A stretch of DNA of 46,305 nucleotides from Cellulomonas hominis (GTDB taxonomy: Bacteria; Actinomycetota; Actinomycetes; Actinomycetales; Cellulomonadaceae). Shown here piece by piece: positions 1 through 46,305 of this stretch (positions within the stretch are counted from its first letter, which is position 1; every line of letters begins with the position of its first letter). The stretch lies in NCBI RefSeq assembly GCF_005239125.1, contig NZ_SZYE01000008.1:1-46305 (forward strand), read 5' to 3'. Under the pieces are notes generated by a model. That model was not told the DNA's origin. It saw nothing but the letters and a program-made list of their open reading frames with translations, and ran no database searches. Position numbers and translations under genes: made by a program.

Positions 1-113
1 TCCAGCGTCCGCATCCCGGTGACGCCGCGGGTGAGGAAGTGGTTCTGCTGGTCGTAGAGCGGGAGGATGTAGTACCCCTCCAGCACGATCTGCTGCGCCT
101 GCCGGTAGAGGTC
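1..113 (-). pseudogene. C-terminal fragment of an ABC transporter substrate-binding protein (SBP_bac_5), antisense to the permease
   Basis: Read on the minus strand from about 130 down to 1, the sequence encodes ERADLYRQAQQIVLEGYYIL followed by PLYDQQNHFLTRGVTGMRTL, which is the typical C-terminal region of family 5 (DppA/OppA-type) solute-binding proteins. Every codon in that frame ends in G or C, whereas the plus-strand frame over the same bases uses GTA four times and GTT once, unlike every other gene here. I therefore take the minus strand as the coding one up to about position 113. The fragment is cut by the window edge on one side and runs into the permease gene on the other. It is normal for such a protein to be encoded beside these permeases, but not head-on and overlapping. 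A rearrangement or an assembly junction is the likely cause. Confidence 0.75.
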
Positions 114-899
114 GGCGCGCTCGGCGTGCTCGCGGCGCTCGCGGTGCTGTGGATGGCCGTCGCCGTGGTGCGGCCCGACGTGCTGGCCCCGGGCGACCCG
201 AACGCGATCGACGCGCGTGCCGCGTTCACCCCGCCGGGACCGGGGCACTGGTTCGGCACCGACGAGTCCGGGCGCGACGTCTACACCCGGGTGGTGCACG
301 GGGCGGCGGCGTCGCTCGGCATCGGCGCGGCCGCGACGGCGATCGGCGTGGGCGCGGGGCTGGTGCTGGGGTTCGCCGCGGGGCTCGGACCGCGCTGGCT
401 CGACGCGGCGATCGGCCGGGTGCTCGAGGTGCTGTTCGCGCTGCCGACCCTGGTGCTGGCGCTGCTGCTGGTGGCGGTGCTGGGCGCAGGCGTCGAGGCG
501 TCGGTGCTGGCCGTCGGGGCGGCCACCGCGCCCGGGTACGCCCGGATGCTGCGCGCCCGCGTCCGGTCCGTCGCGACCAGCGGCTACGTGGAGGCGGCGC
601 GGCTCGAGGGCCACGGGTCGCCGACGGTGCTGCTCCGGCACGTGGTGCCCAACACGCTGTGGCCCCTGGTGTCGGTCGCGACCCTCGGGATCGGGCAGGC
701 CGTGGTGTGGGTGTGCGCGCTGAGCTTCCTCGGGCTGGGGACGCTGCCGCCGTCCCCGGAGTGGGGGGCGATGCTGAACGCGGGGCGGGTCTACATCGAC
801 ACGGCGTGGTGGCTGACGGTGTTCCCCGGGCTGGCGATCACGGTGACCGCGGCGGCGCTGACGGTGCTGGGCCGGCGCGTCGGGGCGGTGGCGACGTGA
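39..899 (+). CDS. ABC transporter permease, DppC/OppC type (5' end abnormal)
   Basis: This is the second inner-membrane permease of a peptide/nickel-type ABC importer (BPD_transp_1 fold). The authentic part starts near position 111 with the first membrane segment (VLAALAVLWMAVAVV), followed by the family hallmark HWFGTDESGRDVYTR, which begins the external loop of DppC-type proteins. Further hydrophobic segments follow, then the EAA-type cytoplasmic loop (EAARLEGHGSPTVLLRHVVPN) that contacts the ATPase. The reading frame opens at 39, but bases 1 to about 113 look like antisense of a substrate-binding protein gene, so the true N-terminal 10 to 30 residues appear to be replaced. Possible in-frame starts inside the real part are GTG at 126 and ATG at 153. 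The stop overlaps the start of the ATPase gene by 4 nt, so translation is coupled. The first permease of the pair is not in the window. Confidence 0.85.
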   Translation: MVLLVVEREDVVPLQHDLLRLPVEVGALGVLAALAVLWMAVAVVRPDVLAPGDPNAIDARAAFTPPGPGHWFGTDESGRDVYTRVVHGAAASLGIGAAATAIGVGAGLVLGFAAGLGPRWLDAAIGRVLEVLFALPTLVLALLLVAVLGAGVEASVLAVGAATAPGYARMLRARVRSVATSGYVEAARLEGHGSPTVLLRHVVPNTLWPLVSVATLGIGQAVVWVCALSFLGLGTLPPSPEWGAMLNAGRVYIDTAWWLTVFPGLAITVTAAALTVLGRRVGAVAT

Positions 900-2692
900 G
901 CGGGCCGGCGGAGGGCACCCCGGTGCCGGGCGCGCGGGTGCCGGTGCCGGGCGCCCGGGTGCCGGTGCCGGCCGCGGGTGCCGAGGCGGGCGTTTCGCCG
1001 GACGGCGAGGCCCCGGTCCTCGACGTCGCCGGCCTGCGGGTCGCGTTCCCGCGCGGCGGCGAGGTGCTGCACGGCGTCGACCTGCGGGTGGCGGCGGGAG
1101 AGTGCGTCGCGGTCGTGGGCGGCTCCGGCGCGGGCAAGTCGGTGCTGGCGCGCACGCTCGTCGGCCTGGCGGGCGAGGGGGCGCGCGCCGACGTGCGCGC
1201 GGACCGGCTTGCGCTGCTCGGCCGGGACGCGCTCGCGTTCTCGGCACGGGACTGGCGCGCCGCGCGCGGCCGGGACGTCGGGCTGGTGCTCCAGGACGCC
1301 CTCGGCTCGCTGGACCCGCTGCGCACCGTCGGCGCCGAGGTCGGCGAGGCGCTCGCCGTGCGGCGGCCCGGGGCGGCCCGGCGGCCCCGACTCCCGTTCC
1401 CCACCGGATCGGCGCGCCACCGGCCGATCGATCAGGGGGCGACGGGACGATCCGGTGGGGATCCGGCGGCGCCCGGCGCCCGGGTGCCCCGGGTCGAGCG
1501 CGCCGAGCGGGTGATCGCCGCGCTGGACGAGGCGGGCCTGCCCGACCCCGCCGTGCGCGCGCGGCAGCGCCCCGGTGAGCTGTCCGGCGGCATGCGGCAG
1601 CGGGCCCTCATCGCGTCCGCGGTCGTCGCCCGGCCGCCGCTGCTGGTCGCCGACGAGCCGACGACGGCCCTGGACGCGACGGTCGCGGCCCGGGTGCTCG
1701 CCCTGCTCGGGGAGCTGCGGGACGCGGGCACCGCGGTCGTCCTGGTCACGCACGACCTGGGCGCCGTGGCGCGGGTGGCCGACCGGGTCGTGGTGCTGCG
1801 GGACGGCCGCGTGGTCGAGGAGGGGACGACGGCGGCCGTGCTCGGCGCGCCGCGCGAGACCTACACCCGCGAGCTGGTCGCGGCGGCGCGGCTGGGCGAC
1901 GGTCCCGGTGCGGTCGCGGAGCCCGGCCCGCCGGTGCTGGAGGGCCGGGGGCTGCGGCGGGCGTTCCCGCTGCCGGGCGGCGGGTCGGTGACGGCCGTCG
2001 ACGCGGTGGACGTCGTCGTGCGCGCGGGCGAGGCCGTCGGTCTGGTGGGGGAGTCCGGCTCGGGGAAGACGACGCTGGCCCGGCTGCTGCTCGCCGCCGA
2101 CGCCCCGGACGCCGGCGAGGTGCTGCTCGACGGGCGGCCCTGGTCGGCGCTGCCCGAGCGGGACCGGCGGGCGCTGCGCCCGGGGGTCCGCCTGGTGCCG
2201 CAGGACCCGCTGGGGAGCGTCGACCCGCGGCTCACGGTGCGGGCGGTGCTGCGCGCCGCGCTGGCGACCGCGCCGCACCCGCCGGCGCGCGCCGACCGGG
2301 ATGCCGCGGCGGCCGCCCTGCTCGCGGGGGTGCACCTGCCCGTCGAGGTCCTGGACCGCCGGCCGCGCACGCTGTCCGGGGGCCAGCGGCAGCGGGTGGC
2401 GATCGCCCGGGCGCTCGCGTCCGGGCCGCGGGTGCTGCTGCTGGACGAGCCGGTGTCGGCGCTCGACGTGCAGGTGCAGGCGGCGGTCCTCGACCTGCTC
2501 GTGGAGCTGCGCCGGGACACCGGGGTGGCGATGGTGCTGGTCTCGCACGACCTGGGCGTGATCCGGCGGGTGTGCGACCGGGTGCTGGTGATGAGCGGCG
2601 GGCGGGTGGTGGAGCAGGGTCCGGTGCCCGAGGTGTTCGGCGCCCCGGCCCACCCGGTCACCCGCGACCTCCTGGCGGCCCGCGCGGTGTGA
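896..2692 (+). CDS. ABC transporter ATP-binding protein, fused DppD-DppF type (598 aa)
   Basis: Two complete ATPase domains lie in one polypeptide and power the importer whose permease is encoded just upstream. Domain 1 has Walker A GGSGAGKS at residues 75-82, signature LSGGMRQR at 229-236, Walker B LLVADEP and an H-loop in VTHD. Domain 2 has Walker A GESGSGKT at 385-392, signature LSGGQRQR at 493-500, Walker B LLLDEP and H-loop VSHD. The start is GTG 896, overlapping the permease stop as GTGA; an open frame upstream to 149 is only a shadow. Oddities: the N-terminus holds a PVPGARV heptad duplicated in tandem, and between the Q-loop and signature of domain 1 there is a proline/arginine-rich insert of about 45 residues containing a 14-bp inverted repeat. 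Substrate class (oligopeptide, nickel or other) cannot be told. Confidence 0.95.
   Translation: MSGPAEGTPVPGARVPVPGARVPVPAAGAEAGVSPDGEAPVLDVAGLRVAFPRGGEVLHGVDLRVAAGECVAVVGGSGAGKSVLARTLVGLAGEGARADVRADRLALLGRDALAFSARDWRAARGRDVGLVLQDALGSLDPLRTVGAEVGEALAVRRPGAARRPRLPFPTGSARHRPIDQGATGRSGGDPAAPGARVPRVERAERVIAALDEAGLPDPAVRARQRPGELSGGMRQRALIASAVVARPPLLVADEPTTALDATVAARVLALLGELRDAGTAVVLVTHDLGAVARVADRVVVLRDGRVVEEGTTAAVLGAPRETYTRELVAAARLGDGPGAVAEPGPPVLEGRGLRRAFPLPGGGSVTAVDAVDVVVRAGEAVGLVGESGSGKTTLARLLLAADAPDAGEVLLDGRPWSALPERDRRALRPGVRLVPQDPLGSVDPRLTVRAVLRAALATAPHPPARADRDAAAAALLAGVHLPVEVLDRRPRTLSGGQRQRVAIARALASGPRVLLLDEPVSALDVQVQAAVLDLLVELRRDTGVAMVLVSHDLGVIRRVCDRVLVMSGGRVVEQGPVPEVFGAPAHPVTRDLLAARAV
920..980 (+). 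repeat. 21-bp tandem repeat encoding PVPGARV
   Basis: Two 21-bp units (920-940 and 941-961, one base different) and a partial third unit (962-980) encode PVPGARV twice and then PVPAAGA at the N-terminus of the double ATPase. This is a low-complexity in-frame expansion before the first ATPase domain. Confidence 0.8.
1398..1461. repeat. Inverted repeat inside the ABC ATPase gene (14-bp perfect arms, 36-nt spacer)
   Basis: The arm tccccaccggatcg (1398-1411) is repeated exactly in inverted orientation as cgatccggtgggga (1448-1461). The element lies inside the extra proline/arginine-rich stretch (about residues 168-189) that separates the Q-loop from the signature motif of the first ATPase domain. 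Typical DppD proteins have no such insert. It looks like a small palindromic element that entered the gene in frame. Confidence 0.7.
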
Positions 2693-2704
2693 CCCGCGCG
2701 GGCC
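2677..2704 (+). terminator. Hairpin at the end of the ABC ATPase gene
   Basis: Arms ggcccgcgcgg (2677-2687) and ccgcgcgggcc (2694-2704) are perfect complements with a 6-nt loop containing the stop codon. There is no U tract. It separates the ABC operon from the convergent reductase gene and could act for both. Confidence 0.55.
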
Positions 2705-2723
2705 GGGGCTCGCGGGGAACCCG

Positions 2724-3647
2724 TCAGACGGTGACGACGATCTTGCCGCGGGTGTGGCCGGTCTCGAGGGCGCGGTAGGCCTCCGCGGCCTGCTCCAGCG
2801 GGAACGTCTGCGCGATCTCGACCTTCACCACGCCGCGCGCCGCGAGGTCGGCCAGGTGTGCCAGGTCGGCGCTGTCCGGGCGGACCCACACGTACTGGCC
2901 GCCGAGCTCGTCGCGCGCCCGGGCGTCCGTGATCGACGCGATCGTGCCGCCGGGGCGCAGCAGCGCGGGGGCGGTCTCGATCGCCTGGCCGCCGACGTAG
3001 TCCAGGACCACGTCGAACCCGTCCGGCGCCGCGGCCCGCGCGGCGTCGACCAGCCCGTCGCCGTACGCGACCGGCTCGGCGCCGAGCGAGCGCAGGTAGT
3101 CGTGGTTGCCCGGGGAGGCGGTGCCGACGACGCGGGCGCCGGCGTGGACCGCGAGCTGCACCGCGATGGAGCCCACCCCGCCGGCCGCGGCGTGCACCAG
3201 GACCGTCTGGCCCTCGGTCAGGCCCGCGCGGCGGATGCTCTGCAGCGCGGTGAGCCCGGCGAGCGGCAGGGCCGCGGCCGCCTCGAAGGACAGCCCGGCC
3301 GGCTTCTTGGCGGCCGTGCGCACCGGCACGGCGACGTACTCCGCGAGGGTGCCGTCCTGCACCACGTCCTTGCGGACGTACGCCAGCACCTCGTCGCCGA
3401 CCTGCAGCTCGGGGGTGTCCAGCCCCGCCTTCACGACCGTCCCGGACACGTCCCACGCCGGGATCGCCGGGAAGAACACGTCCATCAGGCCGCGCAGGTA
3501 CCCCTCGCGGATCTTGTAGTCGACCGGGTTCAGGGACGCGGCGGCGACCTTGACGACCACGGCGTCCGCACCGATGTGCGGCTCCGGCCGGTCCTCGACC
3601 CGGAGCACGTCCGCCCCGCCGAACTCCTCGTACACGACAGCTCTCAT
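2724..3647 (-). CDS. NADP-dependent quinone-oxidoreductase-like protein (zinc-free MDR family)
   Basis: A 307-residue member of the medium-chain dehydrogenase/reductase superfamily, of the quinone oxidoreductase kind: N-terminal GroES-like ADH_N domain (VRVEDRPEPHIG, SLNPVDYKIREG), then a Rossmann domain with the nucleotide motif HAAAGGVGSIAVQLA, and the family's C-terminal GHTRGKIVVTV. The zinc ligands of classical alcohol dehydrogenases are absent, as expected for this branch. It probably reduces quinones or enones with NADPH in the cytoplasm. I chose ATG 3647 (MRAVVYEEFGGADVL) because the 20 residues before it are basic filler and MRA-type starts are the family norm. It stands alone, convergent with the ABC operon and divergent from the SHOCT gene. 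The substrate is not predictable. Confidence 0.9.
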   Translation of the reverse strand: MRAVVYEEFGGADVLRVEDRPEPHIGADAVVVKVAAASLNPVDYKIREGYLRGLMDVFFPAIPAWDVSGTVVKAGLDTPELQVGDEVLAYVRKDVVQDGTLAEYVAVPVRTAAKKPAGLSFEAAAALPLAGLTALQSIRRAGLTEGQTVLVHAAAGGVGSIAVQLAVHAGARVVGTASPGNHDYLRSLGAEPVAYGDGLVDAARAAAPDGFDVVLDYVGGQAIETAPALLRPGGTIASITDARARDELGGQYVWVRPDSADLAHLADLAARGVVKVEIAQTFPLEQAAEAYRALETGHTRGKIVVTV

Positions 3648-3742
3648 ACCGGTGCGAACCGGCGGGCGGTGCTGCGCATTCCGCGTCGGGCGCACGGGGC
3701 GGCTCATCCCGACCGGGTGGTCCGGCGCGCGTCCCGCGGTCC

Positions 3743-3748
3743 TAGCGT
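3743..3748 (+). promoter_or_regulatory. Possible -10 element (TAGCGT) before the SHOCT protein gene
   Basis: TAGCGT lies 52 nt before the likely start codon; similar TAGnnT hexamers precede two other genes here (6975 and 12106). No convincing -35 hexamer is visible, so this is tentative. Confidence 0.3.
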
Positions 3749-3802
3749 CGAGGAGAGGGGGGCGGGCGCACCCGGGGCGCGCGCCGGGACGAGAGGAGCG
3801 TG

Positions 3803-4261
3803 GTGGCGGTGGGGTTCTGGACCGACTTCTGGGACATCATCTGGTGGTTCGTGTGGGCGTTCGTCTTCATCGCCTACCTGTTCGCCCTGTTCTCGATCAT
3901 CACGGACCTGTTCCGCGACCGGGAGCTCAGCGGCTGGTGGAAGGCGGTGTGGCTGGTCTTCCTGCTCGTGCTGCCCTTCCTGACGGCGCTGGTCTACCTG
4001 ATCGCACGCGGGCGCGGCATGGCGGAGCGCAGCGCCGAGGCGGCCGTCGCGGCCCGCCGGGCCGGGGAGACGTACATCCGCGAGGTGGCGGGCGCCGGGT
4101 CGCCGGCGCAGCAGGTCGCCCAGGCGAAGGCGCTGCTGGACGAGGGCGCCATCAGCCCGGAGGAGTTCGTCGTGCTCAAGAACCACGCGCTGGGGCAGGC
4201 GGGCACGGCCGCCGCGGGCGCGGACGGCTCGGGCGCGCACCGGGCGCCGGCCACCGCCTGA
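3803..4261 (+). CDS. Small membrane protein with PLDc_N-like N-terminus and C-terminal SHOCT domain
   Basis: About 152 residues. The first half has two strongly hydrophobic helices (roughly residues 8-33 and 46-66) joined by a short charged loop (FRDRELSGWWK), the arrangement of the phospholipase D-nuclease N-terminal membrane module. After a charged linker, residues 105-130 (SPAQQVAQAKALLDEGAISPEEFVVLKNHAL) form a SHOCT domain, a short motif found at the C-terminus of many bacterial membrane proteins. The start is one of three in-frame GTG codons at 3800, 3803 and 3809; the Shine-Dalgarno sequence gaggag (3793-3798) is too close to 3800, so 3803 or 3809 is more likely. Function unknown; SHOCT proteins are thought to mediate oligomerisation. 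Confidence 0.85.
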   Translation: MAVGFWTDFWDIIWWFVWAFVFIAYLFALFSIITDLFRDRELSGWWKAVWLVFLLVLPFLTALVYLIARGRGMAERSAEAAVAARRAGETYIREVAGAGSPAQQVAQAKALLDEGAISPEEFVVLKNHALGQAGTAAAGADGSGAHRAPATA

Positions 4262-4284
4262 CGGCCGCGGGCCGCCCGGACCGC

Positions 4285-4869
4285 TCAGCCCCGCGGGCCG
4301 GGCGGTCCGGGAGCGGGGCCCCCGTCGTCGGCGTCGCGGCCGTCCTGCGCCCGCCGCACCGCGGCCAGGAACTCGCGCCCCACCAGCGCCGCGAACGCGA
4401 ACCCGCACACCATCTGGAGCGTCACCACGACCCGGGCGGGCCCGGTGACCGGCGTGATGTCGCCGAACCCCACCGTGGCCAGCACCGTCATCGTGAAGTA
4501 CAGGGCGTCCAGGCGGTCGACGGGTTCGGTGAACGCGCCGGGCACCGCATCGGACAGCGACGTGTACCCGGCGGCGAACAGCACCACGAACAGCACCGTC
4601 GCCGTCACGAAGGCCTCGATCGCGCGCAGCACGGGGTACGGGGAGCCCACGACGCTCCGGACCTGCCAGCCCAGCAGCAGCACGAGCAGCACCAGCCCGG
4701 CCACGAGCAGCGCGAGCGTCGCCGGCGTGGGCCGGTCGAGCGGACGCCCGAGGTACAGGACGACGAGCAGCGCCGTGCTGCCGACCGTGCGCAGGGCGGT
4801 GCGGAGCCGCGCCCGCCCCGGCGGGCGCGTCGCGCGGGGCGTTCCTCGGGGCGGGCGGGGGTGCGGCAT
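4285..4869 (-). CDS. Potassium channel family protein (Ion_trans_2)
   Basis: A 194-residue membrane protein with a pore segment carrying the K+ selectivity filter TVGFGD at residues 132-137, preceded by the pore helix (ALYFTMTVLA). Hydrophobic segments lie near residues 31-41, 51-67 and 88-101 before the filter and 145-163 after it. No RCK or cyclic-nucleotide domain follows; the C-terminus is a short, proline/glycine-rich tail. I prefer ATG 4869 because the alternative ATG 4905 lies inside a hairpin (4895-4919) that ends the upstream gene. Probably a passive K+ (or other monovalent cation) channel in the cytoplasmic membrane. It is downstream of the RsbW-like gene on the same strand, but the hairpin argues for a separate transcript. 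Confidence 0.9.
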   Translation of the reverse strand: MPHPRPPRGTPRATRPPGRARLRTALRTVGSTALLVVLYLGRPLDRPTPATLALLVAGLVLLVLLLGWQVRSVVGSPYPVLRAIEAFVTATVLFVVLFAAGYTSLSDAVPGAFTEPVDRLDALYFTMTVLATVGFGDITPVTGPARVVVTLQMVCGFAFAALVGREFLAAVRRAQDGRDADDGGPAPGPPGPRG

Positions 4870-4894
4870 GCCGTCATGGTGGCGGCGCACCGCA

Positions 4895-4919
4895 GCCCGC
4901 GGCATCGCCCGCCGCGGGC
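4895..4919 (-). terminator. Hairpin between the RsbW-like gene and the channel gene
   Basis: Arms gcccgcggc (4895-4903) and gccgcgggc (4911-4919) are perfect complements with a 7-nt loop. It begins 8 nt after the stop codon of the RsbW-like gene. No U tract follows. Confidence 0.5.
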
Positions 4920-4926
4920 GGTCTCG

Positions 4927-5334
4927 TCAGGCGGTCAGGCCGTGCTCGCCCGTGCCCGTCTCGAACCACACCGTCTTGCCGCGGCCCGGGTGCAGGTCGA
5001 TCCCCCACGCCGTGGCGAGGGCGTCGACGAGCCGCATGCCGTGGCCGCCGAGCCGCCGGGCGTTCCCCGGCTTGACCAGGGGCAGCGTCGGGTCGGGGTC
5101 CGTGACCTCGACGCGCACGCAGCCGTCGTGGCAGTCCGTGGTGACCGCGATGCGCCGGTGCGCGCGGGTGTGCACGACGGCGTTGGTCAGGATCTCGCTG
5201 GTCAGCAGCTCGACGGTGCGCGCGGCCTCGACGGTCGCGTGGGCCTCCTCGGCCTCGTGGGCGGCCCACCGGCGGCCGGTCGCGACGGAGCCGGGCTCCG
5301 GGTCGAGCACGAGGCGGTGCCGCTGGTGTGCCAT
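4927..5334 (-). CDS. ATP-binding protein, RsbW/SpoIIAB-like (HATPase_c_2) anti-sigma-type kinase
   Basis: A 135-residue single-domain GHKL ATPase. The N-box is SEILTNAVVH (residues 46-55), the G1-like motif DPDPTLP (79-85) and the G2 loop LGGHGMRLVDALATAWG (95-111), all in the order found in the anti-sigma-factor serine kinases of Gram-positive bacteria. Such proteins bind a partner sigma factor or phosphorylate an anti-sigma antagonist; actinobacteria carry many copies. No sigma factor or STAS antagonist gene is adjacent, so it is an orphan and its partner cannot be inferred. ATG 5334 is preceded by gggagg at a good distance. The G1 Asp-Gly pattern is degenerate (no DxGxG), as is common in this subfamily. 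Confidence 0.9.
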   Translation of the reverse strand: MAHQRHRLVLDPEPGSVATGRRWAAHEAEEAHATVEAARTVELLTSEILTNAVVHTRAHRRIAVTTDCHDGCVRVEVTDPDPTLPLVKPGNARRLGGHGMRLVDALATAWGIDLHPGRGKTVWFETGTGEHGLTA

Positions 5335-5443
5335 CGCGCGCGCTCCCTCCCGCTCGTCCCCGGTCGCTGCCGGCTGGGGACAAGCGTGGGGCAGCGCACC
5401 CGCGCGCGCATCCCGAGCGCGCGGGCGGGCCGCCGCCGGCCGG

Positions 5444-6751
5444 TCAGCCGCGCTCGGTCGCCGGCGGCTGCTCCGGCGGCGGCACGACGCGCACCCGCGC
5501 GATGCGCCGGCCGTCGACCGCGGCCACCTCGACCCGGCGGCCGCCGACGTCCACCGCGTCGCCCACCGCGCCGAGCCGCCCGAGCCGCGCGATCAGGAAC
5601 CCCGCGACCGTCTCGTACGGGCCGTCGGCGAGCGGGATCCCGGTGAGCGCGGTGAACTCCTCGATGGTGATGCCGGCGTCGTAGGAGCCCGACGCACCCT
5701 CGCGGGCCTCGGCCCCGGAGGACCCGGGCATGTCGTACTCGTCGCGGATGTCCCCGACCAGCTCCTCGACCAGGTCCTCGAGGGTGACGATGCCGTCGGT
5801 GCCGCCGTACTCGTCGACGACGACCGCGATGTGCACGCCCTCGCGGCGCATGGACGACAGCGACGGCAGCAGCTTGTTGGTGCCGGGCAGCACGACGATC
5901 TCCCGCATGACGTCGCGGACCCGGACCCCGGCGCGGTCCGGTGCCTCGAGCAGCTCGCGGATGTGCAGGAAGCCCAGCACGTCGTCGAAGTCGTCGCCGA
6001 TGACGGGGTACCGGGACCAGGGCTGGTCCCGCACCCGGTCCAGGGCGTCCGCGAGCGTCAGGTCGGCCTCCAGGAAGTGCACCTCGGGCCGCGGCCGCAT
6101 GACCTCGGCCACCGAGCGGTCGGTGGCGGCGAACACGTCGCCGAGGATGCGCCGCTCGTCCTCGGGCAGGCCCTGGTGGGCGATGACCAGGTCGCGCAGC
6201 TCGGCCTCGGACATCTCCTCGCTGGTGGCGTGGGGGTCGCCGCCGAACAGCCGCACCAGCAGGTTGGTCGACGCCGACAGCAGCCAGACCACCGGGCGCA
6301 TGAGCGTGGCGAACCGGTCGAGCGGCGGCGCGACCGCCAGCGCGACCCGGGCGGACTGCTGGAGGGCGATGCGCTTGGGGACGAGCTCCCCGAGCACCAG
6401 CGAGAGGTACGCGATCACGAGCGTCAGGGCGATCAGCGCGATGCTGCGTGCCAGCCCGGGGGACGCGCCGAGCGACTCGAGGACCGGCGCGAAGTCCGGC
6501 GCGATGGTCGAGGCGCCGTACGCGGCGGAGAAGAAGCCGGCGACGGTCACGCCGATCTGCACGGCCGCGAGGAACCGGTTCGGGTCCCGGGCGACCGTCG
6601 CGACGCGCGCGCCGCGGGTGCTCTGCCGCTCGAGCTGGTTGAGCTGGCTCTCCCGCAGCGAGACGAGCGCGATCTCGGTACCGGCGAACACCCCGCCGAC
6701 CAGGATGAAGAGCAGGACGAGGCCGATGCTGCCCCAGGTCTCGGCGTCCAT
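5444..6751 (-). CDS. Hemolysin/CNNM family protein (DUF21, CBS pair, CorC_HlyC domain)
   Basis: A 435-residue membrane protein with the full CNNM layout: an N-terminal DUF21 transmembrane region (residues 1 to about 200, first helix IGLVLLFILVGGVFAGTEIA), two CBS repeats (about 215-345, including VMRPRPEVHFLEAD and VRDVMREIVVLPGT), and a C-terminal CorC_HlyC transporter-associated domain (about 355-430, containing VAGFLIARLGRLG and VEVAAVDGRRIARVRV). Relatives are implicated in Mg2+ or Co2+ efflux and are regulated through ATP/Mg binding at the CBS pair. I chose ATG 6751 (MDAETWGSIG) since the preceding 56 codons have no membrane or conserved character. The Asp-Glu-Tyr-Gly-Gly-Thr-Asp-Gly element typical of the second CBS domain is present. 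Confidence 0.93.
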   Translation of the reverse strand: MDAETWGSIGLVLLFILVGGVFAGTEIALVSLRESQLNQLERQSTRGARVATVARDPNRFLAAVQIGVTVAGFFSAAYGASTIAPDFAPVLESLGASPGLARSIALIALTLVIAYLSLVLGELVPKRIALQQSARVALAVAPPLDRFATLMRPVVWLLSASTNLLVRLFGGDPHATSEEMSEAELRDLVIAHQGLPEDERRILGDVFAATDRSVAEVMRPRPEVHFLEADLTLADALDRVRDQPWSRYPVIGDDFDDVLGFLHIRELLEAPDRAGVRVRDVMREIVVLPGTNKLLPSLSSMRREGVHIAVVVDEYGGTDGIVTLEDLVEELVGDIRDEYDMPGSSGAEAREGASGSYDAGITIEEFTALTGIPLADGPYETVAGFLIARLGRLGAVGDAVDVGGRRVEVAAVDGRRIARVRVVPPPEQPPATERG

Positions 6752-6974
6752 CAGCGGCGAGCCCCCGTGCGGCGGGTGCGAACGGCGCGCGGGGTGGTGC
6801 GGGCTCGCCGCACGGGACTGCAGGGCAGGTCGGGAGGCGACATCGCACCATTCCACGGGGCGTCGCGCGCGGTCGTCAACCGCACGGGGCGGGGGTCCGG
6901 GCGCGCACAGGACGCGCACAGCACATCCGCGGACTCGGTGCCCCGAACGGCCCGTGCCCGAGGCAGCCGGTCCC

Positions 6975-6980
6975 TAGGCT
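6975..6980 (+). promoter_or_regulatory. Possible -10 element (TAGGCT) before the PBP gene
   Basis: TAGGCT lies about 47 nt before the GTG start of the penicillin-binding protein gene, within the 275-nt intergenic region shared with the divergent CNNM gene (6752-7026). Apart from this hexamer I see no recognisable site in that region. Confidence 0.35.
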
Positions 6981-7026
6981 GACGGTGCCGGTGGCGCGTC
7001 GCCCCGGGAGGCGGCAGGACGACGGG

Positions 7027-8979
7027 GTGAGGCGTGTGGGCGCGGTGCGGTTCGCGGGGGGTCGGGTCGGCGTGCGGCGGGGGGTCGCCGTCGGGGTGGT
7101 GCTCGCGCTGGTCGGCGCGCTGGGCGCGTGCTCGGGCGGGCCGGACGACCGGCAGCAGGCCGCGGACGCGCTCGCGGAGGCGATCGCGTCGGGCGACTTC
7201 GCGGACGTCCCGCTCGACGGCGCCACCGCGGCGGAGGCGGGCGAGGCGCGCACCGCCGCGTACGCCGGGCTCGACCCGTGGCAGCCCGAGGTCGCCGCCG
7301 GCGACGTGGTGGCCGCGGCGGACGACGACGCGGCCGCGTCCGTCGAGCTCACCTTCACCTGGGACGTCGGCAGCAGCGCCGCGCAGTGGACGTACACCAC
7401 GCACGCGACCCTCGCGAAGGTGGACGACGCGTGGCGCGCCCGCTGGTCGCCGATGCTGCTCGCCCCCGACCTCGCGGCCGGCGAGACCCTGCAGGTGCAC
7501 CGGGTGCAGGCGGAGCGGGCGGACGTGCTCGGCGCCGGGGACGCGGTGCTGGTGGAGTCCCGCCCGGTCTTCCGGATCGGCATCGACAAGACCCGGGTCG
7601 CGGCGGCGGACGCGGACGCGGCGGCGCGGGATCTCGCGGGCATGCTCGGGCTGGACCCCGAGGCCTACGCCGCGCAGGTCGCGGCGGCGGGCGAGAAGGC
7701 GTTCGTCGAGGCGATCGTCGTGCGGGCGGACGACCCGGCCTACGACCGCGGGGCGCTGTCCGTGGTCCCCGGGGTGAACATGCTCGAGACGGCGCTCCCG
7801 CTGGCGCCGAACCGCGCGTTCGCGCGGCCCGTGCTGGGATCGGTCGGCCAGGCGACGGCCGAGATCGTCGAGGAGTCGGACGGCGCCGTGGTGCCGGGCG
7901 ACCTCGCGGGGCTGAGCGGGCTGCAGGCCCAGTTCGACGAGCAGCTGCGGGGCGAGCCCGGCCTGACGGTCGTGGCGACCGCCGGCGGCGCGCAGGAGCG
8001 GGAGCTCTTCCACACCGAGCCCCTGGTCGGCGAGCCGCTGCGCACGACGCTCGACCCGGCGGTGCAGCAGGCGGCCGAGGACCTCGTCGCCACGGTCCCG
8101 GGCAGCGCGAGCGCGATCGTCGCGATCCGCCCGTCCACCGGCGACGTGCTCGCCGCGGCGAGCGGCCCGGGCGGCGGCGGCATGTCGACCGCCACCCTCG
8201 GCCTGTACGCGCCCGGGTCGACGTTCAAGGTCGCGTCCTCGCTGGCGCTGCTGCGCGCCGGCCTGACCCCGGACAGCACCGTGACGTGCCCCGAGACGGC
8301 GACCGTCGACGGCCGGTCGTTCCAGAACTACCCGGGCTACCCGGCCGACGCCCTCGGCGACATCACGCTGCGCACCGCCGTGGCCGAGTCGTGCAACACC
8401 GCGTTCCTCACGGCCGCGGGCACCGCCCCGCAGGAGGCGCTGGCGGCCGCGGCCGCGTCGCTGGGCCTGGTCCCGGACGCCGACCTCGGGTTCGCGGCTA
8501 CGCTCGGCGAGGTCCCGGCCGAGGCCACCGGCGGGACCGACCACGCGGCGTCGATGATCGGCCAGGCGCGGGTCCAGGCGACCCCGCTCGGCATGGCGAC
8601 GGTCGCGGCCTCGGTGGCCGCGGGCGGGCGGGTCACGCCGCGGCTGCTGCTCGGGGGGGCGGAGACCGCCACCCCGGCGCCCGAGCCGGAGCAGCCGCTG
8701 ACGGCCGAGGAGACCGAGGCCCTGCGGTCGATGATGCGGGCCGTCGTCACCGAGGGCGGCGGCGACTTCCTGCAGGACGTGCCCGGCCCCGAGGTGATCG
8801 CGAAGTCCGGCACGGCGCAGTACGGGGCCGGCGACGACCTGCAGAACCACGCGTGGATGATCGCGGCGCAGGGTGACCTGGCGGTCGCGGTGTTCGTCGA
8901 GACCGGCGACTTCGGGTCGACGACCGCGGGACCGCTGCTGGAGTCGTTCCTGCGTGCGGTGGCGGTGCCCGCGGCCTGA
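7027..8979 (+). CDS. Class B penicillin-binding protein, lipoprotein type with NTF2-like (MecA_N) domain
   Basis: A 650-residue D,D-transpeptidase that cross-links peptidoglycan outside the membrane. An N-terminal signal sequence with RR ends in a lipobox, LGAC (Cys35), so the enzyme is probably anchored by lipid rather than by a transmembrane helix. Residues about 45-150 resemble the NTF2-like MecA_N domain, then comes a PBP dimerisation domain, then the transpeptidase with SxxK as STFK (Ser398), SxN as SCN (Ser455) and KTG as KSGT (Lys593). All catalytic residues are present. The start GTG 7027 puts the basic residues directly before the hydrophobic core; an earlier in-frame codon at 6985 would add 14 unlikely residues. 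The domain order is that of PBP2a and B. subtilis PbpC relatives, which are low-affinity, non-essential class B enzymes. Confidence 0.93.
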   Translation: MRRVGAVRFAGGRVGVRRGVAVGVVLALVGALGACSGGPDDRQQAADALAEAIASGDFADVPLDGATAAEAGEARTAAYAGLDPWQPEVAAGDVVAAADDDAAASVELTFTWDVGSSAAQWTYTTHATLAKVDDAWRARWSPMLLAPDLAAGETLQVHRVQAERADVLGAGDAVLVESRPVFRIGIDKTRVAAADADAAARDLAGMLGLDPEAYAAQVAAAGEKAFVEAIVVRADDPAYDRGALSVVPGVNMLETALPLAPNRAFARPVLGSVGQATAEIVEESDGAVVPGDLAGLSGLQAQFDEQLRGEPGLTVVATAGGAQERELFHTEPLVGEPLRTTLDPAVQQAAEDLVATVPGSASAIVAIRPSTGDVLAAASGPGGGGMSTATLGLYAPGSTFKVASSLALLRAGLTPDSTVTCPETATVDGRSFQNYPGYPADALGDITLRTAVAESCNTAFLTAAGTAPQEALAAAAASLGLVPDADLGFAATLGEVPAEATGGTDHAASMIGQARVQATPLGMATVAASVAAGGRVTPRLLLGGAETATPAPEPEQPLTAEETEALRSMMRAVVTEGGGDFLQDVPGPEVIAKSGTAQYGAGDDLQNHAWMIAAQGDLAVAVFVETGDFGSTTAGPLLESFLRAVAVPAA

Positions 8980-8989
8980 ACGGCGCCCT

Positions 8990-9019
8990 GACCTGCGCGT
9001 TCGTCGGACCGCGCGGGTC
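8990..9019 (+). terminator. Hairpin after the PBP gene
   Basis: Arms gacctgcgcg (8990-8999) and cgcgcgggtc (9010-9019) pair at nine of ten positions with a G-U at the tenth, 11 nt after the stop codon. No U tract is visible. Confidence 0.45.
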
Positions 9020-9112
9020 GGGGCGACGGGCCGCCGCGCACCGCGCGTTTTGTCCGCTTTGGCCCGAGTGGGTGAAATGCGAGTTCTGGCGGGACGGGTG
9101 CCGTCCGCCCCC

Positions 9113-9142
9113 TTCCGCTCGTCCGGGTGGCGGGCCTACAGT
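9113..9142 (+). promoter_or_regulatory. Putative promoter of the riboswitch transcript
   Basis: A good -10 hexamer TACAGT (9137-9142) lies 18 nt after TTCCGC (9113-9118), a weak -35. Transcription would begin near 9149, just before the first conserved riboswitch nucleotides, which is what one expects for an aptamer at the 5' end of an mRNA. Confidence 0.45.
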
Positions 9143-9150
9143 CGCCGTGT

Positions 9151-9227
9151 CAGCGACAAGGGCAAACCCTCCGCGAGGAGGGGACGCAAAGCCACGGGAC
9201 CCCCGCAGGTCAGCCGGGCTGCCGAAC
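9151..9227 (+). ncRNA. Cyclic di-GMP-I (GEMM-I) riboswitch aptamer
   Basis: The segment carries the invariant blocks of the class I c-di-GMP aptamer in order: AGGGCAAACC (9160-9169), a perfect 6-bp stem capped by a GCGA tetraloop (ccctcc/ggaggg, 9167-9182), GACGCAAAGCC (9183-9193), ACGGG, and the second stem AGCCGGGCTGCCGA (9212-9225). The GNRA tetraloop is the one that docks into the second helix in the known structure. The middle G of the first GGG, which reads one guanine of the ligand, is present, so the ligand should be c-di-GMP rather than the 3',3'-cGAMP of the GEMM-Ib variants. A Shine-Dalgarno sequence (aagga, 9229-9233) follows immediately, suggesting control of translation initiation of the 56-residue gene. 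A closing P1 helix is not obvious. Confidence 0.92.
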
Positions 9228-9239
9228 GAAGGATCTGCC

Positions 9240-9410
9240 ATGGAACAGCGCGGCTTCTACGAGCCGGCCGAGCAGCGAGGCTCCGACCTCCGCTCCGACG
9301 TGACGGGGCGCGCCGCGACGCGCCTGTCCTCCTGGTCCCGCATCGCGGCGACCCTCGCGGCGCACGCGGACCTCGTGCCCACGCAGCGCGAGTGCACGTC
9401 CGCCTCCTGA
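9240..9410 (+). CDS. 56-residue protein of unknown function under c-di-GMP riboswitch control
   Basis: The ORF starts with ATG 9240, 6 nt after aagga and 13 nt after the aptamer core. Nearly every codon ends in G or C, matching real genes in this genome. The product starts MEQRGFYEPAEQRG, is polar and rich in Arg, Ala and Ser, has no signal peptide or membrane segment, one Trp (SSWSR) and one Cys near the end (QRECTSAS). Residues about 26-45 could form an amphipathic helix. I do not recognise the family. It ends 16 nt before the stop codon of the convergent flippase-like gene, so the riboswitch cannot serve any other plus-strand gene nearby. A function connected with biofilm, motility or development is only an inference from the ligand. 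Confidence 0.75.
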   Translation: MEQRGFYEPAEQRGSDLRSDVTGRAATRLSSWSRIAATLAAHADLVPTQRECTSAS

Positions 9411-9426
9411 CCCGCGGGCCCGGTCG

Positions 9427-11982
9427 TCAGAGCTCGCCGACGCGCTGCATGTAGCGCATCGCGGCCCACCCGACCGGGATCCGCAGCCAGTAGGTGAGCA
9501 CGCGGAACAGCACCGCGACCGAGGTCGCGACACCCGGGTTCACGCCGACCACCGTCAGCGCGCCCGCGAGGGCGATCTCGGTGGTGCCGATGCCCCCGGG
9601 GGTCGGGGCGATGGACCCGGCCGTGTTGCCCGCCAGGTAGACGATCGCGACCTGCACGAGCGACAGGTGCTGGTTGAAGGCCAGCAGGCACACCTCGAAC
9701 GCGAGGATGTACCCGAACGTCGTGATCAGGTTGCCCGCGAGCCCGACCCCGAGCCGGAACGGCTGGCCGACCACCTCGATGAGGCGGGGCCAGGTCTGCT
9801 GCACCGTCGGCAGCGTCTTGGCGGCGACCCACTGCCGCACCTTCGGCACCAGGAGCGCGGCACCGACCGCGGCCGCGAGCACGCCGATCACCACGATGAC
9901 CGTGGGCGACACGGTGAACCGCTCCAGCTGGTTCGTGCCGGACGCCACCGACAGCACCAGGAGCATCGGCAGCGTCACGACGAAGTGCGACACCTGCACG
10001 AGCGCGACGGTCGCCGTCGCGAGCGACGCCGAGGTGCCGCGGCGGGTCAGCAGCCGGAGGTTGATGGCGGCGGGCCCGATGCCGGCCGGCGCCGCGAGCG
10101 CCACGAACGTGGACGCCGACTGCGCGACCGAGGCCCGCCACAGGGACAGCTTCACCGGGGAGAACGCCACCAGGGACAGCGCCGCCCCGAACAGCGTCGC
10201 CATGCCGAGCAGGAACGCCAGGACGCTCAGCCGCCAGTCCGTGGTCGACAGCGCGTCGAGGATGGTCTGCAGGTTGATCGACGTCAGCAGGATGATGACG
10301 GCGGCCGTGGTGAGCAGGATCGTCAGCACGGTGCGCGCGCCGAACCGGATCAGCTGCACGGGCTCGACGTCGGCCTCCGGCAGCCGCGCGACCAGCGCGG
10401 AGCGGAGCTCGGCCAGCACCTCCTTGTGCGCGCGCAGCTCCTCGCGGGTGCGGCGCGGCAGGGTGATGGTCTGCAGCAGCGGCCCGATCGCGGCGATGTC
10501 GCCCTCGGGCAGGACCGCGACGGCCGACTCCAGGGCCCGGGCCGGCCCGACGCGGAGCGCGAGCAGGGCGACCATCTGGGTGCGGTCCATGCGCTGGGCG
10601 AGCTCGGAGGACGCGACGTCGCCCTGGTCCCACCCCACGAGCCACACCGTCGGGTCGTCGGGTCCGTCGGCGACCAGGATCACGTCGCTGGTCAGCGCGC
10701 GGTGGGCGAGCCCGGCCTCGTGGGCCGTGCCCAGCTGCCCCCAGATCGCGCGCAGCACGTCGTCGGTGATCACCTCGGGGTCGAGCTCCGCGAGCGACGT
10801 GGCGGCCGGCACCGGGTCCTGCACCAGCAGCATCGAGGAGTCGGCCTCGGCGATGCCGCGCAGCGCGGGGGTGCGGACCCCCGCGGCGGAGGCGGTGAAC
10901 GAGAGCAGGGCGGCGCGCTCGGCGGCCTGGCGCAGCGAGACGACCGACCGGCCGTCCAGCCCGCGCAGCCGCAGGGACCGCCACAGCCGGCTGAGGAAGC
11001 CGATCACCTGGCGGTCGCCGTCGAGCACGAGCACGTCGAGCTCCCGGCCGTCCTCGGTGACCATGCCGTAGGCACGGTGGTCGGCGTACCGGACCGCGGC
11101 CCGCGCCCCGGCGCTGCCCGGCGTCGCGTCCGGCGCCGCGTCCCCGCCCGGCCGGGGCCCGACCTCGGCCGGGTCGTCGTCCTCGTCGGGGACCCGCACC
11201 AGGACCTGCGGCCGCCAGCCCGCGCGGCGCACGCCGGCGACCAGGCTCGCGCCGTAGGCCCGCTCGGACCGCACGCCCGACACGTACCGGACGGCGAGCC
11301 CGGCGGCCCGGCCGATGAGCAGGGCGATCGCGACGCCGGGCAGCGACGTGCCCGCCGTGATCACCATGACGCCCACCGCGACCCACACGAGGTTCCACGA
11401 CCAGGACACGGTGCGCCGGCGGGTCCGCGGGCCGGTCGCCGTCAGCAGGCCGGCGATCAGGGCGATGTACTCGGGGATCGACAGCGTCAGCTGGCCGTTC
11501 AGCCGGACGGACAGCCCGGCGACCAGCTGGTCCGACCCGAGGTGCTCCACCAGCCACGCGACGCCCGCCGACGCGAGCACGGCGACGATGGCGGCGACCG
11601 ACGCCTCGACCATCTGCCGCCCGAGCCGGCGCACGGCCAGCTCCGCGAGGACGGCGACCGGCACGAGGTAGGTGACGACGGTCTCGAGCAGCGCGACCGG
11701 CACCACGAGGATCTGGCGGAGCAGCGAGGCGAACCCCTGCACGTCCTCCGCGACGCCCGACGTGGTGTTGTGCGCGTACGTCGCCAGCGCCATGACCGCG
11801 ACCGCGCCGACCAGGCTGAGCACGACGCCGAGCAGGTCGCTCGGGTGGTGCACCCGCACCGCGGGGGTGTCCAGCACCTGGGGCCGGCCGAGCCCGTCGA
11901 GCCCGGCCTGGCTGCGCTCGCCCGCGGCGGGCCCGTCGGGTCGACCGGACGCCGCCGGCGCGCTGGTCGAGGCGTCGGGCAT
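9427..11982 (-). CDS. Flippase-like LPG_synthase_TM protein with an embedded pseudokinase domain
   Basis: An 851-residue membrane protein in three parts. Residues about 45-240 form an N-terminal block of six or more hydrophobic helices. The cytoplasmic middle (about 250-540) resembles an aminoglycoside phosphotransferase/RIO-type kinase, but the catalytic HxD is HRA (His427-Arg-Ala429) and the metal-binding Asp motif reads VGWDQGD (Asp452), so it is probably inactive. The C-terminal third (about 560-851) is the lysylphosphatidylglycerol synthase transmembrane/UPF0104 flippase domain, with PGGIGTTE and a last amphipathic end (MRYMQRVGEL). No LPG synthetase (DUF2156) domain follows, so lipid transport or another envelope role is more likely than lysyl transfer. 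ATG 11982 (MPDASTSAP) was chosen over GTG 12039, which adds a basic, non-conserved stretch. No clear Shine-Dalgarno is visible. Confidence 0.88.
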   Translation of the reverse strand: MPDASTSAPAASGRPDGPAAGERSQAGLDGLGRPQVLDTPAVRVHHPSDLLGVVLSLVGAVAVMALATYAHNTTSGVAEDVQGFASLLRQILVVPVALLETVVTYLVPVAVLAELAVRRLGRQMVEASVAAIVAVLASAGVAWLVEHLGSDQLVAGLSVRLNGQLTLSIPEYIALIAGLLTATGPRTRRRTVSWSWNLVWVAVGVMVITAGTSLPGVAIALLIGRAAGLAVRYVSGVRSERAYGASLVAGVRRAGWRPQVLVRVPDEDDDPAEVGPRPGGDAAPDATPGSAGARAAVRYADHRAYGMVTEDGRELDVLVLDGDRQVIGFLSRLWRSLRLRGLDGRSVVSLRQAAERAALLSFTASAAGVRTPALRGIAEADSSMLLVQDPVPAATSLAELDPEVITDDVLRAIWGQLGTAHEAGLAHRALTSDVILVADGPDDPTVWLVGWDQGDVASSELAQRMDRTQMVALLALRVGPARALESAVAVLPEGDIAAIGPLLQTITLPRRTREELRAHKEVLAELRSALVARLPEADVEPVQLIRFGARTVLTILLTTAAVIILLTSINLQTILDALSTTDWRLSVLAFLLGMATLFGAALSLVAFSPVKLSLWRASVAQSASTFVALAAPAGIGPAAINLRLLTRRGTSASLATATVALVQVSHFVVTLPMLLVLSVASGTNQLERFTVSPTVIVVIGVLAAAVGAALLVPKVRQWVAAKTLPTVQQTWPRLIEVVGQPFRLGVGLAGNLITTFGYILAFEVCLLAFNQHLSLVQVAIVYLAGNTAGSIAPTPGGIGTTEIALAGALTVVGVNPGVATSVAVLFRVLTYWLRIPVGWAAMRYMQRVGEL

Positions 11983-12105
11983 GGGGGCGAGTCTATTCAG
12001 CGACGGTCTCCCCGGGGGCCTCCTGCACGCCCTGCGCACGGAATCCGTCCTGGAGGATGACCGCGCGCGGGCGCGGCCTCCGTCGCGAGGATGACCCCCG
12101 GGGGC

Positions 12106-12111
12106 TAGCGT
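12106..12111 (+). promoter_or_regulatory. Possible -10 element (TAGCGT) before the HdeD-like gene
   Basis: TAGCGT lies 61 nt before the start codon in the region between the divergent flippase-like and HdeD-like genes (11983-12172). No clear -35 is visible. Confidence 0.35.
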
Positions 12112-12172
12112 GACCGGCAGGGACGCCGTCGGCGGGGCGGCGGTCCGCCCGCTGGAGCACCCGGAGGTACGC

Positions 12173-12775
12173 GTGGCTCAGGACGTGCAGGGCAGGGTCG
12201 CGGCGGTGCTGCGGTCGGTCTGGTGGCTGCCGGTGCTCCGGGGCGTGCTCATGATCGTGCTGGGCCTGCTGCTGCTGGTCGAGCCGCTGGGCACGCTCGT
12301 CGCGCTCGTGTGGGTGTTCGGCGTGTTCGCGGTCGTCGACGGTGCCGTGGTGCTGCTGCAGGCGCTGCTCGCCCGCGGCCGGCCCGGGTTCGGCTGGCTC
12401 ATCGCGGAGGGCCTGGTCAGCATCGGGTTCGGCGCGCTCATCATGCTGTGGCCGGACGTGACGGCGCTGGTGCTGTTCTACCTGCTCGCGCTCTGGGTGC
12501 TGGTGCTCGGGGTCACCGCCGTGATCGTCGCCGTGACGCAGTACCGGGCGCGGGACCTGGCGTGGTCCGGGACGCTCGTGTTCGGGCTGATCGCGTTCCT
12601 GTTCGGCCTGCTCCTGGCGATCAAGCCCCAGGGCACGGTCGACGTGATCCTCACCGTGTACGGGCTGTTCGCCTTCGTGGCCGGCGTGGTGATGCTCGTG
12701 TCGGGGTTCGCGACCCGCTCGCTGAGCCGCCAGCTCGCGGCCGACGGCCGCGCCGCGGGGTCGACCGCGGTCTGA
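12173..12775 (+). CDS. HdeD family membrane protein (DUF308)
   Basis: A 200-residue protein with six predicted transmembrane helices in three hairpins, the DUF308/HdeD fold: for example VLRGVLMIVLGLLLLVEPLG, then GWLIAEGLVSIGFGALIMLWP and LVFGLIAFLFGLLLAIKPQG. The glycine- and proline-punctuated pattern in which each second helix is followed by (W/K)P is typical. GTG 12173 has ggagg (12163-12167) 5 nt upstream; the longer frame from 12110 is not needed. E. coli HdeD is linked to acid resistance, but the role of actinobacterial members is unknown. It is divergent from the flippase-like gene and convergent with the CPBP protease gene. Confidence 0.9.
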   Translation: MAQDVQGRVAAVLRSVWWLPVLRGVLMIVLGLLLLVEPLGTLVALVWVFGVFAVVDGAVVLLQALLARGRPGFGWLIAEGLVSIGFGALIMLWPDVTALVLFYLLALWVLVLGVTAVIVAVTQYRARDLAWSGTLVFGLIAFLFGLLLAIKPQGTVDVILTVYGLFAFVAGVVMLVSGFATRSLSRQLAADGRAAGSTAV

Positions 12776-12788
12776 GTGCGCACCGGCG

Positions 12789-13595
12789 TCAGCGGATCCC
12801 GAGCGCCTCGCGCCACGCCACCGGCAGCAGGGCGTACCCGACGAACGCCACGACGTCGAGCACCGTGTGCGCCACCACGAGCGGCATCGTCCGCCGCCGG
12901 CGCCGGTAGTACTCGGCGAACACCAGACCCATCACGACGTTGCCCAGGAACGGGCCGATCCCCTGGTACAGGTGGTACGAGCCGCGCAGGACGGCCGAGG
13001 TGACCAGGATCGCCGGGGTCCGCCACCGCAGCTCCCGCAGCCGCTCCATCAGGTAGCCGACGACGACCACCTCCTCGAGCAGCGCGTTCTGCAGCGCCGA
13101 GAGGATCAGCACGGGGACGGTCCACCACGCGGCGCCCAGCGCGGCGGCCTGCACCTCGACGGTGATGCCGACGGCGCGCCCCACGACGTACAGCGCGAGC
13201 CCGGGCAGCCCGATCAGCGCGGCCAGCCCGAACCCCACCCCGAGGTCCCGGCCGGGGCGGGAGCCGTCCAGGCCGATCCGGCGGGCGGCGCTGCGGCCGT
13301 TGGCGGAGAGCAGATACAGGGCCAGGGCGACCGGCACCAGGGCGAACCCGATCGACAGCAGCTGGTACATCAGGTCGAGGTACGGCCGGGGCGAGCGGCT
13401 GGCGTTCAGCGTGGCGGTCTGCGACGCCAGCGGGGTCTCCGCGGTCAGGCGGGCGACGATGTTGACGACCGCGTAGACGGCGGACTGGCCGAGGGACAGG
13501 CCCAGCACGATCCAGACCTCGGCGGTGAGGCGGCGGCGCCGGGCGCGATCCGAGACGGGCGGGGCGCCGGGGGTGCTCGGGTCGAGGGCGGTCAC
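12789..13595 (-). CDS. CPBP family intramembrane metalloprotease (CAAX protease-like)
   Basis: A 268-residue multi-pass protein of the CPBP/Abi (ABI domain) family. The conserved glutamate pair lies at residues 174-175 (LLEEVVVVGYL), the second motif is SAVLRGSYHLYQG with His208, and the third is HTVLD with His243; these are the residues thought to bind metal and activate water in Rce1-type glutamate proteases. The arginine of the canonical EExxxR is replaced (EEVVVVG), a variation seen in some family members. About eight hydrophobic segments are present. Roles reported for relatives include bacteriocin self-immunity and peptide processing; nothing next to this gene suggests a substrate. GTG 13595 is the start of the frame. 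Confidence 0.88.
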   Translation of the reverse strand: MTALDPSTPGAPPVSDRARRRRLTAEVWIVLGLSLGQSAVYAVVNIVARLTAETPLASQTATLNASRSPRPYLDLMYQLLSIGFALVPVALALYLLSANGRSAARRIGLDGSRPGRDLGVGFGLAALIGLPGLALYVVGRAVGITVEVQAAALGAAWWTVPVLILSALQNALLEEVVVVGYLMERLRELRWRTPAILVTSAVLRGSYHLYQGIGPFLGNVVMGLVFAEYYRRRRRTMPLVVAHTVLDVVAFVGYALLPVAWREALGIR

Positions 13596-13695
13596 GTCGG
13601 CAGCGTAGGACGCGCGGCTGGACCCCGCCTGGACGCCGCCTGTGCCGCCGCCGACCGCGCGGGCCCGCGGGGACGCCCGGGGGGCGCCGACACCG

Positions 13696-14451
13696 TCAGG
13701 CGCGGGCGAGCGCGGCGGCCGCCTGGGCCACGACCTCCGGGTCCGTGACCGTCCACCCGCCGGCGGAGCCGCCGCCGCCCGGGCCGCCGTCGCCGGCCAC
13801 CGTGCGGCTCGCGGACAGGTGCACCGCGTCCACCCCGGCCGCGATGAGCGCGCCGATGTCGACGGGTCGCACGCCGCCGCCGGCCATCACCTGGACGGCG
13901 CCCGCGGTGTGCTCGACCATGGCGGCGAGCCGGCGCACGCCGTCGATGCTGCGGGCCTCGCCGCCCGAGGACAGCACGCGGGTGACCCCGGCGCCGGCCA
14001 GGGCGTCCAGGACGGCGAGCGGGTCGGCCACGGAGTCCACGGCCCGGTGGAACGTCACCTCGCGGCCGTCCGCGGCGCGGAGCAGGGCGGCCAGCGCGCG
14101 CTCGTCCACCCGGCCGTCCGCGGTGAGCGGCCCGACGACGACGCCGTCGACGCCGAGGCCGACGGCGGCGCGGACCTCGCGGACCTGCACGTCGAGCTCG
14201 TCGGCGTCGTAGACGAAGGGACCCGGCCGCGGGCGCACCAGCACGTGCACCCCGGGGGCGGCGTCGCCGCGCGCGGCCCGGGCGTCCCGCTCGGCCACCA
14301 GGGCGGCGAGCAGGCCGGCGCCGGGGGTCAGCCCGCCCGTCGCCGCGAGCGCGGCGCACACCTCGGTGCGGGCCGCGCCCCCGTCGGCCGCCACGCGGTA
14401 GCCCGCCAGGTCCTGGACGGCGATCTCGAGGACGGGACGGGACGCGGGCAC
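13696..14451 (-). CDS. cutC: Copper homeostasis protein CutC
   Basis: A 251-residue TIM-barrel protein with the CutC signatures: the N-terminal LEIAVQDL, ALLAALVAERD-type helix, VHVLVRPRPGPFVYD, GLGVDGVVVGPL, VTFHRAVDSVADP, VTRVLSSGGEARSIDG and VMAGGGVRPVDI. The GTG start at 14451 is preceded by ggaggagcc. CutC was linked to copper tolerance in E. coli although its biochemical role is still debated. Here it sits 102 nt downstream of copA in the same direction, which supports a copper connection, but a strong hairpin (14505-14538) lies between them, so it may be expressed only by read-through or from its own promoter. Confidence 0.93.
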   Translation of the reverse strand: MPASRPVLEIAVQDLAGYRVAADGGAARTEVCAALAATGGLTPGAGLLAALVAERDARAARGDAAPGVHVLVRPRPGPFVYDADELDVQVREVRAAVGLGVDGVVVGPLTADGRVDERALAALLRAADGREVTFHRAVDSVADPLAVLDALAGAGVTRVLSSGGEARSIDGVRRLAAMVEHTAGAVQVMAGGGVRPVDIGALIAAGVDAVHLSASRTVAGDGGPGGGGSAGGWTVTDPEVVAQAAAALARA

Positions 14452-14504
14452 GGCTCCTCCAAAGGGCGGGGGGTCGGTGCTGACCGTAGCGCCTCGGCAC
14501 GCCG

Positions 14505-14538
14505 CCCCCCGGGACGTCCGTGCGGACGCCCCGGGGGG
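14505..14538 (-). terminator. Terminator hairpin after copA
   Basis: Arms ccccccgggacgtcc (14505-14519) and ggacgccccgggggg (14524-14538) pair at 14 of 15 positions around a gtgc loop. It lies just after the copA stop codon and before cutC on the minus strand. Confidence 0.65.
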
Positions 14539-14553
14539 TCGTGGGCCGCCGGG

Positions 14554-17132
<2,579 letters not shown>

Positions 17133-17136
<4 letters not shown>

Positions 17137-17366
17137 AGCAGGGACTTGCGCGGCGTGACGGCGTAGCCGGCCTCGTCGACGGCGGCGGCGACGGCCTCGT
17201 CGGCGAGCGGCGCGTCCGAGGTGACGGTGACGGGCGACGACCCGCCGGCGACGAGGTCGACCCGCACGTCGGTGACGCCCGGCAGGGCGCTGAGCTCCTC
17301 GGTGACGTGGCGGACGCAATTGCCGCAGGTCATGCCGTCGACGGAGAACGTGGTGGTCTGGCTCAC
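17133..17366 (-). CDS. copZ: Copper chaperone CopZ (HMA domain)
   Basis: A 77-residue single heavy-metal-associated domain with the Cu(I)-binding motif GMTCGNC and the ferredoxin-like HMA pattern ([21 protein letters not shown], then [12 protein letters not shown]). It delivers cytoplasmic Cu(I) to CopA, whose gene overlaps its stop codon. The start is GTG 17366, preceded by agagga 9-14 nt upstream. It follows csoR after a gap of only 26 nt, so csoR-copZ-copA form one transcript. Confidence 0.95.
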
Positions 17367-17392
17367 GGTGGTGTTCCTCTCGGGTGCGGGGT

Positions 17393-17674
17393 TCAGGAGC
17401 GGACGAGGCGGGCGATGGCCTCCGAGGCCTCGCGGACCTTCTCGGCGCCGGCCTCCGGGGACTGCCGGGCGGCGTCGACGACGCAGTGGCCCAGGTGGTC
17501 CTCGACGAGGCCGATGCTCACGGCCTGCAGCGCCTTGGTCACGGCGGAGACCTGGGTGAGCACGTCGATGCAGTAGACGTCCTCCTCGACCATGCGCGCG
17601 ATGCCGCGCACCTGCCCCTCGATGCGCTTCAGGCGCTTGAGGTAGTCGTCCTTGTCGCCGCTGTAGCCGTGCAC
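17393..17674 (-). CDS. csoR: Copper-sensing transcriptional repressor CsoR
   Basis: A 93-residue all-helical repressor of the CsoR/RcnR family. The Cu(I) ligands are in place: Cys35 (VYCIDVLTQ), His60 and Cys64 (VEDHLGHC), the C-H-C set of true CsoR proteins. GTG 17674 ([21 protein letters not shown]) was preferred to the longer frame from 17791 because it has a ggaggg Shine-Dalgarno and gives the family length. Copper binding releases the repressor from DNA. A matching operator lies at 17729-17745 directly upstream, so the operon is autoregulated. Confidence 0.95.
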
Positions 17675-17724
17675 GTCGCGCTCCCTCCGTGCGAGGCGCG
17701 AGCGCACCCCGTCACATCTCCCAA

Positions 17725-17745
17725 CGCTATACCCCCCAGGGGTAT
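17725..17745 (-). promoter_or_regulatory. CsoR operator overlapping the csoR promoter
   Basis: A perfect 7-3-7 palindrome, atacccc-cca-ggggtat (17729-17745), matches the GC-rich CsoR operators of actinobacteria, with A/T-rich ends flanking C and G runs. On the minus strand it overlaps a possible -10 TATAGC (17725-17730), so binding would block RNA polymerase. The csoR start codon is 51 nt downstream. Confidence 0.85.
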
Positions 17746-17785
17746 TCCGGGAGCCCGAGCGGGAGCCCTCGGGAAGGAGCCCGCC

Positions 17786-17842
17786 GAGCATGCAGCAGCT
17801 GCCGGGTTCGAGCGCCTCGAACCCCGCAGCTGGTGCGTGCTC
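17786..17842 (-). terminator. Long hairpin between fni and csoR
   Basis: Two 27-nt arms (17786-17812 and 17816-17842) pair at 24 positions around a 3-nt loop. This is the strongest hairpin I found in the window. It starts 70 nt after the fni stop and precedes the csoR promoter, so it very probably ends the mevalonate operon transcript. It has no U tract. Confidence 0.7.
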
Positions 17843-17848
17843 GGCAGG

Positions 17849-17905
17849 GCTGGGGGTGGGGCTGGGGGTGGGGGACGGGAGGGGGCAGGGGCGGGGTGGG
17901 GCCGC
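17849..17905 (+). repeat. G-run tract with G-quadruplex potential
   Basis: The plus strand has about ten runs of three or more G separated by one to three bases (gggctgggggtggggctggg and following). The runs are on the strand opposite the fni transcript, so a quadruplex would form in DNA, not in that RNA. It sits between the fni stop codon and the long hairpin. Confidence 0.6.
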
Positions 17906-17911
17906 GCGGGG

Positions 17912-19045
17912 TCAGAGGCCGCTGCGGCGGGCGTACGCGCGGGCGTCGACGCCGCGCAGGTCGCAGAACTCGCGCACCGGGCCCGTGAGCAGCAGGTCGA
18001 TCCGGCGCAGGTCCGCGACCGTGCGGGCGCCGAGCAGCGTCATGATGTCCCCGACCTGGGTCAGCCAGGTCTGGATGCGGGCGACGAGGGCCGCCTCGCC
18101 GTCGGTCAGCAGGGTGCGCAGGAAGCCCCCGGCGACGCCGACGGCCGTGGCGCCGAGCGCGAGCGCGCGCACGACGTCGAGGGGGTGCCGCACGCCGCCG
18201 GACGCCAGCAGGTCCACGCCGTCGACCGACGACGCGTCCAGGAGGCCCTCGACCGCCGACTGCCCCCAGGACGCGAGGTAGTCCATGCCGCCGTCGGTGC
18301 GCCGCGCGGACTCGATGGCGGTGAAGTCGGTGCCGCCCCGGCCCGAGACGTCGACGGCCGCGACGCCGAGGTCCCGCAGGCGCTCGACGGTGCCGCGGCT
18401 CATCCCGGCGCCGACCTCCTTGACGACGACGGGGACGTCCACGCCGTCGACGATGGCGGCGATGTTCTCGGCCCAGCGCGTGAAGTCGCGGTCGCCCTCG
18501 GGCATGACGATCTCCTGCGCCGGGTTCACGTGCACCTGCAGGCCGTCGGCGCCGAGGATCTCCACCGAGCGCCGCGCCTGGGCGGGCGTGAGGTTGGCGT
18601 TGACGTTCGCCAGCACGAAGCCGTCGGGGTTGAGGTCGCGCAGCACCCGGAACGACGGGATCGCCGCGGGCTCGCGGTGCAGGATGCCCGTCGACCCCGA
18701 CGCGATGGGCACGCCGGTCTCCCGGGCGGCGATCGCCAGGGCGCGGTTGATCGTCCCGGTGTGCGCGGTGCCGCCGGTCATGCCGTTGATGTACAGCGGC
18801 ACCGGCCAGTCGAGCACCCGGCCCGCGGTGCGCAGCGACACCTGCGCGCGGTCGCCGGCCTGCAGCGGGTGGTTCATCGGGCGGACGTGGTCGAAGTCGC
18901 TCGGCCCGGGCTCGGCGTGCTGGGCGACGGCCAGGCGGACGTGGTCGTCCTTGCGGCGCGCGTCCTGCTCGGCGGGCGTCGCCCCGCCGGCGGCCCCGGG
19001 GGCGACGGCGGGCTGGTCCTGGCCGGACAGGGGGGCGTCGGTCAC
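17912..19045 (-). CDS. fni: Type 2 isopentenyl-diphosphate delta-isomerase
   Basis: A 377-residue FMN- and NADPH-dependent enzyme that interconverts isopentenyl and dimethylallyl diphosphate, the last step of the pathway encoded here. Hallmarks in order: RKDDHVRLAV near the N-terminus, NGMTGGTAHTG, ASGSTGILH, VNANL, QVHVNPAQEIVMPEGDRDF with the catalytic Gln and acidic residue, VVVKEVGAGMS, DVSGRGGTDF and the phosphate-binding LLASGGVRHPLDVVRALALGA. GTG 19045 overlaps the stop of the kinase gene by 4 nt. Type 2 enzymes are the usual partner of mevalonate clusters in Gram-positive bacteria. Confidence 0.95.
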   Translation of the reverse strand: MTDAPLSGQDQPAVAPGAAGGATPAEQDARRKDDHVRLAVAQHAEPGPSDFDHVRPMNHPLQAGDRAQVSLRTAGRVLDWPVPLYINGMTGGTAHTGTINRALAIAARETGVPIASGSTGILHREPAAIPSFRVLRDLNPDGFVLANVNANLTPAQARRSVEILGADGLQVHVNPAQEIVMPEGDRDFTRWAENIAAIVDGVDVPVVVKEVGAGMSRGTVERLRDLGVAAVDVSGRGGTDFTAIESARRTDGGMDYLASWGQSAVEGLLDASSVDGVDLLASGGVRHPLDVVRALALGATAVGVAGGFLRTLLTDGEAALVARIQTWLTQVGDIMTLLGARTVADLRRIDLLLTGPVREFCDLRGVDARAYARRSGL

Positions 19046-20193
19046 GGGGCGTCCTCGGCGTCGCAGGGCTGCTGGACCCGCAGGGACAGGTGCCGCACGT
19101 CGGACAGCGCCCAGTCCCGGAGCATCGGCTCGAGGTCGGTGTCGGCGTCGACCAGCACGATGCCGCAGTCGCCGCCGCCCGCGCCCGACGACTTGGCCGC
19201 CGCGCCGACGCCCTCGGCCGTCTCGCACAGCGTGCGCAGCGCGGGGGTCTCGATGTCGACGCCGGCGGCACGCGCGAGCGAGGTGAGCAGGCCGCGGGCG
19301 CGGTGGATCTGCGCCTTGGCCGCGGGGGCGTCGTCGCGCTCGATGGCGTCGGCCAGCGCGTCCACGCACTCCCGGGAGGCGGCCAGGAAGTCGGGGTAGT
19401 GCGCCTCGGCGGCGCCCTTGCGGGACTGCATCCGCTCGACCAGGCGGGTGGTCGACGCGGGGACGCCGGTCCAGCCCACGACCAGGCGCATGGTCCGCGG
19501 CGTCGGCAGCCGGCGCACGGACAGGCCCGGCCAGTCGGCGACGAGCAGCGCGGACAGCGGCCGCACGGCGCCCGAGGCCTCCGCGGCGGCCTGGGCGGTG
19601 CGCAGCCAGTCGCGGTCGAGCGCGGCGTACCGGATCCACCCGCCGTACAGGCTGGCCGCGACGTCGCCGCCCGAGCCCATCGGGTTGACCGCGACGGTGG
19701 CGAGCAGGGCCAGGCGCAGCAGGCGCTCGGTGGGCAGGTCGAGGCCGTAGAACCGGTCCAGCGCCCGCACGGTCGCCGCGGTGACGGCGGCCGAGGAGCC
19801 GAGCCCGAACTTCCGGCCCGACTGGTCGTCGAGTTCCGAGGTGATCGTGATGTCGTAGAAGCCGAGCGGGCGGCCCTGCTCCGCGGCGAACCGCTCCACG
19901 ACGTCGATCGCGGCGAGCACGTAGTCGAACGGGCGGCTGTCGTGGTCGAGCACCACGCGGCCGCCGTCGCGCCGCCACACCACCGGGAGCCGGCCGTACT
20001 GGTCGGACGCGATGGACCCGGCGCCCTCGGCGCGCGCGAGGCGCACCGTGACGTGCCGGTCGACGGCCACGAGGACCGCGGGGTAGCCGGCCTCGACCAC
20101 GGCGTACTCGCCGGCGACGAACAGCTTGCCGGGGGCGCTGACCTCGATCGGGGCCTCGGCGGGCGCGGGGGCCCCGGCGGCGGGGGCGGTCAC
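19042..20193 (-). CDS. mvaK2: Phosphomevalonate kinase
   Basis: A 383-residue GHMP kinase that phosphorylates mevalonate 5-phosphate to the diphosphate. Motif 1 is SAPGKLFVAGEYAVVEAGYP (19-38), motif 2 the phosphate loop KFGLGSSAAV (128-137) and motif 3 SSGAGGGDCGIVL near the C-terminus. The GEYAVVEAG variant and the total length fit bacterial phosphomevalonate kinase rather than the other GHMP enzymes. GTG 20193 overlaps the mvaD stop by 4 nt and its own stop overlaps fni, so the five enzymes and permease are read as a coupled chain. Confidence 0.94.
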   Translation of the reverse strand: MTAPAAGAPAPAEAPIEVSAPGKLFVAGEYAVVEAGYPAVLVAVDRHVTVRLARAEGAGSIASDQYGRLPVVWRRDGGRVVLDHDSRPFDYVLAAIDVVERFAAEQGRPLGFYDITITSELDDQSGRKFGLGSSAAVTAATVRALDRFYGLDLPTERLLRLALLATVAVNPMGSGGDVAASLYGGWIRYAALDRDWLRTAQAAAEASGAVRPLSALLVADWPGLSVRRLPTPRTMRLVVGWTGVPASTTRLVERMQSRKGAAEAHYPDFLAASRECVDALADAIERDDAPAAKAQIHRARGLLTSLARAAGVDIETPALRTLCETAEGVGAAAKSSGAGGGDCGIVLVDADTDLEPMLRDWALSDVRHLSLRVQQPCDAEDAP

Positions 20194-21185
20194 GCGGCAC
20201 CCCCCGCGGTCACCCGCAGGTCCGGGCCGGGGCGCGCGGTCACGACGCGGCGGGTGCCGCCCTCGGACAGCGCCGCGGCCACGGCGGGCAGGTCGCGGCC
20301 GGCGCACAGCACCTTGACGTTCGGGCCGGCGTCGATGGTCGCCCAGCAGGGCAGGCCGTCCGCGCGCAGCGCCTGCACCTGGTCCAGCACCCCGACGGTG
20401 TGCGCGGTCCAGTACCGGACCGGCGGCCGGGCGCCCAGCATCGTGGCGTGCATCCGCAGGGCGTTGGACTCCGCCAGCGTGCCGAGCGCGGGCAGGTCGC
20501 CGGCGGCCACGGCGTCGAGCATGAGCGCGACGTCGGCCTCGGTGGCCTCGGTCCACGCCGGGAAGTACGGGGAGGTCTCGACGGTGCGGCGCATGGCCTC
20601 GCGGGACGAGATCGCCTTGGGACCGGCGTCCAGCACGACGACGGCCATCGCGGGGTCGAGCGCGCCGCCGGCCTCGCCGCCGGGCACGGGCTCGGCGAAG
20701 GACGTGGCGTCGTCGGTGCCCGCGTGCCAGACCACCAGGCCGCCGAACACCGAGCGCGCCGCCGAGCCGGAGCCGCGGCGCGCGAGCCGGGACAGCGCGC
20801 GGGGGTCGAGGTCGAGGCCGTAGGCGGCCGACGCGGCACCGGCGAGCGCGGCGAACCCGCTCGCCGAGGAGGCCAGGCCCGCGCCGGTCGGCACGGTCGA
20901 CACCGAGGTGACCGCGGCGTGCGCGGACGACCCGGCGAGCGAGCGCACCAGGTCGAGGAACCGCCGGACCCGGGTCACCTCGCCCTCGGACATGGGCCGG
21001 CCGTCGAGCGTCCCGGTGTCCTCGGTCGCACCCGCGTCCAGGGTCACCGTCGTGGTGGCGTGGAACGCGTCGAGCGTCAGCGACAGGCTGGAGGTCGCGG
21101 GCAGCGCCAGGGCCTCGTCGCGCTTGCCCCAGTACTTGGCGAGCGCGATGTTCGCGTGCGCGACGGCGGTCGCGGAGTCAGTCAT
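20190..21185 (-). CDS. mvaD: Diphosphomevalonate decarboxylase
   Basis: A 331-residue GHMP-family enzyme that converts mevalonate 5-diphosphate to isopentenyl diphosphate with ATP. The diagnostic N-terminal block HANIALAKYWGKRDEALALP (residues 10-29) is exact for this enzyme, followed by the P-loop TGAGLASSASGFAAL and the C-terminal ATIDAGPNVKVLC. The catalytic Asp is expected in the AGPNVK/IDAGP and SSREAM region by family comparison. ATG 21185 overlaps the mevalonate kinase stop by 4 nt. Length and motif order are complete. Confidence 0.96.
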   Translation of the reverse strand: MTDSATAVAHANIALAKYWGKRDEALALPATSSLSLTLDAFHATTTVTLDAGATEDTGTLDGRPMSEGEVTRVRRFLDLVRSLAGSSAHAAVTSVSTVPTGAGLASSASGFAALAGAASAAYGLDLDPRALSRLARRGSGSAARSVFGGLVVWHAGTDDATSFAEPVPGGEAGGALDPAMAVVVLDAGPKAISSREAMRRTVETSPYFPAWTEATEADVALMLDAVAAGDLPALGTLAESNALRMHATMLGARPPVRYWTAHTVGVLDQVQALRADGLPCWATIDAGPNVKVLCAGRDLPAVAAALSEGGTRRVVTARPGPDLRVTAGGAA

Positions 21186-22204
21186 CCGAGGGGCACCTGG
21201 GCGGAGGGGGTGGCGGGACGCCGCGCGTCGGTCCGGTGCAGCCACGTGCGCGCCGCTCCCGCGCGGCGCAGGGCAGCGGCGATCGTACCAGCGGACGCCG
21301 CGTCGGCCGCGAGCGCCAGCATGCATCCGCCCTGGCCACCGCCGGTCAGCTTGGCGCCGAGGGCCCCGGCCGCCAGCGCCGCCCCGACCAGCCGGTCGAG
21401 CTCCGGCGAGGAGACGCCGAGCTCGGCGAGGGCGCCGTGCGCGCGCGTCATCCGGGCGCCGAGCTCCGCCGGGCGGTCGAGGGCCAGGTCGTCGACGACG
21501 TCCCGGGTGATGGCGCCGAGCTCCGCGACCAGCTCGGCCCCGCGGGCCGGGTGCCGGTCCCGGAACGACCGCACGTCGGCGACCGCGACCCGGGTCCGCC
21601 CGTGCACGCCGGTGTCGGCGACGACGAGGTGCGCGCGCAGGGCCAGGTCGAGCGGCCGGATCTCGCCGGCCTGGAACCACACCGGCTCCGTGGAGGCGGT
21701 GGTGCGGGCGTCCAGGCCGCTGGGGTTGCCGTGGGCCACCCGCTCGCCGACCTGCACCAGGTCGAAGTGCTCCTGCGCGGTCAGCGTGCGCCCGGCGAGG
21801 TCGGCCAGCGCGAGCGCGAGGGCACCGGCGGTGGCGGCGCTGGAGCCGAGGCCGCGGGCGGCCGGGATCGTGGACTCGGTGGACAGCACGATGTCCCGGT
21901 GCGGCAGCCCCAGGTGGTCGAGCGTGGCCTCGACGGCGGCGACCGGCGCCGCCAGCTGCTCGGGGGCGTCGGACAGCGCGCCCGAGTACAGGACGGACTC
22001 GAGGGTGAGCGGGCCCTCCTCGCGGCGCGCGACGGCCCGCATCGGCAGGCTGGCCAGCGGCAGCGCGATCGCGGGCTCGCCGTAGACGACGGCGTGCTCG
22101 CCGACCAGGATCGCCTTCGCGCGGGTGTGCCCCGTCCCGGTGGCGCGCGGGGCGCCCGGGCCGGTGCTGCGCGGGTTCGAGCTCGAGATGGTCCGACTCC
22201 TCAC
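21182..22204 (-). CDS. mvaK1: Mevalonate kinase
   Basis: A 340-residue GHMP kinase that phosphorylates mevalonate, the entry to the lower mevalonate pathway. Motif 1 is AKAILVGEHAVVYGEPAIALP (about 29-49), motif 2 RGLGSSAATAGALA (117-130), and motif 3 KLTGGGQGGCMLAL close to the C-terminus; VAHGNPSGLDA carries the active-site Asp of the family. I chose GTG 22204, because it overlaps the upstream permease stop as GTGA, the same 4-nt coupling found at every other junction of this operon. A longer start at 22225 adds seven residues. No HMG-CoA reductase or synthase gene is adjacent. Confidence 0.95.
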   Translation of the reverse strand: MRSRTISSSNPRSTGPGAPRATGTGHTRAKAILVGEHAVVYGEPAIALPLASLPMRAVARREEGPLTLESVLYSGALSDAPEQLAAPVAAVEATLDHLGLPHRDIVLSTESTIPAARGLGSSAATAGALALALADLAGRTLTAQEHFDLVQVGERVAHGNPSGLDARTTASTEPVWFQAGEIRPLDLALRAHLVVADTGVHGRTRVAVADVRSFRDRHPARGAELVAELGAITRDVVDDLALDRPAELGARMTRAHGALAELGVSSPELDRLVGAALAAGALGAKLTGGGQGGCMLALAADAASAGTIAAALRRAGAARTWLHRTDARRPATPSAQVPLG

Positions 22205-23553
22205 ATCAGGTGCGCCACGAACCACGGGGCCGCGTACAGCGACATGAACTGCACCCCGAAGTTGACGCCCAACCGGTTCAGCGTGCCGCAGGTCAGCCCG
22301 ACCAGCAGCACGGCGAAGACGTTGACGAGCCCTGCGTCCAGGTAGGCGAGGAGCAGGACGAACACGATGAACAGCGCGAGCACCGCCTCGTGCGGCACGT
22401 AGCGGGTGACCAGCGCGGTGAGCCGGAACGAGTACCGGACCGCCAGCACGTAGGACAGCACCAGGGCGAGCGTCCCGCCGACCACGACCGCGACCACGAA
22501 CTGCGACGTCGACAGCAGCTGGTGCAGGTTGTTGTCGAGGGTCAGCACGGGCGGCGCGTTGAACAGCGCGTTCGCGGGGCCGACCGCGACCGGCGACAGC
22601 GGCAGCCCGACCGCCAGGAGCGGGATGATCACGCCCGCCAGGTAGGTCGAGTGCGCGAGCGCGGCCATGGAGGTGATCGCCCGGGAGGACCGCTCGACGG
22701 GCTGCTGGGCGCGGGCGCCGGACGCCTCGCCCATGAGCAGCGTCAGGGCGACCGGGCTGAGGAAGAACAGCGGCGTGGACGCCGCGGAGACCGTGGCCGA
22801 GGCGCCGAGCTCGGCGCGGGTCAGCAGGCGCCGCGGGCTCAGCGGCGCGCCCTTCAGCTCCGACCGCGTGATGACGACCGGCGTGCGGCCGGCGCGGGGG
22901 AGCGCGGCGCGCAGCGTCGGGTTGAGCAGCGTGGCCAGGCTGAGCAGCAGCGGGCCCGCGGTGATCGACAGGAAGAACGACACCGTGATCGTGCCGTCCT
23001 CGGGCAGCACGCCGGTCTGCCGGTACAGCGCCTGCACGCCCTGGAACAGCAGGCCCAGCGGGATGATCGCCAGCAGCGAGAGCAGCTTGTTCTTCCCGAT
23101 CAGCGCCAGCACCACGGCGCCGCCGACGAACAGCAGCGACCCGTACTCCCGCAGCTGGTCCGCGAACGGGGTGATGGCGCCGGCGATCAGCAGCGCGAGC
23201 GGCACCGAGACCAGCGTGCCGACGACCGAGCCGGCCGCCATCTTGCGGATCGTCTCCGCCGCCCGGCCCTCCCGCTTGAGCAGCAGGGCGTGGTCGATCA
23301 TCGGCGCGGACAGCACGCCGCCGGGGAGGCCGACCAGCGCCGTCGGGATCGAGTTCGTCAGGTTGAGCGTGACCACGGCGGCGATGAAGAACGCCAGCAC
23401 CACCTGCGGGTCGGCGCCGGCGAGCACGAGGGCGAGCGTCACGGGCAGCAGGACCGACGTCTCGTCGGTGCCGGGGATGAACCCGATCAGCGTGTACAGC
23501 GCGACGGCCGCGAGAGCGGCGGCGACCATCGGCAGCAGCAGGGAGAGGTCCAC
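22201..23553 (-). CDS. TctA-like tripartite tricarboxylate transporter permease, coupled to the mevalonate genes
   Basis: A 450-residue polytopic protein with the TctA (PF01970) layout: about ten to twelve hydrophobic helices and two family-type loops, GFIPGTDETSVLLP (near residues 23-36, in place of the usual GxxPGLG) and ALVGLPGGVLSAP (about 72-84). Normal TctA works with TctB and a periplasmic/lipid-anchored TctC binding protein to import carboxylates with a cation gradient; neither is encoded here. It is somewhat shorter than typical TctA (about 500). Its stop overlaps the mevalonate kinase start by 4 nt, so it is part of the isoprenoid operon. The GTG start has no recognisable Shine-Dalgarno. 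Import of mevalonate or a related hydroxy acid is an inference from this coupling. Confidence 0.85.
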   Translation of the reverse strand: MDLSLLLPMVAAALAAVALYTLIGFIPGTDETSVLLPVTLALVLAGADPQVVLAFFIAAVVTLNLTNSIPTALVGLPGGVLSAPMIDHALLLKREGRAAETIRKMAAGSVVGTLVSVPLALLIAGAITPFADQLREYGSLLFVGGAVVLALIGKNKLLSLLAIIPLGLLFQGVQALYRQTGVLPEDGTITVSFFLSITAGPLLLSLATLLNPTLRAALPRAGRTPVVITRSELKGAPLSPRRLLTRAELGASATVSAASTPLFFLSPVALTLLMGEASGARAQQPVERSSRAITSMAALAHSTYLAGVIIPLLAVGLPLSPVAVGPANALFNAPPVLTLDNNLHQLLSTSQFVVAVVVGGTLALVLSYVLAVRYSFRLTALVTRYVPHEAVLALFIVFVLLLAYLDAGLVNVFAVLLVGLTCGTLNRLGVNFGVQFMSLYAAPWFVAHLM

Positions 23554-23644
23554 GGAGGTCTTTCGGTGCGGGGCGCCCGTCCGGATGGGTCGCGGCGGGC
23601 GCGTCGGCTGGCGCGGGGGGTGGTGCGCGGGGGGAGCGCGGGCG

Positions 23645-23899
23645 TCAGACCGGTGGCGGACCCGCCTCGGCGTCGGCCACGATCCGCACGTCCCGCTTCG
23701 GCCGGACGAGCACCACCGCGGCCGCGAACCCGACCACCGAGCCGCCGAGGCCCCAGAAGAACTCCGACGAGCCCAGGGCGCGGCCGATCACGACCGCGGC
23801 GGCCGTCACGATCGCCGTGACGGCGAGCGCCAGGACCAGGTCGCGCATCGACACGCGGTCGCCCCAGATCTCGACGTACTGGTCGTCGTCGCTGCTCAC
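23645..23899 (-). CDS. 84-residue two-helix membrane protein heading the mevalonate operon
   Basis: A small protein with a polar N-terminus (MSSDDDQYVEIWGDRVSMRD), a helix at about 21-43, a second helix at about 48-67, and a basic then acidic tail. The GTG start is preceded by an excellent ggaggagg. It lies 91 nt before the TctA-like gene on the same strand. Its position equals that of tctB in classical tripartite transporters, but TctB is about 150 residues with four helices, so this would be half of one at most. It may be a reduced TctB, or an unrelated accessory subunit. I do not recognise a family from sequence alone. Confidence 0.75.
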   Translation of the reverse strand: MSSDDDQYVEIWGDRVSMRDLVLALAVTAIVTAAAVVIGRALGSSEFFWGLGGSVVGFAAAVVLVRPKRDVRIVADAEAGPPPV

Positions 23900-23923
23900 G
23901 TTCCTCCTCCGGTCCGGGTCGTC

Positions 23924-23929
23924 ACCCTA
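23924..23929 (-). promoter_or_regulatory. Possible -10 element (TAGGGT) of the mevalonate operon
   Basis: On the minus strand TAGGGT lies 25 nt upstream of the 84-residue gene. No good -35 is visible. The remainder of the 228-nt divergent region up to 24127 shows no feature I can name. Confidence 0.3.
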
Positions 23930-24127
23930 GGACGTCCCCTGCGGGGAGCCTGTGCGGCGGTTGTGCGCGCGACGTGGACGTGCGGGTCGGAGCGCGGGCT
24001 GGCCGACGGCCACTGTGGGGTGACCTGGGCCGACGGGGCAACTCGGGGCGACGCGCCGGGTGCCGACACGCCGACGGTTCACCCGCTCCGGTGGCGGGCT
24101 GCGCCGGCGCGCGGACGATGGGGGAGC

Positions 24128-25021
24128 ATGAGCGACCAGACGACCCCCCAGGACCCGCAGACCCAGCACCCCGAGCCGGAGCAGCCCGCGCAGACCATCG
24201 CGCACCCCGGCCTCACGGACGACATGCGGCAGCAGCCCGACCACGGCGAGGAGTCGTACGTCGGCTCCGGCCGGCTCGAGGGCAAGCGCACGCTGATCAC
24301 CGGCGGCGACTCCGGCATCGGCCGGGCGGTGGCGATCGCGTTCGCCCGCGAGGGTGCCGACGTGGCGATCGTGTACCTCCCCGACGAGGAGGAGGACGCG
24401 CAGGAGACCGTGCGGCTGGTCGAGGCCGCCGGCCGCCGCGCGCTGACCCTGCCGGGCGACATCCGCGACGAGGCGTTCTGCTCCGAGATCGTCGAGCGCA
24501 CGGTCGCCGAGCTCGGCGGGCTGGACGTGCTCGTCAACAACGCGGCGTTCCAGATGTCCCAGGAGAACGGGCTGCTGGACCTGACGACCGAGCAGCTGGA
24601 CCGCACGTTCAAGACCAACCTGTACGCGATGTTCTGGATCACCAAGGCCGCCCTCCCGCACCTGCAGCCCGGGTCGAGCATCATCAACACGACGTCGGTC
24701 CAGGCCTACGAGCCGAGCCCGCAGCTCATCGACTACGCGACCACCAAGGCCGGCATCCTCAACTTCACCAAGGCGCTGGCGCAGCAGGTGGCCGAGCAGG
24801 GCATCCGGGTCAACGCCGTGGCGCCCGGGCCGATCTGGACCCCGCTGATCCCCGCGACGATGCCGGAGGAGAAGGTGAAGGAGTTCGGCGCGGACACCCC
24901 GCTGGGCCGCGCCGGCCAGCCGGCGGAGCTCGCCCCGGCGTACGTGTTCTTCGCGAGCCAGGAGAGCAGCTACATCACCGGCGAGCGCATCGGCGTCACG
25001 GGCGGCCGCTCGCTGGCCTGA
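24128..25021 (+). CDS. SDR family oxidoreductase (general-stress type)
   Basis: A 297-residue classical-type short-chain dehydrogenase with an N-terminal extension of about 45 polar residues. The cofactor motif is TGGDSGIGR (about 57-65), followed by DVLVNNAAFQ, the catalytic Ser in NTTSVQAYEP, Tyr and Lys in YATTKAG, and VNAVAPGPIWTPL. The extension plus EGKRTLITGGDSGIGRAVA places it with YdaD/YghA/YhxD-like enzymes, often induced by general stress; their substrates are unclear. ATG 24128 has gggg(a)g 3 nt upstream. It is divergent from the mevalonate operon and convergent with the uracil-DNA glycosylase gene. Confidence 0.92.
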   Translation: MSDQTTPQDPQTQHPEPEQPAQTIAHPGLTDDMRQQPDHGEESYVGSGRLEGKRTLITGGDSGIGRAVAIAFAREGADVAIVYLPDEEEDAQETVRLVEAAGRRALTLPGDIRDEAFCSEIVERTVAELGGLDVLVNNAAFQMSQENGLLDLTTEQLDRTFKTNLYAMFWITKAALPHLQPGSSIINTTSVQAYEPSPQLIDYATTKAGILNFTKALAQQVAEQGIRVNAVAPGPIWTPLIPATMPEEKVKEFGADTPLGRAGQPAELAPAYVFFASQESSYITGERIGVTGGRSLA

Positions 25022-25040
25022 CCCGCGGCCGTCGGGGGCC

Positions 25041-25106
25041 GAGTTCGCCGGTTGCGCGCGAGTTCGCCGGTTCCGCACCGGCGCTGAGCGCGCAACCGGC
25101 GAACTC
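25041..25106. repeat. Palindromic intergenic element with duplicated arm; probable bidirectional terminator
   Basis: A 19-nt arm gagttcgccggttgcgcgc (25041-25059) is repeated perfectly in inverted form at 25088-25106. A second copy of its first 13 nt, gagttcgccggtt, follows directly at 25060-25072, so the right arm can pair with either copy and form two alternative hairpins. It lies between convergent genes (stops at 25021 and 25123). The arrangement looks like an intergenic repeat family co-opted as terminator. Confidence 0.7.
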
Positions 25107-25122
25107 GCGCCCGCGCGCGCCG

Positions 25123-25872
25123 TCAGCCGGCCAGGGCGCGGGCGCGGAGGAGGACCGCGTCGAGCATGTCCTCGGTCAGGCGGCCGGTGAAGGTGTTCTG
25201 CTGGCTCACGTGGAAGCAGCCCAGCAGGGTCAGCCGCTCGCCGGTGCCCGGGCGGTCCAGCACCACCTCGGCGCCGTGGCCGAACCGGGGGCGGGGGCGC
25301 GGCACCGCCCAGCCCTGCTCGCCGAGCGTGCGGAGCAGCGCGTCCCAGCCGAACGCCCCGAGCACCAGGGCGACCCGCGGGCGCACGATCTCCAGCTCCC
25401 GCGCCAGCCACGGCCCGCAGCGGTGCCGCTCCTCGGGCAGCGGCTTGTTGTCGGGCGGCGCGCAGTGCACGGGCGCCGTGATCCGCACGCCGGTGAGCGT
25501 CAGCCCGTCGCCGGCGTGCACGGACGTCGGCTGCGACGCCATCCCCACGCGGTGCATGGCGGCGAACAGGAAGTCGCCGGACCGGTCGCCGGTGAACATC
25601 CGGCCGGTCCGGTTGGCGCCGTGGGCCGCGGGCGCGAGGCCGACCACCAGCACGGCGGCCTGCGGGTCGCCGAACCCGGGGGCGGGCCTCGCCCAGTACT
25701 CCTGGTCGCGGTACGCGGCGCGCTTCACGGTCGCGACGTGCTCCCGCCAGGCGACCAGCCGCGGGCACGCGCGGCACTCGACGACGGCGCCGTCGAGCTC
25801 GGCGAGATCGCGCGCCGCCGGGGCGGTGGCGGCGGGGAACCCGGGGTCGTCGGGGAGGTCGGGCACGGTCAC
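25123..25872 (-). CDS. Uracil-DNA glycosylase, family 5 (UDGb type)
   Basis: A 249-residue iron-sulfur DNA glycosylase that removes uracil and other deaminated bases. Four cysteines match the [4Fe-4S] ligands of families 4 and 5: Cys33, Cys36 (VECRACPRL), Cys137 and Cys152. The active-site motif is [19 protein letters not shown] (79-97), with the [14 protein letters not shown] form specific for family 5 (no catalytic Asp as in family 1), and the C-terminal motif is [12 protein letters not shown] (His221). GTG 25872 is the start of the frame. It is last in a run of four minus-strand genes with gaps of 47-64 nt. Confidence 0.94.
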
Positions 25873-25933
25873 CTCACCGGGTCCTCGACGTCGAGCCCGA
25901 GGCGCGCCGCTCGATCGACTCGGCCACGGCGCG

Positions 25934-26554
25934 TCAGGCGAACCGGTCCGGGTCGCCCGCGCCCTCGCGGACCACCTCGGCGTAGCCCTCCGACCAGTCG
26001 ACGACCGTCGTCGGTTCCGCGGACACCTCGCCGGCCTCGATCACCGCGTCGACCACGTGGTCGAGCTCCTCCTTCACCGTCCAGCCGTCGGTCTGCGGCT
26101 CGGTGTCGCCCGGCAGGATCAGGGTCGAGGACAGCAGCGGCTCGCCGAGCTCGTGCAGGATCGCCTGCACGACCCGGGAGTCCGGGATGCGCACCCCCAC
26201 GGTCTTCTTCTTGGGGTGCGCGAGCCGCCGCGGCACCTCCTTGGTGGCCGGGAGGATGAACGTGTACGGCCCCGGCGTCGCGGCCTTGATCGCCCGGAAC
26301 GGCGCGTTGTCCAGCCGCACCAGCTGCCCGAGCTGCGCGAAGTCGGTGCACACGAGCGTGAAGTGGTGCTTGTCGGTCAGGTGCCGGATCGCGCGGATCC
26401 GGTCGGCCCCGGTGTGGCTCTCCATCCGGCAGCCGAGCGCGTACCCGGAGTCGGTGGGGTAGGCGATCAGGGCGTCGTCGCGCAGCAGCTGCACGATCTG
26501 GCCGATCGACCGGGCCTGAGGGTCGTGCGGGTGGACGTCGAAGAACCGGGCCAT
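25934..26554 (-). CDS. yciO: YciO, Sua5/YciO/YrdC family protein
   Basis: A 206-residue protein that follows the E. coli YciO pattern throughout: [14 protein letters not shown] at the start, [85 protein letters not shown] and VVREGAGD at the end. YrdC/TsaC makes threonylcarbamoyl-AMP for the t6A tRNA modification; YciO paralogues share the fold, and their cellular task is less certain. The identical length and motif wording favour YciO over TsaC. It probably shares a transcript with the neighbouring glycosylase and methyltransferase. Confidence 0.92.
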
Positions 26555-26601
26555 GCGACCGAGGGTGGCACGACGGCCGCGCGCCGACCACCCCGACGTG
26601 C

Positions 26602-27201
26602 TCAGCCCAGGACCGCCACCAGGAAGTCCGCGTCCGGCCCGAACGGCCGCAGGGCCCAGGTCGCGAACCGGTGCTGCACCGCGAACCCCGCCTCCCGGGC
26701 GTCGAGGTCCAGCGCGTCGAACGCGTACCCGCGGCCCGCGCCGAACCCGACGACCAGCCGGCCCCCGGGGGCCAGGTGCGCGCGGATCCGGCGCAGCACC
26801 TCCGCCTCGGTCCCGGGCGCGACGAACGTCAGGACGTTGCCGGCCATCACCGCGACGTCGAAGGGCTCGGCGACGCCCGCCGCGGGCAGGTCGAGCTCGG
26901 CGAGGTCGCCGACGTGCCAGTCGCCGGCGGGGTGGTCGGCGCGCGCGGCCGCGACGAGCACCGGGTCGACGTCCACGCCGACGACCGCGTGCCCGCGGCG
27001 CGCGAGCTCGCCGCCGACCCGGCCCGGACCGCAGCCGGCGTCCAGGACGCGGGACCCGCGGGGCACCATGGCGTCGATCATCCGCGCCTCGCCGGCCAGG
27101 TCGGCGCCCTCGGCGGCCATCGTGCGGAACCGCTCGACGTACCAGGTGGACCGGTCGGGGTTCTGCTGGCCGATCTGCTCCCAGCGGGTCGGCTGGCGCA
27201 T
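26602..27201 (-). CDS. Class I SAM-dependent methyltransferase
   Basis: A 199-residue Rossmann-fold methyltransferase. Motif I is [19 protein letters not shown], the acidic end of strand 2 is [11 protein letters not shown], motif II region DLAELDL, and [14 protein letters not shown] lies at the motif IV position. An N-terminal helix [21 protein letters not shown] precedes the fold, as in many small-molecule methyltransferases. ATG 27201 (MRQPTRWEQ) is preceded by aaggag, favouring it over the upstream GTG/ATG. The substrate is not predictable. Confidence 0.9.
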
Positions 27202-27265
27202 GGCGCTCCTTCGGACGGCGGCGGACGCGGGCGGCACCGAGCCTAGGGCCCGCACGGCGCCGCCT

Positions 27266-27730
27266 TCAGCGGTGGACGGCCTTCCGCGCCTTCTTCGCCG
27301 CCTGCACGCCCGCCTTCTTGGCCGACGACGTCAGGGTGTCGATCAGGTACGACGACGCGGCGCCGAGCATGATGACGTCCTTCGCGACCCCGATCCCGTC
27401 CGGGTTGGGGCGCGGGTCGCCGGGCCCGCGGTGCAGCGCCGGGGTGCGCAGGTACATGCCGACGAGCGCCGCGGAGAACGCCGTGAACCCGGTGGCGACG
27501 GCGACGCGCGGCAGCACGGGCACCAGCAGCGCCGCGCCGAGCCCGACCTCGGTGGCGGCCAGCGCCGTCGTGAACGTCTTCGGGTCCACGCCGGAGAGGA
27601 ACGGGTACGCGCCGGCCGCGGTGCCGTGCAGGCCCTTCGCGGTGTCCTCGTCGGCGCCGAGCTTGTCCAGGCCGGAGTTCAGGATGTAGGCGCCGGCGCC
27701 GAGGCGCAGCGGCAGGTGACGGAGCTTCAC
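27266..27730 (-). CDS. DoxX-like four-helix membrane protein
   Basis: A 154-residue protein with four hydrophobic segments in the DoxX/DoxD pattern: [20 protein letters not shown] at the N-terminus, [40 protein letters not shown] and a last segment [14 protein letters not shown], followed by a lysine-rich tail ([19 protein letters not shown]). GTG 27730 has gaggagga upstream and avoids a basic leader in the longer frame. Actinobacterial relatives (such as MRC complex DoxX) are linked to oxidative and thiol stress. First gene of the minus-strand run; divergent from the aldo/keto reductase gene. Confidence 0.8.
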
Positions 27731-27795
27731 GCGTCCTCCTCGAGGGTGGGGTGTCCTCCCGACGCTACGACCGCCCGCCCGGGATCGCAGCGCGA

Positions 27796-27829
27796 CGCCT
27801 TGACTTCGAGCGCGCTCCAAGGTGGAGCG
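27796..27829 (+). promoter_or_regulatory. MerR-type operator in the aldo/keto reductase promoter
   Basis: An imperfect dyad (cgccttgacttcgagcg, 27796-27812, against cgctccaaggtggagcg, 27813-27829; 11 of 17 pairs) sits between a consensus-like -35 TTGACT (27800-27805) and a -10 about 19 nt later (gagcgt, 27825-27830). A dyad in a lengthened spacer is the mark of MerR-family activators. The ATG follows only 8 nt after the -10, so the transcript is probably leaderless. Confidence 0.7.
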
Positions 27830-27838
27830 TCCTCACCC

Positions 27839-28861
27839 ATGAGCCTCACCACCCGCACCCTCGGCAGCGCCGCGCACGGCACCGCCCTCACCGTCTCCGC
27901 CCTCGGGCTCGGCTGCATGGGCATGTCCGAGTTCTACGGCGCGACGTCCGCGCCCGGGTCCGACCAGGAGCGCGAGTCGGTCGCGACGATCCACCGCGCC
28001 CTCGACCTCGGCGTCACGCTGCTGGACACCGCCGACATGTACGGCCCGCACACCAACGAGCGCCTGGTCGGCCGCGCGATCGCCGGCCGCCGGGACGAGG
28101 TCGTGCTCGCCACCAAGTTCGGCATCGTCCGGGACGCCGACCCGACCGTGACGAGCCGCGGCGTGGACGGCCGCCCCGAGTACGTGCGCGCCGCCCTCGA
28201 CGGCAGCCTGCAGCGGCTCGGCGTCGACCACGTGGACCTGTACTACATGCACCGGATGGACCCGAAGGTGCCCGTCGAAGACACGGTGGGGGCGCTCGCC
28301 GAGGCCGTCCAGGCGGGCAAGGTGCGGCACATCGGGCTGTCGGAGGCGGGGCCGGCGACGATCCGCCGGGCGCACGCCGTGCACCCGATCACCGCCGTGC
28401 AGACCGAGTACTCCCTGTGGACCCGGGACGTCGAGGCCGAGGTGCTGCCGACCCTGCGCGAGCTCGGCATCGGCCTGGTGCCGTACTCGCCGCTGGGCCG
28501 CGGGATGCTCACCGGGGCCATCGCGGCGCCGGACGACCTCGCGCCCGACGACTTCCGGCGCGCCAACCCCCGGTTCGCCGGCGAGGCGTTCGACGCCAAC
28601 CGCGCGCTGGTCGAGCGGGTCCAGGCGCTCGCGGCCGAGCGGGGCGTCACCGCGGCCCAGCTGGCGCTCGCGTGGGTCCTCGCCCAGGGCGAGGACGTGG
28701 TGCCGATCCCGGGCACCCGCCGGGTCCGCTACCTGGAGCAGAACGTCGCGGCCGCCGACGTCCGGCTCACCGCCGAGGACCTCGCGGCGCTCGCGGACGC
28801 CGTGCCGCCGCAGGCCGTCGTCGGTGACCGGTACCCCGACATGTCGACCATCGGGCGGTGA
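27839..28861 (+). CDS. Aldo/keto reductase
   Basis: A 340-residue NADPH-dependent reductase of the YajO/Tas-like branch, a TIM barrel. Seen: [32 protein letters not shown] with catalytic Asp and Tyr, VVLATKFG with the Lys, [10 protein letters not shown] with the His position, and the cofactor loop [17 protein letters not shown]. The substrate is probably a reactive aldehyde or ketone. The gene has a MerR-type operator inside its promoter and a MerR gene 7 nt downstream, so the two form an inducible detoxification unit. Confidence 0.94.
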
Positions 28862-28868
28862 CCGGCGC

Positions 28869-29291
28869 ATGCTGAGGGGCGTGACCGAGGAGAGCCGCAC
28901 CCTCACCATCGCCGAGGCCGCCGCGGCGACCGGGCTGACCCCGCACACGCTGCGCTACTACGAGCGCGACGGGCTGCTGCTCGACGCCGTGGAGCGGGCG
29001 TCGTCCGGGCACCGCCGGTACACCGAGCGGGACCTCGGCTGGATCCACCTGCTCACCCGGCTCCGGGCCACCGGCATGCCGATCCGGGAGATCCGGGAGT
29101 ACGTCGACCTGGTCCGGCGGGGCGAGGGCACGGAGCCGGAGCGGATGGCGCTGCTGCAGGCGCACCGGGACGCGGTGCGGGCGCAGCTGGCGGAGGTCCA
29201 GGAGCACCTGGCGGCGATCGAGATGAAGATCGACGTGTACGCGGGGCGGCTCGGGTCCGGGCTGCCGGTGCCGGAGGCGGCGGCGGGCTGA
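28869..29291 (+). CDS. MerR family transcriptional regulator
   Basis: A 140-residue regulator: an N-terminal winged helix-turn-helix (LTIAEAAAATGLTPHTLRYYERDGLL), the wing (SGHRRYTERDLGWIHLL), then a long dimerisation helix (LLQAHRDAVRAQLAEVQEHLAAIEMKIDVY) and a short tail. There are no Cys pairs for metal sensing, so it senses another signal, as in the family members that govern aldo/keto reductases. ATG 28869 lies 7 nt after the reductase stop; GTG 28881 is an alternative with gagggg very close. The likely target is the operator at 27796-27829. Confidence 0.9.
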   Translation: MLRGVTEESRTLTIAEAAAATGLTPHTLRYYERDGLLLDAVERASSGHRRYTERDLGWIHLLTRLRATGMPIREIREYVDLVRRGEGTEPERMALLQAHRDAVRAQLAEVQEHLAAIEMKIDVYAGRLGSGLPVPEAAAG

Positions 29292-29314
29292 CGCCCCGCC
29301 GCCGGTCGCGGCCG

Positions 29315-29566
29315 TCACGGTCCGAGGAGCGCCGCGGGCACGACGGCGACGCCGTCGGGCCGCCGGTAGGCCTCGCGCCCGGTCGTCACGATCACGGCGT
29401 CGAGGAGCCGCGGACCGAGCTGCTCCCGGAGCCAGAGCAGCTGGCGCACGTCGTGTTCCCCGACGTCGGCGGCGAGCTTCACCTCGATGGCGACGACGTG
29501 GCCGTCGTCCCGGCTCACGACGAGGTCGATCTCGCGTTCGCCGCCCTTGGTCCGGAGGTGGCCCAC
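29315..29566 (-). pseudogene. C-terminal relic of a DUF4143 ATPase
   Basis: The 83 residues (TKGGEREIDLVV, VVAIEVKLAADVGEHDVRQL, LDAVIVTTGREAYRRPDGVAVVPAALLGP) are the C-terminal PD-(D/E)XK-like end of DUF4143 ATP-binding proteins, which are normally about 400 residues with an N-terminal AAA domain. The same frame upstream of 29566 carries about 16 more codons and then a TAG near 29608. The AAA domain is missing and no continuation is seen in other frames. An imperfect direct repeat (gctacaaatcggcgg at 29589 and gctacagatcgtcgg at 29615) lies at the broken end. Such ATPases often sit in accessory regions; here only the tail remains. Confidence 0.75.
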
Positions 29567-29652
29567 GGTCGCCTCGGCACCCTGACCTACGCTACAAATC
29601 GGCGGACCGCTGGGCTACAGATCGTCGGCATCGTCGACGGTGGCCCGGCGCG

Positions 29653-31737
29653 TCACACCCGTGCGAGGTGCCCCGGTCGCACGTCGTAGTCCCCGGGCTC
29701 GAGCAGCACCTCGCCCCGCCCGCCGGTGAGCGCGCGCAGGTCGAGGGCGTACCGGACCACCTCCGCCTCGGGCACCACCGCCTCGATGCGGACGCGGCCG
29801 TCGTCGGTCGTGCTGCTCGCGCTGATCCGGCCCCGCCGCCCGGACAGGTCGCCGAGCACGTCGCCCTGCACCTCGGGCGGTGCGACGACCGTCACCCGCA
29901 GCGTCGGCTCCAGCAGCACGGTGCCGGCGGCGGCGAGCGCCGCCCGGACGCCCGCGGCCGCCGCGGTGCGGAACGCCATGTCGGAGGAGTCCACGGCGTG
30001 CGCCCTGCCGTCGTAGACCTCGACCTGCACGTCCACGACGGGGTGCCCGAGCGGCCCGCCGGCGGCCAGCGCCTCGGCGGCGCCGCGCTCGACGGCCGGC
30101 AGGTAGGACCGCGGGACCGCGCCGCCGACCACCGAGTCCACGAACGCGAACCCCGACCCGGGCGGCAGCGGGCTGAGCCGCAGCTGCACGACCGCGAACT
30201 GCCCGTGGCCACCGGACTGCTTCTTCAGCCGGCCCTCGGCCTCCGCCGGCCGGGCGATCGTCTCCCGGTAGGCGATCCGCACCGGCTCGGTGGTGACGTG
30301 CACGCCGAACACGCGGGCCAGCCGCTCGACGGCCACCGCGAGGTGCGCGTCCCCGAGCCCGCGCAGCACGGCCTGGTGCGCGGTGCGCTCGACCACCAGC
30401 GTGGGGTCCTCGGCCGCGAGCCGGGTGAGCGCCCCGGACAGCTTGTCGTCGTCGGCCTGGCTCACCGGGACCAGCGCGACGCCGAGCACCGGCGGCCGGG
30501 CGGGCAGGGTGGCGGGCCGGACCGGCTGCGCCCGCGACGCGAGCAGGGTGCCGGTCGGCGCGGAGCCGAGCTTGGCGACGGCCGCGATCCCGCCGGCGGC
30601 GACGGCGTCGACCGGCAGGTGCTCGCGGCCGCGCAGCCGGAACAGGCCGTGCAGCCGCTCCTCGGCGCCCGTCGTGGTGCTGACGAGCCGGTCCCCGGAC
30701 CGCACGGTGCCGGACAGCACCTTGAACACGGACACCTGCCCGACGAACGGGTCGGCGACCGTGCGGAACACGTGGAGCACCGTCTCGGCGTCCGGGTCGG
30801 CGGGCAGGTCGGTCTCCGCGCCGTCCTCGGGTCCCCCGCCCCCGACCCGCAGCCGGGCCGGCCGGTCGATCGGGGCGGGGCCGATCTCGCACACCAGGTC
30901 CGCGAGCCGGTCGATCCCGACGCCGGTGGCCGCGGACGCGACCAGCACGGGCACCGCACCGCCGGACGCGACCTCGCGGGCCAGGGTCCGCTCGAGGTCC
31001 GCCGGCCCGGGCTCCTCCCCGGACAGGTACTGCTCCAGCTGGTCGTCGTCGTGCGCGACGATCTCCTCCGTCACCTCGCCGTGCAGCCGGTGCTCCTCGT
31101 CCGCCACGTCGGCTGGCAGGTCGCAGTCCCGGTGCCGGCCGTCCGCGCCGTAGTCGAGGCCCCGGTCGGACAGCACGTCGGCGACGCCGTGCAGCGCCTG
31201 CTCCTCGCCGAGCGGGAGCTCCAGCGGCAGCACCGCGGCGGGGTCGTGGCCGGTGCGCGCGGCCAGGTCGCGCACCTGGTCGAGCACCCGGTGGAAGTCG
31301 GCGCGGGCGCGGTCCTCCTGGGAGACGACGACGAGGCGGGGGATCCCCGCCTCGTCGCACCGCCGCCACGCCGCCTCCGTCCCGGACTGGACCCCGTCGA
31401 CGGCGCTCACCACCACCACCGCGAGGTCCGCGACCGCGAGCGCCGCGTCCACCGCCCCCGCGAAGTCCGGCGACCCCGGGGTGTCCATCAGGGTGATCCG
31501 GTGCGGGCTGCCCTGGCTGCACGTCCAGTCGAGGTCGGCCACTCCGAGCGCCACGGAGGAGCCGCGCGCCACCTCCTCGGGCTCGTGGTCGCAGACCGTC
31601 GAGCCGTCCTCGACCCGCCCGGCGCGGGGGACGGCCCCCGCGCGCAGCAGCAGGGCCTCGGCGAGCGTCGTCTTGCCGGATCCGGCGTGGCCGACGAGGG
31701 CCACGTTGCGGACCGTCGGCCTCGTTGCCGCGTCCAT
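29653..31737 (-). CDS. Elongation factor G-like protein (EF-G2 family)
   Basis: A 694-residue translational-GTPase homologue with all five EF-G domains in outline. The P-loop is GHAGSGKT (16-23) and G3 is DTPG (85-88). The guanine-specificity motif NKxD is replaced by SQED (139-142). Domain II (VFKVLSGTVRSGDRLVS), domain III, domain IV (GGHGQFAVVQLRLSPL, FVDSVVGGAVPRSYLPAVERG) and domain V (RGRISASSTTDDGRVRIEAVVPEAEVVRYALDLRALTGGRG) are recognisable. ATG 31737 follows aagga. Mycobacterial EF-G2 homologues have been reported not to replace EF-G1; the role is unclear. It stands alone downstream of a strong terminator. Confidence 0.92.
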   Translation of the reverse strand: MDAATRPTVRNVALVGHAGSGKTTLAEALLLRAGAVPRAGRVEDGSTVCDHEPEEVARGSSVALGVADLDWTCSQGSPHRITLMDTPGSPDFAGAVDAALAVADLAVVVVSAVDGVQSGTEAAWRRCDEAGIPRLVVVSQEDRARADFHRVLDQVRDLAARTGHDPAAVLPLELPLGEEQALHGVADVLSDRGLDYGADGRHRDCDLPADVADEEHRLHGEVTEEIVAHDDDQLEQYLSGEEPGPADLERTLAREVASGGAVPVLVASAATGVGIDRLADLVCEIGPAPIDRPARLRVGGGGPEDGAETDLPADPDAETVLHVFRTVADPFVGQVSVFKVLSGTVRSGDRLVSTTTGAEERLHGLFRLRGREHLPVDAVAAGGIAAVAKLGSAPTGTLLASRAQPVRPATLPARPPVLGVALVPVSQADDDKLSGALTRLAAEDPTLVVERTAHQAVLRGLGDAHLAVAVERLARVFGVHVTTEPVRIAYRETIARPAEAEGRLKKQSGGHGQFAVVQLRLSPLPPGSGFAFVDSVVGGAVPRSYLPAVERGAAEALAAGGPLGHPVVDVQVEVYDGRAHAVDSSDMAFRTAAAAGVRAALAAAGTVLLEPTLRVTVVAPPEVQGDVLGDLSGRRGRISASSTTDDGRVRIEAVVPEAEVVRYALDLRALTGGRGEVLLEPGDYDVRPGHLARV

Positions 31738-31797
31738 CGCACGTCCTTCGGGATCGGTGCCGGGACGGCCAGGCTATCCACGCGGGTCGCGGGAAAG

Positions 31798-31835
31798 ACA
31801 GGGACCTCGGCCGCTGGTGCGACCGAGGTCCCTGT
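31798..31835 (-). terminator. Intrinsic terminator after the FKBP gene
   Basis: Arms acagggacctcgg (31798-31810) and ccgaggtccctgt (31823-31835) are perfect 13-bp complements with a 12-nt loop. On the minus strand the hairpin is followed directly by ctttcc, the nearest thing to a U tract in this window. It lies 24 nt after the FKBP stop. Confidence 0.8.
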
Positions 31836-31859
31836 GCTGCGTGCCCCGCGGGGCGGGTG

Positions 31860-32789
31860 TCAGGACGCGGCGAGGATGTCCACCACGAAGATCAGGGTGG
31901 AGTTGGCCGGGATGCTGCCCGACTCCTTGTCGCCGTAGCCCAGCGCGGGCGGGACGATCAGCAGCACCTGGCTGCCGACGGTCTGGCCCACCAGGCCCTG
32001 CTGCCAGCCCTGGATGACGTTGCTCAGCGGGAAGGTCGTGGCCGAGCCCCGCTCCCACGACGAGTCGAACGCCGTGCCGTCCCACAGCCAGCCGCTGTAC
32101 TGCACGGTGAGGGTCTGGCCCGCCTCGACCGGAGCCCCGGCGCCCTGGATCAGCGGCTGGACGACCAGGTCGGTCGGCGGGTCGGTCTCGAGCGGCTCGA
32201 CGGACGGCGTGCCGTCCTCGGCCAGGGTGATGGTCGGCAGGCCCTCGGGCAGCGGGGTCACCGCGGTGCCCTCGGCGCGGTCGGGGACGGCCTCCGTGGA
32301 GACGACCTCGACGGCGAGCAGCGAGGTGGCGTCCGACGCCGGGTTCGCGAACAGGATGCGCGCGCCGACCTGCTGGCCGACGAGCTGCTCGAGCAGCACC
32401 GGGGGCAGGTTGTCGCTGGTCGCGAGGTACTGCTGCGGCTCGGCGCCGTAGGTGCCGCCGAGGGTGCTGCCGTCCTCGCCGCTCACGGCGGCGATGTCCA
32501 CGGTGACCAGGTCGCCCTCGGCGACGGCGGCGCCGGTGCCGGGGGTGACGACCCGCGCGACCGGGGCCGAGACGGTGAACGGCTGCTCGAAGTCGAAGGT
32601 CGGCTCCTGGCCGGCCTCGGCCGTCAGGGTCACGGCGTCGAGGGCGGCGACGTCCTCGGCGGACGCCGTCGCGGCAGCCGTGGCCGTCGGGGAGGCGCTG
32701 GGGGAGGTGGAGTCGTCCGAGCCCCCGTCGCTGCACGCGGCGAGCAGCAGCAGGGAGGCGGCGAGGAGGGTGGCTGCCGTACGGCGCAC
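31860..32789 (-). CDS. FKBP-type peptidyl-prolyl isomerase lipoprotein with two FKBP domains
   Basis: A 309-residue lipoprotein: signal peptide with lipobox LLAAC (Cys19), a Ser/Thr/Ala linker, a first FKBP-like domain at about 80-180 and a second at about 215-309. The second has the full signature (GQTLTVQYSGWLWDGTAFDSSWERG, FPLSNVIQGWQQGLVGQTVGSQVLLIVPPALGYGD, STLIFVVDIL). The first keeps only the frame (GDLVTVDIAAVSGEDGSTLGGTYG) and lacks the aromatic pocket residues. It should assist folding of secreted proteins at the outer face of the membrane. GTG 32789 has aagga upstream. Confidence 0.93.
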   Translation of the reverse strand: MRRTAATLLAASLLLLAACSDGGSDDSTSPSASPTATAAATASAEDVAALDAVTLTAEAGQEPTFDFEQPFTVSAPVARVVTPGTGAAVAEGDLVTVDIAAVSGEDGSTLGGTYGAEPQQYLATSDNLPPVLLEQLVGQQVGARILFANPASDATSLLAVEVVSTEAVPDRAEGTAVTPLPEGLPTITLAEDGTPSVEPLETDPPTDLVVQPLIQGAGAPVEAGQTLTVQYSGWLWDGTAFDSSWERGSATTFPLSNVIQGWQQGLVGQTVGSQVLLIVPPALGYGDKESGSIPANSTLIFVVDILAAS

Positions 32790-32851
32790 GTGCTCGTCCT
32801 TCGATCGGGTTCGGTGGCGGTGGGCCATCGTAGGCGCCCCCGCTGTGACAC

Positions 32852-32873
32852 TCCCGGGCCCGGTGGCCCGGGA
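32852..32873 (-). terminator. Hairpin after the HxlR gene
   Basis: Arms tcccgggcc (32852-32860) and ggcccggga (32865-32873) are perfect 9-bp complements around cggt, 8 nt after the HxlR stop codon on the minus strand. Confidence 0.55.
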
Positions 32874-32880
32874 CGGCGGC

Positions 32881-33276
32881 TCAGGCGCGGGCGACCATCG
32901 TGTCCGCGTGCCGCACGATCCAGCCCATCAGCGGCAGGAGGTGGTCGGCGAGCTCGCGGCCGAGCGGCGTCAGCGAGTAGTCGACCCGGGGCGGGATGGA
33001 CGGTGTGGCCTCGCGGAGCACCAGACCGTCGGCCTCCAGGGTGCGGAGCGTGGAGGCGAGCATCTTCTCGCTGATGCCCTCGACGAGCCGGCGCAGCTCG
33101 CCCCAGCGCAGCGTCCGCTCGGAGAGCGCGACCAGCACCAGCACGCCCCACTTGCTGGTGACGTGGTCGAGGACCACCCGGCTCGGGCACGCGGACGCGA
33201 GCACGCCGTCCGTGAGCAGGTCGCCCAGGACCGATCCGGAGACCGTCGGGGCTGTGTCCTCGATGCTTACCGCCAT
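32881..33276 (-). CDS. HxlR family transcriptional regulator
   Basis: A 131-residue winged helix-turn-helix protein of the HxlR type. Cys30 in ASACPSRVVLDHVTSKWGVLVL is at the position of the redox-sensing Cys of QorR/HypR-like members. The recognition region is ELRRLVEGISEKMLASTLRTLEADGLVLRE and the wing is PPRVDYSLTPLGREL. It is transcribed divergently from a QorB-like reductase, the standard arrangement in which the regulator represses the quinone reductase until oxidised or alkylated. A candidate operator lies directly before its start codon. Confidence 0.93.
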   Translation of the reverse strand: MAVSIEDTAPTVSGSVLGDLLTDGVLASACPSRVVLDHVTSKWGVLVLVALSERTLRWGELRRLVEGISEKMLASTLRTLEADGLVLREATPSIPPRVDYSLTPLGRELADHLLPLMGWIVRHADTMVARA

Positions 33277-33280
33277 GCCA

Positions 33281-33303
33281 GTACCTTACGCGAAAGTGGG
33301 TAC
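33281..33303. promoter_or_regulatory. Candidate HxlR operator between the divergent regulator and reductase genes
   Basis: Half-sites gtacc (33281-33285) and ggtac (33299-33303) are inverted and separated by 13 nt, the shape of HxlR/QorR boxes. The site ends 5 nt before the ATG of the regulator gene. Confidence 0.55.
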
Positions 33304-33396
33304 CGGCCACCGGGAAGGGTGGGCCGTGCCGCGCCGTTGGTGGTGGTGCCGGACGCGTCAGGCGCCCGGCCACGTCCCACCCGGAGGAGTCCCACC

Positions 33397-34260
33397 ATGT
33401 CGATCGTCGTCACCGGAGCCACCGGCCACCTCGGCCGCCTCGTCGTCACCCACCTGCTCGCCGACGGCGTCCCGGCCGACCGGATCGTCGCCGCGGGCCG
33501 CCGCACGGAGACGCTCGCCGACCTCGCGGAGCGCGGCGTGCGCGTCGCGACCCTGGACTACGGGCAGCCGGAGACGATCAGCGCCGCGCTGGCGGGTGCC
33601 GAGACCGTGCTCCTGGTGTCGGGCAGCGAGGTCGGGCAGCGCGTCGACCAGCACCGCGCCGTCATCGACGCGGCGAAGGCCGAGGGCGTCGGCCGGCTCG
33701 TCTACACGTCCGCGCCGCACGCGGACACGTCGCCGCTGGTGCTCGCGCCCGAGCACAAGGCCACCGAGGAGATCCTCCGCGCGTCCGGCCTGACCTTCAC
33801 GATCCTGCGCAACGGCTGGTACACCGAGAACTACCTCGGCGACGTGCAGCAGGCGCGCGAGACGGGCGAGATCGTCGGCGCGTTCGGCGACGGCCGCGTG
33901 GCCTCCGCGCCGCGCGACGACTTCGCCGCCGCGGCCGCGGTCGTGCTGCGCACCGAGGGCCACGACGACGCGGTCTACGAGCTGTCCGGTGACGAGGCGT
34001 GGGGCTTCGACGACCTCGCCGCCGCGGCCTCGGAGCTGCTGGGTCGCCCGGTGACCTACCGCGCGGTGTCCTCCGAGCAGCGCCGCGCCGACCTGGCCGC
34101 CGCCGGGCTGGACGAGGGGACGGTCGGCTTCGTCGTCGCCCTCGAGGAGAACACCCGCGACGGCCTGCTGGCCGAGACGCCCGGCGACCTGTCCCGCCTG
34201 ATCGGGCGCCCGACCACCCCGCTGGTCGACGCCCTCCGCGCCGCGCTCGCCCAGGCCTGA
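33397..34260 (+). CDS. NAD(P)H-binding quinone reductase-like protein (QorB/NmrA type)
   Basis: A 287-residue atypical SDR: N-terminal cofactor motif TGATGHLGRLV (residues 6-16), then RIVAAGRRTETLADL, DYGQPETI, ETVLLVSGSEVGQRV, LVYTSAPHADTSPL, and ILRNGWYTENYLG, which is the hallmark of QorB (quinone oxidoreductase 2) proteins. ATG 33397 is preceded by ggaggag. The adjacent HxlR regulator and operator suggest induction by electrophiles such as quinones or diamide. Confidence 0.92.
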   Translation: MSIVVTGATGHLGRLVVTHLLADGVPADRIVAAGRRTETLADLAERGVRVATLDYGQPETISAALAGAETVLLVSGSEVGQRVDQHRAVIDAAKAEGVGRLVYTSAPHADTSPLVLAPEHKATEEILRASGLTFTILRNGWYTENYLGDVQQARETGEIVGAFGDGRVASAPRDDFAAAAAVVLRTEGHDDAVYELSGDEAWGFDDLAAAASELLGRPVTYRAVSSEQRRADLAAAGLDEGTVGFVVALEENTRDGLLAETPGDLSRLIGRPTTPLVDALRAALAQA

Positions 34261-34269
34261 CGCGCCCGG

Positions 34270-34298
34270 CCGGCCGCTCCGGATGCCGGGGCGGCCGG
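34270..34298 (+). terminator. Hairpin after the QorB-like gene
   Basis: Arms ccggccgctcc (34270-34280) and ggggcggccgg (34288-34298) pair at ten positions plus one mismatch, 9 nt after the stop. Confidence 0.5.
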
Positions 34299-34318
34299 TC
34301 GGTGTGAGGCTCGATCGC

Positions 34319-35329
34319 ATGACGCGATTCGGGTACACCCTCATGACCGAGCAGTCCGGTCCCAAGCAGCTCGTGGGGTACGCGGCCGACGCCGAGAAGA
34401 CCGGCTTCGACTTCCTCGTCTCCTCCGACCACTACTTCCCCTGGCTCGACGAGCAGGGGCACGCGCCGTACGCGTGGGCGCTGCTCGGCGCGGTGTCGCA
34501 GGTGACGTCGCGCGTGGACCTGATGACGTACGTGACCTGCCCGACCGTCCGGTACCACCCGGCGGTCGTCGCGCAGAAGGCCGCCACCCTCGGCGTGCTG
34601 TCCGACGGCCGGTTCACGCTGGGCCTCGGCGCCGGCGAGAACCTCAACGAGCACGTGGTCGGCGAGCGGTGGCCGGCGGTCGGCGAGCGGCACGACATGC
34701 TCGAGGAGGCCGTCGAGATCATCCGCTCGCTCCTGGACGGCGACCGGCTCACGTTCGACGGCGTGCACTTCCGCACCGACTCCGCGCAGCTCTGGGACCT
34801 GCCGGACTCGCCCGTGGAGATCGGCGTCGCGGTGTCCGGCGCCCAGTCGGTGTCGCGGTTCGCGCCGCTGGCCGACCACCTGGTCGCGACCGACCCGGAG
34901 AAGGAGCTGCTGGACTCCTGGGACGAGGCCCGCGCGCAGGCAGCCCGGGCGATCGGCGGCGAGGTGCCGCCGCCGTCGCGCAAGATCGGTCAGATCCCGA
35001 TCTCGTGGGATCCTGACCCGGAGACCGCGAAGCAGCGCGCGCACGAGCAGTTCCGGTGGTTCGCCGGCGGCTGGGGCGTGAACGCGGACCTGCCGACCAC
35101 GGAGGGCTTCGCCGCGGCGAGCCAGTACGTGCGGCCCGACGACGTCGCGGAGACGATCCCGTGCGGGCCGGACCTCGACGCGATCGTCGAGCAGGTCCGG
35201 CCCTACTGGGAGGCCGGGTTCACGGACATCGCCCTCGTGCAGGTCGGCGACCAGGCGCAGCAGCGGTTCCTCGACGAGGTCGCGAGCCCGCTGCTGGACA
35301 AGCTGCGGACCGCCGCCCCGTCGTCCTGA
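34319..35329 (+). CDS. LLM class F420-dependent oxidoreductase (G6PDH-related family)
   Basis: A 336-residue luciferase-like TIM-barrel enzyme. It starts RFGYTLMTEQSGP and continues AEKTGFDFLVSSDHYFPWLDEQGHAPYAW, TCPTVRYHPAVVAQKAATLG, GRFTLGLGAGENLNEHVVG and RHDMLEEAVEII, a wording close to the F420-dependent glucose-6-phosphate dehydrogenase relatives of actinobacteria. It should use coenzyme F420 rather than FMN; the natural substrate is unknown. ATG 34319 lies in frame after an upstream GC-rich hairpin; no good Shine-Dalgarno is seen apart from gtgagg. Confidence 0.92.
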   Translation: MTRFGYTLMTEQSGPKQLVGYAADAEKTGFDFLVSSDHYFPWLDEQGHAPYAWALLGAVSQVTSRVDLMTYVTCPTVRYHPAVVAQKAATLGVLSDGRFTLGLGAGENLNEHVVGERWPAVGERHDMLEEAVEIIRSLLDGDRLTFDGVHFRTDSAQLWDLPDSPVEIGVAVSGAQSVSRFAPLADHLVATDPEKELLDSWDEARAQAARAIGGEVPPPSRKIGQIPISWDPDPETAKQRAHEQFRWFAGGWGVNADLPTTEGFAAASQYVRPDDVAETIPCGPDLDAIVEQVRPYWEAGFTDIALVQVGDQAQQRFLDEVASPLLDKLRTAAPSS

Positions 35330-35339
35330 ACCGGAGGCT

Positions 35340-35361
35340 TGCGCAACTGTGAGGTTGCGCA
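35340..35361 (+). promoter_or_regulatory. Dyad tgcgcaac-N6-gttgcgca before the 121-residue gene
   Basis: Perfect 8-bp arms (35340-35347 and 35354-35361) with a 6-nt loop lie 30 nt before the start codon. The left arm includes the self-complementary ttgcgcaa. It could be an operator, a short hairpin in the 5' UTR or the end of the preceding transcript; the sequence alone does not decide. Confidence 0.45.
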
Positions 35362-35390
35362 CCCGTCGAGTTGAGAGGGAGGTGCGGCCG

Positions 35391-35756
35391 ATGGCCGTGA
35401 CCGCGTTCCAGGACCTGCCCCTGGCCGACCGCGACCGGGAGTGGGACGGCGCCGCCGCCGAGAAGCGCGTCCGCGCGTGGGCCGGCGCCGAGGACGAGCC
35501 GAACGAGAAGTACCGCGACGCGCACGTCTGGTACGACGCGGGCGCCAAGGACAACTTCACCGCGTACAAGCTGCTGATCGCCGACGTGGTGGGCGGGAAG
35601 CTCGTCGCCGTGCCCCGGGGGGTGTTCGCCGCAGCCGCCGTGATGCAGGGGTCGAGGGGCGGCGTGGACCTGCCGGCGAAGGACGTCGACCGGGTCAAGA
35701 GCCACCTCGCGAAGTACTACGCGAAGCTCGACGACACCCCGCCCTGGGAGGACTGA
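35391..35756 (+). CDS. Stand-alone domain found beside phage HK97-type head proteases
   Basis: A 121-residue soluble protein: AFQDLPLADRDREWDGAAAEKRVRAWAGAED then NEKYRDAHVWYDAGAKDNFTAYKLLIADVVGGKLVAVPRGVFAAAAVMQ and GVDLPAKDVDRVKSHLAKYYAKLDDTPPW. This domain is common as a C-terminal or companion module of phage head-maturation proteases, and also occurs as a separate chromosomal gene in actinobacteria. No other phage gene surrounds it, so I read it as a domesticated remnant. ATG 35391 is preceded by gagaggga(gg). Its function is unknown. Codon use matches the neighbours, so the acquisition is not recent. Confidence 0.75.
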   Translation: MAVTAFQDLPLADRDREWDGAAAEKRVRAWAGAEDEPNEKYRDAHVWYDAGAKDNFTAYKLLIADVVGGKLVAVPRGVFAAAAVMQGSRGGVDLPAKDVDRVKSHLAKYYAKLDDTPPWED

Positions 35757-35765
35757 GCCGGCGGC

Positions 35766-35806
35766 GGGGTGTCCGCACGCGTGCACGACGGCGCTGCGGA
35801 CGCCCC
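35766..35806 (+). terminator. First hairpin after the 121-residue gene
   Basis: Arms ggggtgtccgca (35766-35777) and tgcggacgcccc (35795-35806) pair at eleven positions plus one mismatch with a 17-nt loop. Confidence 0.5.
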
Positions 35807-35826
35807 GATTCGGCCGTCCGAATCGG
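35805..35826 (+). terminator. Second hairpin after the 121-residue gene
   Basis: Arms ccgattcgg (35805-35813) and ccgaatcgg (35818-35826) are perfect complements around ccgt, directly following the first hairpin. Two stacked hairpins without U tract are typical for terminators in GC-rich actinobacteria. Confidence 0.5.
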
Positions 35827-35873
35827 CGCGGATCGCGTGACTCCGGCCCGCGGGGCGCCCACCATGGACCACC

Positions 35874-37004
35874 GTGCCACCCACTGACCAGGCCCCCGGG
35901 GCCCCCGCCGTCGCGCCCACCGCCCGCCAGATCCGCCGCTGGCGGCGCTACCTCGCCGACGAGCGCGCCGAGGCCGCGACCTACCGGGACCTCGCGTCGC
36001 GCCGCACCGGTGAGGAGCGCGCCATCCTGCTCGCGCTCGCCGACGCCGAGAAGCGCCACGAGCAGCACTGGCTCGACCTGCTCGGCGACCGGGTGGGGCG
36101 CCCGCTGCCGGGCGACATCCGGTCCCGGGTGCTCGGGGCGCTCGCCCGGCGGTTCGGCGGCGTGTTCGTGCTCGCGCTGGCGCAGCGCGCCGAGGCGCGG
36201 TCCGGCTACGGCGACGAGGCCGACGCGACGCCCACCATGGCCGCCGACGAGCGGATCCACGAGGAGGTCGTGCGGAGCCTGGCGATGCGCGGCCGCAGCC
36301 GGATGTCCGGCACGTTCCGCGCCGCGGTGTTCGGCGCCAACGACGGGCTCGTGAGCAACCTGGCGCTGGTGCTCGGCATCGGCGCGAGCGGCGTCGGCAC
36401 GTCCACCGTGCTGCTGACGGGCCTCGCGGGCCTGCTCGCCGGCGCGCTGTCGATGGGCGCGGGCGAGTACGTGTCCGTGCGCTCGCAGCGCGAGCTGCTG
36501 GAGGCCTCGCGGCCGAGCGCGCAGGCCCGGGACGCCCTGCCGCACCTCGACCTCGACGCGAACGAGCTCGCGCTCGTCTACCGGGCGCGGGGGATGGGCG
36601 CGGACGAGGCGCAGGAGCGCGCGGCCGGCGTGCTCGCCGACCTGGCGGCGGTCGGCGGGCCGTCGGCGGCGCTGCCGCCCCAGGAGGCGGTCGTCGCCGG
36701 GGAGGAGATCGACGAGCACGAGACCGTCGGCAGCGCCGTCGGCGCCGCGCTGGCGAGCTTCTGCTTCTTCGCGGCCGGGGCCGTCGTGCCCGTGCTGCCG
36801 TACCTGTTCGGCATGGAGGGCTGGAGCGCCGTGGCGCTGGCCTCCGGCCTGGTCGGCGTCGCCCTGCTCGGCACCGGCGCGACCGTCGGCGTGCTGTCCG
36901 GGTCGTCCCCCGCCAAGCGCGCGCTCCGGCAGCTGGCGATCGGGTTCGGCGCGGCCGCGGCGACGTACCTGCTGGGCCTCGCGTTCGGCACGTCGGCGGC
37001 GTGA
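35874..37004 (+). CDS. mbfA: Membrane-bound ferritin-like protein with VIT1/CCC1 transporter domain (MbfA type)
   Basis: A 376-residue fusion. Residues about 18-135 form an erythrin/ferritin-like four-helix bundle with metal ligands Glu30, Glu33, Glu59, His62, Glu126, His129 and Glu130 in ExxH-type motifs. From about 145 on it is the VIT1/CCC1 transmembrane domain (FRAAVFGANDGLVSNLALVLGIGASG, LAGALSMGAGEYVSVRSQRELLEA, three more helices at the C-terminus). Rhizobial MbfA with this layout exports iron and protects against peroxide. The GTG start at 35874 has no clear Shine-Dalgarno. A siderophore-utilisation gene follows 69 nt downstream. Confidence 0.92.
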   Translation: MPPTDQAPGAPAVAPTARQIRRWRRYLADERAEAATYRDLASRRTGEERAILLALADAEKRHEQHWLDLLGDRVGRPLPGDIRSRVLGALARRFGGVFVLALAQRAEARSGYGDEADATPTMAADERIHEEVVRSLAMRGRSRMSGTFRAAVFGANDGLVSNLALVLGIGASGVGTSTVLLTGLAGLLAGALSMGAGEYVSVRSQRELLEASRPSAQARDALPHLDLDANELALVYRARGMGADEAQERAAGVLADLAAVGGPSAALPPQEAVVAGEEIDEHETVGSAVGAALASFCFFAAGAVVPVLPYLFGMEGWSAVALASGLVGVALLGTGATVGVLSGSSPAKRALRQLAIGFGAAAATYLLGLAFGTSAA

Positions 37005-37038
37005 CGTGTCCACCCTGTGGGATGTGTCACACGGGGGG

Positions 37039-37057
37039 TGAGGTAAGGCTTCCCTTC
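37039..37057 (+). promoter_or_regulatory. DtxR/IdeR-type iron box before the siderophore-interacting protein gene
   Basis: TGAGGTAAGGCTTCCCTTC agrees with the 19-bp consensus TTAGGTTAGGCTAACCTAA at 13 positions and keeps the AGG...GGCT...CC core. It lies 16 nt before the start codon, where binding of an Fe-loaded repressor would stop expression. Confidence 0.7.
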
Positions 37058-37073
37058 GGGTTACGGTGACGGC

Positions 37074-38015
37074 ATGACAGCGTCCACCGCCGCGCCGGCC
37101 GTCACCACGCCGTTCCGGTTCTTCGACGTCCGGGTCTCCCGGATCGTGGACCTCAGCCCCTCGTTCCGCCGGTTCACCTTCACCGGCGAGGACCTGGACC
37201 AGTTCGCCGACAACGGCTTCGACCAGCGCATCAAGCTGCTGCTCCCGCTGCCCTGCGGGTACGACGTCGTCCCGACCGGCGAGTCCTGGTACCTGCAGTG
37301 GCGCGACCTGCCGGACGAGCTCCGGCACCCGATCCGCACCTACACGGCGCGCACCGCCCGCAACGACGTCCGCGAGCTCGACGTCGACATGGTGCTGCAC
37401 GGCGACGCCGGCCCGGCCTCGGCCTGGGCCGGCTGCGCCCAGGTCGGCGACTCCCTCGTCATCCTCGGCCCGAACCGCGAGCACCAGGGCCCGTCGGGCG
37501 GCATCGACTTCGTCCCGCCGGCGCACGCCGACCGCCTGCTGCTCGCGGGCGACGAGACCGCCGCGCCCGCCATCGCCGGCATCCTCGAGCGGCTGCCCCG
37601 CGACGCCCGCGGCGAGGCGCTGATCGAGGTCCCGGTCACCGGCGACGCGATCCCCGTCGACGCCCCGGCCGGCGTGACCGTCCGCTGGCTGCCGCGCGAC
37701 GGCGCCGCGCACGGCTCCCTGCTCGTCCCCGCGGTGCAGGCCGCGTGCAAGCGGCTCATGCCGCACGAGGCACCGCTGCCCGAGGGCATGGAGCTCGAGG
37801 ACGTCGACATCGACGACGGCATCCTCTGGGAGGTCCCCGTCGACCACGCCACCGGCGAGCCGCTGCGCCAGTCCGCCGCGCTCTACGCCTGGCTCGCGGG
37901 CGAGGCCGGGGCGATCAAGACGCTGCGCCGGCACCTCGTCGGGACGTGCGGGGTGGACCGGAAGGCCGTGGCGTTCATGGGGTACTGGCGCGAGGGGCGG
38001 GCCGAGGGGGCCTGA
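37074..38015 (+). CDS. Siderophore-interacting protein (FAD-dependent ferric-siderophore reductase)
   Basis: A 313-residue SIP-family flavoprotein (ViuB/YqjH-like) that releases iron from imported siderophores in the cytoplasm. The FAD-binding motif RTYT is at residues 88-91 ([11 protein letters not shown]), followed by the second FAD element [11 protein letters not shown] and the SIP C-terminal domain with [21 protein letters not shown]. The C-terminal tail [19 protein letters not shown] and [11 protein letters not shown] is complete. ATG 37074 lies just after the iron box. Its stop is 3 nt from that of the convergent lipoprotein gene. Confidence 0.94.
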
Positions 38016-38018
38016 GCC

Positions 38019-38348
38019 TCAGCCGGGGAACCCGTCGGGCGCGTCGTCCGGGCAGAGGGTCTGCGCCGCGAGCGCGACGACGAGCGTGCTGAGGAACGGG
38101 TCCGCGTCCAGCCGGTCCGCGACCGCCCGCGTGGCCGCGTCGACCGCATCCGCGCTGTTGTCCCGAGCCAGCACCTGGCAGCCGGCCCGGCCCGCGTCGA
38201 GCGCGGTCCCGGCGTCGGGGAACCCGGGGCTGTCGAGGACGAGCTCGTCGTACGCCGCCCGGAAGTCCGCCTCGCCGGGGTCCGGGCCGCACGCGGCGAG
38301 CAGGGGCACGAGAGCCGCCAGGGCCGCCGCCGCTGCTGATCGCCGCAC
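38019..38348 (-). CDS. Small DUF732-like lipoprotein
   Basis: A 109-residue exported protein with signal peptide RRSAAAAALAALVPLLAAC (lipidated Cys20), followed by a short helical domain with two cysteines (AGCQVLAR and QTLCPDD) and the pattern FRAAYDELVLDSPGFPDAGTALDAG. This resembles DUF732, small secreted helical proteins of actinobacteria with unknown function. The start GTG 38348 was chosen because it puts the arginines directly before the hydrophobic core. Longer upstream reading frames are shadows. Confidence 0.8.
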   Translation of the reverse strand: MRRSAAAAALAALVPLLAACGPDPGEADFRAAYDELVLDSPGFPDAGTALDAGRAGCQVLARDNSADAVDAATRAVADRLDADPFLSTLVVALAAQTLCPDDAPDGFPG

Positions 38349-38531
38349 GACCGCACCGTACCGGGGAAGACCCGGGCGCGGGCGCCGGATCGGGCCGGGA
38401 TGCGGGCGCCGCCCCCGCAGAGGAGTCGCCCGTGCGGCGCGGGACCCGGTGCTGTGCGGGTGCCGTCGCGGTCGGGTGGCGGTCTGGTGCACGAGCCGTC
38501 GTGCCGGTGCCGGTCGACCGATGCTCGTCCC

Positions 38532-38972
38532 GTGACCGCTAGACCGCACGAGCGCAGCCCGCTCGACGCCCGGCTCTGGTGCGCCCTGGGCGCCGCCGCG
38601 GGGGCCGCTGCCGTCGTCTGGCTCCAGGCGCTCTGGATCAACGTCCGCCTCGTGCAGCCCCTGGGCTACGGGAGCCCGACCTGGTTGGCCGCCGTCCTCG
38701 GGTGGGCGGCGGCGGCGCTCGCGGTGGTCTGCGTCTGGCGGCGCATCCGGCGCGGACGGTCGGCGGCGCGGCCCGGGCCGGGTGCCTGGGTGGTCGTGCT
38801 GGGGGTCTGGTGGGCGTGCTGCCACCTGCAGTGGGCGGTGCTGATGTCCGCGGTGTCGCTGGCGGACCCGCTGGATCACGACACGACGCCGCTCGAGCTG
38901 GTCCCGCTGCTGGCGGCCCTCGCCGCGCTGGCTCGTCTCGTCCTGGTCCGGTCCCGGTCGCACGAGCCGTGA
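38532..38972 (+). CDS. Hypothetical membrane protein, four helices
   Basis: A 146-residue protein starting at GTG 38532. Hydrophobic segments lie at about 16-38, 50-68, 84-108 and 118-137, with basic loops (WRRIRRGRSAARPG) that fit a cytoplasmic position between helices 2 and 3. Trp and Cys are frequent (VWWACCHLQWAV). I do not recognise the family. The 183-nt region before it shows no recognisable promoter. Confidence 0.7.
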   Translation: MTARPHERSPLDARLWCALGAAAGAAAVVWLQALWINVRLVQPLGYGSPTWLAAVLGWAAAALAVVCVWRRIRRGRSAARPGPGAWVVVLGVWWACCHLQWAVLMSAVSLADPLDHDTTPLELVPLLAALAALARLVLVRSRSHEP

Positions 38973-39064
38973 CGACGCGGACCTGATTCGGCACCCACCC
39001 CGCGCGGCGGGCGCGGCGCGGGCTCGCCGTGCCCGCGGGCGGCGGACCCGGCACGAGGCCGACG

Positions 39065-39571
39065 TCAGACGCACGCCCAGCAGTACAGCGCCTCGCCGCG
39101 CTCCCGCGCTCCCCGGGCGAGCCCGGCCAGGTCGTGCAGGAACTCCGCGAGCGACTCCGGGTCGGAGATCCCGGCGAGCTCGTCGGTCTGGGACCACGGG
39201 ACCGCCACCGCGGCCAGCGCGGCGGCGTCCGCCCGGGTGAGGGCGTCCACGACGACGTCGTCGACCCGCAGCACCACCTCCGCGCCGTCGTCCTGCATCG
39301 CCACCGGTTCGCGCCGGTCGGCCGCGGCGCGCACCTCGTCGAACGTCCGACCGGTCAGCAGGGCGGTGAGGGTGCCGAGCACCACCACCGGGTCGATGCT
39401 CCCGCCCGCCACGGTCGGGAACCCCGACCCCGTCGCCTCCGCGGCCGGGCCGGGCACGCCGTGCGACCACCCGCTCGGCGCCGCGACGCCGGCGGGCCCG
39501 CCGTCCCGGTCCACGACGGCGGCGGCGGACTCGTCGGACGGCGCGGCGAAGTAGTCGCAGATCAGACCCAT
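39065..39571 (-). CDS. Conserved-looking hypothetical protein, 168 aa
   Basis: A soluble acidic protein starting MGLICDYFAAPSDESAAAVV. It has a middle section GGSIDPVVVLGTLTALLTGRTFDEV and ends in EALYCWACV. The two Cys of CWAC and that in ICDYF are possible redox or metal residues. Actinobacterial proteins with a similar MGxxxDYFxA start exist, in my memory without assigned function, and the C-terminal part (WSQTDELAGISDPESLAEFLHDLAGLA) reads like a helical domain. ATG 39571 gives this start; an upstream extension to 39787 overlaps the divergent gene and is not needed. Confidence 0.7.
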   Translation of the reverse strand: MGLICDYFAAPSDESAAAVVDRDGGPAGVAAPSGWSHGVPGPAAEATGSGFPTVAGGSIDPVVVLGTLTALLTGRTFDEVRAAADRREPVAMQDDGAEVVLRVDDVVVDALTRADAAALAAVAVPWSQTDELAGISDPESLAEFLHDLAGLARGARERGEALYCWACV

Positions 39572-39632
39572 GCCGCCCATCCTGCCCGGTCGCGCGGCTG
39601 CGCCGACGTACGCCGCGGGCGACACTGGTCCG

Positions 39633-39809
39633 GTGAGAAGGACGCACCAGCGGTTGCTGGGCGGCGTCGGCGCCGTCGTCTTCGCGGGCCTGGCGGTGAC
39701 GTTCGTGCTGCGCGGCGGGACGCTCGACCTCGTGATGGCGGTGCTCGCGACGGCGGTGGCGGCCGCCCACGCGTACACCGCGATCACCGCGCCCAGGCGC
39801 GAGCGCTGA
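39633..39809 (+). CDS. Small membrane protein, 58 aa
   Basis: GTG 39633 starts a 58-residue protein with two hydrophobic helices (LLGGVGAVVFAGLAVTFVL and LVMAVLATAVAAAHAYTAI) and basic ends. Almost all codons end in G or C. Function unknown. It stands between two minus-strand genes. Confidence 0.6.
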   Translation: MRRTHQRLLGGVGAVVFAGLAVTFVLRGGTLDLVMAVLATAVAAAHAYTAITAPRRER

Positions 39810-39831
39810 GCCGCCCGCGGGTCGCCACCCG

Positions 39832-40773
39832 TCAGCCCGCCGGCACCCGCAGCCGGGCGCTCGTCCCCTGCCCCGGCCTCGACCGCAGGTCGACCGACCC
39901 GCCGTGCCGCCCCGCGACCACGCGCACCAGCGCGAGCCCGAGCCCCGACCCCGGCGTGCCCCGGGCCTGCTCGCCGCGCGCCAGCTCGTCGAAGACCGTG
40001 CCCAGCTCGTGCTCGGGGATCCCGGTGCCGGAGTCGGCGACCTCGATCTCCACGACGCCGTCGTCGTCGCGCCCGCGTACCTCGACGGTCGAGCGGGCCG
40101 GCGAGAACTTCAGCGCGTTCGCCAGCAGGTTGTAGACCGCGAGGTAGAGCAGGTCGACGTCGCCGCGGACGTGGGGCAGCGGCCAGGGAGCCTGCGGGAG
40201 CTGGACGGCGATCGTCCGCGCGACCCCCGACGCGTCGGCCTGGTCCCGGAGGTCGGCCACGGCGTCCTCGACCACCTGGGCCAGGTCGACGTCCTCGCGC
40301 TCCAGCGGGCGGGTCTCGAGCTCGGCGATCTTGCGCAGCTCGGCGACCAGCGTCGACAGCCGGGAGGTCTGCTGCTGGAGCGTCTGGTGGGCGCGGGCCG
40401 CGGCCGGGTCGAGCGCCGCCGGGTCCGGGACGACGCCCGGGAGCGCGGCCCGCAGCGCGGTCACCGGGTTCTTCATCTCGTGGTCCAGGCGCAGCAGGAA
40501 CCGGCGGTGCGCCGCGCGCTCCTCCTCGCGGCCCGCGCGGTCGGCCGCCTCGGCCGCGGCGGCCACGGCCCGGCGGCGACCCCGCGCGAGCGCCAGCGCC
40601 GCCAGCACCACGGCCGTCAGCAGCAGGCCCGGCACGGCGAGCGCGACGGGCAGCGGGGTCCCGACGACGACGCGCAGCGACCGGCCCGAGGCGAGCACGA
40701 CGACGGCCCCGACCAGCCCGAGGACGGCGGGGACCAGCGCGAGCAGCAGCGCGGCGCGCCCCCGGCGCCTCAC
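39832..40773 (-). CDS. Sensor histidine kinase
   Basis: A 313-residue membrane kinase. Two helices (about 7-29 and 41-63) flank a very short external loop of about ten residues, so signals are probably sensed in the membrane or via a partner. The H-box is RLDHEMKNPVTALRA with phospho-acceptor His98, the N-box is YNLLANALKFSP, the G1 motif DSGTGIP and the G2 motif GSGLGLALV. GTG 40773 overlaps the response regulator stop by 4 nt. The tiny sensor loop resembles intramembrane-sensing kinases that rely on neighbouring membrane or surface proteins, such as those encoded upstream. Confidence 0.93.
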   Translation of the reverse strand: MRRRGRAALLLALVPAVLGLVGAVVVLASGRSLRVVVGTPLPVALAVPGLLLTAVVLAALALARGRRRAVAAAAEAADRAGREEERAAHRRFLLRLDHEMKNPVTALRAALPGVVPDPAALDPAAARAHQTLQQQTSRLSTLVAELRKIAELETRPLEREDVDLAQVVEDAVADLRDQADASGVARTIAVQLPQAPWPLPHVRGDVDLLYLAVYNLLANALKFSPARSTVEVRGRDDDGVVEIEVADSGTGIPEHELGTVFDELARGEQARGTPGSGLGLALVRVVAGRHGGSVDLRSRPGQGTSARLRVPAG

Positions 40774-41495
40774 GGGCGGGTCCCGCGCTGCACCGGGCCG
40801 CAGAACCGGTAGCCGCCGCCCGGCACCGTCTCGACGTACCGCGGCGCGGCGGCGTCGTCCCCGAGGACGCGGCGGATCTCCGCGACCCGGTGGTCGACGG
40901 CGCGGCTGCTGACGACGAGCTCGAAGCCCCACAGCGCCTGGAGCAGCCGCTCGCGGGTGTGCAGCTCGTCGGGGTGGGTCATCAGGTAGTCGAGCAGGAG
41001 CGACGCCTTCGGGGTGAGCGTGACCTCCCGTCCGGCGACCCGGACACGCCGGGCGGTGCGGTCGAGGACCAGGTCGCCGCTGACCAGCAGCTCGGCCGCG
41101 GCGAGCGAGGGCTGGCCCGGCACCGCCCGGCGGAGCACGGCGCGGACCCGGGCGTGCAGCTCCTGGGGGTCGAACGGCTTGTTCAGGTAGTCGTCGGCGC
41201 CCTCGTCGAGCGCCGCCGACCGCTCCGAGGACTCGCCGACCTGGGTGAGCAGGACCACGGGGGTCCAGTCGCCGGCCGCGCGCAGGCGCCGGACCACGGA
41301 CCGGCCGTCGAGCCGCGGCATCAGCACGTCGCACACCAGGATGTCGGGGCGCCACCGGGCGTGCGCCGCCAGGGCGGCCTCGCCGTCGGCGGCGGTCTCG
41401 ACCGCCATCCCGCTGCGGGTGAGGAACGACGCGAGGCCCTCGCGGATCGCCTCCTCGTCGTCGACCAGGAGGACGCGCGGCGCGCCCGCGGTCAC
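40770..41495 (-). CDS. OmpR-family response regulator
   Basis: A 241-residue regulator: receiver domain with the acidic pocket VDDEE (residues 11-15), phospho-acceptor Asp56 (ILVCDVLMPRLDG), Thr84 and Lys106 (LNKPFDP), and a C-terminal winged helix (LTPKASLLLDYLMTHPDELHTRERLLQALWG, then VDHRVAEIRRVLGDD and GGGYRF). It is the partner of the kinase whose gene overlaps its end. GTG 41495 overlaps the DUF4190 gene stop by 4 nt. Targets are unknown; the OmpA/DUF3060 genes just upstream are reasonable candidates. Confidence 0.95.
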   Translation of the reverse strand: MTAGAPRVLLVDDEEAIREGLASFLTRSGMAVETAADGEAALAAHARWRPDILVCDVLMPRLDGRSVVRRLRAAGDWTPVVLLTQVGESSERSAALDEGADDYLNKPFDPQELHARVRAVLRRAVPGQPSLAAAELLVSGDLVLDRTARRVRVAGREVTLTPKASLLLDYLMTHPDELHTRERLLQALWGFELVVSSRAVDHRVAEIRRVLGDDAAAPRYVETVPGGGYRFCGPVQRGTRP

Positions 41496-41773
41496 CGCGT
41501 CCCGCCCCACACGAGGAAGCCGGTGACGACGAGCGCGAGGACCAGGTAGGTCGCGACCGCGAGGTAGCCGAGCACCAGCCCGATCACGGCGCACGCGGTC
41601 CCGCCCTCGCCCCGGGCGCGGATCTGCCGCAGGGCGACGTGGCCGGTGACGACCGGGACGACGGCGAAGCCGAGCAGGCCGAGCACCAGGGTGACGACGG
41701 CGAGCGGGTTGGTCGGGCGGGCCGCGAGGACGGGCGGCTGCGGGACGGGCTGGTACGGCTGCGGGGCGCTCAT
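41492..41773 (-). CDS. DUF4190 small membrane protein
   Basis: A 93-residue protein with a Pro/Gln-rich cytoplasmic N-terminus (SAPQPYQPVPQPP) and two helices. The first continues into the typical DUF4190 signature (NPLAVVTLVLGLLGFAVVPVVTGHVALRQIRARGEGG) and the second is IGLVLGYLAVATYLVLALVVTGFLVW. It overlaps the response regulator start by 4 nt, so it is translated together with the two-component system and may be an accessory sensor subunit. That role is an inference. Confidence 0.9.
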   Translation of the reverse strand: MSAPQPYQPVPQPPVLAARPTNPLAVVTLVLGLLGFAVVPVVTGHVALRQIRARGEGGTACAVIGLVLGYLAVATYLVLALVVTGFLVWGGTR

Positions 41774-41831
41774 CTGCGGGCTCCTGGCGTCGTGGCGGGC
41801 CGGGCGGACCGGGTCGGGCGGGCGGTGCGCG

Positions 41832-42392
41832 TCATCCCGGGGCCACCGCGCCGTACGCGCTGCCGGGCGTGTCCCCGGACACGGCCGGCGTGCCGTCCTC
41901 CCAGGTCACCGTGACCGCGGACCCCGCGAGGGTCACGCTGGTGGCGCTGCGGACGGCGACCTGCGCGCCGGCGCCGGAGACGACGAGGTGCCCGACGTCG
42001 CCGGCCACCACGACCGCGGCCGCCCCGTCGACGGTCAGCGTGCCGCAGTCGTCGGTGACCTCGACGGCCGAGCCCGCCCGGGACACCGACGCGTCCCCGC
42101 CGGCGCAGGTGACCTGCGAGGTGGTGAGCGGGAGCAGCGCGTCCCGACCCGGGAGCGCCGTCGTCCCGGGGGTGTCGTCGGCCGCGGAGCCGCGGGTCGC
42201 CGTCCCGGCCGCCGGGCTCCCCGCCGGGGTCTCCGGCCGGTCGGGTGCCTCGTCGGCGTCGCGGTCGCCCGACGCGGCCGACGTCGTGCGCGGGGACGCG
42301 GGCGCGTCGTCCGCGTCCACGACCTCGACGCTGCACCCCGCCAGGCCGGCGGCGAGCACACCGGCGGCGAGGGCCACCGGCCAGCGCCTCAC
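41832..42392 (-). CDS. DUF3060 lipoprotein
   Basis: A 186-residue lipoprotein: signal peptide with lipobox LAGC (Cys20), a Ser/Pro/Asp-rich linker of about 70 residues, then a DUF3060 domain with alternating hydrophobic and Gly/Asp residues (VTCAGGDASVSRAGSAVEVTDDCGTLTVDG, HLVVSGAGAQVAVRSATSVTLAG), expected to form a small parallel beta-solenoid. Two cysteines (VTCAGG and TDDCGT) may form a disulfide. GTG 42392 overlaps the OmpA-like gene stop by 4 nt. Function of the family is not known. Confidence 0.85.
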   Translation of the reverse strand: MRRWPVALAAGVLAAGLAGCSVEVVDADDAPASPRTTSAASGDRDADEAPDRPETPAGSPAAGTATRGSAADDTPGTTALPGRDALLPLTTSQVTCAGGDASVSRAGSAVEVTDDCGTLTVDGAAAVVVAGDVGHLVVSGAGAQVAVRSATSVTLAGSAVTVTWEDGTPAVSGDTPGSAYGAVAPG

Positions 42393-43594
42393 GACGTCAC
42401 CCCGGGCAGCAGGATCTCGACCCGACGGTTCAGCTGCCGACCCGCCGGGTTGTCCTGCCCGTCCACCTCGTTCGGCGCGACGGGCCGGTCCTCGCCGTGG
42501 CCGACGACGTCGAACGCGGTGCCGACGCCGCGCCGCGCGAGGTGGTCGGCGACGGCGCCGGCCCGGTCCTCGGAGAGCTGCTGGTTGAACTCGGCGGACG
42601 ACACGGAGTCGGTGTGCCCCTCGACCGAGCCCGCGGGCACGGCGAGGTCGGCGAGCGCCGTGGCCAGCGCGTCGAGCGAGGCCTCCGCGTCGGGCCGGAT
42701 CTCCGCGGAGCCGAAGTCGAACAGCACCCCGGCGTCGAGCGTGAGCGTGGCGCCGCACGACGGCACCGGCGCGATCGTGCCCATCGACGGGAAGGCGCCG
42801 AGCCGCGGCACGCGGGGGAGCGGGTCGACCTCGACCGGCACGCCGTCCACGGTCCCGGTGCCGTCGCCGAAGTTCTGCACGGTGAGGGTGCCGTCGGAGT
42901 ACATCCCCGAGCCGTCGCCGTAGTTGACGATCCGGGTCTCGCCGTCGGAGGCGACGCCCGAGCCGTCGCCGTGATTCACCACCGACCGGTCGCCGCGGGA
43001 CCAGCCGCCCCCGCCGTCGGTGTGCACGTAGACGTGGGTGGTCCCGTCGTCGTAGACGCCCGAGCCGTCGCCGTAGCTCACGACCGAGACCCCGTCGGCG
43101 GCGTAGGTGCCGGACCCGTCGCCGTAGACGGTCACCGTGGTGCCGTTCAGGACGTAGGTGCCGGACCCGTCGCCGTAGTTCACGACCGACCCGTCGGGCG
43201 CGGTGAACACGCCGGAGCCGTCGCCGTAGGCGAGCAGCGCCCCGCGCCCGACCTCGACCGCGCCGCTCGCGTCGCAGTGCGTCGGGGTCACCGTCACGCC
43301 GGGGATGTCGCGGACGGCCGCGTCGACGTCGAGCGCGAACCCCGCGAGCGACGCGTCGAGCATCGACAGGTCCGGCAGCACGATCAGCGGGACGGGCGGG
43401 ATCTCCCCGGGTTCGTAGCCGGCGACCGCGGGGAGCGTGGGCGTCGGCGCCGGCGCGCGCGTGGTCGCGGTGGGGCCGGCAGCGGGGCGCTCCCGGTCGC
43501 CGGCGGGGTCCGGGGCGTCGGTGCCGCAGGCCGTCAGGGCGACCAGGGCGGTGGCGGTGAGGAGGGCGTGGCGGCCTCGCGGCTGAAGCGGCAT
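42389..43594 (-). CDS. OmpA-family lipoprotein with YGDGSG repeats
   Basis: A 401-residue surface lipoprotein (lipobox ALTAC, Cys23). After a Pro/Thr linker and a small domain (about 60-115), seven repeats of the form (Y/H/F)GDG(S/T)G spaced mostly 16-17 residues apart fill about residues 120-250; one interval is longer (with HTDGGGGWSRGD). The C-terminal 115 residues are an OmpA/MotB peptidoglycan-binding domain (DAGVLFDFGSAEIRPDAEASLDALATAL, VEGHTDSVSSAEFNQQLSEDRAGAVADHL, GEDRPVAPN, NRRVEI). It would link the membrane to peptidoglycan, with the repeats exposed as a beta structure. ATG 43594 is the first codon with a proper signal sequence. It is translationally coupled to the DUF3060 gene. 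Confidence 0.92.
   Translation of the reverse strand: MPLQPRGRHALLTATALVALTACGTDAPDPAGDRERPAAGPTATTRAPAPTPTLPAVAGYEPGEIPPVPLIVLPDLSMLDASLAGFALDVDAAVRDIPGVTVTPTHCDASGAVEVGRGALLAYGDGSGVFTAPDGSVVNYGDGSGTYVLNGTTVTVYGDGSGTYAADGVSVVSYGDGSGVYDDGTTHVYVHTDGGGGWSRGDRSVVNHGDGSGVASDGETRIVNYGDGSGMYSDGTLTVQNFGDGTGTVDGVPVEVDPLPRVPRLGAFPSMGTIAPVPSCGATLTLDAGVLFDFGSAEIRPDAEASLDALATALADLAVPAGSVEGHTDSVSSAEFNQQLSEDRAGAVADHLARRGVGTAFDVVGHGEDRPVAPNEVDGQDNPAGRQLNRRVEILLPGVTS
42855..43232 (-). repeat. Seven DNA repeats encoding (Y/H/F)GDG(S/T)G
   Basis: The block gagccgtcgccgtag or close variants recurs about every 50 bp; it is the antisense of the YGDGSG coding units of the OmpA-like gene. Units differ at wobble and flanking positions, so the array is old or under protein-level selection rather than a recent expansion. 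Confidence 0.85.
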
Positions 43595-43648
43595 GGCAGC
43601 ACCGTAGGGGAGCGCGGGTCGGGGCGGATCGCCGGTGCGTCGCAGGGC

Positions 43649-43666
43649 TGTCGCAGGTCTGCGACA
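43649..43666 (-). terminator. Palindrome after the MarR gene
   Basis: Arms tgtcgcag (43649-43656) and ctgcgaca (43659-43666) are perfect complements around gt. They lie 12 nt past the MarR stop and upstream of the OmpA-like gene, so the site could be a terminator or an operator of the OmpA operon. Confidence 0.4.
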
Positions 43667-43677
43667 CCCGCCGCCGG

Positions 43678-44133
43678 TCAGGGCGTGCCGGCGCCGGGGG
43701 CGGCACGGGGGGCCCGGAGCAGCCCCAGCGCCGCCTCGGCGGCCTCGGCCGCCCCCGGCTCCAGCCGCGCGGCCCACCGGTCCCGCAGCGCGTCGAACCG
43801 CGCGGCGCCGATCGCGGACATCTCCTCGCCGCGCAGGGTCACCCGCAGGCGCTTGAGCCGCGCGTCGTCCGGGTCGTCCGCCCGCTCGACGTAGCCGAGC
43901 TGCTCGAGCGTCGCGACCGTCTTCGCCGCTGCCTGGCGGGTGGTCCCCAGGGCGCGGCCGAGGGCGGACGCGCTGTCCGCCCCCTCCGCGACGGCGGCGA
44001 GCGCGAACTCGAGGTTCGCGGTCACGCCGGGATGCCCGTGCGCCGCGAGGTGCCCGACGACGTCGTCGACCATCTCCTCGAACGCCCCGAGCAGCAGCCG
44101 GGCGAGCCGGACTCCGGGTGTCGGTTCGGGCAC
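43678..44133 (-). CDS. MarR-type transcriptional regulator
   Basis: A 151-residue helix-turn-helix regulator: [39 protein letters not shown], recognition region [49 protein letters not shown], then a C-terminal dimerisation helix. The wing with [11 protein letters not shown] is characteristic of MarR. GTG 44133 or 44139 can start it; no Shine-Dalgarno helps. It is divergent from the hydrolase gene and two operator-like dyads lie between them, so it is probably the repressor of that gene and of itself. Confidence 0.88.
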
Positions 44134-44162
44134 GGCCACCAGCGTAGGCCGGGGACCAGACC

Positions 44163-44207
44163 TTGACAACCGGGTTGCGCAGTTGCAGTCTGACAACCAC
44201 GTTGTCA
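44163..44207. promoter_or_regulatory. Promoter with two MarR-type operators before the hydrolase gene
   Basis: A perfect dyad tgacaac-cac-gttgtca (44191-44207) and a second, weaker copy tgacaac-cgg-gttg (44164-44177) have centres 27 nt apart. The consensus -35 TTGACA (44163-44168) overlaps the first copy, and a weak -10 (cagtct, 44186-44191) touches the second. Binding at either site would block the promoter. An aggagg Shine-Dalgarno follows at 44211. Confidence 0.75.
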
Positions 44208-44221
44208 ATCAGGAGGTCGCC

Positions 44222-45133
44222 ATGTCCGACACCACCGCACCCACCGCACCCACCGCACCCGCCGCGCCCGCCGACGTCGCCGGGGTCCGGCACCACCGCG
44301 CCGACGTCAACGGCACGACGTTGCACTACGTCACCGCCGGTGCCGCGGGGTCGCCCGTCCTGCTCGTGCACGGCTTCCCGGAGTCCTGGTGGGCGTTCCA
44401 CCGGGTCATCCCGCTGCTCGCGGCGGAGCACCGGGTGATCGCGGTGGACCTGCGGGGCTTCGGGGACTCCGCGGTCGCCGACGACGACTTCGGCAGCGCC
44501 GTCGCCGCCGAGGACCTGCACGCGCTCGTCGCGCACCTCGGCCTCGGGCCGGTGCACCTGCTGGGGCAGGACGTCGCGGGCGGCACGGTGCTGCGGCTGG
44601 CCGCGGGCCACCCGGAGGACGTGGCGAGCCTCGTCGCCGTGGAGATGGGCCTCGCCGGCTTCGGGCTCGAGGCGTTCGCCGACGTGACCCGCGGCGGGTC
44701 CTGGCACCTGGGCGCGCTCGCGGCCCCGGGGATCCCGGAGCTGCTGCTCGCCGGGCGGGAGCGCGAGCTCCTGGGCACCTGGGCGTTCCCGACGATGACC
44801 GCGGTGCCCGGCGCCGTCACCGGGCACGACGTCGACGAGCTGGCCCGCACCTACGCGCGACCCGGCGGCTGGCGCGGCGCCGCCGGCCTGTACCGGTCGG
44901 TGCTCACGGAGGGCGAGGAGCTCCGGGAGCTGGCGGCGGCCCACCCGCTCACGGTGCCCGCCCTGGCGGTCGGCGGGTCCGGGGGGCCGTTCACGGCCGC
45001 GACCCTGGGGCACGTCGTGCGGGGTCGGGTCGCCTCGGTCCTGCTCGACGGCGTGGGGCACCACGTCGCCCTCGAGGCGCCGGAGGAGCTCGCGGCGGCG
45101 GTGCTCGGGTTCACCCGGGAGGTGGACGCCTGA
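44222..45133 (+). CDS. Alpha/beta hydrolase, epoxide hydrolase-like
   Basis: A 303-residue alpha/beta-hydrolase. The N-terminus has a TAP repeat ([14 protein letters not shown]). The oxyanion motif is HGFPESW (residues 50-56), the nucleophile elbow GQDVAGG with Asp117 instead of Ser, and the catalytic His is probably His280 ([14 protein letters not shown]). Asp at the elbow with HGFP and the EAPEEL end is typical of epoxide hydrolases and haloalkane dehalogenases; the HGFP form favours the first. ATG 44222 follows aggagg. The MarR regulator upstream suggests induction by a xenobiotic or metabolite. Confidence 0.92.
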
Positions 45134-45179
45134 GAACTTCTTGTGCGCCGGTGCATCCGGCCGGGGGGTCGGCGTCGTA

Positions 45180-45214
45180 GAGGGGGTGTCAGTGCACCTG
45201 CCCCCTCCGGGGGG
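45180..45214 (+). promoter_or_regulatory. Two mutually exclusive small hairpins in the leader of the DUF4397 gene
   Basis: The run ccccctc (45201-45207) can pair with gaggggg upstream (45180-45186) or its C residues can pair with the ggggg run just downstream (45209-45214). The second structure would lie close to the Shine-Dalgarno gaggag (45223-45228). This may simply reflect GC-rich sequence. Confidence 0.25.
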
Positions 45215-45233
45215 ACCGGACAGAGGAGTTCGC

Positions 45234-46064
45234 ATGCAGCACCGTCCGTTCGTCACCGGGTCGGCCGGCGTCGCCGCCGCGGCCCTGGTCGCCCTCGCGA
45301 CCGCGATGCCCGCCACCGCCGCCACGTCCGGGACCGCGTCCCTGTCCGTGCTGCACGGTGTGCCCGACCTGACCGTCGACGTCTGGGTCGACGGCCAGCG
45401 CACGCTGGACGACTTCACGCCCGGCACCCTCGCGGGCCCGCTGGACCTGCCCGCCGGCGCGCACACCGTCGCGATCACCGCGGCCGACGCCGCCGACGCG
45501 AGCCAGCCGGCCATCGGCCCCGTCGACCTCACCCTGGACGCCGGGGCCAGCTACACGGCCGTCGCCCACCTGGACGCGGCCGGCAGCCCGACGGCGACCC
45601 TGTTCACGAACGACCTGTCGGAGGTCCCGGCGGGGCAGGGCCGGCTGACGGTGCGGCACACCGCGGCCGCGCCGGCGGTCGACGTGCTGGCCGACGGCAG
45701 CCCCGTGGTCACGAACCTGTCGAACCCGGACGAGCAGACGCTGACCGTCCCGGCCGGCACCGTCTCGGCCGCCGTCGCGGCGACCGGCACGACCGACCCG
45801 GTGATCGGCCCGACCGACCTCACCGTCGCGGAGGGCGCGGACACGATCGTGTACGCCTGGGGCTCCCTCGAGGCCGGCAACCTGCAGCTGGCGGTGCAGA
45901 CGATCGACGGGCTGCACTCGGCGCCGGGCGGCGTGCCCTCCGGCGAGCTGGGTCTGGCGGACGACGGCGGCTCGCCGGCCCCGTGGATCGCGGCGGCGGC
46001 ACTCGTCGGCGCGCTCGGGGCCGTGGCCCTCACCACCCGTCGGACCGCCGCCCAGCGGCGCTGA
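45234..46064 (+). CDS. DUF4397 surface protein with C-terminal membrane anchor
   Basis: A 276-residue exported protein: signal peptide (ATG 45234, hydrophobic core GVAAAALVALATAMPATAA), DUF4397 domain in two related halves (SLSVLHGVPDLTVDVWVDGQ and RLTVRHTAAAPAVDVLADGSPVVTNL), a Gly/Ser linker, and a C-terminal helix (WIAAAALVGALGAVALTT) with a basic tail RRTAAQRR. There is no LPxTG motif, so the helix itself is the likely anchor. The Shine-Dalgarno gaggag is well placed. DUF4397 proteins in actinobacteria are often followed by a class F sortase gene, which fits the next ORF. Function is unknown; a cell-surface structural role is likely. Confidence 0.92.
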   Translation: MQHRPFVTGSAGVAAAALVALATAMPATAATSGTASLSVLHGVPDLTVDVWVDGQRTLDDFTPGTLAGPLDLPAGAHTVAITAADAADASQPAIGPVDLTLDAGASYTAVAHLDAAGSPTATLFTNDLSEVPAGQGRLTVRHTAAAPAVDVLADGSPVVTNLSNPDEQTLTVPAGTVSAAVAATGTTDPVIGPTDLTVAEGADTIVYAWGSLEAGNLQLAVQTIDGLHSAPGGVPSGELGLADDGGSPAPWIAAAALVGALGAVALTTRRTAAQRR

Positions 46065-46073
46065 CCCCCGGCA

Positions 46074-46114
46074 CCGGGGCGCGGCCGGTCGAGCAGAGGC
46101 CGGCCGCGCCCCGG
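46074..46114 (+). terminator. Hairpin between the DUF4397 and sortase-type genes
   Basis: Arms of 15 bp, ccggggcgcggccgg (46074-46088) and ccggccgcgccccgg (46100-46114), are perfect complements with an 11-nt loop, starting 10 nt after the stop codon. It may terminate or attenuate transcription before the next gene. Confidence 0.65.
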
Positions 46115-46130
46115 ACCACTGGAGCCCCCC

Positions 46131-46305
46131 GTGACGCACCACGACCCCCGGCCACGTCGCGCCCCCCTCGGCGTGGCCGGGTCCCTCGCCACCCTGCTGG
46201 TCGCCGCGGTCGCGGCGTGCGGTCCGGCCCCCGAGCACGGGGCGCCGGACCGCACGGCGCCCGCGGTCACGGCGCCCGCGGCCATGCCGACGGACGCGCC
46301 CGCGG
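46131..46305 (+). CDS. N-terminal part of a lipoprotein, probably class F sortase (cut by window edge)
   Basis: GTG 46131 follows ggag at 6 nt and opens a frame that runs off the window. The 58 visible residues are a basic N-terminus (THHDPRPRRAP), a hydrophobic core (GVAGSLATLLVAAVAAC) ending in a lipobox Cys, and a Pro/Ala/Thr-rich linker (APDRTAPAVTAPAAMPTDAPA). The sortase domain itself would lie outside the window. The identification as class F sortase rests on the position after a DUF4397 gene and on the linker type; it could be another small lipoprotein. Confidence 0.6.
   Translation, partial: MTHHDPRPRRAPLGVAGSLATLLVAAVAACGPAPEHGAPDRTAPAVTAPAAMPTDAPA

Follow-up and report, generated by a model that had tools for sequence, protein, structure and literature searches.

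The locus and its question

Why does a membrane permease of the TctA type, preceded by a very small protein, head an operon for the lower mevalonate pathway in Cellulomonas hominis? The operon lies in a stretch of 46,305 nucleotides (the window) and spans positions 17912-23899 on the minus strand, in the order s84, permease, MVK, MVD, PMK, IDI-2. The features are:

23645..23899, minus strand: s84, two-helix protein of 84 residues (ORF)
22201..23553, minus strand: TctA-type permease, 450 residues (PF01970, 89.9 bits)
21182..22225, minus strand: mevalonate kinase, MVK (TIGR00549, 235.8 bits, cut-off 163; GTGA overlap)
20190..21185, minus strand: diphosphomevalonate decarboxylase, MVD (TIGR01240, 297.2 bits, cut-off 171)
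19042..20193, minus strand: phosphomevalonate kinase, PMK (TIGR01220, 418.8 bits, cut-off 166)
17912..19045, minus strand: type 2 isopentenyl-diphosphate isomerase, IDI-2 (TIGR02151, 330.7 bits, cut-off 281)
17785..17843, minus strand: long hairpin 3' of the operon that lacks a T run and probably ends transcription (RNA fold)

An earlier note on this DNA had described six genes in one direction, and all six are present; the span that it gave, 21182-23929, covers s84, the permease and MVK but omits MVD, PMK and IDI-2. The lower mevalonate pathway is complete in the operon, with the four enzymes above their NCBIfam equivalog cut-offs. The probable start of MVK is a GTG at 22204, which gives a 4-nt overlap with the permease, and the 4-nt overlaps claimed for the permease and the enzymes are read at the four junctions down to IDI-2 as GTGA, ATGA, GTGA and GTGA.

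The strong hairpin described in front of the copper genes is real (positions 17785-17925 fold with -58.5 kcal/mol, z -3.79 against shuffles), but the consensus terminator scan lists no site there. On its far side the hairpin reaches into the start of the following ORF, as that ORF was called. Two ORFs past the hairpin resemble csoR and copA, names which we take over from the earlier note as an assumption.

The permease and its small partner

The permease matches PF01970 over residues 11-431 (89.9 bits for a cut-off of 28.9). This is the TctA family of the tripartite tricarboxylate transporters TctCBA, known from citrate transport in Salmonella and Corynebacterium glutamicum. The carboxylates transported by TctA proteins vary, and mevalonate is a C6 hydroxy acid. 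The window pair resembles TctCBA in its PF01970 large subunit and in the gene of a small membrane protein upstream. Unlike TctB, which has about four helices, s84 has two (residues 18-41 and 46-64 of a structure model with a pLDDT of 86), and it does not match TctB at E <= 1. The pair also differs from TctCBA in that no TctC is found among the ten neighbour proteins scanned or in the recurrent neighbour clusters, and in that the operon holds mevalonate enzymes. s84 has no family above cut-off in Pfam and none at E <= 0.1 in NCBIfam; its conserved pattern is W-x-D ... L ... G ... P-K-R.

The structure model of the permease has a pLDDT of 85. Solved structures include no sequence relative of it (best E 0.17), and the fold search returned nothing at E <= 0.001, which says nothing either way. 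A GTDET motif occupies residues 28-32 and is kept in 86 of 86 relatives (80 from the kept loci and six from plasmids), of which the 80 came from a pattern scan (IGF[IV]PGTD or PQVVLAFF) biased toward the motif and the six plasmid ones did not.

Conservation of the pair

The pattern scan found 98 relatives, of which 80 were kept as loci. A homologue of s84 lies upstream of the permease in all 80 fetched loci, from Actinomycetota, Bacillota and Mycoplasmatota, and at least one lower mevalonate enzyme adjoins the permease in 78 of them, in all three phyla. The neighbour scan merged MVK and MVD into one match in several loci; they are separate ORFs in L048, L057, L064, L069 and L072. s84 is thus a probable small subunit of the proposed transporter, judging by this conservation. 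In an Actinomyces locus (L070), the pair is also placed behind dxr and ispG.

In the genus of the window, MVD was searched in 34 genomes: the permease occurs in 14 of the 14 genomes with MVD and in 0 of the 20 without (Fisher p 7e-10, uncorrected for relatedness). The permease and HMG-CoA reductase (HMGR) were searched in 200 genomes of the family, with 15 permease matches, from which one (G028: 36%, partial, one stop) was left out. In other genera of the family, the pair is missing from 8 of 8 genomes positive for HMGR and MVD. Three mevalonate clusters of such genera (L009, L010 and L011) have the same four lower enzymes as the window operon but adjoin HMGR and lack the permease. The Streptomyces mevalonate cluster presumably contains the same four enzymes as well. 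Among Lactobacillales, the permease is found in 51 of 395 genomes, at most 5 kb from MVD in 47 of the 51; among the 51, G258 has a fragment that contains a stop, G576 a copy with two stops, and in G327 the contig ends within the gene. It is absent from the other 344, in most of which MVD was untested.

According to the earlier note, absence of the pair from most homologous operons would speak against a transport role. The answer depends on the side from which it is sought: if one begins with the permease, both s84 and the lower genes are kept, whereas a count that begins with the lower pathway finds the pair in none of the eight genomes of other genera and in a minority of Lactobacillales. Lower mevalonate operons with the pair are thus a subset.

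A second gene context: plasmid loci of Proteobacteria

Six plasmid records match the permease (35-37%), and in each of them the genes of HMGR, an s84-like protein and the permease follow one another. Four of the six clusters also contain HMG-CoA lyase, and the stretch fetched from the two Burkholderia plasmids contains no lyase. Taken to E <= 10, the plasmid search yields these six records again, without any ordinary TctA. An HMM of s84, run against 1249 six-frame segments, picks out the small gene of all six loci, with no further match at E <= 1; hhalign aligns s84 with the plasmid small protein with a probability of 98.7, and the two Proteobacterial small proteins tested do not match TctB. 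In a tree of 56 permeases, five Proteobacterial ones form one branch (100/100), and the permease of Planococcus (L102) is the first split among the remaining sequences. In Planococcus, HMGR, a regulator, s84 and the permease stand in a row, and the genome has dxr and IspH.

The direction of the reaction does not follow from the name "degradative HMGR" (TIGR00532) alone. Judged by gene content, the plasmid HMGR/lyase loci are loci of mevalonate degradation, like the mva operon of the Pseudomonas mevalonii type, and their permease and small protein are homologous to the window pair. Unlike in that operon, the window pair stands with MVK to IDI-2, hence with biosynthesis; neither HMGR nor HMG-CoA lyase accompanies the permease in the window operon, which is not of the degradation type. 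Inducible mevalonate transport was reportedly described in Pseudomonas sp. M in the 1980s.

The operons with MVK and the HMGR/lyase route have mevalonate as one shared substrate, and the pair therefore reads as a mevalonate importer. The two-part membrane transporter beside the lower mevalonate genes very probably takes up mevalonate, and it is highly likely that s84 and the permease form a two-subunit TctA-type importer, which would serve salvage in C. hominis and degradation in Proteobacteria.

It is improbable that an ordinary citrate or tricarboxylate permease has become a chance neighbour of mevalonate genes, to the point of being nearly discounted. The PF01970 match would fit such a permease, but the gene is kept by the lower pathway in almost all loci of three phyla, and by HMGR in the six plasmid loci and in Planococcus. 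Moreover, the profile of the salvage permeases gives 335-363 bits for the six plasmid relatives, against 63 and 73 bits with PF01970 for the two tested.

The varied cargo of TctA proteins also leaves a small chance that the substrate is a close relative of mevalonate (3-hydroxy-3-methylglutarate, mevalonolactone or a mevalonate ester). Against this, the salvage operons retain MVK, an enzyme that acts on free mevalonate, and 3-hydroxy-3-methylglutarate could not be used through this route by hosts that lack HMGR. For the four degradation loci that come with annotation, the plasmid gene tables, which are incomplete, show no CoA ligase nearby.

Mevalonate synthesis in the carriers

The earlier note correctly placed HMG-CoA synthase (HMGS) and HMGR away from the operon: they sit side by side on a separate contig (C36). 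The genome search that it called for shows, however, that C. hominis does have both, and the idea that they are missing is rejected. With HMGS and HMGR the de novo mevalonate pathway is complete, and the operon also completes this home-made pathway. The MEP genes dxr and ispH are present too, in agreement with the claim that the operon works beside another isoprenoid pathway; mevalonate import would therefore only supplement here.

The situation differs in many relatives. Of 50 genomes with the pair, 35 show no HMGR match above cut-off, or 26 of 40 when 10 MAG or uncultured records are excluded; the 50 were picked from the 80 loci for diversity before their HMGR status was known, and the genomes come without completeness estimates. 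The predicted co-occurrence of the permease operon with missing HMGR is thus observed, and HMGS and HMGR are not encoded together in all relatives. HMGS was searched in 42 genomes of the family and IspH in 73 genomes. Four of the 35 carriers without HMGR also lack IspH: three isolates, Cellulomonas sp. RIT-PI-Y (G204), Helcococcus sueciensis (G234) and Schaalia vaccimaxillae (G240), and one MAG (G249). Cellulomonas sp. RIT-PI-Y (also G163) has neither HMGS nor HMGR. For these four, outside mevalonate looks like the only source of IPP. Most carriers without HMGR have dxr and IspH, and the proposal that all of them are mevalonate auxotrophs is rejected. Four genomes of the Tissierella type lack HMGR and have no or borderline dxr, but they keep IspH and are therefore not clear auxotrophs.

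Among Lactobacillales with MVD above cut-off and without HMGR, 8 of 9 have the permease, compared to 43 of 375 HMGR-positive genomes; MVD was tested in 63 genomes (permease present or HMGR absent), and the 375 are all HMGR-positive genomes. The link is weaker without the MVD condition (8 of 20 against 43 of 375, p 0.002). Of the 12 Lactobacillales that lack both HMGR and the permease, 11 have no MVD above cut-off. The remaining genome (G617) encodes MVK to IDI-2 and gives no match for the permease, HMGR or IspH; no TctA-type transporter of this kind was seen on reading the neighbours of its lower operon. In G576, which lacks HMGR and has IspH, the two stops in the permease are in frame.

The pair could move mevalonate outward or both ways, as overflow or for sharing between cells, since HMGR is retained in 43 of 51 Lactobacillales carriers and 13 of 14 genomes of the genus with the pair can also make mevalonate. 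This is quite unlikely: the 35 carriers without HMGR have no evident mevalonate to export, and a degradation operon requires import. Some membrane step in the handling of isoprenoid lipids, such as a lipid-carrier flippase, would suit the isoprenoid genes next to the pair, including dxr and ispG in Actinomyces, but it is hardly credible because it leaves both the HMGR/lyase loci and the link with HMGR loss unexplained. Import of mevalonate, with salvage beside another isoprenoid pathway, as proposed in the earlier note, has strong though indirect support from these gene contexts.

Proposed function and comparison with known uptake

The secondary transporter formed by s84 and the TctA-like protein would carry mevalonate into the cell, probably coupled to an ion gradient and with no need for a binding protein. 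MVK, PMK, MVD and IDI-2 from the same operon would then convert it into IPP and DMAPP. In C. hominis, import would add to home-made mevalonate and to the MEP route, while in the many relatives without HMGR it would be the likely sole source of mevalonate. In Proteobacteria a pair of this kind would feed degradation by HMGR and HMG-CoA lyase.

Two studies describe growth of Staphylococcus aureus mvaA mutants on added mevalonate (PMC4790635) and HMGR loss eased by exogenous mevalonate in Borrelia burgdorferi (PMC13370337). At high doses mevalonate may thus enter without the pair. In Saccharomyces cerevisiae natural mevalonate uptake is called negligible by the study that presents the evolved importer Jen1 (PMC12405511); Jen1 shares the proposed substrate and direction with the window pair, but it is a mutated yeast carrier of another family. 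Among the matches listed in a full-text search, which leaves older work in subscription journals uncovered, none assigns a gene to a natural mevalonate transporter of bacteria, and the word "transporter" is absent from the main text of a review from 2026 on isoprenoid pathways in bacteria (PMC13001223).

Significance

If this reading is true, the pair provides a gene for bacterial mevalonate uptake. It would also be a natural importer for metabolic engineering, a field that had to evolve a yeast carrier for this purpose (PMC12405511). It would account for mevalonate operons without HMGR, and for mevalonate-using genes kept by bacteria which do not make mevalonate. Taken together, the gene contexts make it likely that a dedicated importer family (GTDET permease with a two-helix subunit and without a binding protein) works for two unrelated pathways, and that mevalonate is a traded metabolite: dozens of bacteria from three phyla carry the salvage operon, and Helcococcus sueciensis, Schaalia vaccimaxillae and Cellulomonas sp. 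RIT-PI-Y would depend on the mevalonate of others. The importer would then predict growth needs of fastidious bacteria and suggest cross-feeding of an isoprenoid precursor.

The operon and its host genome

The operon consists of s84, which encodes a two-helix protein of 84 residues, followed by a TctA-type permease and the lower mevalonate enzymes:

17912-23899, minus strand: s84, TctA-type permease, mevalonate kinase (MVK), diphosphomevalonate decarboxylase (MVD), phosphomevalonate kinase (PMK) and type 2 isopentenyl-diphosphate isomerase (IDI-2), in this order

The six genes have one direction, as an earlier note on this DNA had stated, and the four-base overlaps that it described do join the permease through IDI-2, provided that translation of MVK begins with the GTG at 22204. 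All four enzymes pass their NCBIfam equivalog cut-offs. The permease scores 89.9 bits against PF01970 and is the sole match to this family in the genome (G000); in the family profile search, s84 of the window has no match above cut-off. The strong hairpin 3' of IDI-2 is present (z -3.8). The ORFs beyond it, a copper operon according to the note, resemble csoR and copA.

The assembly of G000 (4.2 Mb in 407 contigs) encodes HMG-CoA reductase (HMGR) on contig C36, with HMG-CoA synthase (HMGS) adjoining. The mevalonate pathway is thus complete, but in two places. The MEP genes dxr and ispH are also present. The note had proposed salvage of mevalonate alongside a second isoprenoid route; genes of such a route are present, and import would only supplement the home-made mevalonate here.

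Distribution of the permease in the family

HMGR occurs in 21 of 200 family genomes. The permease occurs in 14/200, all of them Cellulomonas, with 81-100% identity (a fifteenth match, in G028, is 36% identical and partial, and was excluded). Across 34 tested genomes of the genus, it is found in 14/14 MVD-positive and 0/20 MVD-negative ones. HMGS and HMGR stand side by side at a separate locus in 13 of the 14 permease-bearing Cellulomonas. Neither HMGS, HMGR nor IspH was matched in Cellulomonas sp. RIT-PI-Y, whose assembly is rated 99% complete. Cellulomonas denverensis (G203, locus L037) has no IspH match despite the presence of dxr and HMGR, so that its IPP may come from the mevalonate pathway alone. 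The permease was not found in eight HMGR- and MVD-positive genomes from other genera of the family; in the three of these that were scanned (loci L009-L011), the lower cluster adjoins HMGR.

Permease loci in other phyla

A scan of genome contigs gave 98 permease loci, of which the best 80 were taken (49-98% identity). They span Cellulomonas, Corynebacterium, Pseudoclavibacter, Tessaracoccus, Actinomyces, Enterococcus, Carnobacterium, Tissierella, Erysipelotrichaceae, Izimaplasma and others. By tblastn, an s84 homologue lies upstream of the permease in 80/80, and the pair is adjoined by one or more enzymes of the lower pathway in 78/80, some contigs ending early. The two others are from Allofustis (L105, with MVD 42 kb away) and Planococcus (L102). 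The latter has HMGR, an XRE/cupin-type regulator, s84 and the permease in a row (L102:5891-9356), and dxr and IspH are encoded in the same genome; this is probably a different kind of locus for the use of mevalonate.

In the Actinomyces loci the lower operon is convergent towards the pair. In one of them (L070:2598-15886) the pair lies downstream of dxr, an M50 protease gene, ispG and an acetyltransferase gene; with a class II tRNA synthetase gene, these flank the pair and the lower operon, which places putative salvage genes beside MEP genes. Four Erysipelotrichaceae-type operons (L098, L100, L101, L106) have an MVK-MVD fusion as a single ORF of 619-621 codons, confirmed by NCBIfam in L106 only (L106:9369-11228).

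Loss of mevalonate synthesis

Among 50 pair-bearing genomes, HMGR is above cut-off in 15 and below in 35, one of which (G239) shows a weak match. When 10 MAG or uncultured records are dropped, it is missing from 26/40. A dxr gene is found in 38/50, the match in G235 being borderline. Among the 73 genomes searched for IspH, both HMGR and IspH are missing from Cellulomonas sp. RIT-PI-Y, Helcococcus sueciensis, Schaalia vaccimaxillae and one MAG (G249); dxr is also missing from H. sueciensis and S. vaccimaxillae. The lower enzymes and the pair are present in all four (L038, L093, L083 and L057, respectively). If the assemblies are complete, the simplest explanation is that outside mevalonate is the source of IPP.

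Mevalonate was discovered as a lactobacillus growth factor. The permease is present in 51 of 395 Lactobacillales genomes, within 5 kb of MVD in 47/51. HMGR is missing from 20/395; MVD is above cut-off in nine of these 20, and eight of the nine have the permease (Fisher p 5e-7, taking all 375 HMGR-positive genomes as MVD-positive; p 0.002 when the MVD condition is dropped; both ignore relatedness). The ninth, G617, has no permease, HMGR or IspH match, and its lower mevalonate operon (L139:8013-12173) lacks the permease, which may reflect an assembly gap or another mevalonate source. The permease of G576, one of the eight, has two in-frame stops (L144:9905-11221), in an HMGR-less genome with IspH. 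In the HMGR-positive G258 the permease is in fragments (L143:10448-11293).

Plasmid loci with HMGR

Six records of a plasmid collection match the window permease (35-37% identity); the same six were obtained at E <= 10 and with one of their own permeases as query. All six loci (L153-L158) have the order HMGR, small protein, permease. A regulator-like gene of the PLP-dependent aminotransferase family lies upstream on the opposite strand in 6/6. In L155, L156 and L158 the HMG-CoA lyase gene follows the permease directly; in L153 it is part of the cluster but on the opposite strand. These four are read as mevalonate degradation loci. In the unannotated Burkholderia records L154 and L157, tblastn found no HMG-CoA lyase within the fetched stretch, and these are read, by analogy, as putative degradation loci.

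Profile comparison shows homology between s84 and the small protein of the plasmid loci (hhalign probability 98.7, E 2.2e-16), and an s84 HMM run over 1249 six-frame segments picks exactly the small gene in 6/6 loci. W-x-D and P-K-R are common to s84 and the plasmid small proteins, and two hydrophobic segments were computed for each of s84 and the L153 protein. The permeases share a GTDET motif (86/86).

Proposed function of the pair

Inducible mevalonate transport has reportedly been described in Pseudomonas sp. M. Among the papers that full-text searches listed, none concerns a gene for natural mevalonate transport in bacteria. In the excerpts available, a yeast carrier was evolved for mevalonate uptake (PMC12405511), mevalonate rescues S. 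aureus mvaA mutants (PMC4790635) and it eases HMGR knock-down in B. burgdorferi (PMC13370337). The last two show that some cells take up mevalonate, by a route that these excerpts do not name.

Mevalonate is the substrate common to MVK and the HMGR/lyase route, two parts of opposite pathways. Since the pair accompanies both and is kept where HMGR is lost, the permease and the small protein would most simply carry mevalonate inward; it is from these gene contexts that we infer substrate, direction and subunit role. In carriers that keep HMGR, the pair would bring mevalonate into the cell as a supplement to the home-made supply. The retention of HMGR in many carriers fits such a supplementing role, and also allows other readings.
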